Part shown: positions 1 to 64,000 of the stretch, piece after piece | Layout: each line of letters begins with the position of its first letter | Position numbering within the stretch: the stretch's first letter is position 1 | Source of the DNA: a bacterium | GTDB lineage: Bacteria; Desulfobacterota; Desulfocorpusculales; Desulfocorpusculum | NCBI GenBank assembly: GCA_037481695.1 | Contig: JBBFLE010000004.1 | Coordinates: 62,001 to 126,000 of the forward strand | Direction: 5' to 3' | Length of the DNA stretch: 64,000 bases | Translations under genes and position numbers: made by a program | Notes under the pieces: model-generated | Databases searched by the model: none | What the model was told of the DNA's origin: nothing | Seen by the model: the letters and a program-made list of their open reading frames with translations, nothing else

Positions 1-360
1 CCTCGTGCCTTTGTTTTGGGCCTCATGAGAGCTTGCCCGGTGTCGGCAGGTCGGAGTCAAACCGCCCCTTGGGCAAGCCCCTTAGAACCCCAGATAGCCA
101 AGACTTCCTGCAAGACTCGAGGCCCATTATATTCCTCCATTGCCTCTCAAGGAACCCATGAATTCATGTTCCCCCTGTTGCGTGAGACACATGATCGTAT
201 CAGCCAGTTTACAAGGCTTGCCCCAAGGCCCTGGGGCCGAGGTACGTGCAGAGGGTCCTTGTCAAATTAAATGGGGTGGGTTGACAGGTTTGGAATTCAT
301 GCTTACTGGTAAAACAAAGGCAAATCGGGCGCGCCCACAAGCAAGAAAGGAGGTAAAAAC
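1..360. other. Non-coding leader region before the Hsp20 genes
   Basis: I see no convincing gene here. The short open frames show no recognisable protein and lack good ribosome sites. The segment probably holds the promoter and 5' leader of the Hsp20 pair. A TTGACA hexamer at 281-286 is present, but no good -10 follows at the right distance. I see no CIRCE-type inverted repeat. Confidence 0.4.
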
Positions 361-816
361 ATGGCAATGATCAGATTCAACAGGCCCATGAGTGACATAT
401 TTTCAGAGATGGAGAGAATCAGAAACGAGATAGACAGGATATTTCACCAGGGCTTCTCTGGTCCATCAGCAAGGGATGCCGCAGGTGTTTTCCCACCTGT
501 CAACATTTATGAAGACAAAGAAAAGTACCTTTTGACCGCAGAGCTACCAGGTGTCAAGCCTGAAGACGTGGAAATAACAGCAACAGAAGATTCGGTGACA
601 ATCAAAGGCGAAAGAAAACCCGAAGACGGAGGAGAGAAGGCCAGTTATCACAGAAGAGAGAGGGAATCGGGTTTTTTCCGCAGAGTGGTGAGCATACCGG
701 ACAGGATAGACCCCAACAAGGTGGAAGCCACCAGCAGAGATGGAATACTTTACCTCACTCTGCCCAAAGCAGAAGACGTCAAGCCGAGGCAGATCAAGGT
801 GAAGAGTTCTGAGTGA
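361..816 (+). CDS. Small heat-shock protein, Hsp20/alpha-crystallin family
   Basis: This is a 151-residue ATP-independent cytoplasmic holdase that binds unfolding proteins. The alpha-crystallin domain occupies about residues 45-150. It starts at PPVNIYEDKEKYLLTAELPG and ends with the conserved GILYLTLPK, the A-x-x-x-G-I-L signature, followed by a basic tail. The N-terminal arm (MSDIFSEMERIRNEIDRIF) is typical of bacterial class A Hsp20. Length is normal for the family. The start is fixed by AGGAGGT at 350-356, a few bases before the ATG. It is followed by a second Hsp20 gene on the same strand, probably in one transcript. Family assignment is secure; the client set is unknown. Confidence 0.95.
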   Translation: MAMIRFNRPMSDIFSEMERIRNEIDRIFHQGFSGPSARDAAGVFPPVNIYEDKEKYLLTAELPGVKPEDVEITATEDSVTIKGERKPEDGGEKASYHRRERESGFFRRVVSIPDRIDPNKVEATSRDGILYLTLPKAEDVKPRQIKVKSSE

Positions 817-878
817 TGCGGCCTTAACAGGATTGGAGAGCATGGAGTTTCTTGGCATCTAAGAAGGAGGCGATGAAA

Positions 879-1283
879 ATGATGGAAAAGGAGCTTAGAC
901 CAGCCCAGAAAAGGGAAGCCACAAGCACTTCGGCCGAGGGCACCAGGGGAGTTCCTTATTTCTCTCCAGCCGTGGACATATATGAAACAGAGACAGAATT
1001 GACCCTCGTGGCGGATATGCCAGGGGTGAAAAGCTCAGGAGTGGAAATAGACCTCAAGGACAATGTGCTCACCCTCCAGGGCCATTCGGACCAGACCAGA
1101 CCCGAAGGCATGACGCCCGTGTACAGGGAATACAAGGAGGGTGGTTATTATAGACAGTTCATCCTCTCGGAGATCGTGGACCAAGAGAAAATATCCGCAG
1201 AGATGTCAGCAGGAGTGCTGCGAATAAGCCTTCCCAAGGTGAGCAAGGCCAAGCCAAGGAAGATCCAGGTTCGCTCGGCCTGA
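879..1283 (+). CDS. Second small heat-shock protein, Hsp20 family
   Basis: This 134-residue alpha-crystallin-domain protein lies just downstream of another Hsp20. The domain runs from FSPAVDIYETETELTLVADM to AGVLRISLPKV near the C-terminus. It is clearly diverged from its neighbour: it shares the fold and the G-V-L signature but differs in N-terminal arm and loops, which is typical of bacterial pairs that form mixed oligomers. An in-frame TTG at 852 would give a longer product. AAGGAGG at 864-870 instead points to the ATG at 879 (8-base spacing) or 882. Co-transcription with the first Hsp20 is inferred from the 62-base gap and shared strand. Confidence 0.93.
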   Translation: MMEKELRPAQKREATSTSAEGTRGVPYFSPAVDIYETETELTLVADMPGVKSSGVEIDLKDNVLTLQGHSDQTRPEGMTPVYREYKEGGYYRQFILSEIVDQEKISAEMSAGVLRISLPKVSKAKPRKIQVRSA

Positions 1284-1294
1284 GCCTGAGCCCA

Positions 1295-1346
1295 GCTCAA
1301 AGGGGGGGAGAAAGGGCACTGCTCATAAAAACCTTCCCCTTTGAGC
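1295..1346. repeat. Inverted repeat after the Hsp20 pair
   Basis: GCTCAAAGGGG at 1295-1305 is perfectly complementary to CCCCTTTGAGC at 1336-1346, and three further pairs (two of them G-U) extend the stem inwards. It lies 12 bases after the second Hsp20 stop codon, so it probably ends or stabilises that transcript. It has no T-run, so it is not a classic intrinsic terminator. Confidence 0.55.
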
Positions 1347-1627
1347 CCCAACCCCAATCCAGCAATCCCCAATACATGGAGCCTTATGACCTCAGGTTCC
1401 TTGTCCTGCCAGGAAAGCCCTTTTTTGGCATTTCTTTTGCTAGAGATTCGGCCGACTGAGGGAGTTTTTCTGGGCTCCTGAGAGTCTGTAACTGGGCCGT
1501 GAGATTCTCAGGGCCTGGGAATCCCAGCTGCAGGGGGGTCAGATTCATGGGGTTTCTTGTTGTATTTGAAATCTGGATGAGGTACAAAAGGCTTGGAATC
1601 ATTTTAAATTCATAGGGGGACCATCCC
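1347..1627. other. Intergenic region, no gene seen
   Basis: I see no convincing coding or RNA feature. The segment presumably carries the promoter of the downstream HD-GYP fusion gene, but I could not pick a convincing -35/-10 pair. Confidence 0.35.
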
Positions 1628-3580
1628 ATGGCTGAAAAAAAAGGGGCTGTGGTGGGCCTTAGAGTCCCTTCCATCAGGCTGGGAATCATAGGCCTTTCTC
1701 AATATCCCAGCTTGCTCAGAGAACTGGAGGGTACCAGCCTTGAGGTCAAGGCAGTGGCCGACTTTGATCTGCGACACGAGTCTATTCAGGAAGCCATGGC
1801 CAAGGGCATACAGGTGTCTCAGGATTACACCGAGCTGATAGAGAGGCCTGATCTGGACCTGATTCTGAATCTCATTCCAGACAAGACCGTAGAGGCCATC
1901 ATTCACCAGCTCAAGCCGGACAACACCAAGGTGGTACACGCTGCAACCCCTTCTTTCCTCCAGGCATTCTGCAAAGAGGCCACGGCCAGAAGAGCCCTTT
2001 CCGAGATTCTGGGAGACCTGTGCAAGATGCTCAGCGGGTTCATGGACGTGGGGGCTTTCTGTTTCAGATTGCTCCAGCAGATTGCTGAAGTCTGTGAGGC
2101 TGTGGCTGTGGGGCTTTGGCTCAGGGAAGAGCAGAGGCTCGTGTTCTTTAAGGGCTTGGGCTTGCCGCAGTCGATTCAGGCCTGTCATCCCAGGCTCACG
2201 GATCCTGGTCCCTTCCTTCGCCTTAGTCAGGAAAGAACTCCTGTTTGGGTAAAAGACATCCAGGCAGCGGAGATGTTTTCATACAGGGAATGCTTCGAAG
2301 GCACAGGTCTTGGAAGCCTTCTGCTGGTGCCCATTTTGGGGGATACGGAGATTACCGGAGCCTTGGGCTTGTTTCCGGCCAAACAATCTTTGCCTGACAA
2401 GGAGGATGTGGGCTTTTGCTCTTTGCTGGCAGGACTGCTAAGCGGAGTCTTACAGCGTGCGGGGCTGCTAAAAGGACTCAGGGAAGACCTGATCCGGGAC
2501 GAGCTTAGCGGCCTCTACAACGATGTTTACTTCATGGACAGACTGCGAGCAGAGTTCAAGAGAGCCACAAGAAACGAATCATCTCTGTCTGTTCTTTACC
2601 TAGCCATCAAACCAGACGGCGGAGTTGAACACGCCGAGCAGATGATGATCCGGCCTTACATAAAAGCCATGGCCGGGGAACTGGCTGGATCCATTCGCAA
2701 CGTGGATGTCCCTGCCAGGTACAAGCTCAACGATTTTGCGGTGATTCTACCAGACACAGGTCCTTCGGGGGCTTTGTGCACAGCCAGAAGGCTTCTGGAA
2801 AGGCTCTCCACAGTACGCATCAAGGGAATAGGAGAGAGAAACGTGCAGCTGAGCATAGGGGCTGCCTCTTACCCAGAGCATGCCAGCCAGCCCAAAGAGT
2901 TGCTTGACAATGCCGAGCTCTCGGCCTTCCTGGCCAGTCGGGAAGGACCCAATGAGATCAGGCTATTTCCAACGGGCCGAATGGAGCTAGATGGGCTCAC
3001 CCAGGAGGCCATTACCAAGGCCTATCCGGTCTTGTCCGAGGTTTTCGAGCTGCTGAAGGCTCAGGCCAAGAGTGATCCCTTTGTCCTGTTCCACGCCAGG
3101 GAAGTGGCCAGATACACAGCCCTCATAGCCAATGAGCTGAACCTAAGCCCCCAGCACAGAACAGAGCTGGGCATCGCAGGCTGGCTTCATGACCTGGGCA
3201 AGATGGCCCTCCCAGACCCCAATGGAGGCGTACAACCCAGGTACTCCAAGCTTCCGGAACTGAATTTGAAGATCCATCCCACCATAGGGGCTTACATTCT
3301 CAAGAATCTAATTAATTCTCCTGCCATCATCAGGGGGGTCTTGTACCATCATGCCCACTTCGATGGGACTGGCCATCCGGCCAGGGCACAGGGGGAGGCT
3401 ATACCCCTTGAGGGAAGGATCCTGGCCGTGGCCGACTCGTACCACCACATGTTAAGCGCCACAGCGGGCTCTCAGCAAAGGCCTCCACACCATGTCTTCC
3501 AGGCCTTGAGGGAGAAGGCCGGCCGGGAGTTGGACCCAAATCTGGTGGAATGTCTCATCAGGGCCATAACCACCCCATGA
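1628..3580 (+). CDS. Rossmann-GAF-degenerate GGDEF-HD-GYP-like signalling protein
   Basis: This 650-residue soluble multidomain protein has four recognisable parts. Residues about 15-110 resemble the NAD-binding Rossmann part of Gfo/Idh/MocA oxidoreductases (IRLGIIGLSQYPSL, then VKAVADFD). A GAF-like sensor region covers about 125-285. A GGDEF-type domain follows, but its active loop reads KLNDF instead of GG(D/E)EF, so it cannot be a normal diguanylate cyclase. The C-terminal HD domain has HD at 521-522 (WLHDLGK), then HHAHFDGTGHP and VADSYHHM. These echo the HD-GYP signature, but Glu of HHE is Ala, GYP is GHP and the final DAL is changed. It may be a c-di-GMP phosphodiesterase or a non-catalytic reader. 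A small TPR-like gene overlaps its end. Confidence 0.85.
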   Translation: MAEKKGAVVGLRVPSIRLGIIGLSQYPSLLRELEGTSLEVKAVADFDLRHESIQEAMAKGIQVSQDYTELIERPDLDLILNLIPDKTVEAIIHQLKPDNTKVVHAATPSFLQAFCKEATARRALSEILGDLCKMLSGFMDVGAFCFRLLQQIAEVCEAVAVGLWLREEQRLVFFKGLGLPQSIQACHPRLTDPGPFLRLSQERTPVWVKDIQAAEMFSYRECFEGTGLGSLLLVPILGDTEITGALGLFPAKQSLPDKEDVGFCSLLAGLLSGVLQRAGLLKGLREDLIRDELSGLYNDVYFMDRLRAEFKRATRNESSLSVLYLAIKPDGGVEHAEQMMIRPYIKAMAGELAGSIRNVDVPARYKLNDFAVILPDTGPSGALCTARRLLERLSTVRIKGIGERNVQLSIGAASYPEHASQPKELLDNAELSAFLASREGPNEIRLFPTGRMELDGLTQEAITKAYPVLSEVFELLKAQAKSDPFVLFHAREVARYTALIANELNLSPQHRTELGIAGWLHDLGKMALPDPNGGVQPRYSKLPELNLKIHPTIGAYILKNLINSPAIIRGVLYHHAHFDGTGHPARAQGEAIPLEGRILAVADSYHHMLSATAGSQQRPPHHVFQALREKAGRELDPNLVECLIRAITTP

Positions 3581-3807
3581 ATGAGTCCGAGAGGATCCTG
3601 GCCGAGGCTGTGGAGGCTCTGGAGAAGGCCCTTAGCAAGGACCCCATGAACGGGCCTTTTCTTTATGGCATGGCAGCTCTATTGGCCCTTGAGGGAAAAC
3701 CAGCCCAAGCCATGAAATACTTAAAACAGGCCGAGAGCCTGGGAGTGAATGGAAGTACTTTGCGCAGGTGGCTTTCCCAGAAGTTTCCGGCGGAATCCTT
3801 GCCTTGA
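3577..3807 (+). CDS. Small TPR-like helical protein
   Basis: This 76-residue protein is translationally coupled to the preceding gene: its ATG overlaps the upstream TGA as ATGA. The sequence reads as two helix pairs with TPR-like spacing (AVEALEKALSKDP, then GMAALLALEGKPAQAMKYL), so one to two tetratricopeptide-like repeats are likely. It has no signal peptide. A partner role for the HD-GYP-like fusion protein is inferred only from the coupling. An in-frame ATG at 3550 would make it 85 residues but lies deep in the upstream gene. Confidence 0.7.
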   Translation: MNESERILAEAVEALEKALSKDPMNGPFLYGMAALLALEGKPAQAMKYLKQAESLGVNGSTLRRWLSQKFPAESLP

Positions 3808-3846
3808 TGAAGGGTTTTTGGGATTCCATGGATCTGGCTGGAAAAC

Positions 3847-4455
3847 TCAGGTCACGGCAGAGACCACTTCATAGCCAGCTTTTTCCAGAACCCTGCTGAT
3901 GTGTCTCACATTGCACTTTTTTAGGCGGAAGTAGTAGACCCTTTTTCTACGCAGCCGGTGGCCCGACATTCCCACGCTTACGATCTCGCCTCCCCTGCTA
4001 CGGATCAAACCCGAAACCCTTTCAAAGGCTTCTGGATCCTCTCCCAGAACCACATCTATTCTGGAGCTGGACTTCAAGACTCCCATGAGCTCTATGAAGG
4101 CAGCCAGGATATCAGCTACTGTTATGATGCCCTGAAGCCTCTCCTGGTCATCAACAACAGGAAGCCCACCTATCTTGTTATAGAAGATGACCTTTGCAGC
4201 ATCCTCTATCTCCGTGTCTGGGGTAACCGTGATGGGATCATTGATCATGACATCCTTGATGCTCAACTCCTCTATGAGGGATGCCAAGAAGACCTGCCTG
4301 AGGTCTCCCTCTGTCACAAGGCCCACAAGCCTCCCATTGTCCAGGACTGGAAGGTGCCTTATGGAGTGCTTCTTCATCAGGTCAACACAATCCTGGATGG
4401 TGTGATCCTTGGTCACGCAAACCACATCCCGCACCATCCAGTCTCCCACCTTCAT
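3847..4455 (-). CDS. CBS-pair protein with C-terminal ACT-like domain
   Basis: This 202-residue cytoplasmic protein has two CBS motifs in tandem. The first covers about residues 5-58 (MVRDVVCVTKDHTIQDCVDL, later LVGLVTEGDL) and the second about 67-120 (VMINDPITVTPDTEIEDAA, later GIITVADIL). They should form a Bateman module that binds an adenine nucleotide or similar ligand. Residues about 130-202 resemble an ACT-type regulatory fold (RIDVVLGEDPEAFERVSGLI), as in AcuB-like proteins. No catalytic domain is present, so a regulatory role is inferred. The start is supported by GGGGGAAG just before the ATG. Confidence 0.85.
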   Translation of the reverse strand: MKVGDWMVRDVVCVTKDHTIQDCVDLMKKHSIRHLPVLDNGRLVGLVTEGDLRQVFLASLIEELSIKDVMINDPITVTPDTEIEDAAKVIFYNKIGGLPVVDDQERLQGIITVADILAAFIELMGVLKSSSRIDVVLGEDPEAFERVSGLIRSRGGEIVSVGMSGHRLRRKRVYYFRLKKCNVRHISRVLEKAGYEVVSAVT

Positions 4456-4583
4456 GATCTTCCCCCAAACCGATGTTTTTGGATGCCGCAGCCAGAATCT
4501 CTATCGTGAATTTCAGCGCAAGTCAAGCCAAGGGCTGAGTGCCCTGGCTGCCTCCGGCAGCTCTGGGCCGTGGGCTGAACAGG

Positions 4584-5255
4584 CTATCCCCCCATATCTG
4601 AGCTGGACAGGACCCTTCCTTCCTCGATTTTCTTCTCAGCCTTGAGCTGCTCCAGGAATCCCTTGGCAGAGGCGCGGTCTTGGAACTTGCCCACCAATAC
4701 ACGGTGGAAAAGCCCCTTGCCCGCAATCTCCACCTGCCTGCTGAAAGCATCCAGTCCTTGCTGCCTCAAAAAGCTCACCCTTCTGGCAGCTGCTTCGGCT
4801 GACTTGAAAGAGCCCACATGAAGGGTGAAGTATCCCTTATGCGGGCTTCCTTTTGCAGGTTTTGGACGGGCCTGGCCTGAAACAGGCCTTTGCTTCTGAG
4901 GCACCGTATCAGCAGATTCCTTGGGTTGCTCCTCAGGAACCGAGTCTGAAGCCAGGGTAGGAGGCTGCTCGTTTTGGATCCTTTTTTCCTCAGGAGCTGC
5001 CAAAGCAGCCTCGCTGGAGCCTACTTGTTCTGCTGGCTCCACCTTGGTTGATTCTTTTTCAATGGATTGCACCACTGTGTTCAAGGATGTTTCCGGGGCT
5101 GGCGGCTCTTGTACAGGAAGCCTCTTGCTTACCAATCCCTGTGGCACCTCAGGAGGCTTGGAGGGGGAAGGCCAGAACAACAATGACAAGAGCAGCCCGG
5201 CGGCCATTCCCATGAGCACAACCATAAGTCCCATCAAGATGGAGCGAACCCTCAC
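4584..5255 (-). CDS. SPOR-domain inner-membrane protein
   Basis: This 223-residue protein has one N-terminal membrane anchor (about residues 6-28, hydrophobic MGLMVVLMGMAAGLLLSLLF). A long Pro/Glu/Lys-rich, low-complexity linker follows (about 30-135). The C-terminal SPOR domain (about 140-215) begins GYFTLHVGSFKSAEAAARRV and contains FHRVLVGKF. SPOR domains bind denuded septal peptidoglycan, so the protein probably acts at division sites or in the cell wall. Translation likely starts at GTG, with GGGAGGG just upstream. It is not obviously in an operon with the ETF genes. Confidence 0.88.
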   Translation of the reverse strand: MRVRSILMGLMVVLMGMAAGLLLSLLFWPSPSKPPEVPQGLVSKRLPVQEPPAPETSLNTVVQSIEKESTKVEPAEQVGSSEAALAAPEEKRIQNEQPPTLASDSVPEEQPKESADTVPQKQRPVSGQARPKPAKGSPHKGYFTLHVGSFKSAEAAARRVSFLRQQGLDAFSRQVEIAGKGLFHRVLVGKFQDRASAKGFLEQLKAEKKIEEGRVLSSSDMGG

Positions 5256-5424
5256 CCGGCCCTCCCTGTGCCAGTCTCACCCTCCAGGTTCTCTTTGTCC
5301 TCTTGTTCCAACTTCCTGGGGAAAAAGCTACAATTCCCACCGAAAACAAGCAGCTCTTCTGAAATGATGAATCCAGGAACCTGGGTTCACTGGCCTGCCC
5401 AGAACCCCTGGCCCCAAGCATCTC

Positions 5425-5465
5425 GGGTCTCAGGCGCGGGGTCCTGGTACCCGGGCCTGAGACCC
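5425..5465. repeat. Inverted repeat downstream of etfA
   Basis: GGGTCTCAGGC (5425-5435) and GCCTGAGACCC (5455-5465) form a perfect 11-bp stem about 20 bases past the etfA stop. It is a plausible 3' end structure for the minus-strand ETF transcript. There is no T-run, so an intrinsic terminator is not proved. Confidence 0.5.
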
Positions 5466-5483
5466 TTGAGCCAAGGCCTGCAG

Positions 5484-6473
5484 CTATTCTGCTTTTAACT
5501 TCTTGACCTCCTCGATCAGAGGAGGCACCACCTTGAACAGGTCGTCCACAACTCCATAGTCGGCCTTCTGAAAGATGGGGGCATCGGGATCTTTGTTTAT
5601 GGCCACTATTACCTTTGAGGTGCCCATCCCGGCCAGATGCTGTATGGAACCAGATATACCGCAGGCTATGTACAGGTTCGGGGTCACCACCTTACCCGTC
5701 TGCCCTACCTGGTCTGACTGGGGCCTCCAACCCGCATCCACAGCAGCCCTGGAAGCTCCCACGGTGCCGCCCAACAAATCCGCCAGTGTCTCAAGCATGG
5801 CATAGTTCTCAGGCCCCTTCATGCCTCGGCCTCCCGAGACTATGATTTCAGCCTCGGTGAGGTCAGGCCTGCCGCTGGCCTCTTCTTTGAGCTCCAGAAC
5901 CTTGGCTATCAGGTCCGAATCCTCAAGCTGGACCGACACCTTGACCACCTCTGCCTTGGCAGATGGGTCTGGTTCCATCTTGGAAAGTACATTGGGCCTT
6001 GCCGTGGCTATCTGGGGAATGGCTTTGCAGGCCACGTACGCATAGAGCTTGCCTGCGTACATGGGCCTTCTGCCCACAAGGGTCCCGTCTTGCAATTCAA
6101 AAGCCACACAATCGGAGAGCATTCCCACCCCTAACCTGGCTGCGACCCTGGGGGCCAAGTCCTTGCCTGTGGAAGAGGCTCCCATGAGAATGATTCGTGG
6201 CTCCATCATCTTGGCCACATCCACCACCACCCTGGTGTAGGGATTGGTCCTGTACTGCCCAAGCTCCGAATGCTCGGCCACAAAAACCTTTTTGGCTCCC
6301 CACTGGCCCAATGCTTCTGCATGGGAAGAAATTCCATCTCCACCCACCAGCACCGCAGCCATTTCCTGGCCCAGCTGGTCGGCCAAACGTTTCCCCTCAC
6401 TGAGCACCTCCCAGCTCACCTTCCTTATTGCTCCATTGCGCTGTTCCACAACTACCAGTACGCCCTGTGCCAT
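5484..6473 (-). CDS. etfA: Electron transfer flavoprotein alpha subunit
   Basis: This 329-residue FAD-binding subunit of ETF takes electrons from acyl-CoA dehydrogenases. The C-terminal FAD domain is canonical: GGTVGASRAAVDAGW, QVGQTGKVV, LYIACGISGSIQHLAGM and VAINKDPDAPIF. The N-terminal domain begins GVLVVVEQRNGAIRK. The frame extends 29 codons upstream, but the ATG at 6473 has GGGGAGG at the right distance and matches the family start. The order EtfB then EtfA on the same strand is standard. Nearby thiolase and enoyl-CoA hydratase genes indicate acyl-CoA oxidation. Confidence 0.95.
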   Translation of the reverse strand: MAQGVLVVVEQRNGAIRKVSWEVLSEGKRLADQLGQEMAAVLVGGDGISSHAEALGQWGAKKVFVAEHSELGQYRTNPYTRVVVDVAKMMEPRIILMGASSTGKDLAPRVAARLGVGMLSDCVAFELQDGTLVGRRPMYAGKLYAYVACKAIPQIATARPNVLSKMEPDPSAKAEVVKVSVQLEDSDLIAKVLELKEEASGRPDLTEAEIIVSGGRGMKGPENYAMLETLADLLGGTVGASRAAVDAGWRPQSDQVGQTGKVVTPNLYIACGISGSIQHLAGMGTSKVIVAINKDPDAPIFQKADYGVVDDLFKVVPPLIEEVKKLKAE

Positions 6474-6627
6474 CTTTACCTCCCCAAAGGCATTCCAGCC
6501 TGTTTCCTCATTATCCAAATCACATGCACCAGGCCATCCCCAAGGGCCTGACCTGAGCATACACCATGATCTTGCAGCGGGGGCTGGGCCACAACTTCTT
6601 GCCAGCGCCTTTCTTGCATATGGCCCA

Positions 6628-7422
6628 TCATATTACTTTGGCCTCTTCCCTGAGCAGCGCAGCCAACTTGGATGCTTTCTCCTCAGGAGTCTCCCCCTCC
6701 ACTATCTTCCCGGCCTTACGAGCAGGAGGCAGCTCCACCTTGAGGATCTCTGTGGTATCACCAGCCTTACCCACCTGGGCAGGATCCAGGCCCAGGGCTG
6801 CCAGGTTCTTGGTATCAAGAGGTTTTTTCTTGGCCTTCATTATGCCCGGCAAAGAAGCGTAACGAGGCTCATTGAGCCCTTTCTGGCAGGTTATCAGCGC
6901 AGGCAGAGAGCACTGAATGATCTGGCTACCCCCTTCCACCTGACGGTTCACCTTCACGGTCCGGGCGTCTAGCCACTCTAGACCGTTCACAAAGGTGAGC
7001 TGGGGTATGCCCAGCAGTTCGGCCACAGCGGCCCCTGTCTGTGCCATGTCGTCGTCTATGGCCTGTTTACCGGCAAAGATCACATCAAAAGGTATGCTTT
7101 CCAAGACCTTGGCCAGGACCCTTGCCTTGCCCAGGCTGTCCGTAGTACCCACCAGAGCTGCATCGTCCACATGTACTGCCTTGTCAGCCCCCATGGCAAG
7201 AGCAGTGCGTATTGCCTCTACGGCCCTGGCTGGCCCTATGGAGACTATGGTCACTGTTCCGCCGTGCTTCTCCTTTGTCCGCAGGGCTTCCTCCACCCCG
7301 AACTCGCAATAGGGGTTCATGATCCACTTGATGTCGTCCTCCACGATCCAGGTCCCCTGCGCATTGACCTTGATCTGGGTCTCCGTGTCCGGCACCTGCT
7401 TCATCAAAGCCACGATCTCCAC
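6628..7422 (-). CDS. etfB: Electron transfer flavoprotein beta subunit
   Basis: This 264-residue ETF small subunit pairs with the EtfA encoded next to it. Family features include MKQVPDTETQIKV at the start, MNPYCEFGVEEALR, the nucleotide-loop region VTIVSIGPARAVEAIRTALA, and GKQAIDDDMAQTGAAVAELL. Translation starts at GTG with AGGAGGG upstream. The dimer would carry electrons from dehydrogenases such as the one at 26131-27270 towards the membrane. Whether this ETF bifurcates electrons cannot be judged by eye. Confidence 0.95.
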   Translation of the reverse strand: MEIVALMKQVPDTETQIKVNAQGTWIVEDDIKWIMNPYCEFGVEEALRTKEKHGGTVTIVSIGPARAVEAIRTALAMGADKAVHVDDAALVGTTDSLGKARVLAKVLESIPFDVIFAGKQAIDDDMAQTGAAVAELLGIPQLTFVNGLEWLDARTVKVNRQVEGGSQIIQCSLPALITCQKGLNEPRYASLPGIMKAKKKPLDTKNLAALGLDPAQVGKAGDTTEILKVELPPARKAGKIVEGETPEEKASKLAALLREEAKVI

Positions 7423-7476
7423 TTCCTGCCCTCCTTTTCTTGGTTCTTGGGAGTCTGCTCCCTCAGGGGCCTTATC

Positions 7477-8655
7477 TTAGAGCCGCTCCCAGATTGTTGC
7501 CATTCCCATGCCACCGCCCACACAAAGAGTGGCCAGGCCCACACTCAGATCCCTTCTTCTCATCTCGTGAAGAAGTGTAACCACTATTCGGCAGCCCGTG
7601 GCCCCCACCGGGTGGCCCAGACCTATGCCGCTACCATTGACGTTCACGATGGAACGGTCCCAACCCAAGAGCCTTTCGCAGGCCAGGTACTGGGCAGCAA
7701 AGGCTTCGTTGCATTCTATCAGCTGGATGTCTTTCAAATCCATACCAGCTTTCTTGAGCACCTTCTTGGTGGCTGGCACAGGGCCGTAGCCCATGAGCTC
7801 AGGCTCCACCCCTGCCACAGCACTGGCCACAAGCCTTCCCATGGGCTGAATCCCCAACTCCTTGGCCTTCTGTCTTGTCATCAAAACCACCGCAGAGGCG
7901 GCATCGTTGATCCCAGAAGAGTTTCCGGCTGTTACCGTGCCATTGGGCTTGAAGGTGGGCTGCAGTTTGGCCAGATCCGCCATGGTGAGCCCCATGCGTG
8001 GATGTTCGTCAGTATCCACTATCTTGGGCTCCCCCTTCTTCTGGGGCACCTTGAAAGGAACTATCTCCTCTTTAAATCTTCCAGCCTTGATGGCAGCTTC
8101 GGCATTGTTGTGGCTGCGAAGGGCCACCTCATCTTGTTCCTGACGGCTGATATTGTATTTCTCAGCCAGATTCTCTGCCGTAAGCCCCATGATCAGCCCA
8201 CTCCAGGCATCTGTCAGACCGTCCCAAACACCATCGCCCAATCTAGACGGGCGAAGCCTCAAACCCCACCTGGCCCCTTCTATGTAATAAGGGGCGTCGC
8301 TCATGGCCTCCACCCCTCCTGCCACTATGATTTGCGCATCCCCGGCCTCAATGACCTGGGCTCCATAAGTTATGGCCTGCATTCCCGAGGCACAGTTCCT
8401 CTGAATGGTCACCCCCGGAACCTCTATGGGAAGGCCTGCCTTGAGGGCTGCAAGTCTACCCAGGGTAAGCTCGTTGGGTTTTTGGAGACAGCATCCCAAG
8501 ATCACATCCTCCACCTGATCTTTCTGGATGCCGGCCCTGCGGATAGCCTCCTCTATGACCGCGGCTGCCAGACTCACCGCTGAGACATCCTTGAAGGCGC
8601 CCCCGAAATCTCCTATGGCTGTTCTGACCCCCGCCACCACGCACACCTCGCTCAT
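7477..8655 (-). CDS. Acetyl-CoA acetyltransferase / 3-ketoacyl-CoA thiolase
   Basis: This 392-residue thiolase has all catalytic signatures: nucleophile Cys88 in QRNCASGMQA, GHPVGATGCR near the C-terminus with the catalytic His, and the second Cys in LCVGGGMGMA. Family length is about 390. The ATG at 8655 matches the usual start (MSEVCVVAGVRTAIGDFGG), and a purine-rich site lies upstream. An in-frame ATG at 8745 would add 30 unrelated residues. It cleaves 3-ketoacyl-CoA, or condenses two acetyl-CoA. Its place between enoyl-CoA hydratase and ETF genes suggests a degradative role. Chain-length specificity is not readable here. Confidence 0.95.
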   Translation of the reverse strand: MSEVCVVAGVRTAIGDFGGAFKDVSAVSLAAAVIEEAIRRAGIQKDQVEDVILGCCLQKPNELTLGRLAALKAGLPIEVPGVTIQRNCASGMQAITYGAQVIEAGDAQIIVAGGVEAMSDAPYYIEGARWGLRLRPSRLGDGVWDGLTDAWSGLIMGLTAENLAEKYNISRQEQDEVALRSHNNAEAAIKAGRFKEEIVPFKVPQKKGEPKIVDTDEHPRMGLTMADLAKLQPTFKPNGTVTAGNSSGINDAASAVVLMTRQKAKELGIQPMGRLVASAVAGVEPELMGYGPVPATKKVLKKAGMDLKDIQLIECNEAFAAQYLACERLLGWDRSIVNVNGSGIGLGHPVGATGCRIVVTLLHEMRRRDLSVGLATLCVGGGMGMATIWERL

Positions 8656-8988
8656 TTGGTCCCTTCTCCCTTCCTTTGCTTTGGTTTTCCCAGAAACAGC
8701 GAACTCATCCCCCATTACAAAGCATTCCAGGGGGCTATGAGCCAAGAGGACTCAAATCCCCCATTGCTGGAGCTCGTGTAATGCTGCTGCCCCAGTTCCA
8801 TTGCCACAGGCAACCTGCCCATCTAGATCTTCTTGAAACCAGGCTCGAGTCTGCTCAGGCTCTTGCCCCGGACCATTTGCTCTTAGCCACCAGAAAGACT
8901 GCCAAACCAGAGGGGCTAGCCTCCCCAAGCTCAAGCCACAAGGCCCCTCTGGAAAAAGGGCATGGTTTTGTATGCCCTGGAGGGATCC
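8656..8988. other. Gap between thiolase and enoyl-CoA hydratase genes
   Basis: This is 333 bases without a supported gene. Open frames on both strands show no family features. It is long for a gap inside an operon, so the thiolase-ETF genes may have their own promoter here. I could not identify one confidently. Confidence 0.35.
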
Positions 8989-9768
8989 TCAGCGGTCCTT
9001 GAACTTGGGTTCCCTCTTTTCAAGAAAAGCCGCCATGCCTTCGGCCCTATCCTCTGTCTCGCAGAGTCTGGCAAAGTATTCGGCTTCCAGTTCCAGCCCG
9101 GAATACAGATCCTTCTTGAGCCCCTCTATCACCACCTCCATGGCATAGCCAACGGCCAGCTGCCCCTTGGACACTATCTTCTCAGCCAAAGAGCGGGCAG
9201 CTGCCAGGACCTGATCCTGGGGGACCACCTGGTTGACCAGCCCCAGGGACAGGGCTTCCTGGGCAGATATGAAATCCCCTGTGAGTATCATCTCCAGGGC
9301 CTTGGCCTTGCCAACCACTCTGGGAAGCCTCTGGGTACCTCCAGCCCCCGGAAAAACCCCCAGCTTTATCTCTGGCACACCGAACTGGGCCTTTTCTCCA
9401 GCCACCCTCATGTGGCATACAAGGGCGAATTCCAGCCCGCCTCCCAAGCAGTATCCGTGGATTGCTGCGATCACAGGCTTTCTCATCTCCTCTATGAAAT
9501 TGAGGGTTCTATGGAAAATGAGGGTTAGTTCCTTGGAGTCCTTAGCATCCTTTACGGCCTGGAGCATCCTTATGTCTGCTCCTGCTATGAAGGCCCTGCC
9601 TTCCCCGGAAAAGATCACGGCCTTGACCGACTGATCCGAATCCAGTTTCTTGAAGGTCTCTTCTATCTCCAGGAAAACATCGCGGCTAAGCGCGTTCATG
9701 GGCGGATTATTGATGGTGACATACGCTATACGGTTTTCCACCTTGTAGCTGATCCTTTGCTCTGCCAT
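8989..9768 (-). CDS. Enoyl-CoA hydratase/isomerase (crotonase family)
   Basis: This 259-residue crotonase-fold enzyme hydrates 2-enoyl-CoA in beta-oxidation or in degradation of a cyclic acyl-CoA. Visible features are the oxyanion-hole segment FIAGADIRML, the second active region IHGYCLGGGLEFALVCHMR, and FGVPEIKLGVFPGAGGTQRL. The two glutamates expected for a hydratase fall in the latter regions. The start at 9768 has GAGGGGG at 6-base spacing. It lies directly after the tetR gene on the same strand and ahead of thiolase and ETF genes. Confidence 0.94.
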   Translation of the reverse strand: MAEQRISYKVENRIAYVTINNPPMNALSRDVFLEIEETFKKLDSDQSVKAVIFSGEGRAFIAGADIRMLQAVKDAKDSKELTLIFHRTLNFIEEMRKPVIAAIHGYCLGGGLEFALVCHMRVAGEKAQFGVPEIKLGVFPGAGGTQRLPRVVGKAKALEMILTGDFISAQEALSLGLVNQVVPQDQVLAAARSLAEKIVSKGQLAVGYAMEVVIEGLKKDLYSGLELEAEYFARLCETEDRAEGMAAFLEKREPKFKDR

Positions 9769-9996
9769 GACCATCCCCCTCACTTTATTGTTTTTGTTGA
9801 AGATCTCCCTGCTACCTGCCCCGCAAGCACAGTTCAAACCCCGGATCAAAGATTCTCAGCTTCATCTCTGTTCCTAGAGCGCCAAAAGCAGTCCAGCCCA
9901 GGCTCATCTTCATCTTCCAGAGAAGCCATCCCCGAGGCTTCATTCCATTTTATCCATTTCTGTTCTGCCATCCTCGAGAACACTCCTAGGATCCCC

Positions 9997-10629
9997 TCAC
10001 TTTCCGGATACTACGGCCCTCTCCTGTACGGAGCGGCAACCTTCTGCCAAGCCTTGGATGAGGATCTCGCAGACTTGGCTTGTAACTTCTTCCAGCACCT
10101 TGGAGCGCCGCTTGGAAAAAACCCAATAAGTGGACATTTCGTCCAATGCCCCGAAAATGACACGCTTGGCTACAGATGGCAGGATGTTCTGTCTTATTAG
10201 GCCCTGCTGTTGGCCCTCCCTTATTATCTCGGCCAAGAGGTTAAGGTATTCGTGGAACTTTCGGTTGTCATAATCTTTCATGAACTTGTTGCTCTGCCTT
10301 AGTTCCACCTGTATGACCTCGGCCATGGCCGGGTTGCTTTCCACGAGTCCCAGGTGGGTCTTGATGAATATCCTCAGCTTGTCCAAAGGATCTGAACCCA
10401 CACGAAGATTTTCTTCCATCTTCTGGATGATCTTTTCCATCTCTTCTTCAAACAGATGGATCAGGATGTCATCCTTGTTCTTGAAGTACAGGTAGATCGT
10501 GCCATCGGCCACCTGGGCCTCTTTGGCTATTTCGGAGACCTTGGCATTGAAGAAGCCCTTCTGGGCAAAGACCTTCACGGCTGCATTGAGAATCTTCTGA
10601 TGTTTTCCATCGTGACGCTGGCGTGCCAA
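9997..10629 (-). CDS. TetR-family repressor of the acyl-CoA genes (FadR-like)
   Basis: This 210-residue regulator has an N-terminal HTH (about residues 10-55: ILNAAVKVFAQKGFFNAKVS, then VADGTIYLYFKNKDDIL), typical of TetR/FadR proteins of fatty acid degradation. The C-terminal ligand domain is divergent, as usual. It starts with TTG preceded by GAGG. A near-perfect palindrome lies 15-36 bases upstream of the start and overlaps the predicted transcription start, so autoregulation is likely. In FadR-type relatives the inducer is a long-chain acyl-CoA; here that is inference from the neighbouring hydratase, thiolase and ETF genes. Confidence 0.92.
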   Translation of the reverse strand: MARQRHDGKHQKILNAAVKVFAQKGFFNAKVSEIAKEAQVADGTIYLYFKNKDDILIHLFEEEMEKIIQKMEENLRVGSDPLDKLRIFIKTHLGLVESNPAMAEVIQVELRQSNKFMKDYDNRKFHEYLNLLAEIIREGQQQGLIRQNILPSVAKRVIFGALDEMSTYWVFSKRRSKVLEEVTSQVCEILIQGLAEGCRSVQERAVVSGK

Positions 10630-10643
10630 TGCTGAACCTCACC

Positions 10644-10665
10644 CGAATGAACGATCATTCATTCG
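10644..10665. promoter_or_regulatory. TetR/FadR-type operator
   Basis: This 22-bp near-perfect palindrome has left half CGAATGAACGA and right half TCATTCATTCG, with 2 of 11 pairs mismatched. TGAATGA/TCATTCA half-sites are characteristic of FadR-like TetR regulators. It lies just downstream of the predicted -10 of the tetR promoter, where bound repressor would block initiation. Confidence 0.75.
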
Positions 10666-10669
10666 CGTG

Positions 10670-10699
10670 TTGATAACACATACCATCAAGGGGTGTCAA
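10670..10699 (-). promoter_or_regulatory. Sigma-70-type promoter of the tetR gene
   Basis: On the minus strand, TTGACA (10694-10699) is followed after 18 bases by TATCAA (10670-10675). The start site would fall inside the operator at 10644-10665. The -35 is perfect and the -10 matches in four of six positions. Confidence 0.55.
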
Positions 10700-10825
10700 G
10701 AAGGAGCCTAAAGGCCCGGCCTCTGACCCAAAGGGTTTTTGAGATTGATCCTGGCCAGGACAACTTGCAGCATCCCAACAGGGCATTGGAGTGGACTTAA
10801 GCATCTGCCACCACAAGCCCTACCA

Positions 10826-11566
10826 TCACATCCTCCACCCCCCTGTGACCTCCACACAGGCCCCGGTCATGAAGCTGGCCTCATCCGAGGCCAGGAAGGC
10901 CACCACACTGGCTATCTCCATGGGATCCGCCATCCTTCCCAGTGGGGTTTCCCTCAGGATCATCTCCTTGTATTTCTCTGGCATCTTGGAGATGGTGGGG
11001 GTTGCCGTAAGCCCCGGAAGCACTGCGTTGACGTTTATTCCATACTTACCAAGCTCCCTGGCCACAGACTTGGTAAGCCCCAGGATGCCAGCCTTGGCCG
11101 AGCTATAGCTTATGGCAGCCACAGCGCCAGTCCTGCCATAGATGGAGGAGATATTAACTATCTTTCCGTAACATCTCTCCATCATGTATGGGGCTGCTGC
11201 CCGGATGGTGTTGAGACTGCCCCTCAGGTGCACCCCCATTACCGCCTCCCAGTCCTCATCAATGACTTTGGAGAGAGTAGCGGGCCTGTCAAACCCAGCG
11301 TTGTTAACCAAAACCTCCAGCCTTCCCCATTTCTCCACAACCTCCTGCACCATGGCCTCCACCCCTATGCGATCCGCCACATCGCAGGAAACCAGAAGTA
11401 CCTTGGAACCGGATTCTCTTAGCTCCCTCAGAGCGTCTTTTCCGGTCTCAGGATTCCACTCCACCAGGACCACCCACGCTCCTTCCATGGCCATTTTGCG
11501 TGCCACAGCCCTGCCTATTCCCTGTCCTGCTCCTGTTACAACAGCCACCCTGTCCTTGAGCCTCAT
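10826..11566 (-). CDS. Short-chain dehydrogenase/reductase (FabG-like)
   Basis: This 246-residue NAD(P)-dependent oxidoreductase of the classical SDR family has the cofactor motif TGAGQGIG near residue 12, NNAG at about 87-90, catalytic Ser in VNISSIYG, and the YSSAK Tyr-Lys pair. The C-terminus reads SFMTGACVEVTGGW, typical of FabG-like enzymes. An acidic residue after beta-2 (VLVEWNPET) favours NAD over NADP. It is upstream of the tetR-hydratase-thiolase-ETF genes on the same strand, so it is probably a 3-hydroxyacyl-CoA dehydrogenase of that pathway. A 50-codon frame ends 10 bases before its ATG. Confidence 0.92.
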   Translation of the reverse strand: MRLKDRVAVVTGAGQGIGRAVARKMAMEGAWVVLVEWNPETGKDALRELRESGSKVLLVSCDVADRIGVEAMVQEVVEKWGRLEVLVNNAGFDRPATLSKVIDEDWEAVMGVHLRGSLNTIRAAAPYMMERCYGKIVNISSIYGRTGAVAAISYSSAKAGILGLTKSVARELGKYGINVNAVLPGLTATPTISKMPEKYKEMILRETPLGRMADPMEIASVVAFLASDEASFMTGACVEVTGGWRM

Positions 11567-11576
11567 TGCTTTTCCC

Positions 11577-11729
11577 TCAGTCCAGATCCCCTTCCAGATC
11601 CTGGAAAAGGTCCTCTAGCTTGTAAAGAAGTCCATCGAGACCCTCTCGCTCCCACCTGGCCGGCTTTTCTCTTATGAGATCCCGCAATTCCACCAGGCCG
11701 GGCAGGTGTTTGCGGCTCAAAGCCAACAC
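11577..11729 (-). CDS. Possible small protein upstream of the SDR gene
   Basis: I do not recognise this protein. A GTG at 11729 would give 50 residues rich in Arg, Glu, Asp and Leu (HLPGLVELRDLIREKPARW, then LLYKLEDLFQDLEGDLD), predicted as two amphipathic helices. It ends 10 bases before the SDR start, as expected in an operon, and its composition looks coding. The ribosome site is weak and the N-terminus uncertain: the open frame continues to 11828 without better starts. It could be the translated end of a degraded gene. Confidence 0.35.
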   Translation of the reverse strand: MLALSRKHLPGLVELRDLIREKPARWEREGLDGLLYKLEDLFQDLEGDLD

Positions 11730-11908
11730 CCATGAACAAGACAAAACCTTCTTAGGAGGCGCGCACAAATTACCATGGGAGGCCATGCATGTAAAGCCGG
11801 GTTGATCCCCTAAGGGATCCCTGGACAAAAGGCTGCCACCGGGTGATCATGCAACCGTGGGCAGCTCACGAGTCCCACAAGCAGCCTTCTAGGTTTCCGG
11901 GAGTATCC

Positions 11909-13222
11909 TTGAAAATTGTTCTGGAAATCCAAAGCCTCGGACACAGGGCAATAGGCATAGGCCGCCACGAGGGAAAGGTGGTGATGGTGCCCTTTTGTGC
12001 GCCTGGGGATAGGCTGGAGGTGGAGATCCTCAAAAGCCACAAGAGCTATGATGAGGCAAGGCTTCTTAGGGTGCTAGAGCCTTCTGCTCAACGCCAAGAT
12101 CCGCCTTGCCCTTATTTTGGGAAATGTGGAGGTTGTCAGCTTCAACATATTGCCATCGCCCACCAGCGTTTTCTAAAAGAGAGAATACTGAGAGATTTTC
12201 TCCAGGCTCAGGCAGGAGTCCCTGGGGAAAAGATGCTTCCCATTCTTGCAGATCCCATGGAGTTGGGTTACAGATGCCGCCTAGATCTGCATGTTCTGTG
12301 GGAGGATCTGCCCAGGCTTGCCTTCGCCTCTTGGGGATCCTCAAAGCTCTTCGAGGTGCACGAATGTCTCTTGGCCATGGAAACACTCAAAGGGTGTTTT
12401 TCGGAGGCTAGGGAGCTTCTGTCCAAGGCTCCCAGGGGAGCAGTCAGACGAGTGGAAATGGCTTGCGACGGGCAGGGTCCGGGCAAGACCTTTTTCTTTT
12501 CCGTCTCAGGCCTGCCACCATCTGGCAGTTTCCAGGACTTGAGATCCAGGGCCAGCACCATCGAGGGCCTTCGCGCCCTGTGCATAGGTCGAGGCGTGGG
12601 GAACAAGGCAAGGACCCTGTGGAGATCCAGTGATCCGTGGGAGGGGATATGGATACCCGCATGCGATGCACAGGGAAAGGAATTTCACCTGGAGGTTTGG
12701 CCTGGGGTTTTCACCCAGGTGAATCCCAGGATGAACCGGATGCTCACCCAAACAGTGGCCTCTTGGGCAGAAGAATTGGCCCCCAAGTCTATTCTGGATG
12801 TGTACGCAGGCATGGGAAACTTGAGCTTTGCTGTTTCACCCCTGGCTTCCAGGGTTACGGCCTTGGAGGTAAATCCCAGGGCAGTAGCCAATGGGCTTGC
12901 CAATGCGCACAGGCTGGGGGTGGAGAACCTGACATGGATCTGTGGAAGTGCACAAAGAGAGCTCTTGGGTATGATTTCCAAGGGTCAGAGGTTCCAGCTG
13001 GTCATCCTGGATCCGCCCAGATCAGGAGCCATGGAACTCCTAGAGGCCCTGGCGAGCTTAAGACCCGAAGCAGTGATTTATGTATCTTGCGAACCCAGCA
13101 CCCTGGCCAGAGACCTAAATTATCTTCAATCAAAGGCAGGCTACAAAGTGGAAAAAGTGCAACCTCTGGACATGTTCCCCCAAACCTTTCATCTGGAGTC
13201 CATAAGCCTCCTTATGGCCTAG
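11909..13222 (+). CDS. TRAM-domain RNA uracil-C5 methyltransferase (RlmD/TrmA family)
   Basis: This SAM-dependent RNA m5U methyltransferase has a TRAM domain at the N-terminus (IQSLGHRAIGIGRHEGKVV, then VPFCAPGD), then a cysteine cluster CPYFGKCGGCQLQH that should bind a [4Fe-4S] cluster. The catalytic domain contains LDVYAGMGNLSFA (SAM site), VILDPPRSG, and YVSCEPSTLARDL with the nucleophile Cys. These are all the RumA/RlmD signatures. The frame is open from 11843, but TTG at 11909 has GGGAG upstream and starts just before the TRAM domain. Which rRNA or tRNA uridine it modifies cannot be told. Confidence 0.92.
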   Translation: MKIVLEIQSLGHRAIGIGRHEGKVVMVPFCAPGDRLEVEILKSHKSYDEARLLRVLEPSAQRQDPPCPYFGKCGGCQLQHIAIAHQRFLKERILRDFLQAQAGVPGEKMLPILADPMELGYRCRLDLHVLWEDLPRLAFASWGSSKLFEVHECLLAMETLKGCFSEARELLSKAPRGAVRRVEMACDGQGPGKTFFFSVSGLPPSGSFQDLRSRASTIEGLRALCIGRGVGNKARTLWRSSDPWEGIWIPACDAQGKEFHLEVWPGVFTQVNPRMNRMLTQTVASWAEELAPKSILDVYAGMGNLSFAVSPLASRVTALEVNPRAVANGLANAHRLGVENLTWICGSAQRELLGMISKGQRFQLVILDPPRSGAMELLEALASLRPEAVIYVSCEPSTLARDLNYLQSKAGYKVEKVQPLDMFPQTFHLESISLLMA

Positions 13223-13325
13223 CCCCCATTGTGTGGAAAGGCGTGCTGCCTTGCACCAAGAATCCTGGGGTTTCCTTTGGATTGTTTGATCCATGCTGGC
13301 CTGCATGGAGCCATGCTGGTGCGAT

Positions 13326-14066
13326 TCAAGCACAAGCAACCCTTAGCTTTTTCACCTCCCTAGTCAGCCTGGAGAGTTCTTCTTGAGAAAACTCTCTTTT
13401 GCTATCAAGCTCTGGATCCAGACTCCTTCCTGGCTTGAAGCCCTGAAGCGTATATCTTGCCCCCTGGGGCAAGAAGGAAGCCATCTGGATTACTTGAGCC
13501 TCATCCAGGAAGCCAGGCACAAGAGTTGTTCTAAACTCTATTTCCCAGGAGGATGCTCCAAGTATCTCTATGCTCCTGGAGATTGCATCCAGGGGAGGAT
13601 CCACTCCAATGGCCTGCCTGTACAACTTGGAATCCAGCGGGGCCTTTACATCCATGGAAATTGCCTTGACCAAATCCCTTCTTAAAAGCTCGGCCAGCAC
13701 CATGGGTCTTGAGCCGTTGGTGTCTAGCTTAACATGAAGTCCCAGAGCCTTTATCTCCTCCAGCAGATCCCATAGCCTGGCATGAAGCGTGGGCTCTCCT
13801 CCTGTTATACATACTCCATCTATCCAGCCTCCCAGCTCCAAGAGGCGTGGTTTTAGCTCTTGCCAGGCCAGGTCTTGCAGTTTCTCTGGATGCAGCACCA
13901 GATCTGGATTGTGGCAGTAAGGGCAGCGAAAATTGCAGCCTCCCAGAAAGATTACCGCGCATATCCTGCCGGGCCAGTCCAAGAATGAGGTCTCCAGAAA
14001 GCCCTTGATCCCGTAAATCTTTTTTTGTTCGTGCCCGGCCACCTGGTCTTCTTCCTGCGGATCCAC
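13326..14066 (-). CDS. nrdG: Anaerobic ribonucleotide reductase activating protein (radical SAM)
   Basis: This 246-residue radical-SAM activase generates the glycyl radical on NrdD. The cluster motif is GGCNFRCPYCHNPDLV (CxxxCxxC), preceded by the typical GIKGFLETSFLDWPGRICAV; CITGGEPTL is the SAM-binding GGE motif. The gene is downstream of nrdD and a redoxin gene on the same strand, which fixes its likely substrate. The start is GTG at 14066; GTG at 14042, behind AGGAAGAAG, is an alternative that would remove an unconserved leader. Confidence 0.93.
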   Translation of the reverse strand: MDPQEEDQVAGHEQKKIYGIKGFLETSFLDWPGRICAVIFLGGCNFRCPYCHNPDLVLHPEKLQDLAWQELKPRLLELGGWIDGVCITGGEPTLHARLWDLLEEIKALGLHVKLDTNGSRPMVLAELLRRDLVKAISMDVKAPLDSKLYRQAIGVDPPLDAISRSIEILGASSWEIEFRTTLVPGFLDEAQVIQMASFLPQGARYTLQGFKPGRSLDPELDSKREFSQEELSRLTREVKKLRVACA

Positions 14067-14067
14067 A

Positions 14068-14328
14068 TCAGGCCACGTTGTGATTCGTTGCCATGGAACT
14101 TAGGTGTCTCAAGATGGGCACCACATCTACCAGGTATGTGGAGTCATCCAGCACCAGTATGGGCAGGTGGTTTTCTGCCACGGAAACAAGGCCGTGCCAA
14201 GCCAAGTGGGCCAGGGCTTCGGGATTCTCCGGGCCCAAGACCTCGATCTGTATTCCCAGGCTTTTCAAGTCCACCTTTGACTTGAGAAAATCGCACTTGG
14301 CACATCCCTCCTTGGTGAAAAGCGTCAT
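14068..14328 (-). CDS. Glutaredoxin-like redoxin of the nrdD operon
   Basis: This 86-residue thioredoxin-fold protein starts MTLFTKEGCAKCDFLKSKV, with a CxxC (CAKC) redox pair, then the cis-Pro segment HLPILVLDDSTYLVD. AAGGAGG before the ATG at 14328 makes this start better than the one at 14361. It lies between nrdD and nrdG. In other class III systems with no formate use, a glutaredoxin- or thioredoxin-like protein encoded beside nrdD delivers electrons, so it is probably the reductant donor for NrdD here. Confidence 0.85.
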   Translation of the reverse strand: MTLFTKEGCAKCDFLKSKVDLKSLGIQIEVLGPENPEALAHLAWHGLVSVAENHLPILVLDDSTYLVDVVPILRHLSSMATNHNVA

Positions 14329-14390
14329 GTTCTCACCTCCTTCTGATCGCAAGCAGCCCAAAAAGCATTTTTTATTGAGGGCAAAGGCCT

Positions 14391-16505
14391 TTATTGAAGC
14401 TCAGATTCATCCAGGCTTTGCCTGTACCGATCTCTTAGCTCACCCAGCTTTCCCTTGTTCCAGCTGGAAGTCTTGCTGAAGTATCCGGTTATCCTTGTGA
14501 TACCCTCTACCCTTGGAGAGCCGCAAGATTCACACAGATCCCTGAGACCCCTGTGGGTTCGGCCGCAGTCCAAACAGGCTGTGAACTCCGGGCTGAAGGC
14601 TATCTGGTCGTTTTGGGTCCAGCGGAACACCTTGCCCACGAAATTGGCCAGGGATTGAGCCGAAGGCCTGTGCTCCCCCAGCCACACATGGCTCAAGGCC
14701 CCTGCCTCTATTATGGGATGGAACAGACCTTCCAGTTTCACTCTCTGGATGGGGTTGATGGCAGCGCCGATATTGAGATATGTGGAGTTGGTATAGTAAA
14801 CATGGCCCTTGTTCAGATCCCCTTTGACACATCTGGCACTCTCTGTGGGGAAGTGATCCAAGTCCAGTTTGGCAAATCTATAGGCTGTGCTCTCGGCAGG
14901 TGTCTGCTCCAGTACAAAATGCATGCCATGTTTCTGGCTCAACTTGTCAGCCTGGAGTTTCATGTGTGCGATGACCTTGAGACCAAAGCGCAGGGCCTCA
15001 GGAGATTCGTGCATTTGCTGACCCAGATGAGCCTGCACCAGCTCGTTGAGACCTACCATACCGATGAGGTAAGAGGCCCTTTTCAATCTAAGATATGGTT
15101 GGCCATCCTGTTTCATGGTCAGAAGCCCCAGGGGGCCACTCTCTCCAAGACAGAGCAACTTCTCTATGAAGGCCCTCTTGTGCAGATGAGCCTGCACAGC
15201 CAGCTCCATTTTGCGGCTCAGCTCCGAAAACAGCTTTTCATCTTCCCCTTTGGCCTGATAAGCCATGCGCGGTAGATTCAGGGTCACATTTTGAAGAGCA
15301 CAATAACGCATTCGCCAAGGCTCCTGGGCGTCTTTGAGGTCGCTCTGCTGGAGCTTGAAGCTGAGCCTGCAGCACTCTGAGATCTTGGCAGTCTCCCCCC
15401 GGTCGAACACGAAATAGGTGTTTCCTTTCTCCGCTGCCACATCGCAAATGTGAGCTAGAAACTCTTCATGCCCAGGGGTACGGAAGAACTTCTCGGTCAT
15501 GTGCACCAGAGGCTTGGGGAAGAAAAAGGGCCTGCCTATGCCATCACCTTCCTTGAAAACGTCAAAAATGGCCCAGACAAATCTTTGAGCCTCAGGCAGG
15601 TAGTCTCCGTAAGTGAGACCTGTGAACTCTCCTCCGGGCCCTATGGCAGGCACTTTCTCGAAGTGTTTGGGCACCTCCCAGTAGAGGTTTATATCAGTGA
15701 AAATGGCCTGCCCACCCCTGGCCACGGCCTGCTGAGAGAATTCGAAGACCAGCATCTGGGCCAGTTGCTCAACTTCTCTTTGGCTCAGGCCCCTCAAATA
15801 TGGGGCGAAGAAAAGGTTGACTGCGTCCCAGCCAATGGCCCCAGCAAAGTGGCTCTGAAGTGCAGCAGCAAATTTCACCATGTGTGCCAAGAGCACCTCA
15901 GGATGCTTGGCAGGCCTGGCCATGGCCAGGGAGTTGGGCAGGTTGAGGCCAAACTTCTTTAGATACTCCAGAGACTGCCCAGAGCAGTAAGGCCGGTCCA
16001 TGAAACCCAGGTCATGAAGGTGTATGTCGCCCCGCATGTGTGCATCAGCCACTTGCTGGGGAAACACCCTTAGCAGGGCAAACTCCTTCTTGATCCTCTC
16101 GGCAAGGGTCAGATTGGTGGCCTCTGGCCCGTGAGGCACATTGGCGTTTTCCCTGTTGGGGTGCAAGATGAGCTGCTCCACGTCATACAGAGGAACTCCC
16201 AGACGGGTGTGCATGCGACGGGCATCTTCCAACCCCCGCTCTATTAGTTTGGCATCCACCAGCTCTCTTATGAGGGGAGCTGTGACCACAGCTATACGGG
16301 AGCGCCGGATGAGCTCTTCCACCTCCAGGCTGATTTCATTGGCTGTCTCGGGATCAATACGGGTTTCCCTAAGAAGCGCATCAACTATCCTCTGACGGTC
16401 CCATCCTTTCATGTCCTCGCTGGAGGTCCTGACAAAAAGAGCCATGTCCGTGGTGTCCATACCCCTGTCCAGGGCTTCCCTGGCCTCTTGTATGGAGTAG
16501 ATCAT
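14391..16505 (-). CDS. nrdD: Anaerobic ribonucleoside-triphosphate reductase, class III
   Basis: This 704-residue, oxygen-sensitive glycyl-radical enzyme makes dNTPs. An ATP-cone covers about residues 1-95 (VRTSSEDMKGWDRQRIVDAL). The catalytic barrel has HMRGDIHLHDLGFM and YFVFDRGE. Near the C-terminus is a four-cysteine zinc site (CLDCGRTHRG, then CESCGSPRV), then RITGYFSKTSSWNKGK with the glycyl radical at about Gly674. GGAGG before the ATG at 16505 fixes the start. Redoxin and nrdG genes follow in the same direction. A promoter and possible NrdR boxes lie 15-66 bases upstream. It implies dNTP synthesis without oxygen. Confidence 0.96.
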   Translation of the reverse strand: MIYSIQEAREALDRGMDTTDMALFVRTSSEDMKGWDRQRIVDALLRETRIDPETANEISLEVEELIRRSRIAVVTAPLIRELVDAKLIERGLEDARRMHTRLGVPLYDVEQLILHPNRENANVPHGPEATNLTLAERIKKEFALLRVFPQQVADAHMRGDIHLHDLGFMDRPYCSGQSLEYLKKFGLNLPNSLAMARPAKHPEVLLAHMVKFAAALQSHFAGAIGWDAVNLFFAPYLRGLSQREVEQLAQMLVFEFSQQAVARGGQAIFTDINLYWEVPKHFEKVPAIGPGGEFTGLTYGDYLPEAQRFVWAIFDVFKEGDGIGRPFFFPKPLVHMTEKFFRTPGHEEFLAHICDVAAEKGNTYFVFDRGETAKISECCRLSFKLQQSDLKDAQEPWRMRYCALQNVTLNLPRMAYQAKGEDEKLFSELSRKMELAVQAHLHKRAFIEKLLCLGESGPLGLLTMKQDGQPYLRLKRASYLIGMVGLNELVQAHLGQQMHESPEALRFGLKVIAHMKLQADKLSQKHGMHFVLEQTPAESTAYRFAKLDLDHFPTESARCVKGDLNKGHVYYTNSTYLNIGAAINPIQRVKLEGLFHPIIEAGALSHVWLGEHRPSAQSLANFVGKVFRWTQNDQIAFSPEFTACLDCGRTHRGLRDLCESCGSPRVEGITRITGYFSKTSSWNKGKLGELRDRYRQSLDESELQ

Positions 16506-16519
16506 ATCCACCTCCTCAT

Positions 16520-16564
16520 TCCCTATATTGTATGGATTGCTCTTTTACACCCTACATGTTGGGG
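16520..16564 (-). promoter_or_regulatory. Possible tandem NrdR boxes
   Basis: Two similar imperfect palindromes, TCCCTATATTGTATGG (16520-16535) and ACCCTACATGTTGGGG (16549-16564), match the NrdR consensus (ACAC-WATATATW-GTGT) in about 10 and 11 of 16 positions. The second sits in the spacer of the predicted nrdD promoter. Their 29-bp offset is slightly short of the usual 31-32, so the call is tentative. Confidence 0.4.
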
Positions 16565-16571
16565 ATGTCAA
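16542..16571 (-). promoter_or_regulatory. Predicted nrdD promoter
   Basis: On the minus strand, TTGACA (16566-16571) is followed after 18 bases by TAAAAG (16542-16547). The nrdD ATG lies 37 bases further on. The -35 is perfect and the -10 has four of six matches. Confidence 0.55.
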
Positions 16572-16895
16572 GCAAAAAATTACAGCCTCTCCAAACTCGT
16601 TATGAAGGATGGTGGCTGCGCTCTTCCATGGGAGCTTGTGGGCCTTGCACCCAGCCCCTGCCCTGTTGGCCAAGTACGGGTCTTGGGGCAAAGCAGATGG
16701 TGCATTGCGCAAAAAACCCCAGAAAATCTTTTTTCCCAACATATGTGCCAGGAGCTATTTGCAGATATTGACCATTTTTGAGGCCTGGGAACACTAAAAT
16801 ATCAGGCAGATGTTTGGGAATCAGGGCTCAGGGCCTGGCTCCAGGGTGTCTTTTTGATGCTTTGGTGAGGCTTTCAGAGCAGTTCTCGCTAAAGC
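16572..16895. other. Intergenic region between divergent nrdD and kinase genes
   Basis: No gene or structured RNA can be supported here. The short open frames on both strands lack ribosome sites and family features. I looked for cobalamin-type riboswitch elements, sometimes found before RNR genes, and saw none. Confidence 0.35.
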
Positions 16896-16925
16896 TTGTC
16901 AAAGTCCAATGGGCCCTGATATAAG
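16896..16925 (+). promoter_or_regulatory. Predicted promoter of the sensor kinase gene
   Basis: TTGTCA (16896-16901), an 18-base spacer and TATAAG (16920-16925), five of six matches in each hexamer. The downstream ATG is at 16969. Confidence 0.5.
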
Positions 16926-16968
16926 AACGCCAGAATATTAAGTCCTCTTGTAAGGAAGTGGTTTGCTC

Positions 16969-19170
16969 ATGCCCTTTAGTAACATGGGTTTGAAGTGGAG
17001 GCTCTTGATTCCCATCCTTACCCTTTCCTTCTTGGGGACAACTGCCTTGGTTTTTGTGGCGCACAGATCCCAACAAATTCTTGTGGCCCAGTCAGAAAAG
17101 GCCCTTCTGGAAGGGCACTACGGCAGGTTACTACAGAGTTTGGATGCCATGCGAACCCAGGCCTCGGCCCTGGCTTGGGCCATGGCCCAAGACCCCCATG
17201 TGGGAGAACTTCTGGGCCTGGAGGATCGAGATGGACTTATGCTTCATCTGAATCCCTTGTATCAAAAATTGCGTTCCCGCCTCGGGGTGACTCAGATCCA
17301 TTTGCACAGGCCCCCTGGTATTTCTTTCCTGAGGGTTCACTCCCCGGATCGTTACGGAGATGTCTTGTCTGATTCAAGAAGGGAACTACTAAGTGTCTTC
17401 CAAAGCGGTGAAGAGGCAAGCGGACTGGTGGAAGGTGCCACAGGTTACAGTATGAGGGCTGTGGTGCCAGTGGATCTTGATGGCCAAAGGCTGGGCACCC
17501 TGGAAGTGGGCCTCTCCCTTGAAGTTGCTCTATTCGGGGATTTCAAGAAGAAATGGGCATGCGATATTACGGTTCACTTGCCTCCTCCCCAAGCAAACAA
17601 GCAAGGCCTCATCCTGGCCTCCACCCTGGAATCGCCCCAACCCATGGGCCAGGAAGACTTCCAGAGGCTGGCTTCTAAAAGAACTGCATCAATCATGATC
17701 CCATTGCCACAAAGGCATGATGTTTCGGCTGTGGTGGGGCCCATTCTTGGACCAAGCGGTCTTCCAGTAGCCTTGGTGGAGATTCGAGTTTCGCGCATTG
17801 CTGTGTTGCAGATCATGGAAAGGTATCTCAGGCAGATGCTCTTGGTGGAGCTGGTGGGACTTCTTGCAGCGTTTATACTTGTTTGGTTGGTGGTGGAGAG
17901 GTTTCTGAGGCCCATTAGGGGAATGGTTAAAGCAGCCACCGAGATAGCATCTGGAGAAAGGGTCCACATGGATCCTGGAGGCCAAAACGAGTTGGGACAG
18001 CTGGCAAGGGCGCTTAGGAGCATGGTGGGTTATCTGGAGGCCTCCAGAGAGCGTACCAGAGACTATGCCCGCAATCTGGAAAAGGAGGTGGAAGAGCGCA
18101 CCCAGCAACTCAGGACCTCAGAGGAACGCTATCGGAATCTGCTCCAAAGGCTACCCCTGGTGGTGTATCAGATGACCGGGGAAAGGATCCTTAAGTTCTC
18201 CAGCGCCTTTTCCAAAGAACTTCTAGGCATGGCCCCAGAGGAGCTTCTCAGCCAGCCCCACGGGTGGGACCATCTGATTCTGCCTGAAGAAAGGCAAAGG
18301 GTTCTTTGCGGTTTTTCCGAGGCCGTATCCAAGGGGGTGCCCTGGGCGCAAGAGTACAGGCTTAGGACACCCCAAGGCAGAATCTTGCTGGTTAGGGAAC
18401 AGGCAACACCTCTCAAGGATGAACAGGGCCAAACTTATGCGATGGAGGGAATCCTCTCAGACATAACCCTACAAAAGCAAGTTCAAGACATGACCCTGCA
18501 GACAGAGCAGCTCAAGACCCTTGGGGAAATCTCTGCACGGCTGGCCCACGAGATCAGAAATCCCCTCACCTCCGTAGGAGGCCTTTCCCGCAGGCTCCTC
18601 AAGGAGTTAGGAGAGGGCCATCAAGCCAGAAACTTGGCTCAAGCCATAGTGCAAGAAGTACAGAGGCTGGAGACAGTTCTTCACATGATCTTGGCCTACA
18701 TCCAGCCAGTGGAAGTGGAGCTCTCTCCAGGTGACCCAGGAGTCATGTTAAGGAAAATATTGCAGGACCTGGCCCCTGAGTTCCAATCCCGCGGCAGGAG
18801 GCTCTTGTGGGAAATCCCAGAAGAATTGCCCCTTATTCTCATGGATTCAAGGAATCTGCCCCGCGCCCTGGAGAGCCTCTTGCGAAGGCCCCTTTTCCAC
18901 ATGGAGGAAGACGGCGAATTTTTCCTTTGCCTAAACCCTGAACATGAAAGGCTTGTCATGAGACTTCGCTACCGGGCACCCTCTTTGGGATTGGACGATT
19001 TGGAGCATTTCTTCTATCCTTTTCTGGCTCAGGAAACCCCTGATCCCTGCATGCTGGAGCTACCCGTGGCCAGGACCATCCTTTACAAACATGGGGCCCT
19101 GGTAAAAGTAGGCCCTGGCTCGGCCACTGGAGAAGTGATAATAGAACTGAGCTTTCCCGCAGCCCGTTGA
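16969..19170 (+). CDS. Membrane sensor histidine kinase with degenerate ATPase domain
   Basis: This is a 733-residue kinase-like protein. TM1 lies at about residues 8-28 (LIPILTLSFLGTTALVFVA), followed by a long periplasmic Cache-like sensor with a conserved LGVTQIHLHRPPG strand. TM2 (LVELVGLLAAFILVWLVV) and a HAMP domain (FLRPIRGMVKAATEI) come next, then a PAS domain. HisKA has its phosphorylatable His527 in ARLAHEIRNPLTSVGG. The following ATPase region is eroded: the N-box, DxGxG and G2 motifs cannot be found (NLPRALESLLRRPLFH, then RAPSLGLDDLEHFF). It may need ATP from a partner kinase or act as a phosphatase/scaffold. The gene stands alone. TTG at 16963 is an alternative start. Confidence 0.88.
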   Translation: MPFSNMGLKWRLLIPILTLSFLGTTALVFVAHRSQQILVAQSEKALLEGHYGRLLQSLDAMRTQASALAWAMAQDPHVGELLGLEDRDGLMLHLNPLYQKLRSRLGVTQIHLHRPPGISFLRVHSPDRYGDVLSDSRRELLSVFQSGEEASGLVEGATGYSMRAVVPVDLDGQRLGTLEVGLSLEVALFGDFKKKWACDITVHLPPPQANKQGLILASTLESPQPMGQEDFQRLASKRTASIMIPLPQRHDVSAVVGPILGPSGLPVALVEIRVSRIAVLQIMERYLRQMLLVELVGLLAAFILVWLVVERFLRPIRGMVKAATEIASGERVHMDPGGQNELGQLARALRSMVGYLEASRERTRDYARNLEKEVEERTQQLRTSEERYRNLLQRLPLVVYQMTGERILKFSSAFSKELLGMAPEELLSQPHGWDHLILPEERQRVLCGFSEAVSKGVPWAQEYRLRTPQGRILLVREQATPLKDEQGQTYAMEGILSDITLQKQVQDMTLQTEQLKTLGEISARLAHEIRNPLTSVGGLSRRLLKELGEGHQARNLAQAIVQEVQRLETVLHMILAYIQPVEVELSPGDPGVMLRKILQDLAPEFQSRGRRLLWEIPEELPLILMDSRNLPRALESLLRRPLFHMEEDGEFFLCLNPEHERLVMRLRYRAPSLGLDDLEHFFYPFLAQETPDPCMLELPVARTILYKHGALVKVGPGSATGEVIIELSFPAAR

Positions 19171-19198
19171 GCCCCAAGCCTCCTGCCCCTAGACCTGT

Positions 19199-19224
19199 AA
19201 AAAAAAGGGGGCCAAACGGCCCCC
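19199..19224 (-). terminator. Intrinsic terminator of fhs
   Basis: On the minus strand, the 7-bp stem GGGGGCC / GGCCCCC (19218-19224 with 19207-19213), a 4-base loop and eight T residues (19199-19206) form a strong rho-independent terminator. It starts 29 bases after the fhs stop. Confidence 0.88.
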
Positions 19225-19252
19225 TTCTGAACTGACCCTCGCTGTGCTGGAA

Positions 19253-21025
19253 TCAGAACAGCCCCCTCACTCTTCCAGTTTCCACGTCGATATCCACCCT
19301 TCGAAATGCCGGATCCGAGGCAGTGCCCGGCATCAAGCTTATGTTTCCTGCCACCGGGCAAATGAATCTGGCCCCACCGTAGGTGAGGAAATCTCTCACA
19401 TGCAAGGTCCAGCCCTTGGGCTCTCCCTTCAGGTTGGGGTCATGGGACAGGGAAAGGTGGGTCTTCACCATCATGGTGGCAAACTCGTTGAACTTGGGAT
19501 CCTTCTCGAACCTTTCTGCCTTGGCAGTGGCTTCAGGAGAATAGCTCACACCGTCAGCACCGTATACTTCCTTGGCAATGAGCTCTACTCGTTTTCTCAA
19601 AGGAGTACTCAAGTCATACAAGAACTTGAAGTTCACCTTGTCTTGGCAAGCATCCAGCACTGCATCGGCCAGCTCCAGAGCTCCCTCTCCTCCATACTGC
19701 CAGTGTCTGGAGACGGCCACCCTGGCTCCGGCCTCCTCACACATCTTCCTGGTGAGCTTGATCTCTTCCTCGGTGTCCGTGTGGAAAACATTGATGCATA
19801 CAACAGGATTTATTCCGGCTTTCTTCACTGTGTTGATGTGATGGATCACGTTACACATACCTGCTTCCAGCCACTTGAGGTTTTCCTGGAAAAGCTCTTT
19901 GGGAATGGGTTTGCCCGGGATTACCAAGGGTGCTCCTGCTGCTACACCATGGCTCTTGAGGGCCCTTATGGTGGCGGTTATGACCGAAACATTGGGTATG
20001 TTTCCTGAATAGCGGCACTTCACATTCCAGAACTTCTCGAAACCTATGTCAGCTCCAAAGCCAGACTCCGTGATGTGATAGTCGGCCAGTTTCAGGGCTA
20101 TCTTGTCTGCCACCACCGAGGACTGTCCCACTGCTATGTTAGCAAAGGGACCTGCATGTACCAGCACCGGCTGACCTTCTATGGATTGCAGAAGGTTGGG
20201 ATTTATGGCTTCCCTCATCCAGGCCGTCATGGCTCCTGCCACTTCCAAGTCCTCTGTGGTTATGGGCCTGCCCTGCTTATCATACGCCACCACGATGCCG
20301 CCCATGCGTTTACGGAAATCTGCCAGGTCACTGAAGATCGACAGGATAGCCATGACCTCCGAAGAAACCGCAATGGCAAATTTGGAGGGCATGAGGAATC
20401 CATCCATTTTCCCGCCCAAGCCTATGATGATGTTGCGAAGAGCCTGGGCGCAGAAATCTATTACCCATCCCATCTCAACGTTCTTGGGATCTATGTCCAG
20501 GCGGCGAAGCTTTCTTTGAGCCAGCTGCTCATCGGTATAGTTGGCCTCATGCTGCATCCTGGAGGTCAGCGCCACCATGGCCAGGTTGTGGGCGTTCATG
20601 ACCGCGTTTATGTCCCCCGTGAGGCCCAAGGAAAACTCGGTGAGGGGAATACACTGGGAAAGTCCTCCTCCGGCGGCCGAACCCTTGATGTTCATGGTAG
20701 GCCCCCCAGAGGGTTGCCTGATGGCAGCCACCACCTTCTTGCCCCTCTTGCCTATGCCCTGCAAAAGCCCCATGGTGGTGGTGGACTTACCCTCCCCCAA
20801 AGGAGTAGGTGTGATGGCAGTAACCTCGATGAATTTTCCATCTGGCCTGTCCTTGAGTCTGTTCAGAACTCTTTGGAAATCAACCTTGGCCACGTAGTGC
20901 CCGTGAGGAAGGAGCTCATCCTTTGTCACTCCTAACTCCTCGGCGATCTGCACGATGGGTTTCATGTGCTTCTCAGCCTCTTCTGCTATCTGCCAGTCCG
21001 CATACTTGGTTGGGTCCAACGGCAT
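19253..21025 (-). CDS. fhs: Formate-tetrahydrofolate ligase
   Basis: This 590-residue enzyme makes 10-formyl-THF from formate, THF and ATP. Features include the ATP loop [52 protein letters not shown], and [18 protein letters not shown] near the C-terminus. The length is right for the bacterial monofunctional enzyme. The start at 21025 has GAGGAGG upstream; the frame extends to 21109, but that extension overlaps the promoter. In anaerobes this is the formate-entry step of the methyl branch of the Wood-Ljungdahl pathway or of serine/purine C1 supply. No other folate gene is adjacent. The gene is a monocistron with its own promoter and terminator. Confidence 0.97.
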
Positions 21026-21107
21026 CCTCCACCTCCTCACCCCTTCATGATAATGGTCTCCCCTGGGGACGACCTTGTGGACAAATCTTACCCTGGAAAT
21101 CCGCGGC

Positions 21108-21137
21108 ATTATAGAAAATAGACTCCCAAGGTGTCAA
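21108..21137 (-). promoter_or_regulatory. Consensus sigma-70 promoter of fhs
   Basis: On the minus strand, TTGACA (21132-21137), an 18-base spacer and TATAAT (21108-21113): both hexamers are perfect. It gives a 5' leader of about 75 bases to the ATG at 21025, and is the best housekeeping promoter in the window. Confidence 0.85.
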
Positions 21138-21429
21138 CCGATTTCATGCAGGGCCCGGCTGGTGGCCCATGGAGGCTAGGTCCTTGGGAAGAAATCTCAA
21201 ACATTTCCAAGCCAAGAAACAAGGCAGGAAGCTTGGGCCATGAATCCAGTGGAGCTCATCGCATTGCACCGTGGGTACCCAAAGGATATACTTTGCAAAC
21301 TGGCAGAATTTGCCAACAGCCTTGACCAAGGCAGCGGGCCTCTGGGGTGAGTCCCGCTGGTGTCAGAGGTGTTTGGATCCATGCTCCTTAGAACTTATTT
21401 AGCCCGGACAGGTCAGGAGGGGATCAGAG
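21138..21429. other. Gap between divergent fhs and MEMO-family genes
   Basis: No gene is supported here. It presumably also holds the plus-strand promoter of the MEMO/NUDIX operon, which I could not place. Confidence 0.3.
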
Positions 21430-22287
21430 ATGGAACTTAGAAGAGCTTTTTTTTCAGGGAGTTGGTATCCTTCTGACCCTGGCAAGTGCAGGAGACAAAT
21501 AGAATCCTTTCTGGCCTCGGTCCCTACTTCTATCCCAGAGGGTTTGGATCCCTTGGGGGGCATAGTTCCACACGCCGGGTGGGTTTTCTCGGGCAGGATA
21601 GCCGCAAGCGTCATGGCCTCATTGAAGCTCTCTGGTGAGCCGGACACCATCGTGATATTCGGAAGTCATCTGGGGCCAGAGGATCCCTCTTGGATAATGC
21701 CAGAGGGAGCCTGGGAAACCCCATTGGGTCCCATGGAGGTGGACCAGGATCTGGCTCGATATCTTATGTCGGAGTTTTCCATCAGGAGGCAGGGGCCTGG
21801 GTATGCACAAGCTGATAACACCATAGAGGTGCAGCTTCCCATGCTTCGTTACTTTTTCCCCAAGGCTCGGATTCTGCCCCTGGGCTTGGCCCCCACTCAG
21901 GAGGGCATTGGCATAGGCAAAGGATGCGCCGAACTGATCTTGCAAAAGGGCATAAGATCTATGGTCTTGGGTTCCACGGATTTGACCCACTACGGGCCTG
22001 GATATGGTTTTTGCCCCAAGGGACCTGCATCCCAGGCAGAAGCTTGGGTAAAGGAGGTATTGGATGGTTCGGTGATCAAAAAATTTTTAGACATGGACCC
22101 AGAAGGCATCCTTGTGGAAGCCCTGGATAAGAAAAACGCCTGTTGTCCAGGGGCTGCTGCCGGAGCCGTGGCATGCCTTAAGACTCTGGGGGCCACAAGA
22201 GCCCATCTGGTACATTATGCCACCAGCAGGGATGTCATGGAGGCAGAAGACTTCGTGGGCTATGCTGGAGTGATATTCGGCAAATGA
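21430..22287 (+). CDS. amrB: AmmeMemoRadiSam system protein B (MEMO family)
   Basis: This 285-residue MEMO-family protein shows FFSGSWYPSDPGKCRRQIE at the N-terminus, GGIVPHAGWVFSGRIAASV, IVIFGSHLGPEDPSW, VQLPMLRYFFP and a C-terminal GYAGVIFG. These residues line the putative metal site (His in PHAGW, Asp/His in STDLTHYG). In many anaerobes the gene goes with an AMMECR1 protein and a radical SAM protein; neither is seen next to it here. Its biochemical role is unsettled. It overlaps the NUDIX gene by ATGA, so the two are co-translated. Confidence 0.9.
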   Translation: MELRRAFFSGSWYPSDPGKCRRQIESFLASVPTSIPEGLDPLGGIVPHAGWVFSGRIAASVMASLKLSGEPDTIVIFGSHLGPEDPSWIMPEGAWETPLGPMEVDQDLARYLMSEFSIRRQGPGYAQADNTIEVQLPMLRYFFPKARILPLGLAPTQEGIGIGKGCAELILQKGIRSMVLGSTDLTHYGPGYGFCPKGPASQAEAWVKEVLDGSVIKKFLDMDPEGILVEALDKKNACCPGAAAGAVACLKTLGATRAHLVHYATSRDVMEAEDFVGYAGVIFGK

Positions 22288-22748
22288 GGCTTGCCTTGGA
22301 TATAGTGCCCGTGACTGCAGCCATCATATTCAATGCCCAGGGCAAGGTGCTTTTGGCCCGAAGAGCCCACGGGGACCCGCAGGGTTCACGCTGGGAGTTC
22401 CCTGGGGGCAAACTGCATAGGGGAGAAACTCCAGAGGAATGTCTCAGAAGAGAGCTCAAAGAGGAACTGGGCATAGAGGCCGAGGTGCAAGGGGTATTTC
22501 ATGCTGTGAACCAGGATCTGGGGGATCGCTCCATATTGCTTCTGGCGTACCTGTGCACATGGAAACCAGGGCCCATGGAGCTTAGAGAGCACAGCGAGTG
22601 CAGGTGGATCTGCCCCAAGGACTTGATGAATATGGATCTCTTAGAGGCCGATCGACTGGTGGCAATGAAACTGGCCGAAAAACTGGGAAATGGAGAGATC
22701 GGAGGGGTGGGAGATTTCCATGCGCAGGGAACAGGAAACCGCCCTTAA
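22284..22748 (+). CDS. NUDIX hydrolase, MutT-like
   Basis: This 154-residue NUDIX protein has the full box from Gly in GGKLHRGETPEECLRREL to KEELGIE, i.e. Gx5Ex7REUxEExGU with all catalytic glutamates. The N-terminal strand VTAAIIFNAQGKVLLARR is typical of MutT, and GSRWEFPGGKL precedes the box. It probably hydrolyses oxidised or non-canonical nucleoside triphosphates. It overlaps the MEMO gene by 4 bases, and its own end overlaps the start of a small zinc-ribbon gene. The C-terminal tail (about 20 residues, Gly-rich) looks non-structural. Confidence 0.92.
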   Translation: MRLALDIVPVTAAIIFNAQGKVLLARRAHGDPQGSRWEFPGGKLHRGETPEECLRRELKEELGIEAEVQGVFHAVNQDLGDRSILLLAYLCTWKPGPMELREHSECRWICPKDLMNMDLLEADRLVAMKLAEKLGNGEIGGVGDFHAQGTGNRP

Positions 22749-22932
22749 GGCGGTTCGCATAGAGGTGTTGGATCGTGAAGGAGAGATTTATCATAGAATC
22801 ATATGCCCCTATTGCAGGAAGGTGATGGTCTTTGCACTTCGCAGTAATCTTTATCCCAAGGGCTCTACCATGCGATGCACGGAATGCAAGGGTTTGTTCA
22901 AGAAGTTCTTGAGGGAGATGCGCAGGGAGTGA
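22720..22932 (+). CDS. Small zinc-ribbon protein
   Basis: This 70-residue protein has two CxxC knuckles: CPYCRKVMVF and RCTECKGLF, 24 residues apart, so a zinc ribbon is likely. The ends are basic. The ATG at 22720 has GTGGGAG upstream; an in-frame ATG at 22690 is less likely. It overlaps the NUDIX gene by 29 bases. I do not recognise a specific family. It could be a nucleic-acid-binding or accessory protein. Confidence 0.7.
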   Translation: MRREQETALKAVRIEVLDREGEIYHRIICPYCRKVMVFALRSNLYPKGSTMRCTECKGLFKKFLREMRRE

Positions 22933-23118
22933 TCTGATCCCCAGGATGCCTGGACAAAGGGAAACAGATCCATCAGAGGGCAGCAGAGTTAAACTGAATA
23001 GAGACTTCATTGGGCTCTATGGGATCTAATCCATCCTGGGATTTCCCGTGCAATGACAAAGGGGAAACTCTGGGGAATCGTGGCCCTAATGAGGTTGCAA
23101 TGACAGGGATCCGGAGAA

Positions 23119-23547
23119 ATGATCATCTACGAACTCTTTTGTGAGCAAGGACATGGTTTTGAAGGCTGGTTTCAGGACGGTCCCAGTTTTCAGGAGCAGA
23201 TGGAAAGAGGCCTCATACAGTGCCCCATATGCGGCACTTCCCAGGTGAGCCAGCGGCTCTCCACGGGCGGCACCATACATCGAGGCGCGCAAGAGACCCA
23301 ACGATCAGACCCCGGCGGGGAGCCTGAAAACCTTCTTCGCGTGATCCAGAAGGTGGTGGAAAAGCATTTCCAGAATGTAGGGAGCGATTTCGCAAAGGTG
23401 GCGCTGCGTATGCATTACGGTGTGGAGGAACCCAGGAACATCCGCGGCACTACCACCGAGGCCGAAGAAAAGATGCTGCGCCAAGAGGGGGTGGAGTTCT
23501 TTAAGCTGGCTTTGCCTGACCCCGATACAGAGAAACCGCTCCATTGA
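23119..23547 (+). CDS. DUF1178-family protein with zinc knuckle
   Basis: This 142-residue protein matches DUF1178: MIIYELFCEQGHGFEGWF at the start, a CPICGT knuckle after a phenylalanine-rich segment, and a conserved C-terminal half with MHYGVEEPRNIRGTTTEAE. The first Cys-x-x-x-H (CEQGH) and the CPIC pair could bind zinc. The molecular function of the family is unknown. The gene stands alone in a loosely packed plus-strand region. Confidence 0.85.
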   Translation: MIIYELFCEQGHGFEGWFQDGPSFQEQMERGLIQCPICGTSQVSQRLSTGGTIHRGAQETQRSDPGGEPENLLRVIQKVVEKHFQNVGSDFAKVALRMHYGVEEPRNIRGTTTEAEEKMLRQEGVEFFKLALPDPDTEKPLH

Positions 23548-23945
23548 TCTGGTCGAAAGAGGCCTTATTAATTGATATCTCGGGGCCGAATCTGGAAGAC
23601 CTGGAATCCCATTTGCCTGGATCCGGTTGCGCACCCCGTGTTACTTTCTGGAGCAGGGATCCCAAGAGCTCTTTTGAGAAAAACCGCATCCTTGATTACT
23701 GGGGTCTACTCTGGTATTTATCTGGCCCGGGGCTGGTAGGGCTGACCCGGATCATTTCCAGATGCACGGCTCTGGGATTCCTGGGGTGGAGACAAGGGCA
23801 TCAGGGGCTTCTTGTGTATAAATCCACTTTTGTCCAGGAAAATCTAAAAATACGGGATAACCCCGATGCTGAGAACTCATCCAGTTGGCCTTCATGAAAC
23901 GCTATTTTGGGCCTAAATGTTTTTGCTCAAGGGGGATGGCCGGGC
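23548..23945. other. Gap before the lytic transglycosylase gene
   Basis: This is about 400 bases with no supported gene. An open frame here (23544-23897) begins with TTG overlapping the previous stop, has no ribosome site and shows an unusual composition, so I do not call it. Confidence 0.35.
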
Positions 23946-25181
23946 ATGATTCGTAAAGTTGTAATGGGGATCATCCTCTTTGTGGGGTGCTTGCTTTTTA
24001 CAACACAAGCTTTGGCTCAAGAAGGCAGCAAGGCCCAGATCCGAAAGCAATTGTTGGAACAAGCACAGGCTGAGATCAAGCTCTTGAAGGAAAAACTGCA
24101 TGAAGCCCTCGAGCGTCTGGAAAAATTGGAGAAGCTAAGAGGCATGGCCCACTATCGGTTCCCCTCCCAGATGGAACTTCTGGGGGTCAAGTTGCCCCTT
24201 GAGAGAAGGGATCTTTGGGAGCGCATGGACAGGGAATTTCTGATCCTGGTCAATGACGTTCCCCAAGTACTACTTTGGATGAAAAGGGCCAACAGATACT
24301 TCCCTTTGATAGAGGAGCGTATCAGAGTTCGAGGCCTGCCCCAAGACCTCAAGTATGTGGCCATAGTGGAAAGTTCTCTCAGACCAGAGGCCCGCTCCAG
24401 TGCAGGAGCAGTGGGAATCTGGCAATTCATAGCCTCCACAGGGTCTCTATATCAGCTGGAGATCAACAACTGGGTGGATGAAAGGCAGGATCCCCTTCGC
24501 TCCACAGAAGCGGCTTTGAGCTACCTGGAGTACCTCTATTCCAAGTTCGGGGATTGGATCCTGGCCTTGGCGGCTTACAATGCTGGAGAAGAAAGGGTTC
24601 GCAGGGAGATGGCTCGCCAGGAGGTGAGTTCCTTCTACGATCTAATGCTTCCCTCTGAAACCGAGCGCTATGTTTTCAAGATAGCCTCTGCCAAGCTAAT
24701 CCTGTCTGATCCAAAGGCCTATGGGTTCGAACTGAGCCCAGAGGAGCTTTATGAGTCACACAAGGTGGAGCTGGTAGAACTGGATGTGCCAGGAGATCTG
24801 GAGCTGGCCCCTCTTGCCCGTGCGTGCGGCATGACCTATAGAGCTCTGCGCACCCTTAATCCCCACATAAGAGATTCATGGCTGCCCAAAGGCAGCTACC
24901 GCCTCTATGCGCCTGAGGGGAAAGGTAGACAAATCCAGGAATTCGTTCGAACCAAGACTCTCTCGGCAGCCCCAAGATCCAAGGCTGGTTCTGCGACCCT
25001 GAGGGCTGAGCCAACAAATCAGAGTTCTCAAACAAAGATAGTTCACAATGTTCAGGAAAAAGAAACTCTTTGGGACATAGCCAAGAAGTACGGGGTCCAA
25101 GTGAAGTCCCTTCAGCAGTGGAACAAGCTTGGCGCTCAGGACAAGATCCAGCCAGGTCAGCGCCTTGTGATACATAGGTGA
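23946..25181 (+). CDS. Membrane-bound/periplasmic lytic transglycosylase with LysM (MltD-like)
   Basis: This 411-residue exported murein lytic transglycosylase has a signal peptide (about 1-24, IILFVGCLLFTTQALAQ) and a coiled-coil segment (about 28-62). The SLT domain (about 120-260) has catalytic Glu in VAIVESSLRPEARS, then AVGIWQFIASTGS and LALAAYNAGEERV. The C-terminal LysM (about 365-411: HNVQEKETLWDIAKKYG) binds peptidoglycan. A weak LysM-like linker may precede it. It cleaves the glycan strand to 1,6-anhydro products. The start at 23946 fits the signal peptide better than the ATG at 23907. Confidence 0.92.
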   Translation: MIRKVVMGIILFVGCLLFTTQALAQEGSKAQIRKQLLEQAQAEIKLLKEKLHEALERLEKLEKLRGMAHYRFPSQMELLGVKLPLERRDLWERMDREFLILVNDVPQVLLWMKRANRYFPLIEERIRVRGLPQDLKYVAIVESSLRPEARSSAGAVGIWQFIASTGSLYQLEINNWVDERQDPLRSTEAALSYLEYLYSKFGDWILALAAYNAGEERVRREMARQEVSSFYDLMLPSETERYVFKIASAKLILSDPKAYGFELSPEELYESHKVELVELDVPGDLELAPLARACGMTYRALRTLNPHIRDSWLPKGSYRLYAPEGKGRQIQEFVRTKTLSAAPRSKAGSATLRAEPTNQSSQTKIVHNVQEKETLWDIAKKYGVQVKSLQQWNKLGAQDKIQPGQRLVIHR

Positions 25182-25382
25182 ATGATCTTGTTTTCAATCC
25201 CCCAAGCCAGGCCCCTGGAATCAGACCTTGGGGTTGGGCAACGAAAAAAGGTGTGGAAAAAGGACAATTCTCAAGAGTGAGTTTGTTTAAGTTCCATGGG
25301 CAAGCTGAACATGGAACCGCTTTTGAGGATTGGGCCTGTGGCCTCTTGAATCAGGCAGGAAAAGCTTCTTAGGAGATATGCT

Positions 25383-25943
25383 ATGGCAACCAAGGCAGGC
25401 ACCACTAAGGCCAAGAGGAGTTTCGGCAAACGCATGCAGGCCCTCAGGCACAAGGCGGGCATGTCCATGGAAGCGCTGGCAGCAGATACGGGCTGCTCCA
25501 CAGATAGACTTCTTAGCATAGAGGCCGACAAGGTTCTCCCCACGGTCTCGGAGGTGATAAGAATCTCCAAGGCGCTGTCTGTGGATCCAGGATCGTTCTT
25601 GAGCGCAGAACAGAGGGAGTCCCACGCCAGGAAAGTAGCCGCGTACCAAAAACGCACAGAGGCCTATTCATACACACCTCTTACCCCAGGGGCCAAGACC
25701 AAGCACATGAAAGCCTTCTTGGTCCAGATAGACCCTTGTTCGGATCACGAAATGGTGGAATATCAGCACGAAGGCGAGGAATTCATCTACGTGCTTAAGG
25801 GAAGGCTGGAGGTGATGGTAGGAGATCACATGCGGGTTCTGGAGCAGGGCCAAAGCATTCATTTCAACTCTGGCATTCGTCACAGACTAAGAAATCTGAG
25901 CGATGTACCCATGGAGCTGATAGTTGTGGTCTATACTCCATAG
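25383..25943 (+). CDS. XRE-cupin transcriptional regulator
   Basis: This 186-residue regulator has an N-terminal XRE-type HTH (about residues 15-70: RMQALRHKAGMSMEALAADT) and a C-terminal cupin_2 sensor (about 110-186), with the metal-type motif EYQHEGEEFIYVLKGRLEV and later IHFNSGIRHRLRN. This layout is common for regulators of small-molecule or amino acid metabolism. AGGAGAT lies before the ATG. The acyl-CoA dehydrogenase gene follows on the same strand, so it could be its regulator, but no operator was identified. Confidence 0.9.
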   Translation: MATKAGTTKAKRSFGKRMQALRHKAGMSMEALAADTGCSTDRLLSIEADKVLPTVSEVIRISKALSVDPGSFLSAEQRESHARKVAAYQKRTEAYSYTPLTPGAKTKHMKAFLVQIDPCSDHEMVEYQHEGEEFIYVLKGRLEVMVGDHMRVLEQGQSIHFNSGIRHRLRNLSDVPMELIVVVYTP

Positions 25944-26130
25944 ACCGCTTAGGATCTTCGTGCTGGGCCTCCCTCGAGGGGGATGGGGGGAACATTCAAG
26001 AACTTGGATCCCTTTATTGCTTCATTGTCTTGTGAGATTCCAAGAGTGAAACTCACCCAGCAATCCAATACAGGTACCTGCAGTTTTCGAGTTGGAACCA
26101 GACTGGGCAAGCTAAGGGGGAGGTGTTGCC

Positions 26131-27270
26131 ATGGCTTTTCAGCTCACCAACGAGCAGCACATGATCCAGCTCATGGTGCGAGACTTCGCCCGCAAAGAGA
26201 TCGAGCCTGTTGCAGGACGTCTTGACCGCGAAGGTGCGTTTCCCTGGGAAATACTGCGCAAGATGGCTCAATTGGGTTTGATGGGCATGATGGTGCCTGA
26301 GGAATATGGGGGATCCAATGTGGGTGCAGTGAGTTACAGTCTGGCCATGCAGGAGATAGCTTACTCCTGCCCCTCAACAGCAGTGACCATGGCCGTGTGC
26401 AACCTGGCCTGCGAGCCTCTGGTGGCCTTTGGCACCGAGGAGCAGAAAGAGAGATACCTGCTTCCCCTGGCAAGAGGGGAAAAACTAGGGGCTTTTGCGG
26501 TCACGGAGCCCCAGGCTGGATCCGACGCAGCAGGCATCCGAATGCAAGCCATCTTGAGGCAAGGGTGCTATTATCTAAGCGGAACCAAGATGTTTATCAC
26601 CAATGGCAGCTATGCCGGAGTGCTGGTGGTTCTTGCCAGGACAAGCGAGGAAGGTCACAGGGGTATAAGCAGTTTTCTGGTGGAGCCAGGCTTCCCAGGA
26701 TTTTCCGTGGGAACTGTAGAGGACAAGATGGGGCTCAGGGCCAGCAACACCGCTGAATTGGTTCTGGAGGAGTGCCAGGTGCCAAGATCCAATCTGTTGG
26801 GACAGGAGGGAGACGGCTTTCGCATGGCAATGGCAGCCCTTGACAGCGGGCGCATAGGGATAGCCTCGCAGTCCGTAGGTATGGCTAGGGCCTGCTTTGA
26901 TGAGGCTGTCAGATACAGCAAGGAGAGGAAACAATTCGGGAAGTATATCTCCACGTACCAGGCCATCCAGTGGATGATAGCCGATATGGCCACCGAAATA
27001 GAGGCAGCCACTTTGCTGACACTCCATGCTGCGGCGCAAAGAGACCGGGGGGAGCCATTCACCATGATGGCCTCCATGGCCAAGCTCTATGCATCTGAAA
27101 TGGTCAACAGGACAGCTTTCAAGGCAACTCAAATATTCGGTGGTTACGGCTTCATGAAAGACCATAAAGTGGAGAGAATATACCGGGATGCCAGGGTCAC
27201 CACCGTCTATGAGGGCACCTCAGAGGTGCAAAGGATGGTCATAGCCAGACAGGTTCTGAAGGGTTCATGA
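26131..27270 (+). CDS. Acyl-CoA dehydrogenase
   Basis: This 379-residue flavoprotein of the acyl-CoA dehydrogenase family shows MAFQLTNEQHMIQLMVRDF at the N-terminus, FAVTEPQAGSDAAG (FAD/substrate), KMFITNGSYAGVLVVLART, and the C-terminal IFGGYGFMKDHKVERIYRD, followed by VYEGTSEVQRMVIARQVL. The catalytic base (Glu of YEGTSE) is in the position used by short/medium-chain enzymes. It passes electrons to ETF, whose genes are at 5.5-7.4 kb. GGGGGAGG lies just upstream of the ATG. Its stop overlaps the start of an ECF sigma gene (ATGA), an unusual pairing. Confidence 0.95.
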   Translation: MAFQLTNEQHMIQLMVRDFARKEIEPVAGRLDREGAFPWEILRKMAQLGLMGMMVPEEYGGSNVGAVSYSLAMQEIAYSCPSTAVTMAVCNLACEPLVAFGTEEQKERYLLPLARGEKLGAFAVTEPQAGSDAAGIRMQAILRQGCYYLSGTKMFITNGSYAGVLVVLARTSEEGHRGISSFLVEPGFPGFSVGTVEDKMGLRASNTAELVLEECQVPRSNLLGQEGDGFRMAMAALDSGRIGIASQSVGMARACFDEAVRYSKERKQFGKYISTYQAIQWMIADMATEIEAATLLTLHAAAQRDRGEPFTMMASMAKLYASEMVNRTAFKATQIFGGYGFMKDHKVERIYRDARVTTVYEGTSEVQRMVIARQVLKGS

Positions 27271-27968
27271 ATAGCCGGGGAAAAAAAAGTGGAGCCGCTT
27301 TGGAAACTCTTTCGCCTATCCATTGTCTAACTAAGAAAGAGGAAACCACGGGGCATGATGAGGCCCCTTGGACTCCGGAGCAATGGGAGAGAAGATGGAT
27401 CGAATCCGCGCAGAGGGGAGACAGCGAATCCTTCGAGCGGATCGTCATCGCCTACCAACAGAGGGTCTTCAACCTGGCCTTCCGTCTGCTGGGAGACAGG
27501 GAGGAGGCGGAAGACCTGACCCAAGAGGTGTTCCTCAATGTTTACAAGCATCTTTCCAGCTTTCGTGGAGAGTCCCAGTTCTCCACCTGGATCTATCAGG
27601 TCACCCTCAATCACTGCCGCAACAGATTCAAGTACCTGAAAAGGCGTTTTCATCAAAGCACAGAATCTCTGGACGACCCTTTGCAGAGTGGAGAAGGAGA
27701 CCTGGAGCGGGAGCTGCCCGACGAGGCGGATCTGCCCGAAGAGTCCCTTCATCGAAGACAAGTCCAGAAGCTCGTTCAGATTGCAGTTCAGAGGCTTCGG
27801 CCAGATTACAAGGAGATCATAGTTCTCAGAGACATCCAGGAGCTCTCCTACCAGGAGATTTCGGAGGTGCTGGGCCTGCCGGAGGGAACCATAAAGTCCC
27901 GGCTTCATCGCGCCCGATGGGAGCTCAAAGAGCTTCTAGCAGGGTTTGGCATTCATAGGAGCGGATGA
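27267..27968 (+). CDS. ECF RNA polymerase sigma factor (RpoE-like)
   Basis: This 233-residue ECF sigma factor has region 2 at about residues 55-120 (VIAYQQRVFNLAFRLLGD, REEAEDLTQEVFLNVYKHL, FSTWIYQVTLNHCRNRFK) and region 4 at about 165-225 (LRPDYKEIIVLRDIQELSYQ, then LGLPEGTIKSRLHRARWEL). The first 45 residues are a non-conserved extension. Its ATG overlaps the acyl-CoA dehydrogenase stop, and an anti-sigma gene overlaps its own end, so the three are co-translated. A role in envelope stress is usual for such pairs, but the partner dehydrogenase suggests a metabolic signal. Confidence 0.93.
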   Translation: MNSRGKKSGAALETLSPIHCLTKKEETTGHDEAPWTPEQWERRWIESAQRGDSESFERIVIAYQQRVFNLAFRLLGDREEAEDLTQEVFLNVYKHLSSFRGESQFSTWIYQVTLNHCRNRFKYLKRRFHQSTESLDDPLQSGEGDLERELPDEADLPEESLHRRQVQKLVQIAVQRLRPDYKEIIVLRDIQELSYQEISEVLGLPEGTIKSRLHRARWELKELLAGFGIHRSG

Positions 27969-28834
27969 TGGAACCTAAAGCAGGAAGAAGTGCTTGTCAG
28001 GAGGTCCGAGAAAAATTCCTGGACCTGCTGGATGAAAACCTGACAGGAGAGGGTCGTAAGGAAGTAGAGAGACACCTTCAGGCATGTAGAGATTGTGCCT
28101 GGCACTGGGAATCTTATTGCTCCACGGTGCAGGCCTTGAACTCTTTGGAAACATTGGATGTTCCAGAACGTGTTTTTGAGTCCATAAGGGCTAGAATACA
28201 AAAGGGCTCGACCCTAAGGAGGGTCTTGGGTTGGCTCAGAGTTCATCCTTGGCGGGTGCCAGTGCCGGTGATGGCCACCCTGGGGGTGGTGTTACTATTG
28301 GGGGGCCTCGGCCAATGGCGGCCTTGGGACAACAGGCCTCAGCAATATTCCCCCACTGCCTCTTTGAAGGAGCCTGGGGTGGAATTGCAGGCTCATCAGA
28401 TTCAGCCCGTTGGCTCCTCTTATCTCCAGGAGAACTTCCTGAGCCCTGTGAGGGCCCTGGATCTGGATTCAGACTGGCCCCTTGCGGGAAAGGTCATGAT
28501 ACAAGACGAAATGGTCTTGGATCTTACAGGATCCGAAGAGGTGTTCCAGCGGATCGAGTCCATTCTCAGGGAGTCCAGAGGTAAGATGTTCCTGATGGGA
28601 GTAAGACACAGGGACTCAGGCCAGGTCATAAGGAGCAGGATCCTCTTGGAGATCCCTATGGAGAGCTACTCCAGGGTCATTCAGCAGATCGAATCCCTGG
28701 CGCCTGTTCAAAGGGTTTTCTTGGAGAGGGAAGCCTTGCCTTTGAGACCAGACCGCTTGAGAATAAGCATCGTGGCCAAAGACATGGGTACCCCACCAGA
28801 GGCATCCTCCATTCAAACTGTTGGTTCTCGCTGA
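27965..28834 (+). CDS. Zinc-finger anti-sigma factor, single-pass membrane protein
   Basis: This 289-residue anti-sigma factor has an N-terminal ZAS-like domain with HxxxCxxC (HLQACRDC) in residues about 5-45, one membrane segment (about 95-115, VPVPVMATLGVVLLLGGLG), and a periplasmic C-terminal half of unknown fold ending in DMGTPPEAS. It probably sequesters the sigma factor encoded just upstream, with a 4-base overlap, and releases it on an envelope signal. A rho-independent terminator follows. Confidence 0.88.
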   Translation: MMEPKAGRSACQEVREKFLDLLDENLTGEGRKEVERHLQACRDCAWHWESYCSTVQALNSLETLDVPERVFESIRARIQKGSTLRRVLGWLRVHPWRVPVPVMATLGVVLLLGGLGQWRPWDNRPQQYSPTASLKEPGVELQAHQIQPVGSSYLQENFLSPVRALDLDSDWPLAGKVMIQDEMVLDLTGSEEVFQRIESILRESRGKMFLMGVRHRDSGQVIRSRILLEIPMESYSRVIQQIESLAPVQRVFLEREALPLRPDRLRISIVAKDMGTPPEASSIQTVGSR

Positions 28835-28859
28835 AGAGTATTGTCCGTGCACCCCCCAA

Positions 28860-28886
28860 AAAGCCGCCTTCCAGGCGGTTTTTTTT
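28860..28886 (+). terminator. Intrinsic terminator of the ACAD-sigma-anti-sigma operon
   Basis: Stem CCGCC / GGCGG (28864-28868 with 28874-28878), a 5-base loop and eight T residues (28879-28886). It lies 30 bases after the anti-sigma stop. Confidence 0.85.
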
Positions 28887-29203
28887 GATGGCCTGACCCG
28901 CCCAAGTGCTGAATCTGCCGCAGGTTTCATAAGGAACTTTTGTGTGCAAAGCCCTTGTGGTTGCAAAAAGATTCTTGAAGCAGAGAGCTGAATCACTGGA
29001 ATCAGCGTGTTGAATTCCCTTTTCCTACAGAGGAATTCATTTCTCATGGCTGGATCCTTGAACCATAGCCGATTCCTTTGGAGGCTTGGGCTTCATACCA
29101 AGGCCTCTGTTTGGTATTTTGGGGAATCCAACCCTTTGCAAATCCAAGTGCAAGGCCCAGGTGTTTTTTTCATATAGATCGTTATATTCTAAAAGCTGTG
29201 GAA
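28887..29203. other. Gap after the terminator
   Basis: No gene is supported here. Part of the segment is AT-rich (29160-29195), which could carry a promoter for the downstream acyltransferase-glycosyltransferase genes, but I cannot place its elements. Confidence 0.3.
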
Positions 29204-29371
29204 ATGAACCAAGCTCATACGCTTCCACTAAGGGATGCGGCCTGGACGCCTGGGGAGTTTTTAGCCCAGGGCTTAGAGATTCTCTTGGGAGGCACTGGCC
29301 TTAAGCCCATTGGGGAGATCAGGCAAGAGCTTGTCTTGAGCCCGTTGACGTCTTTGGAAGCCATATGTTAG
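29204..29371 (+). CDS. Doubtful small open frame
   Basis: An ATG at 29204 opens 55 codons with a plausible hydrophobic/charged mix (FLAQGLEILLGGTGLKPIGE). The ribosome site is weak (GTGGAA), and I recognise no family. It may be a gene remnant or chance. The frame extends upstream to 29078 with a less protein-like sequence. Confidence 0.2.
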   Translation: MNQAHTLPLRDAAWTPGEFLAQGLEILLGGTGLKPIGEIRQELVLSPLTSLEAIC

Positions 29372-29411
29372 CGTCCAGCAGTATGGATTTCATGAGAAGG
29401 AGAGAATCCCA

Positions 29412-30428
29412 TTGCATATAGAGGTAAGAGACGACATCTCTTCCATGGAAAGTGTGCAGGAGTCTTGGCTTGAACTTTGGAATCATGCTTCCAATCCCGA
29501 GGTTTTTCTTCATCCCCTGTGGACTCTTGCCTGGTGGAAGCATTACGGCCAAGGAAGGGAAGCCTGTTTGTTGCTGGTCTGGGATGAGCACAACACCCTG
29601 GCAGGGCTGGCGCCCCTTTGCCGTTGCCAGCGGAACCCAGAGGTTGTGGAATGGATAGGCAGCACTGATCTGTCGGACAGCATGGATTTCTTGATCCGCA
29701 AAGGATTGGAGCATAAGGTGATGGCAGCTTTGGAAAAAGGGCTTAGAAAGCTCCTTACCAACGGGTCACACCTGGATCTTCACTGCGTTGCTGACGGATC
29801 TCCGACTCTAGAAGAGCTCAACGAGATGTTGAGCCAAGGGTGGGATGTGCGCATAGACCTGGAAGAGTATTCCCCCCGTGTGGAGCTGCCCCATAGCTGG
29901 GAAGAATTCTTGCAGCGCCTAAGCTCCCATCACCGCCATGAAATCAGGCGTAAAATAAGAAAGGCCGAAAAGGATCTTCAGGCCACTTTGGCCGTGGTGG
30001 ATCCCTCAGAGGGGTGGGAAAGGGCCATGGAGCATTTCTTCAGGCTTCATCGCCTCAGTCAACCTCAAAAAGCTGCCTTCATGGATGAGAAAAGGGAGTC
30101 CTTCTTCTTGGATGTGGCAGGAAGCTTGGCCAGGCACAAGATGGTCAAGTTGGCAGAACTTCGCTCTCTGGAAGGCCCCATTGCCTCAAGCATATCATTT
30201 GTACAGGGCCGCACCTGGGCCCTCTATAACTCGGGCTTTGATCCTCGTTATAGGCAGTACAGCCCAGGTATAGTTCTTGTGGCTCAAACCATAAAGGAGG
30301 CTATCTCGGAAGAACTCGAGGTCTATGATTTCTTGAGGGGCCGCGAAATATATAAGTATGATTTTGGGGCCGTAGATCGTCTGATTTACCGTCTTAGACT
30401 GAAACCACGCCCAGAGGATCACTCTTGA
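29412..30428 (+). CDS. GNAT-like acyltransferase (BioF2/CelD-type)
   Basis: This 338-residue protein matches the Acetyltransf_6/CelD-like group of GNAT proteins. The first half carries FLHPLWTLAWWKHYG and LAGLAPLC, and the second half SSHHRHEIRRKIRKAEKDL, then LRSLEGPIASSISFVQGRT and the acyl-CoA-type region SPGIVLVAQTIKEAISEEL, ending YDFLRGREIYKYDF. Such proteins occur in exopolysaccharide and lipid-linked sugar loci. TTG start with GAAGGAG upstream. A glycosyltransferase gene overlaps its stop by one base, so a surface-glycan role is inferred. Confidence 0.82.
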   Translation: MHIEVRDDISSMESVQESWLELWNHASNPEVFLHPLWTLAWWKHYGQGREACLLLVWDEHNTLAGLAPLCRCQRNPEVVEWIGSTDLSDSMDFLIRKGLEHKVMAALEKGLRKLLTNGSHLDLHCVADGSPTLEELNEMLSQGWDVRIDLEEYSPRVELPHSWEEFLQRLSSHHRHEIRRKIRKAEKDLQATLAVVDPSEGWERAMEHFFRLHRLSQPQKAAFMDEKRESFFLDVAGSLARHKMVKLAELRSLEGPIASSISFVQGRTWALYNSGFDPRYRQYSPGIVLVAQTIKEAISEELEVYDFLRGREIYKYDFGAVDRLIYRLRLKPRPEDHS

Positions 30429-31717
30429 TGCGCTTGGCTGTACTTAGTTTCCACACCTGTCCTCTGGCTGCCCTGGGTGGCAAGGAAACCGGAGGCATGA
30501 ATGTTTATTTGAGGGAAGCATGTTCCCGACTGGCCCACTTGGGGGTACAGGTGGATGTTTTCACCAGAAGCCAGGACCCCTTGGTTCCAAGGAAGGTGGA
30601 GCTGGCCCCAGGGGTGAACGTGCACCATGTGCCAGCCGGACCCCAAACCCCCTGCCCCAAGTACAGGCTGGTGGATTATGTGGAGGAATTCGTAAAGGGC
30701 ATTCATGAGCTGGCTTGCGAGCCCTATGACCTCATCTACTCCCACTACTGGCTGTCGGGCATGGCCGGTCTTAGCTTGAGGGCCCACTGGGGGATTCCCA
30801 TGGTACACATGTTCCATACCATGGGCTGGATAAAAAACATGGTGGCCCGAAGCCGAAGTGAGCAGGAGCAAGAAATAAGGCTTTTCTGGGAAGAAGAGGT
30901 GGCCAGGCAGGCAGACGCCCTTGTGGCGCCTCATCCTCTGGAGAGGGCTCAACTGGTTTGGCACTACAAGGCCTGCCCGGCCAGAATAAGGGTGATCCCC
31001 TGCGGAGTTGACACCTCGGTGTTCAAGCCCATGAACCGGTGGCAATCTCAAAGGGCACTCGGGCTGGACAATAGGCCCTGGCTCATCTTTGTGGGCCGTC
31101 TGGATCCCATCAAGGGATTGGACACCCTTCTCAAGGCCATGGCCTTGCTCAAGGAGAAGAAGAGCTCTTCAAAGCCCCTGCCCTCTTTGATGGTAGTGGG
31201 AGGACCTCCATGGGAAAACCCCCTCAAGCCCCCGAGAGAGATCTCTGAGATATACCAGGAGGTCCGCTCTTTGGATATCCAGGATCTGGTTCACTTGGCA
31301 GGTCCCCAACCCCAATACCGTCTTCCCATGTATTACAACGCCTCCACAGCCTGCGTGCTTCCCAGCAGATACGAATCCTTCGGACTGGCAGCTTTGGAAG
31401 CCATGGCCTGCGGGGTTCCAGTAGTGGCCTCCAGGGTGGGGGGACTCAGTTACACTGTCTTGGACGGGCGCACAGGAGTACTGGTCCCTGAGGGGGACCC
31501 CCGAATCCTGGCCCATACCATCCAAGAGCTTCTGGAATCCCCCATGTGGAGGGCCCATCTGGGAGCCGAAGCGGCCAGACGGGCCCGATGCTTTTCCTGG
31601 AGCATGGTGGTAAGGGAACTAATTGCCTTCTTCAGAGAAGTGGTTCAACAGGCGAAGGGCCTGCCTCAAGTTGTGGGTGATTCCAACACCCTGTCCATAT
31701 CTCCAAGCAGCTCTTGA
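30428..31717 (+). CDS. Glycosyltransferase family 4 (sucrose-phosphate-synthase/MshA-like)
   Basis: This 429-residue retaining glycosyltransferase has a GT-B fold. The N-terminal domain has LGGKETGGMNVYLREACSRL (the GG loop that binds nucleotide sugar) and YDLIYSHYWLSGMAGL. The C-terminal domain has IPCGVDTSVFKP, FVGRLDPIKGLDTLL and the donor-site ESFGLAALEAMACGVPVVAS with the E-x7-E motif. Donor and acceptor are unknown; relatives use UDP- or GDP-sugars. The ATG shares one base with the preceding stop (TGATG). The dGTPase-like gene begins just after its end. Confidence 0.92.
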   Translation: MRLAVLSFHTCPLAALGGKETGGMNVYLREACSRLAHLGVQVDVFTRSQDPLVPRKVELAPGVNVHHVPAGPQTPCPKYRLVDYVEEFVKGIHELACEPYDLIYSHYWLSGMAGLSLRAHWGIPMVHMFHTMGWIKNMVARSRSEQEQEIRLFWEEEVARQADALVAPHPLERAQLVWHYKACPARIRVIPCGVDTSVFKPMNRWQSQRALGLDNRPWLIFVGRLDPIKGLDTLLKAMALLKEKKSSSKPLPSLMVVGGPPWENPLKPPREISEIYQEVRSLDIQDLVHLAGPQPQYRLPMYYNASTACVLPSRYESFGLAALEAMACGVPVVASRVGGLSYTVLDGRTGVLVPEGDPRILAHTIQELLESPMWRAHLGAEAARRARCFSWSMVVRELIAFFREVVQQAKGLPQVVGDSNTLSISPSSS

Positions 31718-31736
31718 GGGGGAGGGAAAAGCAGTC

Positions 31737-32876
31737 TTGAAAGGCGAAAGACAGGATCTGGCTCCCTATGCAGCCCGCAGCCTGCTGTCCAGAGGCAGGA
31801 AATATCCCGAGGAGCTCAAGGACGACAGAGCCCACTTCGAGAGGGACCGGGATCGGGTCATTCACTGCGCGGCCTTCAGAAGATTGGAATACAAGACCCA
31901 GGTGTTCGTAAATCATGAGGGAGATTATTACAGAACCCGCCTGACCCACACCCTGGAAGTGGCCCAGATTTCCAAAGGCATTGCGCGTCGTTTGGGTCTG
32001 AACGAGGATCTGGCCGAGTCCATTGCCCTTGCCCACGATCTGGGACATACCCCCTTTGGTCATACAGGGGAGGAGACCCTGGACAGGCTCATGGAGGATT
32101 GTGGAGGATTCGAACACAACTTGCAGAGCCTGCGCATAGTGGAGGAGCTGGAAGAACGCTATCCACTGTTCCCAGGCCTCAACTTGACCTGGGAAACCAG
32201 GGAAGGGCTGGTCAAGCGCTCCATGGAGGCCAAGAGCAGAGCCAGGGGAATCCCCCAGGAGTTCCTACCCGAGGAAGCTCCTACCCTGGAAGCTCAAATC
32301 ATCGAACTGGCCGACGAGATAGCTTACAACAATCATGACATAGACGACGGCCTGGAAGCCGGGTACCTGGATGAAGAGGAACTCTTGCAGGAAGTGGATC
32401 TCTGGGAGGAATTGACCAGCAGGGTTAGAAGCAAGTATCCATCAATTTCCGGAAAACAGTTGAAGTATCAAACCATCAGCCATCTCATCGGATTTCTCAT
32501 CGAGGATCTGGTGGAATCCACCAGTATAAGGCTGAAGGAGCAGGGAATAGAGACCCTGGAGGACGTGAGAAAGGCTGGGAATCTCATAGGATTCTCCCCG
32601 TCCATAAGGGCCAGGAACAATTCCTTGAAGCTCTTTTTACAGGAAAGGCTTTACAGGCACTACAAGATGGAACGGATGCGCCTCAAGGCAAGAAGGGTGA
32701 TCCAGGGGCTTTTTGAAGCTTACCTGAGCCATCCGACCCTTCTGCCCATCCGCCACCAGCACAAGGCCGATTCAGAACCCCTCAAGAGGGTGATATGCGA
32801 TTACATAGCCGGCATGACCGATCGTTTCGCCATAGAGGAGTACAGGCGCCTGTTTGATCCAGAAGAAAAAGTCTAA
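31737..32876 (+). CDS. dGTPase-like deoxynucleoside-triphosphate triphosphohydrolase
   Basis: This 379-residue HD-domain hydrolase of the Dgt family has RDRVIHCAAFRRLEYKTQVF, then metal-binding His in RTRLTHTLEVAQI, AHDLGHTPFGHTGEETL with the HD pair, and ELADEIAYNNHDIDD. These are the signatures of bacterial type dGTPase homologs, which cut dNTPs to deoxynucleosides and triphosphate. TTG at 31737 with GGGGGAGGG upstream starts just before the conserved region; the frame reaches back to 31623 inside the glycosyltransferase gene. It forms an operon-like row with that gene. Confidence 0.92.
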   Translation: MKGERQDLAPYAARSLLSRGRKYPEELKDDRAHFERDRDRVIHCAAFRRLEYKTQVFVNHEGDYYRTRLTHTLEVAQISKGIARRLGLNEDLAESIALAHDLGHTPFGHTGEETLDRLMEDCGGFEHNLQSLRIVEELEERYPLFPGLNLTWETREGLVKRSMEAKSRARGIPQEFLPEEAPTLEAQIIELADEIAYNNHDIDDGLEAGYLDEEELLQEVDLWEELTSRVRSKYPSISGKQLKYQTISHLIGFLIEDLVESTSIRLKEQGIETLEDVRKAGNLIGFSPSIRARNNSLKLFLQERLYRHYKMERMRLKARRVIQGLFEAYLSHPTLLPIRHQHKADSEPLKRVICDYIAGMTDRFAIEEYRRLFDPEEKV

Positions 32877-33043
32877 GGTTTCACTTGACTGATAGCTGTG
32901 TAACCTAAAAAAATCAAATCTTTTTTTACTTGAGTCGATTACCCATCCAAGACTGCTGCCATCTTTGACTAATGCAGCAAAACTCCATCGGTTTTACATG
33001 AGTTCAGGCTTTTTGCGGGCTTGATGGTACGGTCTGGGCTTTG

Positions 33044-33060
33044 CTGGCACGCCAATTGCT
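33044..33060 (+). promoter_or_regulatory. Sigma-54 promoter
   Basis: CTGGCACG followed by CCAA and TTGCT: TGGCACG at 33045-33051 and TTGCT at 33056-33060. The invariant GG and GC are 10 bases apart, as required, and the match to the -24/-12 consensus is essentially complete. The first downstream start codon is 70 bases on. Transcription would need a bEBP and an upstream enhancer, which I could not identify. Confidence 0.85.
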
Positions 33061-33129
33061 CTTTCAAAGGATCACTCCCTGCCCGAGCTCAATTACGGGC
33101 GCTGGGGAGCCCCTCCCAAGGGGAAAAGC

Positions 33130-34221
33130 TTGCCGCCCATGGAGGCAAGGATTTCCTTGGACAGTGTCGCACATGTGACTGCAGGTGGCGGGACCGTGAC
33201 AGGCCCGGCCTCTTCTGCACCAAAGGCCCCCTGGGGCAGGGCTGAAAACCTGCCTTTTGAGGAGTTCTTGACAAAGGCCGAGACTTCCCAAACAGCTTTG
33301 GGAAATGCTTCTGATGGGGGGTTTAGGCCCTGGGGGGGAGCTCCATATGCAGCTCACGGGCTGGAGGTGTTGCATTGTTTTCCTCAAGGCCAGGCTCGCT
33401 CCTGGCAGGAACAGGTCAGGCTTTACAAGGAAGATCAGCTCCTGGCCCACCCAGGGGGAGACCTGGTGGACCTGCAAGCCGCAAACCCCCTTGAGTCCCC
33501 TCCTCCCCAGGAGAACTTCTTTCAGAGGATCGCTAAGGACCTCTCCGATGCCGCGGCCAATGTGCTCAATTTCTTCAAGGACCTTCTGGGTGGATCCACG
33601 TATAAGTACGTGGACGAAGATCAACAAATTCAGACAGCCAAGAGAAGAGGCCTGGGAGCCACGATCCTGGAATTTTTCAAGGATCTGGCAAGCGGCCTGA
33701 GTTTCGGATTTTTCAGACCGGACGGAGAGCCTGAACCTAAGAATTTCTTGGAACGATTGTCCTTTGCCTGGCAGAAGATCTTTGGGGAAGCCTTGGTGGA
33801 TGATCTGGTTATGGGCGTGCCTTCCTCGGCCATCCATATGCTGGATGATGCTGCCCTTGCCTTGTGGAACCTCCTGGAAGTTGTGCCAGAGGCCACCATA
33901 GGTACTCTTCCTGGGGGAAAGGAGCTTGTGACAACCATTTTCGACAACGGACAGGTGCTCATTGACTACATAACCGACTGCCTGCCTTCAGGGGAAGCCT
34001 GGATGAGGGTCCACGCCTTTGATCTCCAGGGAGGCGAGCTGATCCCACCGGTTCTCTACAATCTGAAACTCCCAGAGCATTACGGCAGAGACACCCGCTG
34101 GTCCACGGTGCGCAACACTCCATTTCGAAAAGCCATAGAGACTGTGGGAAGCCTGCTTGCGGATGTGGCCCTGGCAAGATTCACCACACATAGTCCCAAA
34201 ACGAGCAAGAGGAGACATTGA
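33130..34221 (+). CDS. Uncharacterised protein, first gene of the sigma-54 pair
   Basis: I do not recognise this 363-residue protein. It has no signal peptide and no clear membrane segment. The first 120 residues look disordered (Pro, Gly, Ala). The middle has a short internal repeat: NVLNFFKDLLGG at about 142-153 and TILEFFKDLASG about 35 residues on, followed by a third amphipathic stretch (NFLERLSFAWQKIFGEAL). The C-terminal part contains VVPEATIGTLPGGKELV and a basic tail. A TTG with AAGGGG at 6 bases is the likely start; ATG at 33139 is possible. It ends 2 bases before the LysM-RlpA gene. Export by a dedicated secretion or flagellar route is conceivable but unproved. Confidence 0.75.
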   Translation: MPPMEARISLDSVAHVTAGGGTVTGPASSAPKAPWGRAENLPFEEFLTKAETSQTALGNASDGGFRPWGGAPYAAHGLEVLHCFPQGQARSWQEQVRLYKEDQLLAHPGGDLVDLQAANPLESPPPQENFFQRIAKDLSDAAANVLNFFKDLLGGSTYKYVDEDQQIQTAKRRGLGATILEFFKDLASGLSFGFFRPDGEPEPKNFLERLSFAWQKIFGEALVDDLVMGVPSSAIHMLDDAALALWNLLEVVPEATIGTLPGGKELVTTIFDNGQVLIDYITDCLPSGEAWMRVHAFDLQGGELIPPVLYNLKLPEHYGRDTRWSTVRNTPFRKAIETVGSLLADVALARFTTHSPKTSKRRH

Positions 34222-34223
34222 GC

Positions 34224-34994
34224 ATGATTCCCTTGGCCTTGAGGAAAACCTTAGCCCCTTTTGCCCAAAGAGTCATGAATGGTCTGAGCTCCCAGTTCAA
34301 GAGATTTGCGAGACCGGTGAAGACCCAGACCCTGGCAGCCAAGGCCACTTCTCATCCAAGGGGTCTTGTCATGCGCCAGATGCCGGCATTCTCCGCCTTG
34401 TTGGAGCAAGCTCAGGCATCCAATGACAACAGGCCTCAAGGCGTGGCTCTGGCACAGCTGGCCCAAGGCCCTCCAGACTATCCAAAACCTCAAAGCTCTA
34501 CTTCTCAGCCTCTTCCAAGTGCTCAGGCCAGAAATGGGGCAAAATATATGTTCTACACAGTAAGACCCGGAGACACCCTCTGGTCGCTGGGAGTAAAGAG
34601 GTTCGCAGTGGACCCAGAGGTGCTGGCCAAAGAAAACGCCATAGAGAACCCAAGCAAGCTTCAAGCCGGTCAGCGCATCAGGGTGCCTCTAAAGGCCAGC
34701 TCACCGGAACAGACAGTGGTGGCCAGTTGGTATGGACATGAACACCACGGCAAGCCCATGGCCAATGGCGAGCCCTTTAATATGCACGCTGCCACCATTG
34801 CCCACAAGGAACTTCCCCTGGGCACCAAAGTGGAATTGAAGAATCCAGAGACCGGACAGAAGGTGTTGGCTGTGGTAACAGACAGGGGCCCTTACATAGA
34901 AGGGCGTGACGTGGATCTTTCATACGGCCTTGCCAGGAGATTGAACATGGTGGAAAAAGGGGTGGGAAAGCTTGTAATGAGAGTTTTGGCATAA
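34224..34994 (+). CDS. LysM and RlpA-like double-psi beta-barrel protein
   Basis: This 256-residue protein has a LysM domain (about residues 110-160: YTVRPGDTLWSLGVKRFAV, ending GQRIRVPL) and then an RlpA-like DPBB domain (about 168-256): VVASWYGHEHHGKPMANGE, AATIAHKELPLGTKVELKN, then VVTDRGPYIEGRDVDLSYG. The catalytic-type Asp and His of RlpA lytic transglycosylases can be seen (VTDRGPY and AHKELP). It lacks an obvious signal peptide: the N-terminus is basic and amphipathic (LRKTLAPFAQRVMNGLSSQF). AGAGGAG lies 9 bases before the ATG. It follows the uncharacterised gene and shares its sigma-54 promoter. Confidence 0.88.
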   Translation: MIPLALRKTLAPFAQRVMNGLSSQFKRFARPVKTQTLAAKATSHPRGLVMRQMPAFSALLEQAQASNDNRPQGVALAQLAQGPPDYPKPQSSTSQPLPSAQARNGAKYMFYTVRPGDTLWSLGVKRFAVDPEVLAKENAIENPSKLQAGQRIRVPLKASSPEQTVVASWYGHEHHGKPMANGEPFNMHAATIAHKELPLGTKVELKNPETGQKVLAVVTDRGPYIEGRDVDLSYGLARRLNMVEKGVGKLVMRVLA

Positions 34995-35008
34995 GAAACC
35001 TTTTCCCC

Positions 35009-35027
35009 AAAAAATCAAGGATTTTTT
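35009..35027. repeat. Weak inverted repeat after the RlpA gene
   Basis: AAAAAATC and GATTTTTT form an 8-bp AT-rich stem with a 3-base loop, 15 bases after the stop. It could be a weak terminator, but the stem has only one G-C pair. Confidence 0.3.
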
Positions 35028-35030
35028 CTC

Positions 35031-35059
35031 TTTACCTGCATGCTGGCTTTAAGTAAAAT
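35031..35059 (+). promoter_or_regulatory. Predicted promoter of the response-regulator/stub-kinase gene
   Basis: TTTACC (35031-35036), a 17-base spacer and TAAAAT (35054-35059), matching four and five of six consensus positions. The ATG is at 35101. Confidence 0.45.
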
Positions 35060-35100
35060 CCCCCGCAGGGGTACCATTAGTCCCAAAGAGAGGTGGCTCC

Positions 35101-36228
35101 ATGGAAGTACTCGTGGTGGATGACGAACCTCAGCTTTCGGAAATCATGGCCGAGTATCTGAGCCGCTGTGGATACCACGTTACCTGCGCCCAGAATGGGG
35201 GGGAGTCCCTTGAGCTGATTCGGGCAAAGTACTTCTCTGTTGTCATCTCGGATATAACCATGCCGGGTATTAGCGGTTTGGAGCTTTTGAAGTCAATCAG
35301 GGAAATCTATCCTGAAACCAGTGTCATCTTGATGACAGGCTCTGCCAGCGCCCAGGCTGCCAAAGAAGCTCTAGAAAAAGGTGCTTTCGCGGTGCTTCAG
35401 AAACCTTTTTCCCTGCAGGAACTGAAAAAAAAGGTGGATCAGGCCGCAAGGCTCCGTAGCATGGGGCCCCCAAAAGGAATCATGAGAGGTTCAAAGAATC
35501 CTGATCATGGGGAGCAGCAGTCATCCAGCTCCCTCAGGAGCAAAGAATTACAGGTTCTTGCCTCCATGGGAGCTGCCTTGGCCTTGGCTGACAAACAAGG
35601 GATTGTTCTGGATGTCAATGATGGCTTCTGCAGGACATTCAACAAGAAAGACGTGCAGGTAAGAGGCAACTCCCTGTGCAAGGCACTGGGCTGCTCTCTG
35701 TCATCAGAGAGCACATGCTCCAATCCCTGCGAAATGTGGGATAGATTCCAAAGAGTTGTAAGACAGAAGCACTCCTCCGGGCCTTTTGTTTGCAGTATCC
35801 CTCTTCAAGGAAGAGGTACCAGGCAACACTTCATTTTCCACACAAGGGTCCTTATGCTTCCACAGGGCAATGGCTCTGGGGCAGGCCAGGAGCGACTGGC
35901 AGTTCTCATGGAAGACATCTCAGAGTTCCTGGATGCAGAGGCCCAGGTACTGGACCCCGGTTGTTTGGGCTGCCTGGGAGAGATAACAAGAGACATAGTG
36001 CATGAACTGGCCCAGCCTCTGAATGCCATCTCAGCTCAATGCCAGCTCCTCAAGTTCAGAATAGAACAACAAGGTGAGTCCTCCAAGGAAGTTGTACTTT
36101 CCAGTCTGGCTGAGCTCCAGAGGCAAACTTCCCGAATGACAGAGGTCCTAAACCATCTAAGATCAGGTTACAGAAACAAAACCCTTGTAGGTCCTCAAGG
36201 GCCCAACCAAGGCTCCTCTGCGCAGTGA
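35101..36228 (+). CDS. Response regulator-PAS-HisKA protein without ATPase domain
   Basis: This 375-residue protein has an N-terminal REC (residues about 1-118): VVDDEP, phospho-Asp in VVISDITMPGISGLELL, Lys in VLQKPF. A PAS-like domain follows (about 150-275), with a cysteine-rich insert CKALGCSLSSESTCSNPC. A HisKA-like helix pair contains His301 (IVHELAQPLNAISAQCQLL), and the protein ends about 65 residues later. No HATPase_c is present in this or the next frame; the stop is clean. It may dimerise with a complete kinase or shuttle phosphate. It heads the signalling island. Confidence 0.87.
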   Translation: MEVLVVDDEPQLSEIMAEYLSRCGYHVTCAQNGGESLELIRAKYFSVVISDITMPGISGLELLKSIREIYPETSVILMTGSASAQAAKEALEKGAFAVLQKPFSLQELKKKVDQAARLRSMGPPKGIMRGSKNPDHGEQQSSSSLRSKELQVLASMGAALALADKQGIVLDVNDGFCRTFNKKDVQVRGNSLCKALGCSLSSESTCSNPCEMWDRFQRVVRQKHSSGPFVCSIPLQGRGTRQHFIFHTRVLMLPQGNGSGAGQERLAVLMEDISEFLDAEAQVLDPGCLGCLGEITRDIVHELAQPLNAISAQCQLLKFRIEQQGESSKEVVLSSLAELQRQTSRMTEVLNHLRSGYRNKTLVGPQGPNQGSSAQ

Positions 36229-36326
36229 AGAACCTAAGCTAGAGTCTGTCCTTACCCCAAATGCTCACCCAGTCCGGTCTTAGGGCCTCTGCCAAGCCCA
36301 AGATGAACTGCATTGACGTGTTGACA

Positions 36327-36342
36327 TGGCATGAAAACTGCT
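36327..36342 (+). promoter_or_regulatory. Possible sigma-54 promoter
   Basis: TGGCATG, then AAAA and CTGCT: GG at 36328-36329 and GC at 36340-36341 are 10 bases apart. It agrees with the -24/-12 consensus except in two positions. The diguanylate cyclase ATG is 43 bases downstream. Confidence 0.55.
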
Positions 36343-36384
36343 ATCAACGCAGCGCAGGACCACTTTTGAGGAGTGAGTGAAGCC

Positions 36385-37452
36385 ATGATGGATAATGCCC
36401 TGACACAGATGTGGAATCAGTCCCAAGGCTTTTATCAGGTACAGGAGGCTCTTTTTCACCCATGTTCTTTGCTCTCCATGCCAGATCTTTCTGCTCAGGA
36501 AGTAATGCTGCCAGATTCCATGGCCCAAGCCCAGGTCCCCTCGGTGCTGTGGGCTTATGAAAGGCCCCTTCAGCCCTGGTTGAAGTCGCTGGTGCGATCC
36601 GCTCTTGGCAGCAAGGTGTGCCTGCGCATGGTGAGGTCCTTTCCCATGGCTTTGGCTGAAATCTCCTCAAGATCTTTTGAACTTCTGTTGACAGGAAAAG
36701 ACCTGGAACAGGGAAGCGGTTTTCAACTGGTCCAATCCCTAAGGGAAAAGAACATTTGGACTCCTGCTGTTCTGCTTACATACAGGGGAGATGAGGATTT
36801 GGCGGCCAGATGCCTGGAAGAGGGCTTTGCTGCGTACCTGGCAGGAGAGATGTTGGGGGACGCACCCAGAGTTTCACAGAGAATCCAAAAGGCCTTGGAG
36901 GAAGGCTTAAGAAGAAAGAAAACCGCAGCCTTTTTGAGGCAGGTGGGTCAGATGGCCATAACAGATCCTCTCACATCTCTGTACAACAGGTTTTTCATGG
37001 AAAAGCTCTTGGAAATGGAGACCTCAAGGTGCCTTCGCTATGGAGAGCCTTTTTGTGTGGCCCTTCTGGATCTGGATGGTTTCAAGAAGGTAAACGATCT
37101 CTTGGGCCATCTAAGAGGAGACCAGCTGCTGGTGGAGCTGGCTCAGGTACTAAAGAAAACCGTTAGGGCAACCGATCATATTGGGCGGTATGGAGGAGAT
37201 GAATTCCTGATGATTCTGCCCAAGGCCAGCCTGGTAAATGGCATCAGCCTATGTACCAGGATCATCCAGGCCGTAAGGAGCCGTGATTCGTGGGTCCAAG
37301 CACCAAACCCCAAGATCAGCCTCAGCATAGGGCTCACCCACTGGAGAGGGGATCAGGCCCTTGCCTGGGAGTCTATCCTGGAGAAAACAGACAGGGTTCT
37401 TTACCAGGCCAAGAGCAAGGGCAAGAACCGGATCTGCTACGAATTCTCCTGA
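36385..37452 (+). CDS. Diguanylate cyclase with degenerate receiver domain
   Basis: This is a 355-residue protein. Residues about 70-165 look like a REC fold, but the phospho-Asp position is Gly (ELLLTGKDLEQGSGFQL) and the acidic pocket is missing, so it is a pseudo-receiver. The GGDEF domain (about 185-355) is intact: DPLTSLYNRFFMEKLL, DLDGFKKVNDLLGHLRGD, RYGGDEFLMILP. An I-site RxxD (RATD) lies 5 residues before GGDEF, allowing product inhibition. It should make c-di-GMP. A GTG at 36373 is a possible earlier start. CheA follows, so c-di-GMP and chemosensing may be linked here. Confidence 0.9.
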   Translation: MMDNALTQMWNQSQGFYQVQEALFHPCSLLSMPDLSAQEVMLPDSMAQAQVPSVLWAYERPLQPWLKSLVRSALGSKVCLRMVRSFPMALAEISSRSFELLLTGKDLEQGSGFQLVQSLREKNIWTPAVLLTYRGDEDLAARCLEEGFAAYLAGEMLGDAPRVSQRIQKALEEGLRRKKTAAFLRQVGQMAITDPLTSLYNRFFMEKLLEMETSRCLRYGEPFCVALLDLDGFKKVNDLLGHLRGDQLLVELAQVLKKTVRATDHIGRYGGDEFLMILPKASLVNGISLCTRIIQAVRSRDSWVQAPNPKISLSIGLTHWRGDQALAWESILEKTDRVLYQAKSKGKNRICYEFS

Positions 37453-37542
37453 TTTTCCCAGAAGGCCTGGGTGGGATCTTGGAAAGATTTCATTGCTTTC
37501 CCGGGGATCACGGAAAAAGCCCATGCACAAGGAGGAACAAGA

Positions 37543-39756
37543 GTGACTCAAGAGTCTTCTGACAGCAGGGATTTCCAGGAAATGATTCAGGAGCTGGCTG
37601 CGGCTTTGGTCTTGGCCGACCCAGGTGATCTAAGCACGTTTCAGTCTGTTTTCAATGTGCTGGATTCATTGTCCAGACATCCCATCGCATCAGCGGATTC
37701 AAGGGTGTGCGGAGTCATTGGAGAGCTCAGGGAAAAGCTGGAATCGTGCATCATGGGGGGTGCATGTTTGGAGGAGCTCATGCCTGAGCTGGAAAAGGCT
37801 CTCCAGCAGATATCTCTGGAGAGCCTCCCAGAGAACTCTGTGGATCCCTGCCAGGATTCCCTGCCACCTGATACAAGAACCGAAGGTGACTCATCCCATA
37901 AACCCCTGGACTCCAGAGCACAACCCGAGGAGTCCATCGCAGATCCTGAACTCCTCAAAGAATTCCTGGCAGAGGCCAGGGAAAATCTGGATTCCATAGA
38001 GGTGGAAATACTGGCCCTAGAGGAGAATCCATCGGAATTGGAAGTCATTCACCGAATCTTTAGGCCCTTTCACACCATCAAAGGGGTCTCGGGATTCTTG
38101 AATCTGCAACAGGTGCACACCCTCTCCCACAAGGTGGAGGATGTGTTGGACAAGGCCAGAAACGGCTCCATGGCCATGACTCAGGAAGTCATTGACATGG
38201 TCCTGGAGGCCGTAGACCTTCTAAAGGCTCTTCTAGATGCCACAGAGAAGAAATCTATGGGACAGCCACACCAGGATTGCTCTGATCGCTTGGAGGATTT
38301 TCTGGAGCGTCTGGCAGCAATGGACTCACAAGAGGAAGCCCCCATTGAGCAGGATCCTCCTCCTCTGGGCCAGCTGCTGGTGGCCACCAGCAAGGTGAGT
38401 TCAGAGGATATCTCGCAGGCCCTCCAGGTGCAAGAGTCTGTGGCGTCTGATAGGCCCCTGGGACAGATCCTGGTGGAGCAAGGCAAGGTGGCTCCCAAAG
38501 ACGTAGAGAAGGCCTTGAAGGTCCAGCAAGCATTCGCCCAGGTGTCCGAGGAATCCCGAACCTCAGCCCTGGGCGGAACCATCAGGGTGGATATGGCCAA
38601 GCTGGACAATCTTGTGGACATGGTGGGCGAGCTTGTGATCGCACAGTCCCTGATAAGGCAAAACCCGCGAATCCAGGAAGCAATGGATCACAGGCTCAGC
38701 AAGGATTTCGGCCATCTGGGCCGCATAACCTCAGAGCTACAGCGCACCGCCATGTCCATGCGGATGGTGCCCATCAAGCATACCTTCCAAAAAATGATCA
38801 GGTTGGTGAGGGATCTTTCCCGCAAGTCCGGCAAGGCAGTACAGCTACTCATGTCCGGCGAAGAAACAGAAATAGACAGAAGCATGGTGGATGCCATTCA
38901 TGATCCACTTGTGCACATGATCCGTAACTCTGTGGACCACGGCATAGAGCCTCCAGAGAAGCGGGAACAAAGGGGCAAACCCCCAGTGGGCACCATCCAC
39001 TTGAGGGCATATCACAAGGGAGGGCATGTGATAATCGAGATCCAGGATGACGGTGGAGGGCTGGACCTGGAGAAGATTCTCCACAAGGCAAGAGAAAAAG
39101 GGCTGGTCAGGCCAGAGGAGAGCCTTTCGGATCACGAAATCTACCAGCTCATATTCCATCCTGGGTTTTCCACGGCTGAGCGGGTCACTGATGTCTCAGG
39201 CCGGGGCGTGGGAATGGACGTGGTAAAAAAGGCCATAGAGAAGTTAAGAGGCAGGATAGAGCTATTCTCCCAACCAGGTCTGGGCTGCAGCGTGGTGGTA
39301 AAACTCCCCCTCACGCTGGCCATCATTGATGGCATGATAGTCCGAGTGGGCACAGAGCGTTACATAATCCCCACCATGAGCATAAAGGAAACCTTTCAGC
39401 CTGATGAGAGTTCTGTCTCAACGGTGCATGGCCGGGGAGAGGTTATCCGAGTCCGGGATAGGCTCCTGCCTTTAATGAGGCTCCACAGGGTCTTTGGCAT
39501 ACCCACGGCCCGTGTCAGGCCCTCGGAAGCCCTTGGAATAGTGGTGGACAACGAGGGAGACTCCTGGTGTCTGCTGGTGGACCAGGTGATAGGTAAGCAG
39601 GAGGTAGTCATAAAGAGCTTGGGTCAGGGCCTCAAGCATTCACAAGGGGTCTCAGGAGGAGCCATCCTGGGAGACGGCAGAGTGGCCCTGATACTTGATG
39701 TTGCAGGACTATTGACCCTGACACAGGGCCTAAGGCAGGACACCCTGGAGTCCTGA
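37543..39756 (+). CDS. cheA: CheA histidine kinase with MshEN-like repeats
   Basis: This is a 737-residue CheA. Its N-terminal helical region (about 1-110) is unassigned. The Hpt (P1) domain has His177 in RPFHTIKGVSGFLNL. Two tandem repeats at about 275-328 (LGQLLVATSKVSSEDISQAL and LGQILVEQGKVAPKDVEKAL) follow the 24-residue MshEN motif pattern. The dimerisation segment (AMSMRMVPIKHTFQK), ATPase (HMIRNSVDHGIEPPEKR, then IQDDGGGLD, SGRGVGMDVVKKAI) and C-terminal CheW domain are normal. There is no P2 CheY-binding domain. GTG at 37543, with AAGGAGG 7 bases away, is clearly the start. CheW and a receptor follow. Confidence 0.93.
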   Translation: MTQESSDSRDFQEMIQELAAALVLADPGDLSTFQSVFNVLDSLSRHPIASADSRVCGVIGELREKLESCIMGGACLEELMPELEKALQQISLESLPENSVDPCQDSLPPDTRTEGDSSHKPLDSRAQPEESIADPELLKEFLAEARENLDSIEVEILALEENPSELEVIHRIFRPFHTIKGVSGFLNLQQVHTLSHKVEDVLDKARNGSMAMTQEVIDMVLEAVDLLKALLDATEKKSMGQPHQDCSDRLEDFLERLAAMDSQEEAPIEQDPPPLGQLLVATSKVSSEDISQALQVQESVASDRPLGQILVEQGKVAPKDVEKALKVQQAFAQVSEESRTSALGGTIRVDMAKLDNLVDMVGELVIAQSLIRQNPRIQEAMDHRLSKDFGHLGRITSELQRTAMSMRMVPIKHTFQKMIRLVRDLSRKSGKAVQLLMSGEETEIDRSMVDAIHDPLVHMIRNSVDHGIEPPEKREQRGKPPVGTIHLRAYHKGGHVIIEIQDDGGGLDLEKILHKAREKGLVRPEESLSDHEIYQLIFHPGFSTAERVTDVSGRGVGMDVVKKAIEKLRGRIELFSQPGLGCSVVVKLPLTLAIIDGMIVRVGTERYIIPTMSIKETFQPDESSVSTVHGRGEVIRVRDRLLPLMRLHRVFGIPTARVRPSEALGIVVDNEGDSWCLLVDQVIGKQEVVIKSLGQGLKHSQGVSGGAILGDGRVALILDVAGLLTLTQGLRQDTLES

Positions 39757-40179
39757 GCCCATTATTGAGGAAGTGATCTTGACTCAACAGGCCAGGGCCC
39801 CATGAATTCTTGGCCCATCCCTCTTGAAGCTCCCCCCAAGAACTCCCACCCCATTGCCCTTCCGCAACTTGCCACGGGCTCCTCCCAAGGGGCCCGTGGC
39901 AACCCACCCAGGCCTACAGGCCCATTACTGGCAGCCAAGTGGCTCATCCCAAGAGATTCCAAAGGCGAATCCATTTCCGCTTGGGAAAGGACCTTTTTTG
40001 GGGCTTTAGCTGGGCCTCGAACAAAGGAAAAACCCAGGTTCAGCAGCAAAGAGGGCCTGGCCAGCAGGCCAGGCTAAAGTACTAGGACCGGGTTGCCGAA
40101 ACATGTAATGGACCATAACAGCAGCCGAGGGGGGGCTTTTGCCAGAAATAAGGCCAAATCAAATCAGGAGGGCATATAC
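39757..40179. other. 423-base gap between cheA and cheW
   Basis: No gene is supported here. The segment contains a perfect hairpin (39871-39900) and a GG-N10-GC match (TGGCAGC, CAAG, TGGCT at 39929-39944) that is a weak sigma-54 candidate. The break suggests cheW and the receptor form a separate transcription unit from cheA. Confidence 0.4.
39871..39900. repeat. Inverted repeat in the cheA-cheW gap
   Basis: GCCACGGGC (39871-39879) and GCCCGTGGC (39892-39900) form a perfect 9-bp GC-rich stem with a 12-base loop. No T-run follows on either strand. It could be a 3' stabiliser of the cheA mRNA or a protein site. Confidence 0.5.
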
Positions 40180-40683
40180 ATGAAAGTTACCCAGAGTTCC
40201 CAGGAAGCGGTTGGGTCGGCACGGGACGGGAAGTACTTGACCTTCTCCCTGGCCGGTGAGGAGTACGGCATTGGGATCCTCAAGGTCAGGGAGATCATCG
40301 GTATGATGCCCATCACCCCAGTGCCTCTGGCACCAGAGTTCCTCAAAGGGGTGATCAATCTGAGGGGAAAGGTCATCCCAGTTGTGGATCTGAGGCGCAA
40401 GTTCGGCATGGAGGAAGCTCAGATAACCGAGCGCACTTGCATAATAGTGGTGGAGATAACCGGCGGCAACACCCATGTTCTCATGGGCATAGTGGTGGAC
40501 GCTGTCTCCGAGGTGCTAAATGTCAGGGCCTCTGACATAGAACAGACACCCAACCTGGGGGGAAGCCTGAAGGCTGATTACATCCTGGGCATAGGAAAGA
40601 TGGACGGTGGCATAAAGATCCTGTTGGACATAGACAAGGTGCTAAGCAGCCAAGAGATCCTTGAGGTCCACAAGGCTGCCTGA
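40180..40683 (+). CDS. cheW: Chemotaxis coupling protein CheW
   Basis: This 167-residue CheW domain shows [45 protein letters not shown], then [10 protein letters not shown] and [12 protein letters not shown]. The conserved [11 protein letters not shown] is the CheA/receptor interface. AGGAGG precedes the ATG at 40180; the longer frame from 40093 has no family match. It couples the receptor encoded 50 bases downstream to CheA. Confidence 0.95.
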
Positions 40684-40733
40684 AAGAAAAGATCCCTGAA
40701 ACAGGGTTAGAACAAATTGGGAGGGGAAAAAAC

Positions 40734-42767
40734 ATGGCTAGACGCGTCAGATTGGGGACAAAGTTGGTTTTGATCTTCTTGGCAGCAGGGCTTTTGCCCA
40801 TGGTTGCCACAGGTCTTTACAATTACCTTCAAACTCAAAGCGTCTTCAAACAAAGGATACTCAACGAGAACAGCCTCTACGTGGAGCAGAAGGCCAAGAT
40901 TCTTCAGGACTGGTTTGCTCAGAAGGCTTCTGAAGTCCAGATGATGCTTCGCATACCGGTTCTGTATGAGAGCGTTTATGCCATGAGCCTTATGCAAAGG
41001 GACATGGGGGATGCAGTATTCACCATGAAGTACATGGCCCTGGAACGTCTGCTGGTAAATTTCATAAAAGAAAAGGGCTACAGCAACGCTGCCGTTGTAC
41101 ATATGGATGGAACCGTGATTTACGATAGCACCAAGGGGGAACGCTCAGGAGAAGGTAAGTCAGTAGCCGACAGGCCCTATTTCAAAGAGGCCTCCCGGGG
41201 CAAGCTGGCCCTGAGCCCCATCTTTCATTCTCCCATACTCACCGAACCTGTTTTGGTCATAGCAGGACCCATCCTCAGGGAGGGAGACAAGGGGGAGGTC
41301 ATAGGGGTCTTTCTGGTGACCCTTCCCTCCAAGCCCATCTCAGAGATGTTGCTCCAAGGCGTGGAACGTCTTGGCCAAGGAGGAGACACTTACCTGGTGA
41401 ATCACACGGGCACCCTTGTGAGCGCATCCAAGAGATTCAAGGAAAACGAGGTGCTTAAGACCCAGTTGGACACAGAGCCTGTCAAGGCTCTCTTGGAAAA
41501 GGGCATCAAGCCTGCCAAGGCTGATTTTTCCGGCGCCTTGGTGGCCCCGGATAAAGACGGACGCAATCTACTTACCAGCTTTGCTGTGGTCAAGATCGGG
41601 GAGCATTTGTACGGACTTCTGGCAGAGCAGGAAGAATCCCAGGCCATGGCCCAGCTGGTTGCCATGAGAAACGTCTCTGTTCTTAGTCTGGCAGTGGCAG
41701 CTCTTTTGGTGGGCATGTGCGGATTTTGGGTGGGCCGCACCATAGCAGGACCACTTCGAAAGGTGGCCGGGGGGCTCACAGAGGCGGCCTCCCAGAGCGC
41801 CTCAGCCTCCAGCCAGGTTGCCTCGGCCAGCCAGTCCCTTGCCGAAGGGGCCTCAGAGCAGGCAGCCTCCCTGGAAGAGACCTCCTCCTCCCTGGAAGAA
41901 ATGGCCTCCATGACCAGACAAAACGCCGACAATGCCAGGCAGGCCAACAACTTGATGAAAGAGACGGCCAAGGTGGTCTCCCAGGCCAGGGAGGCCATGG
42001 ATGGGCTCACCCAGGCCATGGGGGCCATATCCAAGGCCAGTGACCAGACGGCCAAGATCATCAAGACCATTGATGAAATAGCCTTCCAGACCAATCTACT
42101 GGCCCTAAACGCCGCCGTGGAAGCAGCCCGCGCCGGAGAGGCGGGAGCGGGCTTTGCAGTTGTGGCCGACGAGGTAAGAAACCTGGCCCAGAGGGCTGCG
42201 GAGGCTGCCAAGAATACTGCCAATCTCATCGAGGAGACCGTAAAGAGAATCAAGGAGGGCTCCTCCATGGTTGGCACCACCAATGAGGCCTTCGAGAAGG
42301 TGGCCCAGGGCACGGGAAAGGTGGAAGAACTCCTGGGAGAGATCTCGGCTGCCTCACAGGAGCAGGCCCAGGGCATAGAACAGCTCAACCAGGCCGTGGC
42401 CCAGATGGACAGGGTCGTACAACAAAATGCGGCCAATGCCGAGGAAAGCGCCTCTGCAGCCCAGCAGCTCCAGGCTCAGGCCCAGATTCTGCAGGGAGTT
42501 GTCAAGGAACTGGTGCAGCTTGTGGAGGGCTCTGGAAGATCAGAGACAGGACTGCGCAGGTTCAAGATCAAAAGAGAAAAGTCAGAGGAAAAAACCACAA
42601 TGATGAAACCCTCGGCCCCAATGGGAGAGCGTGAGGCTTGGGCTGGGGCTGACATGGGACCAAATCCCGCGCTCAAGGAAAAGGGTAATGGCAGACAGAG
42701 GCCCAAACCTGTTCCATCAGAGGTGATCCCCTTGGATGAGGATGAAAAGCACTTCAAGGAGTTCTGA
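40734..42767 (+). CDS. Methyl-accepting chemotaxis protein with double-Cache-type sensor
   Basis: This is a 677-residue receptor. TM1 lies at about 11-33 ([21 protein letters not shown]), and a large periplasmic sensor (about 35-300) resembles dCache ([27 protein letters not shown]). TM2 follows (about 305-328, [18 protein letters not shown]), with a short HAMP. The cytoplasmic hairpin tip [18 protein letters not shown] is intact, flanked by methylation helices. The C-terminus ends HFKEF, an aromatic-x-x-F ending like CheR/CheB tethers. GGGAGGGG precedes the ATG. It is likely co-transcribed with cheW. The ligand is unknown. Confidence 0.94.
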
Positions 42768-42828
42768 AAGGCATGGAGCAGCATACCAATGCTCTGATCT
42801 GAAAGAAACCGCTCCCAGGAAAAGCCCC

Positions 42829-44895
42829 ATGATGTACGGGATCGAGTACTTCTCGGATGTGCTAAAAAAAACGGTCTTGGGACTGACCTCAGAGGTGAGC
42901 CTTGGCAGGAGCAGTTGCAATACCCTCAGGATCTGCGAGCCTGGTGTATCCCGCTTCCATGCCAAGATAACCCCCATGAACGGAAAATGGATCCTTCGGG
43001 ACCTGGGAAGCAAAAATGGAATCTTAGTGAACGGAAAGCATGTGAAATCACATGTTCTGAGCCCCGGGGATTGTATAGTCATGGGAAGCGCCAGGCTTCG
43101 CTTCATAGAGCTGGGCAGGCCCCTTGCCCAGTCTTTAGAGACGAATCTGCTAGCCAGCACAAGAAGCATGGATCCCTCAGAGCCCTTTGGGGAGGAAAAG
43201 GAAAGAGAAATCTCCCATCAGATGGGTCTTGTGCGTACGTTTCTGGAGGCAGTGAAAGTAGGTGTGGCCATAGTGAGCCCAGAGATGCAGGCCCTCTACT
43301 ATAACTCTGGCCTGGAGCACCCAGGAACCTCTGATCTTAAGGCTCCGGCCTCCATAGGGGTTGTTTTGGCTTGCCCCTCAGCAGGCCAGCGGGGTTGTGA
43401 CCCAGGCTCCTGTGTCCAGTGTCCCTTATATGGGTTTGTGAAGGAGTCCTTCAACCGTCAATGCTCTTTGGGACCCATGGAGGCGCCATGGCCTCCTGCC
43501 AAGACCCCCCTTAGGTTTCTGCGCTTCTGGATCACTCCCCTTCCCTACTTTCTCATGGGAGATCCTCTTTGCCTTCTTACCTGGGAGGATGTGACCCAGG
43601 AAAGAAACATAGAGATCAAACTGGAGGAGCTCAACCGAGATCTGGAAGACGCCAACCGTCAGCTCACCCAAGCCATTGAGAGGGCCAATGTCCTGGCTTT
43701 CGAGGCCCAGGCTGCCAACATAGCCAAGAGCGCCTTCTTGGCCCGCATGAGCCACGAGATAAGGACCCCGCTCAACAGCGTGCTTGGGTACACCCAGATG
43801 CTCCTGGAGGAGGATCTGAAGGAAGAGCAAAAGGCCCATGTGAGGATGGTCAACACAAGCGGCCAGGCTCTACTAGCCCTCATAGAGGACATATTGGATT
43901 TCTCCAAGATAGAAGCCGGGGAGATGAGCCTGGAGTGCGTTAGTTTCTCTTTGCGGGAAACATTGCAGGAGGCATGCGAAATAGTAAGGCCCAAGCTCCA
44001 GGACAAGCCCGTGAAACTCTCTTGGGAGGCAGCGGCCGATGTACCGGAATTGCTATTGGGGGATCCTGTGCGCACAAGACAGGTCATCTTGAATCTGTTG
44101 GGCAATGCGGCCAAGTTTACAAAAAAAGGAGAAATATCCCTCAAGGTGGAGAAAACCCACAAAGAAGGTTCCAGGATTCAACTGCTCTTCACAGTCAAAG
44201 ACACGGGCATAGGAATCCCCCAGCACAAACTCCAGATCATCTTTGAGCCATTTCGCCAGGCTGAGGACTCTACCGGCCGTTTATATGGTGGCACTGGGCT
44301 TGGCCTAACCATTTGCAGACAACTGGCCCGCCTCATGCAAGGTGAGATCTGGGCAACAAGCAAAGAGGGGGCAGGCAGCACCTTTTATTTTAAGGCCTGG
44401 TTCCAGGAATGTACCCAGCCTCCTGTGCAGGAGTGCATCCCAGAGGACACCAAGGCAGCCCCAGCCCAGGATCTGCTTTCAGAACCTCCACCCCCGGCCA
44501 TGACCCCTCCTTCCAGGCCAGCCAGAATCCTGCTGGTGGAGGACAATCCGGTCAATGCCCAGCTGGCAGAGCTCATGCTCACCAAGGCCGGACACATGGT
44601 GCAGACCGCCAAAGATGGATGGGAGGCCCTCAAGCTCTTCACAGCCAAATCCAGGGAACTAGACCTGATACTCATGGATGTGGAAATGCCGGGGCTGGAT
44701 GGGCTTCGGGCCACCAAGAGAATCCGAGCTCTGGGACATTTGGATGTGCCCATTGTGGCCATGACAGCTCACGCCCTGAAGGAGGACATGGAGAGGTGTC
44801 TGGAATCGGGCATGAACGACTACTTGAGCAAGCCCATCAGGAAAGAAATCCTGCTGAATATGGTGGACAAGTGGACTTCCAAGAAAAGAACCTAG
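42829..44895 (+). CDS. FHA-PAS-histidine kinase-receiver hybrid protein
   Basis: This 688-residue cytoplasmic hybrid kinase has an FHA domain (about 10-90: LGRSSCNTLRICEPGVSRFH, LRDLGSKNGILVNGK), which binds phosphothreonine. A PAS-like domain carries a cysteine-rich motif (GCDPGSCVQCPLYG). HisKA has His309 (RMSHEIRTPLNSVLGYTQML), and HATPase_c reads NLLGNAAKFTKKGEI, DTGIGIPQHK, GGTGLGLTICRQL. The C-terminal REC has VEDNPVNAQLAEL and the phospho-Asp segment ILMDVEMPGLDGL. An in-frame ATG at 42736 would overlap the receptor gene; 42829 is preferred. A free Hpt protein gene follows by 2 bases, so a phosphorelay is likely. Confidence 0.9.
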   Translation: MMYGIEYFSDVLKKTVLGLTSEVSLGRSSCNTLRICEPGVSRFHAKITPMNGKWILRDLGSKNGILVNGKHVKSHVLSPGDCIVMGSARLRFIELGRPLAQSLETNLLASTRSMDPSEPFGEEKEREISHQMGLVRTFLEAVKVGVAIVSPEMQALYYNSGLEHPGTSDLKAPASIGVVLACPSAGQRGCDPGSCVQCPLYGFVKESFNRQCSLGPMEAPWPPAKTPLRFLRFWITPLPYFLMGDPLCLLTWEDVTQERNIEIKLEELNRDLEDANRQLTQAIERANVLAFEAQAANIAKSAFLARMSHEIRTPLNSVLGYTQMLLEEDLKEEQKAHVRMVNTSGQALLALIEDILDFSKIEAGEMSLECVSFSLRETLQEACEIVRPKLQDKPVKLSWEAAADVPELLLGDPVRTRQVILNLLGNAAKFTKKGEISLKVEKTHKEGSRIQLLFTVKDTGIGIPQHKLQIIFEPFRQAEDSTGRLYGGTGLGLTICRQLARLMQGEIWATSKEGAGSTFYFKAWFQECTQPPVQECIPEDTKAAPAQDLLSEPPPPAMTPPSRPARILLVEDNPVNAQLAELMLTKAGHMVQTAKDGWEALKLFTAKSRELDLILMDVEMPGLDGLRATKRIRALGHLDVPIVAMTAHALKEDMERCLESGMNDYLSKPIRKEILLNMVDKWTSKKRT

Positions 44896-44897
44896 AA

Positions 44898-45236
44898 ATG
44901 GATCTGGAGGCTTTGTGTCAGGAACTGGGGCTGGACATTGAGCAGTTCTCACAGTTCGCCTCTCTGTTTCTGGATGTGGCCGCCACGGATATGGAGCGCA
45001 TGAGAGAAGCCTTGGCCTGTGAAGACTTGGCTGGTGTGGCCGAAGCAGCCCATTCCATCAAAGGTGCGGCTCTTACACTGGAGCTGGAAAGGATATGTGC
45101 CATGGCCAAGGCTCTGGAGGCCAACGCCAAATCCGGGAAAAGAGAAAAACTCCAGGAGGGGATCCAGTCCCTGGCACAGGAATTGGATAGGCTTGAAATC
45201 TGTTTTCAGGAGCAGGGACTGATAAGAAAAGAGTGA
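44898..45236 (+). CDS. Stand-alone Hpt phosphotransfer protein
   Basis: This 112-residue four-helix histidine phosphotransfer protein carries His52 in AEAAHSIKGAALTLEL, the standard HxxKG signature. The ATG at 44898 is 2 bases after the stop of the FHA hybrid kinase, and the gene lies in a longer open frame that begins inside that kinase. It should carry phosphate from the upstream kinase receiver to another receiver, perhaps of the downstream kinase. The ribosome site is weak, which suggests translational coupling. Confidence 0.85.
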   Translation: MDLEALCQELGLDIEQFSQFASLFLDVAATDMERMREALACEDLAGVAEAAHSIKGAALTLELERICAMAKALEANAKSGKREKLQEGIQSLAQELDRLEICFQEQGLIRKE

Positions 45237-45253
45237 GTTCTGCGGGTGGAGCC

Positions 45254-47638
45254 ATGAAAACGGTTCTGGTAGTGGACAATCAGCCGGTCATCCTTAAGTT
45301 CATGAAGGAACTCATAGAAAAACGGGGGCACCGCGCTATCCTGGCTGCCAGTGGACTGGAAGCCCTGGAGGCCCTTGGGAGAATAAAGCCTGATCTGGTC
45401 TTCCTGGACTTGGTGATGCCCCACATAGACGGGCAGAAACTCTGCAAAATCATTCGAAACGACCGCGGGTTCAAAGATACAAAAGTGGTAATCCTCTCGG
45501 CCGTGGCCTCAGAGGAGGCGCCTTCACTGGATTCCATGGGAGCTGATCTGTGCATAGCCAAGGGCCCTATGCCTGAGATGACCCTTCATGTGGAGGCGGT
45601 CCTGGAAGATCGGATCCCGTGGAACATCCGCCCTCCCATGATAATAGGCGCAGATACCATTCATCCCAGGGATATCACCAGGGAGCTACTGGCCACCAAG
45701 CGCCATCTGGAACTCATCCTAGAGCATATGTCCGATGGGATACTGGAGTTGAACCAAGACGGTAGTATACTGCTTTGCAATCCCAGGGCGGCCGGGATTC
45801 TTGGGATGCCGGAGCTGGAGCTTCTGGGCAAAAAGGTCATGGACCTGCTTGCTCCCCATAGCGCAAAAAACGTTCAAGCACTCCTGGAAGAGGCCCTCCT
45901 GAAAAAAGCACCTGTCAAGGCTTCTAGCCCCATTCAAATAGGGGCCAGGAAGCTGGAAGTGGAATGTTTGCCCTTCCCTGGCAATGGATCAGGGGCCATG
46001 CTTATCCTCTCGGATGTAACGGAACTTCATCGTACGGCCGAGCTTCTGGAAAACACGTTGGACAAGGCCCCTTTGCCTGCTTTCATGATAGACACCCAGC
46101 ACAGGGTGACCCTCTGGAATAAGGCCATGGAAATGCTCACGGGGGTACAAAGAGACATGGTCATGGGAAGGCCTGTGGACTCTAGCATTTTTTACCCAGG
46201 GACCAAGCGCCCCCTCTTGCTGGAACTTATTCTGGATATGGATGTGGATAAGCTGACTTGCCTTTACGGCCCAGGGGTCATATCCCCCCACCCATTCTTT
46301 CCAGGAGCCTGGGAGGGCAAGGGAAATTTCCTGTTGGGAGGCAAGCCCAAGATCTTGCATTTCCTGGCAGCCAGAATAACGGATTCACAAGGCCAGGTCT
46401 TGGGGGCCCTAGAGACCATTCAAGACATAACCGAGAGGGAGGAGCTGCAAAGGCATCTGCAGCACGCCCAAAAGATGCAGGCCGTGGGCACCTTGGCCGC
46501 GGGCATGGCCCACGAGTTCAACAACATTCTGGCGGCCATACAGGGTTATGCCCAGCTCATGGAATTCAACACCTCCCCCCAAGACCCCAACGCCCAGTAT
46601 CTCAAGGAAATAGGGGCTAGTTGCCAAAGGGCTGCCAGCCTCATTAAAAAGATGCTGGCCTTCTCACGCTTGGATCAAAACGAGAAACTTCCGGTGAAGC
46701 TGAACCAGGTAGTGGAAGGAGTGGCCCAGATGCTGAGACAGACCCTTCCTCCCAAGATCAATATCCGACTGAATCTGGAGCCCGGACTTCCTTTTGTTGC
46801 CGGAGAGTATGGCCATCTGGAACAGGTGGTTCTAAACCTGTGTTTGAACGCCAGGGATGCCCTTGTGGAGGACGGTGAGATCTCTTTATCCACATCCTTG
46901 TGCTTGCTGGAAGAGAGCTTTTGTCGGTCTCATCCATGGGCCAAGCCAGGCTCTTATATAAAGCTGGAGATAGAAGACGACGGGGTGGGCATGAGCCCTG
47001 AGGTCATGGATCGCATCTTTGAACCATTTTTTACAACCAAGGAGCCTGGCAAGGGAACAGGTCTCGGGCTCACCATAGCCTATGCCATAATGAAATCGCA
47101 TAATGGCTACATACTGGCCGAAAGCCCGGGGTCTTCGGGACGAGGAAGCCGCTTCACTCTGTTTTTCCCTGTGATCCAGGATCAGATGAGTCCCACTGCT
47201 CCAGAGACCACACACGAAGCACAAGACGCACCCAGGGGCAAAGGAGAGAAAATCTTGATTGTGGACGATGAGCCTCAGCTTCTGGATATCGGAAAGAAGA
47301 TGCTGGTCTCTCATGACTACAGGGTGGAGAGCGCATCCAATGGCAAAGAAGGGCTGCAGATGTATGCCAGGGCATTAGAAACTGGAGATCCTTACCTGCT
47401 GGTGATCCTGGACATGGCCATGCCCGTGATGGATGGACAGGAGTTTCTCCGCCGCCTGCTGGAGATGGATCCAGGGGCCAGGGTCTTGGTCTCTACAGGA
47501 GCTGCGCTGGCAAAGGAGAATCAGGACATAAAATCTGCAGGGGCTGTGGGAGTCCTGGAAAAACCCTTCCAGCTTCAATTATTGCTCAGGAGCGTCAGAG
47601 AGGCCCTGGAGGGAGCTCTTCATTGTGGCTCGCATTAA
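45254..47638 (+). CDS. Receiver-PAS-PAS-histidine kinase-receiver hybrid
   Basis: This 794-residue protein has an N-terminal REC (about 1-120): VVDNQPVILKFMKELI, with phospho-Asp in LVFLDLVMPHIDGQ. Two PAS domains follow (about 155-400). HisKA has His420 (GMAHEFNNILAAIQGYAQLM), and HATPase_c reads LNLCLNARDALVEDGEI, DDGVGMSPEVMDRIFEPFF, GTGLGLTIAYAIM. The C-terminal REC carries VDDEPQLLDIGKK and VILDMAMPVMDGQEF. All catalytic motifs are intact. GTG at 45233 is an alternative start that overlaps the Hpt stop. It shares a close relative architecture (kinase-REC) with the gene at 50523. Confidence 0.92.
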   Translation: MKTVLVVDNQPVILKFMKELIEKRGHRAILAASGLEALEALGRIKPDLVFLDLVMPHIDGQKLCKIIRNDRGFKDTKVVILSAVASEEAPSLDSMGADLCIAKGPMPEMTLHVEAVLEDRIPWNIRPPMIIGADTIHPRDITRELLATKRHLELILEHMSDGILELNQDGSILLCNPRAAGILGMPELELLGKKVMDLLAPHSAKNVQALLEEALLKKAPVKASSPIQIGARKLEVECLPFPGNGSGAMLILSDVTELHRTAELLENTLDKAPLPAFMIDTQHRVTLWNKAMEMLTGVQRDMVMGRPVDSSIFYPGTKRPLLLELILDMDVDKLTCLYGPGVISPHPFFPGAWEGKGNFLLGGKPKILHFLAARITDSQGQVLGALETIQDITEREELQRHLQHAQKMQAVGTLAAGMAHEFNNILAAIQGYAQLMEFNTSPQDPNAQYLKEIGASCQRAASLIKKMLAFSRLDQNEKLPVKLNQVVEGVAQMLRQTLPPKINIRLNLEPGLPFVAGEYGHLEQVVLNLCLNARDALVEDGEISLSTSLCLLEESFCRSHPWAKPGSYIKLEIEDDGVGMSPEVMDRIFEPFFTTKEPGKGTGLGLTIAYAIMKSHNGYILAESPGSSGRGSRFTLFFPVIQDQMSPTAPETTHEAQDAPRGKGEKILIVDDEPQLLDIGKKMLVSHDYRVESASNGKEGLQMYARALETGDPYLLVILDMAMPVMDGQEFLRRLLEMDPGARVLVSTGAALAKENQDIKSAGAVGVLEKPFQLQLLLRSVREALEGALHCGSH

Positions 47639-47729
47639 CTTGGTGCCTTGCACTGCTCCAATGAAAAGCTTGCGAGGGACTCGGCAGAGGTAAAATGGAT
47701 ATTTGTAGGGAGTTTGGAGGTGATTTTCC

Positions 47730-48452
47730 ATGAGCATCCTCATCGTGGATGACAGCGAGCTGTCTGCCAAGATAATAGAGGTGAACCTTAGAAAAAAAGG
47801 CCTTGAGACCCTCTATGCATCCAATGGAAAGGAAGCCCTGGAGATGCTGGAGTCCGGGGGCGACATACAGATAGTCATAGCGGACATATTGATGCCAGAG
47901 ATGGATGGTCTTGAGCTATTAGAGAAGATTCGCTGTTCGGCTGAGTTGCGTGAGATCCCCGTGGTTCTTTGTTCTTCGGCAGCGGACAGGGAAAACGTAA
48001 GACGTGCAGCACTCTTGGGCTGTAAACACTATCTGGTCAAACCCATCCAGCCCGCCCTGCTGCTGGAGAAGGTATTGGGCATCCTGAGGGAGATCAAACC
48101 CACCATCAAATCCCCCAAGGAGATAATGGAGCAGTTTGGACTGGACAAGAAGACTTATGATGAGATAGAGGCCAAGTTCAAAGCTGTGCTTGAGGATCTC
48201 TTGGAAACCCTCCAACAAAAGACGGATCCAACGGATCAGGCCCTAGCCATGGATTTGTTCAGGCTCTCAGAGGGTGCATCCCTTTTTGGTGCCCAGCGCC
48301 TGGCAGAGGCCATAGAAACATTTCAAAAGCAAGGAGCCTCAGAAGGTAGCCCCTGCGGCGGCACCCACAGGGAGAAACTCCTGGCCGAAATAAGAAGGCT
48401 GCTAAAGACCCTAAAGCCCAAAGATCTTCCCCAAAGCTCCCAAGCAGTATGA
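47730..48452 (+). CDS. Response regulator with degenerate Hpt-like C-terminus
   Basis: This is a 240-residue protein. REC occupies about 1-120 (LIVDDSELSAKIIEVNLRKK, phospho-Asp in VIADILMPEMDGLELL, Lys in YLVKPIQPAL) and is complete. The C-terminal half is helical. The segment RLSEGASLFGAQRLAEAIE aligns with the Hpt helix around HxxKG but has Arg in place of the phospho-His and Glu for Lys. It is therefore a pseudo-Hpt or a different binding module. GGAGGTG lies before the ATG. It may receive phosphate from the neighbouring kinases and relay by protein contact. Confidence 0.85.
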   Translation: MSILIVDDSELSAKIIEVNLRKKGLETLYASNGKEALEMLESGGDIQIVIADILMPEMDGLELLEKIRCSAELREIPVVLCSSAADRENVRRAALLGCKHYLVKPIQPALLLEKVLGILREIKPTIKSPKEIMEQFGLDKKTYDEIEAKFKAVLEDLLETLQQKTDPTDQALAMDLFRLSEGASLFGAQRLAEAIETFQKQGASEGSPCGGTHREKLLAEIRRLLKTLKPKDLPQSSQAV

Positions 48453-48470
48453 TCCCTATGATCCGGTCAA

Positions 48471-48490
48471 GGGCAGGGCTATGCCTGCCC
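48471..48490. repeat. Hairpin after the receiver/pseudo-Hpt gene
   Basis: GGGCAGG (48471-48477) and CCTGCCC (48484-48490) form a 7-bp stem with a 6-base loop, 18 bases past the stop. It is a possible transcript end, but without a T-run. Confidence 0.45.
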
Positions 48491-48651
48491 GTTGTACCTT
48501 GCCCTGCCTGAGGCCTCCCCTTTCAGATGGGCCCAAGGAAGCCCTTCAATCAAAGCAAAGATATTCGCCTCAAGAAAAAGACGGATCCAGGTTTTGGGCC
48601 TGCCCTGACCGAGGCCACGCCTATTGAAGATGAACAAGGCTTGGAATGATA

Positions 48652-48678
48652 TTAATCTTTTTCCAAATTGACCGATAA
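48652..48678 (+). promoter_or_regulatory. Possible sigma-28 (FliA) promoter
   Basis: TTAATCTT (48652-48659), an 11-base spacer and ACCGATAA (48671-48678). The -10 matches GCCGATAA in seven of eight positions and the -35 matches TAAAGTTT in five, with the exact FliA spacing. The downstream gene is a chemoreceptor-like one, as expected for this sigma factor. Confidence 0.55.
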
Positions 48679-48714
48679 GAGCAAGCGGGGGGTATAAGCC
48701 CATGGAGGTGAGCC

Positions 48715-49311
48715 ATGGCTTTGAAATGGAGCTTTGGGAAAAAACTTTTTCTTGGATTCGGTTGTGCGGAGTTCCACAGCTCCTGCAGATTCGGAAAGTG
48801 GCTGGAGGGGTTTGAGACCCAAAACGAGCAATTAAAGACCATCTTGGCAGAGGCTGCCCCCCATATAGAGGCCACCATCCAGGCCGTAAGGCAAGGCAGG
48901 GAGCTTACCACAAGCACCCAGGAGGCCTTTCAGGAAAACGTGGAGATAGCGGGCAAGGTATCCCAGCTCGTGGAGGAGATAGCAGCGGCATCCCAGGAGC
49001 AGGCCAGGGGCATAGAGCAGATAAGCCAGGCCGTGGCCCAGATGGACAAGGTGGTTCAGGCCACGGCAGCCAATGCAGAGGAAAGCGCCTCTGCCTCAGA
49101 GGAGCTCCAGGCACAGGCACAGGCCATGAAAGAACTGGTAGGAGAACTGGTAGCACTGGTGCAAGGGGACCAAAAGGCAAAGAAAAAAGAGACAAAGGAG
49201 GAACCATCTCCGGTCATGGTCCCAGGGAAAAGGAGAATCGGGCAGGTACCTGTGAGATACTCGCTGGCCCTTGAATCAACGGGCCAGAGCCCATCGATGT
49301 CAACGGGTTAG
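48715..49311 (+). CDS. Miniature chemoreceptor-like protein with partial CZB segment
   Basis: This is a 198-residue protein. Its N-terminus (LKWSFGKKLFLGFG) resembles a receptor start, but no membrane segment follows. Next comes HSSCRFGKWLEG and AEAAPHIEA, which match part of a CZB zinc-binding domain: Cys and one His are kept, the first helix and last His are missing. Residues about 80-150 match the descending helix of a receptor hairpin (AAASQEQARGIEQISQAVAQ) and are very like the end of the receptor at 40734-42767. The hairpin tip that contacts CheA and CheW is absent. It is either an in-frame deletion product or a small modulator. A possible FliA promoter lies upstream. Confidence 0.75.
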   Translation: MALKWSFGKKLFLGFGCAEFHSSCRFGKWLEGFETQNEQLKTILAEAAPHIEATIQAVRQGRELTTSTQEAFQENVEIAGKVSQLVEEIAAASQEQARGIEQISQAVAQMDKVVQATAANAEESASASEELQAQAQAMKELVGELVALVQGDQKAKKKETKEEPSPVMVPGKRRIGQVPVRYSLALESTGQSPSMSTG

Positions 49312-49371
49312 CCCTTATCAACATAAGCCCGAAGGGCATGTGAATCTGGATTTCTATTGGGAGGGCCTCAC

Positions 49372-50523
49372 TTGAAGCCAAGTAACGGCGTGGGAAAGGT
49401 TTCTTTGCTCTTGAAATTTTCCTGTTTCCTCTTGGCCATTTTGCTTGGCGGGTCAATCCTGGCATGTCAAGCCCAAAAGGAGCCCCTGCGCATAGGCTTT
49501 GTGGAAACCCTCACAGGCCGCTATTCGGACCTGGGGGTCTCAGGCAGAGACGGTGTCATTCTGGCCGTGGAAGAAAAAAACAGGGCAGGAGGCCTGCTTG
49601 GGAAGCCCATAGAGCTCCTAACAGGCGACGACCAGCAAGATCCGCATACGGCCATGGAAGTGGACCGGCAACTGATCGCTTCAGGCGTGATAGCCCTCAT
49701 AGGGCACATGACCTCCGAGATGTCCTTGGCCGCACTTCCCGTTGTAAACAGCGCCCAAACGGTCATGCTAAGCCCCACAACAGCCTCTGCCTTACTGAGC
49801 GGGAAAAAGGACTTCTTCTTCAGGGTGTACGAGCCCTTAGACAGAGAAATCCTGGAGCTGGCCAAATGGATTCTGAAGCAAAAGAGGATCGTTACAATGG
49901 CTCTTCTTTACGACCCTGCCAACGAGACATATGCCAAGGACTATGCCCAGAGATTCCAGAGAACCTATGGGGAGCTTGGTGGAAAGGTGCTGACCACTGT
50001 TGCCAGCAGCGTCACCAATACAGCACAACTCATGCAAGGAGCCCAGAAGATCAAGGAATTGGCACCAGAGGCGGTTTTGATAATCCACAATGCCCTGGAC
50101 ACCTTGCTCGTGCTGGAGAGCCTGCAAAGAACAGGTTGGAAGGGCACCCCATTTGCGTCTGCCTGGTCCATGACAAATGAGATATTGGAGCAAGGAAGAG
50201 CCATTGCAGAGGGGCTCCATAGCATCGTGCCTTTTTTCAGGGATCATCCCTCTGAGGCTTTTCAGAAATTTCGAAAAGCCTTTCTGGCCAGGTTCAAGAG
50301 GGAGCCTGATTTTCCGGCTCTCTATGGTTATGAGGCAGCTTGGGTGCTCTTCAGGGCCTATGAGAAGGCCCGGGCCCCTGGTGAGGCCCTGGCAAAGGCC
50401 ATTGTGGAGATCAAAGAGTTTGAAGGGCTTCAATCCAGGATAGCAATGGACGAGTTTGGAGATGCCACGATGGAGAAATACCCGGTTGTCATCAAAGAAG
50501 GAAAAATGAAAAGGGCTTTGTGA
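49372..50523 (+). CDS. ABC-type amino-acid/branched-chain solute-binding lipoprotein
   Basis: This 383-residue periplasmic binding protein of the LivJ-like family (type 1 fold) has a signal sequence with a lipobox-like end (GGSILACQAQ). Mature features are LRIGFVETLTGRYSDLG, GVILAVEEKNRAGGLLG, LIGHMTSEMSLAALPVV, and YGYEAAWVLFRAYEKA. The start is TTG at 49372 with GGGAGGG 7 bases upstream; a longer frame begins at 49357. There are no permease or ATPase genes nearby. A hybrid kinase gene overlaps its end, so it is more likely a sensor subunit than a transporter part. Confidence 0.88.
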   Translation: MKPSNGVGKVSLLLKFSCFLLAILLGGSILACQAQKEPLRIGFVETLTGRYSDLGVSGRDGVILAVEEKNRAGGLLGKPIELLTGDDQQDPHTAMEVDRQLIASGVIALIGHMTSEMSLAALPVVNSAQTVMLSPTTASALLSGKKDFFFRVYEPLDREILELAKWILKQKRIVTMALLYDPANETYAKDYAQRFQRTYGELGGKVLTTVASSVTNTAQLMQGAQKIKELAPEAVLIIHNALDTLLVLESLQRTGWKGTPFASAWSMTNEILEQGRAIAEGLHSIVPFFRDHPSEAFQKFRKAFLARFKREPDFPALYGYEAAWVLFRAYEKARAPGEALAKAIVEIKEFEGLQSRIAMDEFGDATMEKYPVVIKEGKMKRAL

Positions 50524-53500
50524 TGGGGGCAATTCCAAGTCTTTGGAAGAAGATCTTTACCTCCTTGCTTGTTGCGGGCCTGCTTCCCCTCTTGGGCGGC
50601 TCCTTGCCTACAATCTGGCTCCTTTGGAAGCACACCATAGAGGATGTGGAGACAAGGCATCTGATGCTGGCAAGATCCGTGGCACACCAGATAAGGGAAT
50701 CCCTCAAGGCCCATGAAGTGGCCTTGGCCCACCTGGTAGGGATCTCCAGGCAGATGGAGGAGATGCCCATCCATGAGGATTCCATGCTGATGGATCATAT
50801 GGAAGCCTTAAGAGCCCTGGGGGTTTCCATCAACGCATGGGCTGTGCTGGGAAAAGATGGAAGGCTCTCTCAAGTTTATCCTAGAGATGCAGAGCTTTTC
50901 AGGCTGGATCTCTGGAACAGGCCCGAGGTCCAGGAGGCTTGGAGCACGCTGCAGCAGGCCTACTCCCCAGTTCATATCCCCCTGGGCTTTTCAGAGCCCA
51001 TGGTGAGTTTAGCCTTGCCTTTGGGATCCACCACTGTCTTGGGTTTTATCCCCTTGGGAGCCCTCAACATGAAGATCCAGAAGCTGGCTGCCTCAGCAGG
51101 CCATGCAAGGCTCATTCTGGCAGACAAAAATGGAGTGCTCATCTCCCATGAGGATCCTTTGCTGGTGGCGCAAAGATTCAATGTTGCAAACCTCCCCCCC
51201 ATCTCTTTGGCCCTGGAGGGCAATGAAGCAAAAAGCAGATATTCCATGGAGGGAGCCACATGGCTTGCAGCCTCGGCCAGGGTGCCGGAGCTGGGTTGGG
51301 CCGTGGCTGTATTGGAAAGGGAATCCAGCGCCACGGCATTTCTGGGCAGTATGGTTCTGACTCTTTCTTTGGCCTTCTCGGCTGCTGTAGTGCTTTCCTT
51401 GATTCTGGCCACAAAATTGGGCTCAGGCCTGCTGAGGCCTTTGAAATCCCTCTCTGCTGCTTTGAGCAGGATCTCGGAGGGCAGATATCAGGACAAATCC
51501 TCCTTGCCCGCTTTTCAAGAACTGATGGTGCTCTACGGCACCTTCCAAGAGATGGTCTCGGAGCTGGAAAAGAGGGAAAGCGCCCTTGCAAGAGCCGCTT
51601 GGGACTGGCAGAGGACCTTTGATGCTGTGCCAGATGCCATATGGCTACTGGACTCACAGCACAGAATCTTGAGGGCCAATCGGGCTGCCTGCCTCCTGCT
51701 GGACCTGAAGCAAGAGGATCTGGTGGGCAAGCACTGCTTTGAGCTGGTTCACTCCTCAAGCTCACCTCCTGAAGATTGTCCCCACGTCCTCACCCTTAAA
51801 TTAGGCAGAACGCAAAGCGCAGAACAGAAAGTGAAAGGCCGTACACTGCTTGTGACCACTGCACCCCTCAAGGATGAATCTGGGAACCTAACGGGCTCTG
51901 TACACCTGGCCAGGGACATAACTCAAAGAAAAGAGATGGAGGAATCCCTCAGACAATCCGAGGAGAGATACCGTCTGGTGGTGGAGAACTCCCAGGATGG
52001 AATCTTGGTGGCCCAGGATGGTTTCATCAAGTTTCTGAATCCAAGCATGTTGGAGATCGTGGGGTTCTCCAGGGAGGAGTTGACCACAAGACCTTTTTCG
52101 GAATTCATTTGCCCTGAAGACAGGCCCATGGTGATGGAGCGTTACAGGCGCAGGCTCCAGGGAGACAAGACCCTTCCCAGGTCGTACAGATTCCGGGTCC
52201 TGAGCAGACCCGGTGAATACAGGTGGGTGGAGATCAGGGCGGTGCCCATTGTCTGGGAAGGCAGACAGGCTACCTTGAACTTTCTTACTGATATCACAGA
52301 GAAACTAAAGAGCGAGGAGGCTTTAAGGCAAAGCGAAGAAAGATACCGCTCCTTGGTGGAGAACTCACCTGATGGAATATTCATGGCTGAAATCCCATCC
52401 GGAAAGATAAGCTTCGTGAACCAGGAGATCTGCCGGATGTTTGGATACAGCCCAGAGGAGGCCTTGGAGTTGGTCTTTTGGAAGGTCCTGCCTGATGAAG
52501 AAAAGAAGAAGACCTGGGATCTTCTCCAGGAGATACTGCAGGGGACTCCCCTTCCCCAGGAACCCCTTTCCCTCAAGGCCACCCGAAAGGACGGCACAGA
52601 GATCTCCATCGAGGTGCGGGTGGCCTTTGTGCATCACCAGGGAAGGCAGGTCATCCAGGCAGTTGTGCGGGATGTCACAGAGCAGAAGCTTCTGGAAAAA
52701 CAACTCCAGCACTCCCAGAGAATGCAGGCCTTGGGCACCCTGGCAGGGGGCGTGGCCCACGAGTTCAACAATCTCCTGGCAGGTATCCAGGGCTTCGCCG
52801 AGTTGCTTCGCTTTAATATACAGGAAGGCCAGGAGGGCTCGGAATACATTCAGGAGATCATCTCCAGTTGCGAGAGGGCAGGCAATTTGACGGCCCGAAT
52901 GCTCTCTTTGGCCAGGGTGGAAGCAGGGGAGAAATACCCCGTGAAGGTCAATCAGGTAATCCAGAACACCCAGAAGCTTCTTTCCCAAACCCTTCCCCGC
53001 AACATAGATTTGGAGGTGAACCTAAGCGGTGGGCTTCCCTTCGTGATGGCGGATGCCACTCAATTGGAGCAGGTGCTTCTGAACCTGGCCCTCAACTCCA
53101 GGGATGCCATGCCACAAGGAGGCACTCTCTCTTTCAGAAGTGGTTTGATCTTTGCAGATGTGAATCTGCGACTTGAACATCCTTACATACCTCCGGGCCA
53201 TTTTGTAGAGATCTCGGTGAAGGATCAGGGAGTTGGGATACCCAAGGAGAATCTGGAGCGCGTATTTGAGCCCTTCTTCACCACAAAAGAGGCCGGGAAA
53301 GGCACAGGCCTGGGGCTTTCGGTCTCTTATTCCATAGTGAAAGCCCACAATGGATTCATCTTCGCCCAGAGCCCTCCCCCAGGAGAAGAAAAGGGAACCC
53401 TGTTTAGGGTGCTCCTGCCTGCGGTGGACATCTCCGAGCAAGATCAAGGGAAGCCAAGGCAAGAACCTCCTCCCCCAAGGGGGAAAGGGGAACGGATTCT

Positions 53501-53873
53501 TGTGGTGGATGATGAGACCAGGATAAGAGAAATCCTTAAGAGTGCCCTGGAGGCTTACGGATACATGGTGGAAACAGCCTCCCAGGGGGAGGAGGCTGCC
53601 CAGGCCTATCTTAGGGGCATGGAGGCAGGCAAGCCTTTCCAGGCCGTGATCATGGACCTGGCCATGCCTGTGAGAGACGGTAAGTGGGCCATGGGCAAGA
53701 TCCTGGAATTGGATCCGGGGGCCAGATTCATCGTAGCCACAGGTTACACGGATCAAGAATTCCTGGAAAAGCAATCGGATCTCAAGGCCCAGGCAGTATT
53801 GAGGAAACCCTTTGATATGGGAATTCTGCTTCGAACCCTCAAGAAATGCTTGGAGCCTATCCCAGGGGGCTGA
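50523..53873 (+). CDS. Membrane hybrid histidine kinase with Cache sensor and three PAS domains
   Basis: This is a 1116-residue protein. TM1 lies at about 10-30 (FTSLLVAGLLPLLGGSLPTI), followed by a periplasmic Cache-like region (about 35-265), TM2 (about 280-300, LTLSLAFSAAVVLSLILAT) and HAMP. Three PAS domains follow (about 360-735; the first has PPEDCPH). HisKA has His746 (GGVAHEFNNLLAGIQGFAEL), and HATPase_c reads NLALNSRDAMPQGG, DQGVGIPKENLERVFEPFF, GTGLGLSVSYSI. The C-terminal REC carries VVDDETRIREIL and VIMDLAMPVRDG. The ATG shares one base with the binding-protein stop. It should sense the ligand-loaded lipoprotein. Confidence 0.93.
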   Translation: MGAIPSLWKKIFTSLLVAGLLPLLGGSLPTIWLLWKHTIEDVETRHLMLARSVAHQIRESLKAHEVALAHLVGISRQMEEMPIHEDSMLMDHMEALRALGVSINAWAVLGKDGRLSQVYPRDAELFRLDLWNRPEVQEAWSTLQQAYSPVHIPLGFSEPMVSLALPLGSTTVLGFIPLGALNMKIQKLAASAGHARLILADKNGVLISHEDPLLVAQRFNVANLPPISLALEGNEAKSRYSMEGATWLAASARVPELGWAVAVLERESSATAFLGSMVLTLSLAFSAAVVLSLILATKLGSGLLRPLKSLSAALSRISEGRYQDKSSLPAFQELMVLYGTFQEMVSELEKRESALARAAWDWQRTFDAVPDAIWLLDSQHRILRANRAACLLLDLKQEDLVGKHCFELVHSSSSPPEDCPHVLTLKLGRTQSAEQKVKGRTLLVTTAPLKDESGNLTGSVHLARDITQRKEMEESLRQSEERYRLVVENSQDGILVAQDGFIKFLNPSMLEIVGFSREELTTRPFSEFICPEDRPMVMERYRRRLQGDKTLPRSYRFRVLSRPGEYRWVEIRAVPIVWEGRQATLNFLTDITEKLKSEEALRQSEERYRSLVENSPDGIFMAEIPSGKISFVNQEICRMFGYSPEEALELVFWKVLPDEEKKKTWDLLQEILQGTPLPQEPLSLKATRKDGTEISIEVRVAFVHHQGRQVIQAVVRDVTEQKLLEKQLQHSQRMQALGTLAGGVAHEFNNLLAGIQGFAELLRFNIQEGQEGSEYIQEIISSCERAGNLTARMLSLARVEAGEKYPVKVNQVIQNTQKLLSQTLPRNIDLEVNLSGGLPFVMADATQLEQVLLNLALNSRDAMPQGGTLSFRSGLIFADVNLRLEHPYIPPGHFVEISVKDQGVGIPKENLERVFEPFFTTKEAGKGTGLGLSVSYSIVKAHNGFIFAQSPPPGEEKGTLFRVLLPAVDISEQDQGKPRQEPPPPRGKGERILVVDDETRIREILKSALEAYGYMVETASQGEEAAQAYLRGMEAGKPFQAVIMDLAMPVRDGKWAMGKILELDPGARFIVATGYTDQEFLEKQSDLKAQAVLRKPFDMGILLRTLKKCLEPIPGG

Positions 53874-53900
53874 GACTCTTGGCAATCCTGGCAGCCGGGC

Positions 53901-55295
53901 TCAAGCCTTCCAGGGCAGCAAGGATTTCATGGTGCGTCCTATTTGCTGCAGCCATGTCATGGAATAAACGTAATTTACCATCATGCCGCAAGACTCTTCC
54001 ATACCCCTCTTGAACCTGTTGGCCCCGAAGTTTATGTTGCGGATCGTAACCGTGGCGCCGTTTCCCATGTGAAAGTTGGCCACCGGATTAAGGGGCCTGC
54101 CCTGGGCATCCTTTTCCTGGGTGATGTAATAGTAAGTTATCTCTGTCAGGGGCTTTCTGAGGAGCTCTTCCCAGCGGGAATCCTGAATCCAGTCCCATCT
54201 GGAAAGAACCCCCAGCAGAGCCTGGCTAAGGGTCTCGGGTCGGCTGCCTGTCTGTTCTTCACAGAGATCCAAGATTCTTTGGCGGGCCTTGGCCGAGAAA
54301 TGATCTTCCAGCTTTTCCTGTTTCAAGGAAAAAGGAACCTTTTCCCCCTTCAAGATCCTGCTCAGGTATCTCTCCCAGAAGCCAGGGATGGGGCTCAGGG
54401 TGGAAAAGGTCTTGATCTCGGGATTGCCTCTTTTGAGGGCCTCCACCACCTGGAATATGAGTACCTTTCCCAGCCCCAGGCCGGCAAGACCGTTCTGGGT
54501 GTTGTTGATGGAGTAAAATATGGCTGTGTCTGGCTGTCCCTTGGGCTTGGCCCTGGCCCTTTCTTCCCCTATTATGTCGTGGATGGACCTGGCTATGCCT
54601 CGGGTCAGGGCCACCTCTATGAAGACCACCGGCTCCTCGGGCATGGCCCTGTGATACAAGGAAAAGCACCTCCTGTCCTCCCCTAGGCGATCTCCCATCT
54701 CGTCCAAGCTGGCCATGGGATGCACCATGTCGTGATCTTTTAGAAAGCGTATCTGTCTGTAAGGGGAATCCTGAGTTATTTCCTGCAGGAACAGGAAGCC
54801 TTGCTGAAACCATGAGTTGAAAAGGTGTGCTATCTCATCATCCAGGGGAGCAAGGTCCACCTGGCTCTGTCTTTGGGCAGCCAGGACATCGGCCCTGAAA
54901 TCCAAGAGAAACTTGAGTCCACCTGAGATGTTCACAAACCTCCTGAAGGCCCTCATCCTGGGGGACTCCAGCTTGCGGCGAAGTCCGCTTAAGGACTTGC
55001 TCCAACCCACCGGGTCCTTTCCATCATCCTGCAAAACAGCCTTCAGGTTCGCCTCTATCTCTGCCTTGCCCGTCTCAAAACGTCTCAACAATTCAACGAA
55101 AAATCCAGCCCGATCCTCCCTTGCAAGCCCCGAATAACTCTCCTGAAAGCCGCTCAAGAGATTAGAAGGGGGATCCTCCCTGTCCTGGATCTCCCCAAAG
55201 AGCTCCAGAACCTTCTCCAGCTTCTTGGCAGATGCTCGATCCCTCTCCATGGACACACTCCTGGTAAGTTCTCTTGGATTGAGTCTATGCAACAT
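53901..55295 (-). CDS. Malonyl-CoA decarboxylase
   Basis: This 464-residue enzyme converts malonyl-CoA to acetyl-CoA and CO2. The conserved C-terminal block is clear: FYSINNTQNGLAGLGLGKV, IKTFSTLSPIPGFWERYL with the catalytic Ser, then PVANFHMGNGATVTIRNINF with the catalytic His. The N-terminal half is the usual helical domain. The ATG at 55295 or a TTG at 55325 may be the start. A predicted promoter lies about 130 bases upstream. No malonyl-CoA synthetase or transporter is adjacent. It could remove malonyl-CoA or serve a degradation route. Confidence 0.9.
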   Translation of the reverse strand: MLHRLNPRELTRSVSMERDRASAKKLEKVLELFGEIQDREDPPSNLLSGFQESYSGLAREDRAGFFVELLRRFETGKAEIEANLKAVLQDDGKDPVGWSKSLSGLRRKLESPRMRAFRRFVNISGGLKFLLDFRADVLAAQRQSQVDLAPLDDEIAHLFNSWFQQGFLFLQEITQDSPYRQIRFLKDHDMVHPMASLDEMGDRLGEDRRCFSLYHRAMPEEPVVFIEVALTRGIARSIHDIIGEERARAKPKGQPDTAIFYSINNTQNGLAGLGLGKVLIFQVVEALKRGNPEIKTFSTLSPIPGFWERYLSRILKGEKVPFSLKQEKLEDHFSAKARQRILDLCEEQTGSRPETLSQALLGVLSRWDWIQDSRWEELLRKPLTEITYYYITQEKDAQGRPLNPVANFHMGNGATVTIRNINFGANRFKRGMEESCGMMVNYVYSMTWLQQIGRTMKSLLPWKA

Positions 55296-55432
55296 CGCTT
55301 CCTGGAAAAAACTCTCCCTGATCAAGACCTCTTACAAATGGAACACATCCCTGAAATACCTGCAGCCTCAAGGCCCCTTGCTCCCACCAAAAGAGGCTGG
55401 GCATAAAGGATGGGGTTCATTCAATCCGCAAT

Positions 55433-55461
55433 CCTATAACAGGCTGCCTGGGTGCTGTCAA
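55433..55461 (-). promoter_or_regulatory. Predicted promoter of the malonyl-CoA decarboxylase gene
   Basis: On the minus strand, TTGACA (55456-55461), a 17-base spacer and TATAGG (55433-55438), preceded by TG, an extended -10. The -35 is perfect. Confidence 0.55.
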
Positions 55462-55486
55462 CATGAGCCAGAGCATTTCAGGAAAA

Positions 55487-56233
55487 TTACTCCTTTTCTT
55501 TTGTCCTTGAGCAACGCAGCATCCTCAGAAGCCTCTGGAAATCTTCTGGGGGATCTGACTCAAACTCCAGATAGGTGTTGGATCTGGGATGTTGAAATCC
55601 CAGTCTGAAGGAGTGGAGCGCCTGGTGGTCAATTCCCAGAGCGGTTTTTTCCTCCCTGACATAGTGCCGGTCCCCCCAGATGGGCATGCCGGCTTGCGCC
55701 AATTGCACCCTGATCTGATTCTTAAGCCCAGTGACCAGTCGGGCTTCCACCAAGGCCGCACCATTCAGCAGTTCCAGTACCCTGAAGTGTGTGACCGCCA
55801 GTGTCCCGCCTTGTTGCTCATTTTTCACTACCACCTGCCTGAACCCCCAAGATACCTTCTTGAGAAAATTGCGCAGTTCACCCTCCATGATTTCTGGAAT
55901 CCCTCGCACCACCGCCAGGTAAAGCCTAAGGGGCGTGTGGGACAAAAACTGCTTCACCAGATGGCTCCTGGCTGCCTTGCTGCGGGCAAAAACCATGAGG
56001 CCCGAGGTATACCTGTCTATGCGGTGCACTGCCAGGATAGAACCACCCTCTTTTCCCATCTCAGCAGCCAGCATCTGCTGCGCATTGGGAGCCCTGGAGC
56101 CTGCAATGGGCACAGCCAATAGGCCAGAGGGCTTGTCTATTACCAATATGTCCCTGTCCTGGAAAACCACCCGTGGCCTGCTCACTCGCATGGGCCTGAA
56201 ATGGGTTCCAAGGGCTCTTGCCTGCTTCTTCAT
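55487..56233 (-). CDS. RluA-family RNA pseudouridine synthase
   Basis: This 248-residue enzyme has the active-site motif AVHRIDRYTSGLMVFA with the catalytic Asp, plus VVFQDRDILVIDKPSGLLAV at the N-terminus and LVTGLKNQIRVQLAQAGMPI, then WGDRHY. It lacks an S4 domain. It isomerises uridines in rRNA or tRNA. It overlaps the VWA gene by 4 bases (ATGA), so the MoxR, VWA and rluA genes look co-translated, an odd combination. The specific target is unknown. Confidence 0.9.
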   Translation of the reverse strand: MKKQARALGTHFRPMRVSRPRVVFQDRDILVIDKPSGLLAVPIAGSRAPNAQQMLAAEMGKEGGSILAVHRIDRYTSGLMVFARSKAARSHLVKQFLSHTPLRLYLAVVRGIPEIMEGELRNFLKKVSWGFRQVVVKNEQQGGTLAVTHFRVLELLNGAALVEARLVTGLKNQIRVQLAQAGMPIWGDRHYVREEKTALGIDHQALHSFRLGFQHPRSNTYLEFESDPPEDFQRLLRMLRCSRTKEKE

Positions 56234-57621
56234 ACCATCAGCCTGTCCACAAAGTCAGACAGCTGCAAGAGATTCCTACACTCCTCCACGGAAGTGCAAA
56301 AGGGAGCATACTCCAGCATGGCGCTGTCACCGGTGCCCCACATGGAACGCGGCTCTGGGTTGAGCCAGATGAGTTTTCTGACGCGCTCTTTGAGCTCCTG
56401 GAGCACCCAGGCCCTGGTGGGGAGGTAGTTGTTTCTGCCGTCACCTATGATTATCACAATGGAACGAGTGCTTATCTCCCCCAGGTGTTTTGCGTGGAAC
56501 TCCAGAAGTACATCCCCGTAGTCAGAGTAACTGTGGTACCTTATGGGAGCTTCCTTGAGAGCCTTCTGAATTGCCTCATTGATCTCGTATCTTTGGAAAA
56601 AATGGGTGACCTCACCCAGCTCACTCACGAAAACAAAGCTCCTTACCTGGGCAAACTGGTCTTGAATGGCATACAGCAGATTGAGCATGAAACGCGAGGC
56701 GTTCCACACAGAGGAGGAAACATCGCACAGGGCCACTACCTGGGCCTTTCTGCGTCGTCTGACCTTGAATACCAGCTCAACTGGCACCCCTCCGTGCTGT
56801 AGGTTACGCCTCAAGGTCTTGCGTATGTCCATCCTGCCCCTCTGTCTCGTGCGCTCCAGAAGCGCCATCTTGCTCCTGAGCCTTTGCACAAGGCGGGCCA
56901 CAACCCGCCTCATCTCACGGATCTCATGATCCGAAAGGGCCGAAAAGCTCTTGCCCATAAGAGTATCCATGACAAAGCTCTCTCTGACGGAGTGAGCTGC
57001 CTTTTGTACCTCCCTTGTTATGAGCCGCCTCAGCAGTCTCTGAAAGGATTCCTTGTTCTGCCTTAGGGCTTCCCTGGCCTGCTCCAGCTCCTGAGCATTC
57101 AAAGCCCCTTGGGAAAGCTCTTCCAAGGCCCTTTCCAGCTCTTCAGCCGCCCTATCCCAATCCAGATGTTCATTCATGCGCCTCATGTAAGAGCCTGCCT
57201 GCAAAGGAAATTGGATTTGAGACAGGGACACTGCCCTGGCAGCTGCCACAGCCAACCTTTCCAATGCAGTCTCGTCGCCGGCCATCAAGCCCAAGGCCAA
57301 GCCGGAAAAGGATGCCATGAAGCTCTGGGACAGCATCTCGGACCCAGGAAGCCTTTGGAACCCGTTGTGCCCTCCCTTGTCTGACTCCCCTGGAAATGAC
57401 TCCTCTCCCAGATGAAAAAAGTGCAACCTGAAGAGCCTTTCAAATTCTGGAAATTGTTCGGCTTTCTTTATCAGGGTGGACCTCAGGGCCTGTCTAAGAA
57501 GTTGCCTGTCAGAAACAGGCACCTCCGCAGCAGCCCTCAAAGCATCCAGTGTTTCTCCGGTTGTCACCTGGATGCCAGAACCACGCAATGAACGCACGAA
57601 CTCCAGAATGGGGGTCTCCAT
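56230..57621 (-). CDS. VWA-domain protein, CoxE-like
   Basis: This 463-residue soluble protein has a long helical N-terminal half (about 1-260, with many Glu/Arg/Leu). The C-terminal VWA domain carries an intact MIDAS start, CDVSSSVWNASRF (DxSxS), then FVFVSELGEVTHFF and VIIIGDGRNNYLPTR. It is the typical partner of a MoxR ATPase, and the ATPase gene lies 21 bases upstream. Such pairs act in maturation or metal-cofactor insertion of other enzymes, but the client here is unknown. GTG/ATG choices do not alter the call. Confidence 0.9.
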   Translation of the reverse strand: METPILEFVRSLRGSGIQVTTGETLDALRAAAEVPVSDRQLLRQALRSTLIKKAEQFPEFERLFRLHFFHLGEESFPGESDKGGHNGFQRLPGSEMLSQSFMASFSGLALGLMAGDETALERLAVAAARAVSLSQIQFPLQAGSYMRRMNEHLDWDRAAEELERALEELSQGALNAQELEQAREALRQNKESFQRLLRRLITREVQKAAHSVRESFVMDTLMGKSFSALSDHEIREMRRVVARLVQRLRSKMALLERTRQRGRMDIRKTLRRNLQHGGVPVELVFKVRRRRKAQVVALCDVSSSVWNASRFMLNLLYAIQDQFAQVRSFVFVSELGEVTHFFQRYEINEAIQKALKEAPIRYHSYSDYGDVLLEFHAKHLGEISTRSIVIIIGDGRNNYLPTRAWVLQELKERVRKLIWLNPEPRSMWGTGDSAMLEYAPFCTSVEECRNLLQLSDFVDRLMV

Positions 57622-57642
57622 CTTCTCAGACCTCTTGTGTGC

Positions 57643-58578
57643 TCAAACTGCTGCGGCCTGGCGAGTAAGCCTATGAATATCCCCTCTTACCTTCTGAAGG
57701 TCCTCTTGATGCTTGAGTATCAGGCTGAGAGTACCTTCCACCAAAGAAGGATCAAGCTCCTCTGAGTTGAGCACCACCAGGGCCCTGGCCCAGTCCAGGG
57801 TTTCCCCTATGCTGGGTGGTTTTCGGATATCCAGTTTGCGAAGTGATTGAACAAAACTGACCACCTGGGCCAGAAGCCTGGGGGGAATCTCCGGAACCCT
57901 CGCTCTCACTATTTCCCTTTCTCGCTCCAGGTCCGGGTAATCTATGAACAGGTGCAGACAGCGCCTTCTGAGAGTGTCGGCTAATTCCCTGGTGTTGTTG
58001 CTCGTCAGGATCACCATGGGAATGTGTCTGGCCTTTAGGGTCCCAAGCTCAGGCACGCTGACCTGAAAGTCGCTGAGTACCTCCAGAAGAAAGGCCTCGA
58101 ACTCAGGCTCGGCCTTGTCCACCTCGTCCACCAGAAGCACCGTAGGCACCTGGGAGCGAATGGCCCTCAGGAGGGGCCGGGGCAACAAGAAGGCTTCTGA
58201 GAAAAACAGATCCTCCTGGGAAAGAAGCCTTTTCAGAGCCTCTGAGAGGGATTGGGCCCCTGACAAAAGCTCACCCAACTTCTCCTTTAGGAGTTGGGTG
58301 TAAAGAAGCTGCTTGGCATACTCCCACTCGTACAGGGCCTTGTTTTCATCCAAACCCTCGTAGCACTGAAGCCGGATGAGCTCCTTGCCCAAGGCACCTG
58401 CCACGGCCTTGGCAAGTTCTGTCTTGCCTACGCCAGCAGGGCCCTCCACCAATATGGGCTTACCCATCCTATCAGCCAAAAAAACTGTGGTGGCCACCTC
58501 CTTGGTACAAACATACTTCTGTGTGGCCAGGCTCCTTGCCACATCCTCAATGGAAGAAAAAGCAAACTGGGTCTCCAT
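57643..58578 (-). CDS. MoxR-type AAA ATPase
   Basis: This 311-residue ATPase has Walker A GPAGVGKTELAKAVA, Walker B VLLVDEVDKAEPEFEAF, sensor-1 ILTSNNTRELADTL and an arginine-finger-type TLRRRCLHLFIDYP. The C-terminal lid ends basic. It belongs to the MoxR family, which works with VWA partners to remodel or activate enzyme complexes. AGGGG before the ATG at 58578 favours this start over GTG at 58584. The downstream VWA and rluA genes follow closely. Confidence 0.92.
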   Translation of the reverse strand: METQFAFSSIEDVARSLATQKYVCTKEVATTVFLADRMGKPILVEGPAGVGKTELAKAVAGALGKELIRLQCYEGLDENKALYEWEYAKQLLYTQLLKEKLGELLSGAQSLSEALKRLLSQEDLFFSEAFLLPRPLLRAIRSQVPTVLLVDEVDKAEPEFEAFLLEVLSDFQVSVPELGTLKARHIPMVILTSNNTRELADTLRRRCLHLFIDYPDLEREREIVRARVPEIPPRLLAQVVSFVQSLRKLDIRKPPSIGETLDWARALVVLNSEELDPSLVEGTLSLILKHQEDLQKVRGDIHRLTRQAAAV

Positions 58579-58806
58579 GTGCACCCCTTAAGCCCTTCTG
58601 ATTCAAGAGCTCAAAAGCAAAAAGAATCCAAAAGATCGTGGGAAAAGGTTCTTCATTCTCTGACACATCCTGATTTCTGTTTTTTACCCATGTGGATCTG
58701 GCCTGGAAGTGCTCATAAGCTTTGCTCATACCGGGCCTCAGGTTCCATTACTGAGCAAGAAGACCTTGATTAGGCACTCATTGCCTTTCAAGACTGCCAA
58801 AGCAGC

Positions 58807-60588
58807 TCAAGGGGCCGGAAGGTTGCCTATTCCATTGGGGAACCAGTTTCCCAGCGCCTCCTTGATGCAAAGGTGGATCTCCTCCGGGGTGCCGAACTGG
58901 AATACCTTTTGGGCCAGATCTCTACAGTCCCGCATCCTGATGGAACGGATAACTTTCTTGGCCATGGGAATGGAAATGGCGTTCATGCTAAGTTCATCCA
59001 AGCCCAGCCCCAGCAAGATGGGAATGTACATGGACTCTCCAGCCATCTCTCCGCACATTGCCACCGGTATGCCAGCCCCATGGGCAGCCTCCACCGTATT
59101 ACGCACCATTCTCAAGACCGCTGGATGAAGTGGCTCGTACAGATACACCACGTGCTCGTTGACCCTATCTATGGCAAGGCAGTACTGGATCAGGTCATTG
59201 GTCCCTATGCTGAAAAAATCCACCTCCCTGGCCAGGAAGTCGGCTATGGACACTGCAGAAGGGATCTCTATCATGGCTCCCACCGGGATCTCCTCATCAA
59301 AGGCTATTCCTTGCCTTCGGAGTTCCTCTTGGACCTCACTCAGGATATTCTTGGCTTCCCGGATCTCTGATAGGCCCGAGATCATGGGAAACATTATCCT
59401 GACCCTGCCGTGCACACTGGCCCTAAGAATTCCCCGTAACTGGGTCTTGAAGAGCTCCACCTCCCTAAGGGAAAACCTGATGGCCCTTAGCCCCAGGGCA
59501 GGATTGGTCTCGCTGGGCCCTCCGGGGTTTGCTCTGAGTTTGTCCCCGCCTATGTCCAAGGTTCGTATGGTCACAGGGTGGGGGGCAGTGCGCTCTATCA
59601 CCTCCTTATAAACTCCATAGTGCTCCTCCTCTGTGGGCAGGTCGGCCCTGTTCAGATAGAGGAACTCTGTACGGTAAAGGCCTATGCCCTCACCACCGTG
59701 CCCCAGCACCACTGGAATTTCGTCCAGCATCTCTATGTTGGCATGGAGGGTCACCCTATGGCCGTCCAGTGTCTCCCCAGGGAGTCGGGCATAGGCCAGG
59801 AGTTCCTCTTCCACTATCTGGTAACGGCTTCTGCGCTCCAGGTAATCCTTGACCGTTTCAGGCCTGGGTGATATGACCACAATGCCTTGAAATCCGTCAA
59901 CTATCAGGGTGTCTCCTGTGTGGACTCCCTCGACCACCTTCTCCAGACCCACCACCGCCGGGATTCCCAAGGACCTGGCTATGATGGCGGTGTGGGAGGT
60001 GCGGCCTCCCATGTTTGTGACAAAGCCCTTTATCACCTCCCTATTCATCTGGGCCGTATCAGCCGGGGAGAGGTCATGGGCCACCACTATGACTTCTTCC
60101 TGGATCTGAGCCACGCTCTCCTGGGCCACCCCGGCCATATTGCGCAGTATGCGCTCCCCCACAAAATCCAGGTCCGCCACCCTGGAACGCAGGTATTCAT
60201 CCTGGGAAGCCAGCAGTACGGACTTGAACTTCTCCAGGGTCTTGCTCAGTGCCCATTCTGCGTTGATGCGCTCCTCTCGGATGCGCCGGACGGTCTCCTG
60301 GGTGAGACTCCTGTCCTGGAGCATCCTGATGTGGGCCTCCAGAATATGTGCGTGCTCCTCCAGAACCGAGTCCTGGATGCGGCCTTGGATCTCCCTTAGC
60401 TCTTCCTGAGAACGCCTGGCCGCCTCGTGAAACCTTTCCACCTCTTCGGGCACATGGCGAAGGTCCACCAGGAAGAATCTGGGTATCTCGGTCTTGCGCC
60501 GATCCACCAGGTATGCCTTCCCAATGGCTATGCCTGGTGAGGCAGCCACTCCCCGCAGCAGCTGTTCCCCTGAGAAACCTTCGCTCAT
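58807..60588 (-). CDS. ptsI: PTS enzyme I (PEP-protein phosphotransferase)
   Basis: This 593-residue enzyme I moves phosphate from PEP to HPr. The active His is in GGRTSHTAIIARSLGIPAVV. The PEP-binding barrel has TLDIGGDKLRANPGG, RIMFPMISGLSEI and FSIGTNDLIQYCLAIDR with MCGEMAG near the end. The length and motif order are standard. The ATG shares one base with the HPr stop. No EII or sugar-transport gene is seen in the window, so the system may be regulatory or serve distant permeases. Confidence 0.96.
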   Translation of the reverse strand: MSEGFSGEQLLRGVAASPGIAIGKAYLVDRRKTEIPRFFLVDLRHVPEEVERFHEAARRSQEELREIQGRIQDSVLEEHAHILEAHIRMLQDRSLTQETVRRIREERINAEWALSKTLEKFKSVLLASQDEYLRSRVADLDFVGERILRNMAGVAQESVAQIQEEVIVVAHDLSPADTAQMNREVIKGFVTNMGGRTSHTAIIARSLGIPAVVGLEKVVEGVHTGDTLIVDGFQGIVVISPRPETVKDYLERRSRYQIVEEELLAYARLPGETLDGHRVTLHANIEMLDEIPVVLGHGGEGIGLYRTEFLYLNRADLPTEEEHYGVYKEVIERTAPHPVTIRTLDIGGDKLRANPGGPSETNPALGLRAIRFSLREVELFKTQLRGILRASVHGRVRIMFPMISGLSEIREAKNILSEVQEELRRQGIAFDEEIPVGAMIEIPSAVSIADFLAREVDFFSIGTNDLIQYCLAIDRVNEHVVYLYEPLHPAVLRMVRNTVEAAHGAGIPVAMCGEMAGESMYIPILLGLGLDELSMNAISIPMAKKVIRSIRMRDCRDLAQKVFQFGTPEEIHLCIKEALGNWFPNGIGNLPAP

Positions 60589-60878
60589 CACTCCTGCTCC
60601 TCGAATTTGCTTTGGATGAGGGCCCCTAGAGCCTCTACCGCAGCTCTGGCATCTGTTCCCCTGGCTCTCACCTTGATCCGGCTTCCGCAGGAAGCAGCCA
60701 GGAGAGTAAGCCCCATTATACTTTTGGCATCTACCTCTAGACCTTCTTTGGACAGCCAGACATCCGAGGAGAAACGGCTGGCCACCCTAACCACCTTGTT
60801 GGCAGCCCTGAGGTGAAGCCCGAGCTTATTACAAATCGTGAATTCCTGCTCGTACATCTCCAGGCTCTGCGCTCTCAT
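60588..60878 (-). CDS. HPr phosphocarrier protein, variant active site
   Basis: This 96-residue HPr-fold protein has the active His in NKLGLHLRAANKVV. The usual HARP is HLRA here: the Arg is kept, but Ala and Pro are replaced. The regulatory Ser is present in AKSIMGLTLLAASCG. GGAGGG lies 10 bases before the ATG at 60878. It ends at the start of ptsI, so EI is its obvious donor. A minus-strand candidate promoter (60904-60932) lies upstream. No HPr kinase is seen in the window. Confidence 0.92.
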   Translation of the reverse strand: MRAQSLEMYEQEFTICNKLGLHLRAANKVVRVASRFSSDVWLSKEGLEVDAKSIMGLTLLAASCGSRIKVRARGTDARAAVEALGALIQSKFEEQE

Positions 60879-60903
60879 CTAAGGCTTTCCCTCCACTGGC
60901 TAA

Positions 60904-60932
60904 CGGATATCAGAAAACCCTATTATGGTCAA
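60904..60932 (-). promoter_or_regulatory. Candidate promoter of the HPr-EI operon
   Basis: On the minus strand, TTGACC (60927-60932), a 17-base spacer and TATCCG (60904-60909), five and three of six matches. It lies between the tRNA terminator and the HPr start. Confidence 0.35.
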
Positions 60933-60965
60933 CTCGCCACAAGACCACTTCATCTTCTCTATTTC

Positions 60966-60997
60966 AAAAGAAAAAGGGTCAGGCCCAGGCCTGACCC
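60966..60997 (-). terminator. Intrinsic terminator of the tRNA-Met gene
   Basis: GGGTCAGGC (60976-60984) pairs with GCCTGACCC (60989-60997) as a 9-bp GC-rich stem. On the minus strand it is followed by TTTTTCTTTT. It lies 12 bases past the tRNA 3' end. Confidence 0.85.
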
Positions 60998-61009
60998 CTT
61001 CCATGCTGT

Positions 61010-61086
<77 letters not shown>

Positions 61087-61133
61087 TCTCTTCTCCCCCA
61101 TAGAGCAGGGGCAGGAACTCTTTAAACCTAATT

Positions 61134-61163
61134 AGATTAGGCCATGAAGACCCGGTTTGTCAA
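61134..61163 (-). promoter_or_regulatory. Candidate promoter of the tRNA-Met gene
   Basis: On the minus strand, TTGACA (61158-61163), an 18-base spacer and TAATCT (61134-61139). The -35 is perfect; the -10 is poor. The tRNA starts about 48 bases downstream. Confidence 0.4.
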
Positions 61164-61399
61164 GCCAGTCCGGCTGCCCACGGTCTCCAGGCAAGTGGTT
61201 TGATGGAGGGTCACTTTGCTGATCAGCAAGGGCTTTGGGGGAGGATCGTGCCTCGTTGTCTGGTGGGTGGGCATATGTTAATCTGATACTTGAGAGGCCA
61301 ACTGCATTGGCAAGGTACCTTATTGAGCTAGACTTGAGATTTTGACCCAGTGCTTTAAACGGCTTTTCTAAGTAGAATCTCAGGGGGAGTAGAAAAATA

Positions 61400-62749
61400 A
61401 TGGGATCCAATTCCAACGGCGCCTTACGCGAGGCCGTACACGAAATTCACGATTACATAAGAGAAAATTTGTATTTTAACCGTTCTGATCTTTCCATCAG
61501 AGGGAAAAGATACAATTCCGCTCTTTTACTTAGCATCATGACAGCCCTGCGCAAGGGCAAGACCCTCATAATTGGAGAGCCTGGGTTGGGCAAGACCACC
61601 TCGGCAGAATATGTCTGTTCCCTCTTATACCGGGTGCCCTTGGGGACCATCTGGGGAAGCGAAGTGGCAGGCCATCCCGAGCAGACAGAGGAAAAGATCA
61701 TAGGCAGGCCTGATCTGGGAAGACTAAACCTGGGTGAAGAGGTGGTGGTCTGGTCCCATTTTGCCATGCTGCCTGTGAAAATAGTGGACGAAATAAACCG
61801 CTTGCCCGAGACCAAGCAGAGCATGATTCTGGATGGGGTTGACAGGGGCAACTGGGAGTATCTCAATGACGCCATCATCAATAGGGAATACTGTCTTTTC
61901 GCCACTGCCAACTACCAGGATCGAGGCACCAACACCATCATCGCCCCTTTGGTGGACAGGTTTGATTTGATGGTGGAATCAAAGCACCCCGGGGCAAACC
62001 TGGCCTATATCATAGGCACCAGAGGCCCGGCCACCTCCAGCCTCAGAGATGAGGAGCTGGAAGGAGAGTTTCACAGGATCCTGGCGGAGAGAACCCCTTA
62101 TGAAGTCAGGATGGAAAAACTGGAGGCCTTGTGCGAGAGGTTTGGGGAGTTCATTCGCAGCACAGCCAACATAAGAAGTCTTTCCAGGGCCGAAAGGCAG
62201 GCCGTGAGGGCCCAGATGGATGAGATTCCCTTTGATCTGGATTCCAACGCCTTTCTGAGGATGGTTATCTCGGAGCTGTCCTTCTGCCATCGCTTTGGCC
62301 AGAAGCGCTCCAACGAGAGTTGCGAGGAGGGCTGTCACTTCACTGGCTATGTTTGCAATGGAATCCGTAACTGCATTTCCAACAGATTTCCCATAAGCGT
62401 CAGAAGCATGGCTCAGGCTGTGGCCTGGTTCCTGGGGGATCAGGCTGTGGGAGTGGAACATCTCAAGGCCGTGCTGCCTTACACCTTGGCCCACAGGCTT
62501 CAGTGGAAAGAGGAGTTGGTGGCCCAGAGGGAGAAAGAGCCAAGAAACGATCCCCTTCCCATATACATGGCCAAGGAATGTGTTAAAGACATGCACAGGC
62601 GTTACATGGAGCAGGGTCCTCAGATAAAGAATGCCTTGGCCGTTGCATGTCAGGTGGCTGAAGGGGCTGCCATGGAGCCGGTCCAAGGGGATCACCCCTT
62701 GTTTTGGGAGATCCGAAGGGATCTAGGCGAGGAGGTCTCGGAGCCATGA
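61400..62749 (+). CDS. MoxR/RavA-like AAA ATPase with cysteine cluster
   Basis: This is a 449-residue ATPase. Walker A is GEPGLGKTTSAEYVC at about 56-70, a Walker B-like stretch is VKIVDEINRLPETKQSM, and sensor-1 is FATANYQDRG, followed by VDRFDLMVESKHPGA. After the AAA core (to about 220), the C-terminal part carries five cysteines within about 30 residues: SFCHRFG, ESCEEGCHFTG and YVCNGIRNC, which may bind metal or an Fe-S cluster. I know no characterised member with this layout. GGGGGAG precedes the ATG. Its stop overlaps the next gene (ATGA). It is distinct from the MoxR at 57643. Confidence 0.88.
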   Translation: MGSNSNGALREAVHEIHDYIRENLYFNRSDLSIRGKRYNSALLLSIMTALRKGKTLIIGEPGLGKTTSAEYVCSLLYRVPLGTIWGSEVAGHPEQTEEKIIGRPDLGRLNLGEEVVVWSHFAMLPVKIVDEINRLPETKQSMILDGVDRGNWEYLNDAIINREYCLFATANYQDRGTNTIIAPLVDRFDLMVESKHPGANLAYIIGTRGPATSSLRDEELEGEFHRILAERTPYEVRMEKLEALCERFGEFIRSTANIRSLSRAERQAVRAQMDEIPFDLDSNAFLRMVISELSFCHRFGQKRSNESCEEGCHFTGYVCNGIRNCISNRFPISVRSMAQAVAWFLGDQAVGVEHLKAVLPYTLAHRLQWKEELVAQREKEPRNDPLPIYMAKECVKDMHRRYMEQGPQIKNALAVACQVAEGAAMEPVQGDHPLFWEIRRDLGEEVSEP

Positions 62750-63441
62750 AAAACCCCTTCCAGGACTTTGGATCCCTGTCTGTGGAGCGCAAGGAGTTGC
62801 CCCTGGAAAGAATCGTGAGGGCCCGTGAAGAGGTCATGGAAAGAATGGTTCACGGGTATCTCAAGCTAGTAGAGGAGGAGGTAAAGGACCTGGTATGGCT
62901 GGTGGAGCACAGCCGTGTGGTAAAGGCCTATAGCGCGGCAGTCAAGTCCATCAGGGAGCTTCAGTATGATGCTGATGACATAGAGGAATTCTGCTCTGAA
63001 CTGGATAGCTCCAACAAGATTCCATACATGATTTCCGGGCCTGCGGGCATATACCTCTCTGCCCTTGTGAACCACGCCCAGGAAGACCGCATAGTACTGC
63101 CTTTGAAGGACTACCAACGCACTTTTCACTTTGTGGGCTACCGCCTCCCCGACGGTAAGACCCTAATATTGCAAGGCGACGTTGGTGATTTTGTGGGAGC
63201 CGGGCTCTCCGGAGGAAGGCTCGTGGTGGAAGGCTCGGTGGGGAACTGGTGCGGGGCCGGAATGATGAAAGGCGAGATACAGGTAATGGAGAATTCCGGT
63301 CAAAACACAGGAGAATGGATGAGAGGCGGGGAGATACACGTGGAAGGAAGGATTCGAAGCCTGGGTAAGACCCTATTCGGAGGCCGCATATTCCAGAGGG
63401 GCAAGCTGGTAGTGCCCCAAGAAACAGATTCAGAGATATGA
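62746..63441 (+). CDS. GXGXG beta-helix protein (GltB C-terminal/FwdC-like)
   Basis: This is a 231-residue protein. The N-terminal about 125 residues are helical and acidic (SVERKELPLERIVRAREEV). The C-terminal part (about 135-225) is made of repeats typical of the right-handed beta-helix found at the C-terminus of glutamate synthase and in formylmethanofuran dehydrogenase subunit C: LQGDVGDFVGAGLSGGRLV, then VGNWCGAGMMKGEI and GEWMRGGEIHVEG. It has no catalytic residues; in known cases the domain is structural or a partner-docking module. It overlaps the AAA ATPase gene by 4 bases. Confidence 0.85.
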   Translation: MKNPFQDFGSLSVERKELPLERIVRAREEVMERMVHGYLKLVEEEVKDLVWLVEHSRVVKAYSAAVKSIRELQYDADDIEEFCSELDSSNKIPYMISGPAGIYLSALVNHAQEDRIVLPLKDYQRTFHFVGYRLPDGKTLILQGDVGDFVGAGLSGGRLVVEGSVGNWCGAGMMKGEIQVMENSGQNTGEWMRGGEIHVEGRIRSLGKTLFGGRIFQRGKLVVPQETDSEI

Positions 63442-63497
63442 GCAGGGCTTTTCGTACTTTCTTATTCTGATGCTGCTAGAAGCCCTGGGGCCATGTG

Positions 63498-64000
63498 ATG
63501 GAGACGCTAGAGCAAAAGCAAAGAATGCTTAAAGAAGTCTGGGCCGAGGTGCGCAGGAAACACCTTTACCCTGAGCTTCCTCAGCCCAGCTGGGAAGAGC
63601 AGGAAGATAGGGTAGCCATAGACATAAAGGACAAGCGCATCTCGGTCTCTGCACCCTTCGTGGAGGAACTTTCTCAGTTTATGGATCCAGCCTGTGTGGC
63701 CTCGGGGCTTTTGGATCATGCGGTATCCCATTACCTGCACTGTCCCTGGGACCTCTCCACCCATTTGAAGCTTTACAGGGAAGCCAAGCACGTGCTCAAG
63801 GACAAGCAAATGGCCCAGAAGGCCACGGGCTATTTCATGGATGTGGTGGCTGACACGCTCTGTATGAGCCAGAAAGAAAGCAATCTTCCTGAGCTTTACC
63901 GGCACATCAAGAGAGGCATCATGGATGAGGCGGTCCATGCCCTTTATCAAACAATCTGGGGATTGGACCTGGGGGTAAAAGGCTATGAGGAGGTGGCCAG
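63498..64000 (+). CDS. Partial gene, possible metallopeptidase-like protein
   Basis: This gene is cut by the window edge: 167 complete codons are seen with no stop. An ATG at 63498 (or GTG at 63495) starts METLEQKQRMLKEVWAEVRR. The readable part contains LLDHAVSHYLHCPWD with His74 and His78 as HxxxH, followed later by FMDVVADTLC. This loosely resembles the His-His-Asp layout of metallopeptidase-like proteins that accompany MoxR and VWA genes, but there is no HExxH and I do not recognise the family. It lies 56 bases after the GXGXG gene, on the same strand. Confidence 0.7.
   Translation, partial: METLEQKQRMLKEVWAEVRRKHLYPELPQPSWEEQEDRVAIDIKDKRISVSAPFVEELSQFMDPACVASGLLDHAVSHYLHCPWDLSTHLKLYREAKHVLKDKQMAQKATGYFMDVVADTLCMSQKESNLPELYRHIKRGIMDEAVHALYQTIWGLDLGVKGYEEVA

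Follow-up and report, generated by a model that had tools for sequence, protein, structure and literature searches.

A signal-less LysM-RlpA protein and a neighbouring protein of no known family as putative sigma-54-controlled flagellar accessories in Desulfobacterota

Results and discussion

Two adjacent genes, designated P1 and P2, probably encode sigma-54-controlled flagellar accessory proteins that are exported by way of the flagellar type III gate, P2 being the one that would open the cell wall for the rod. The genes lie on the forward strand of a 64-kb window, by which we mean the whole stretch of DNA that was analysed, and their relatives were sought in 395 genomes of the phylum. The sigma-54 dependence and export of both proteins, the catalytic activity of P2 and its action at the rod are what we infer from such comparisons. 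The features to which the text refers are the following:

33044..33060, + strand: sigma-54 (-24/-12) promoter CTGGCACGCCAATTGCT, exact consensus with the top matrix score in the window
33130..34221, + strand: P1, 363 aa, without a known family; the core from about residue 90 onwards to the C-terminus is conserved
33256..33270, + strand: FEEFL of P1, residues 43-47, an FxxxPhi motif by homolog alignment, resembling the flagellar gate-recognition motif
33571..33585, + strand: first FFKDL of P1, residues 148-152, from the sequence
33673..33687, + strand: second FFKDL of P1, residues 182-186, from the sequence
34224..34994, + strand: P2, 256 aa from ATG (258 from TTG 34218), signal-less LysM-DPBB protein of the RlpA type
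34389..34403, + strand: FSALL of P2, residues 56-60, an FxxxPhi motif, present in 23/23 family members
34554..34688, + strand: LysM of P2 (Pfam PF01476, E 1.7e-9)
34713..34970, + strand: DPBB domain of P2, a putative lytic transglycosylase domain (Pfam PF03330, E 7.5e-16; aligned to PDB 4avr)
34803-34805 and 34881-34883, + strand: His of the AH motif and Asp of the DRGP motif in the DPBB domain of P2, invariant in the family

Promoter and gene neighbourhood

A near-perfect -24/-12 promoter some 70 bases before the gene pair had been noticed in a sequence-only reading of this DNA, and it turned out to be exact. CTGGCACGCCAATTGCT agrees fully with the consensus YTGGCACGNNNNTTGCW, is the sole exact match in the window and was also its highest-scoring site in a scan with a matrix based on the general consensus. 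The TTG start codon of P1 at 33130 lies 69 bases downstream, and transcription is predicted to start at about 33070-33072. In the whole draft source genome (G000; the window lies on its contig C4) 23 sites matched with at most one mismatch, only two of them exactly; the reversed pattern used as a control gave 2. Three near-consensus sites fall inside the flagellar cluster. We reject the notion that every sigma-54 site of this genome is flagellar, since pilin-like and other genes carry them too; the other exact site (L056 3572; G000:C15:51571) precedes a type IV pilin-like gene.

The -24/-12 element is conserved upstream of the orthologs of both genes. When 130 gene starts from 10 loci were scored, the five best scores all preceded P1 homologs, as did 8 of the best 10. 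For P2 we scanned the 260 bases upstream of the gene itself or of the leading gene of its operon. A score of at least 9.1 was found in 19 of the 22 scored cases, as against 6.3% of random windows from the same loci; this enrichment is large, though the binomial figure is too optimistic because the genomes are related. Judged by these sites, both P1 and P2 would depend on sigma-54.

As the sequence-only reading had stated, the pair stands just before a chemosensory island, whose genes begin at 35101. The first of them (35101-36228) encodes a receiver-PAS-HisKA protein in which an ATPase domain was not detected. Its counterpart in G001 (L014 12086-13681, 532 aa) runs on into an apparently full kinase domain, so the copy in the window may be truncated. 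Two further sigma-54-like sites were seen in the window. The second-best, TTGGCATTTCTTTTGCT, occupies 1425-1441, about 190 bases before an open reading frame at 1628; the other, ATGGCATGAAAACTGCT, at 36326-36342, is immediately 5' of a GGDEF response-regulator gene at 36373, which suggests that the chemosensory island may be partly under sigma-54.

P2 and its probable role in opening the cell wall

For P2 the start codon ATG 34224 is more likely than TTG 34218. The LysM domain and RlpA-like barrel recognised earlier were borne out by the Pfam matches listed above and by a score above the TIGR00413 (RlpA) cut-off. No C-terminal SPOR domain, a feature of many RlpA proteins, was found when P2 was searched for one, and its PHROG matches were generic LysM and DPBB entries only. 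The AH and DRGP motifs of the DPBB domain, which we take to hold the catalytic residues as in RlpA, are shared with PDB 4avr and invariant in the 19 P2 family members that were aligned. This invariance suggests that activity has been retained, and P2 is predicted to be a lytic transglycosylase. A family profile built from 19 relatives matched at 227 bits or more over its full LysM and DPBB length in 23 of the 395 genomes; there followed a clean gap, below which lay Sec-type RlpA proteins with no more than 170 bits, mostly matching the DPBB part alone.

How such an enzyme might serve the flagellum can be outlined as follows. Like rod and hook subunits, P1 and P2 would dock at FlhB by means of an FxxxPhi motif in the N-terminal region. 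P2 would then travel unfolded through the flagellar gate and refold at the growing rod, where LysM would hold the peptidoglycan while the RlpA-type DPBB domain cut the glycan strands and so made room in the wall for the rod. If a free enzyme enters by way of the flagellar channel, its route alone would place it correctly. Delivered exactly at the growing rod, P2 would replace the missing muramidase half of FlgJ, and for P1 we envisage an exported factor of flagellar assembly or of the envelope.

The FlgJ of the source genome has 131 aa and consists of the rod-binding domain only, so P2 would supply the cutting activity as a separate protein. One might expect to find P2 in those genomes whose FlgJ has no cutting domain. 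This idea is unsupported: in this phylum FlgJ as a rule has a single domain, whether P2 is present or absent, and because such a FlgJ is so common without P2 the distribution gives no sign of a need for P2. G348 possesses both P2 and a FlgJ fused to an M23 peptidase domain, an unusual dual-domain FlgJ (L103 7030-7824). That P2 is absent from the majority of genomes with single-domain FlgJ, and that it stands beside a FlgJ-M23 fusion in G348, would fit a P2 that is exported with the flagellum without cutting at the rod. LysM would give it the wall binding to anchor the P-ring or motor, or it might act in the release of flagella or be secreted to the medium. The invariant His and Asp motifs, with the retained activity they suggest, argue against such a role and we regard it as unlikely.

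Export motif and association with flagella

FxxxPhi is the general form of the docking motif of Salmonella FlgD. In Salmonella a short hydrophobic motif, 36-FLTLL-40 in FlgD, docks the early rod and hook subunits at FlhB (PMC8983047). Such subunits also require small hydrophobic residues right at the N-terminus, the optimal spacing being near 24 residues (PMC8983047). Rod and hook proteins of the source genome contain the motif as FEDIL (FlgE, 42), FQDLL (FlgG, 41), FEQVL (FlgB, 48) and FEKML (FliE, 30). It was present in all 23 members of the P2 family (and in 12/12 representatives), at residues 26-57 between the start and the DPBB-adjacent LysM, in versions such as FSALL, FSSIL, FHGLL, FQAIV, FESLL, FEQVL, FSRML, FTRLL, FAEVL, FAQLL and FQSVL. 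Shuffling of residues gave a mean of 9.1/23 and never 23 in 20,000 trials (p<5e-5, for related genomes). Among the P1 homologs 10 of 11 N-termini carried the motif at residues 28-47, mutually aligned, against 5.9 expected (p=0.0095, with independence overstated as the genomes are related); it was missing in two homologs, L020 and L021. FxxxPhi is a weak motif, and its weight comes only from this conservation. One branch of the P2 family (f7) begins with MIALIP or MVSLIP and has the motif at 26-27, similar to the two-part signal described in PMC8983047. Small hydrophobic residues at the very start of the protein, some 19-24 residues ahead of the motif, are clear in this branch and less so in P1 and P2 of the window.

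In G141 and G336 the gene leading the P2 operon encodes a small protein (about 160 aa) that has an FxxxPhi of its own (FQKIF, FQKLL), and thus P2 there too follows a second export-like protein. These leaders (L136 4410-4877, L137 4446-4925) are directly upstream of P2, have a sigma-54-like site in front and are candidates for a further flagellar export substrate. In one P2 relative (L131 4628-5611) an internal duplication repeats the FxxxPhi segment together with LysM (FESLL, FESSL).

The core component of the flagellar export gate, FlhA, is encoded in 22 of the 23 P2 genomes versus 249/395 overall (Fisher 2.6e-4) and in all 12 P1 genomes (Fisher 0.0036), kinship making both p values overstate independence. 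In G336 P2 lies behind fliL in a run of cheY, cheX-like, cheB and fliL genes, and in G330 a CheX gene is near. The exception is G102, a draft genome without FlhA and Flg_bbr_C in which P2 retains both motif and sigma-54 site; the missing flagellar genes may reflect an assembly gap or a real exception.

For a cell-wall protein without a Sec signal, two explanations had been offered in the sequence-only reading: export by a special route (flagellar, type III-like or a contractile device) or storage in the cytoplasm until lysis. The flagellar type III route has gained support from the motif, FlhA, the sigma-54 sites and the flagellar neighbours. The contractile device and storage until lysis have not, as nothing pointing to them was found in viral contigs for P1 or among the neighbouring genes. 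A related view is that P1 and P2 are cytoplasmic or released by lysis and merely share sigma-54 with flagellar genes, FxxxPhi being part of an amphipathic helix with another role. G102, which lacks flagellar genes, and the service of sigma-54 to other genes would agree with it. It appears quite improbable in the face of a motif in 23/23 members, FlhA in 22/23 genomes and the flagellar operons of relatives; moreover, a peptidoglycan enzyme has no obvious use in the cytoplasm.

P2 and Sec-type RlpA

The absence of a Sec signal from P2, noted from the sequence alone, was upheld by hydropathy. The best 12-residue Kyte-Doolittle mean of its N-terminus is 1.0, compared with the 1.9-3.1 reached by most Sec-type RlpA proteins. 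No signal-like hydrophobic N-terminus was seen in the P2 family members that were read, whereas the other RlpA proteins that were read had one. In a phylogenetic tree the DPBB domains of the P2 family split from those of Sec-type RlpA with a support of 100/99. A single long-branched protein of the Sec type fell on the P2 side (L126 1294-1860, from G109, a genome outside the FlhA-bearing set). It branches within the P2 clade, carries a Sec-like signal without a detected LysM, and possibly represents a return to Sec export after loss of flagella. Notwithstanding the TIGR00413 match, it is very improbable that P2 is the ordinary septal RlpA-type enzyme its database name implies, exported by an unrecognised signal, because it lacks both a hydrophobic N-terminus and SPOR, belongs to a clade apart from Sec-type RlpA and is accompanied by a Sec-type RlpA in G000, G001, G002 and G348.

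P1 and its relation to P2

P1 had been described as a protein without a recognised family, and searches of Pfam, NCBIfam, PHROG and PDB all came back empty. Profiles built on 14 P1 homologs revealed no credible Pfam or PDB relative; matches to PMM and other profiles were at chance level and were discarded. The internal FFKDL-type repeat is real, with two copies (148-152 and 182-186) whose phenylalanines are largely conserved. Two AlphaFold runs with 7 homologs reached a pLDDT of 45 for the full protein and 57.5 for the core, and a Foldseek search with these models gave no hit with E<=0.001 to the PDB or to viral models. We therefore claim no fold. The FlgJ rod-binding domain PF10135 is absent from both P1 and P2. 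A phage origin of P1 was rejected, as P1 was absent from viral contigs and from plasmids and had no PHROG match; no phage or tail genes were seen near P1 or P2.

A profile search found P1 in 12 of the 395 genomes, spread over several families. In G272 and G230 a gene of the FlgO family comes immediately before it and flgL and flgK are its neighbours; the G272 locus continues with cheD/cheR-like genes. P1 lies near a chemotaxis cluster in G091 and adjoins the chemosensory island in G000 and G001. In G038 and G232 (L015 6885-9076, L019 8179-10822) the gene before P1 encodes a conserved protein of some 510 aa; the gene after P1 in G038 is presumably ApbE-like, a name given by reading the sequence.

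The suggested partnership of the two proteins holds in part. Their genes stand side by side in all three source-family genomes examined (G000, G001 and G002); in G348 both are present but unlinked, and most carriers have one gene alone (P1 is without P2 in 8 of 12 genomes). Conserved pairing is confined to one family rather than extending across the Desulfobacterota, and we reject a conserved partnership beyond it.

Comparison with known flagellar wall enzymes

To our knowledge, all flagellated diderms have to make an opening in the wall for the rod and yet avoid lysis. The solutions on record are either to fuse a cutting domain to FlgJ or to export an enzyme through Sec and restrain it by rod proteins, and a review names the localisation and control of separate flagellar wall enzymes as an open problem (PMC7277832). 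If our reading is correct, P2 represents a third arrangement, in which a separate cutting enzyme passes through the flagellar gate. The proteins now named 'septal RlpA' would then include a flagellar branch, readable from sequence by a simple rule (no signal, LysM-DPBB, FxxxPhi and sigma-54), and P1 would add an unrecognised flagellar protein family. The wider proposal is that a lineage of RlpA-fold lytic transglycosylases was re-routed from Sec to the flagellar type III channel in several families of Desulfobacterota, there to act as a stand-alone rod muramidase, with P1 as a new exported flagellar component; for this we consider the balance to be even. No description of a signal-less LysM-RlpA flagellar enzyme was found in the literature searched, the coverage of which was partial.

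Like FlgB, FlgD, FlgE, FlgG and FliE, P1 and P2 have FxxxPhi, are signal-less and appear to be under sigma-54 control in the source genome. Unlike these subunits they have no rod or hook domains and are encoded outside the main flagellar cluster. The DPBB domain of P2, with its AH and DRGP motifs, is that of the septal ring lytic transglycosylase RlpA (TIGR00413; Escherichia coli, Pseudomonas aeruginosa). RlpA itself is a Sec-exported lipoprotein, with SPOR in P. aeruginosa, whereas P2 has LysM, neither SPOR nor signal, and a place in another clade. The dual-domain FlgJ of Salmonella and E. coli combines a rod cap with a GH73 glucosaminidase and is exported through the flagellum. P2 would resemble it as a signal-less wall cutter using the flagellar channel, apparently with early-class export, but is encoded by a separate gene, lacks a rod-binding domain and has DPBB and LysM in place of GH73. 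SltF of Rhodobacter sphaeroides and BB0259 of Borrelia are separate flagellar lytic transglycosylases that accompany single-domain FlgJ (PMC7277832, PMC8517470). P2 would be similar to them as a stand-alone enzyme beside a FlgJ without cutting domain; SltF and BB0259 differ in having the SLT fold and taking the Sec route, while P2 has the DPBB fold and apparently leaves through the flagellar gate.
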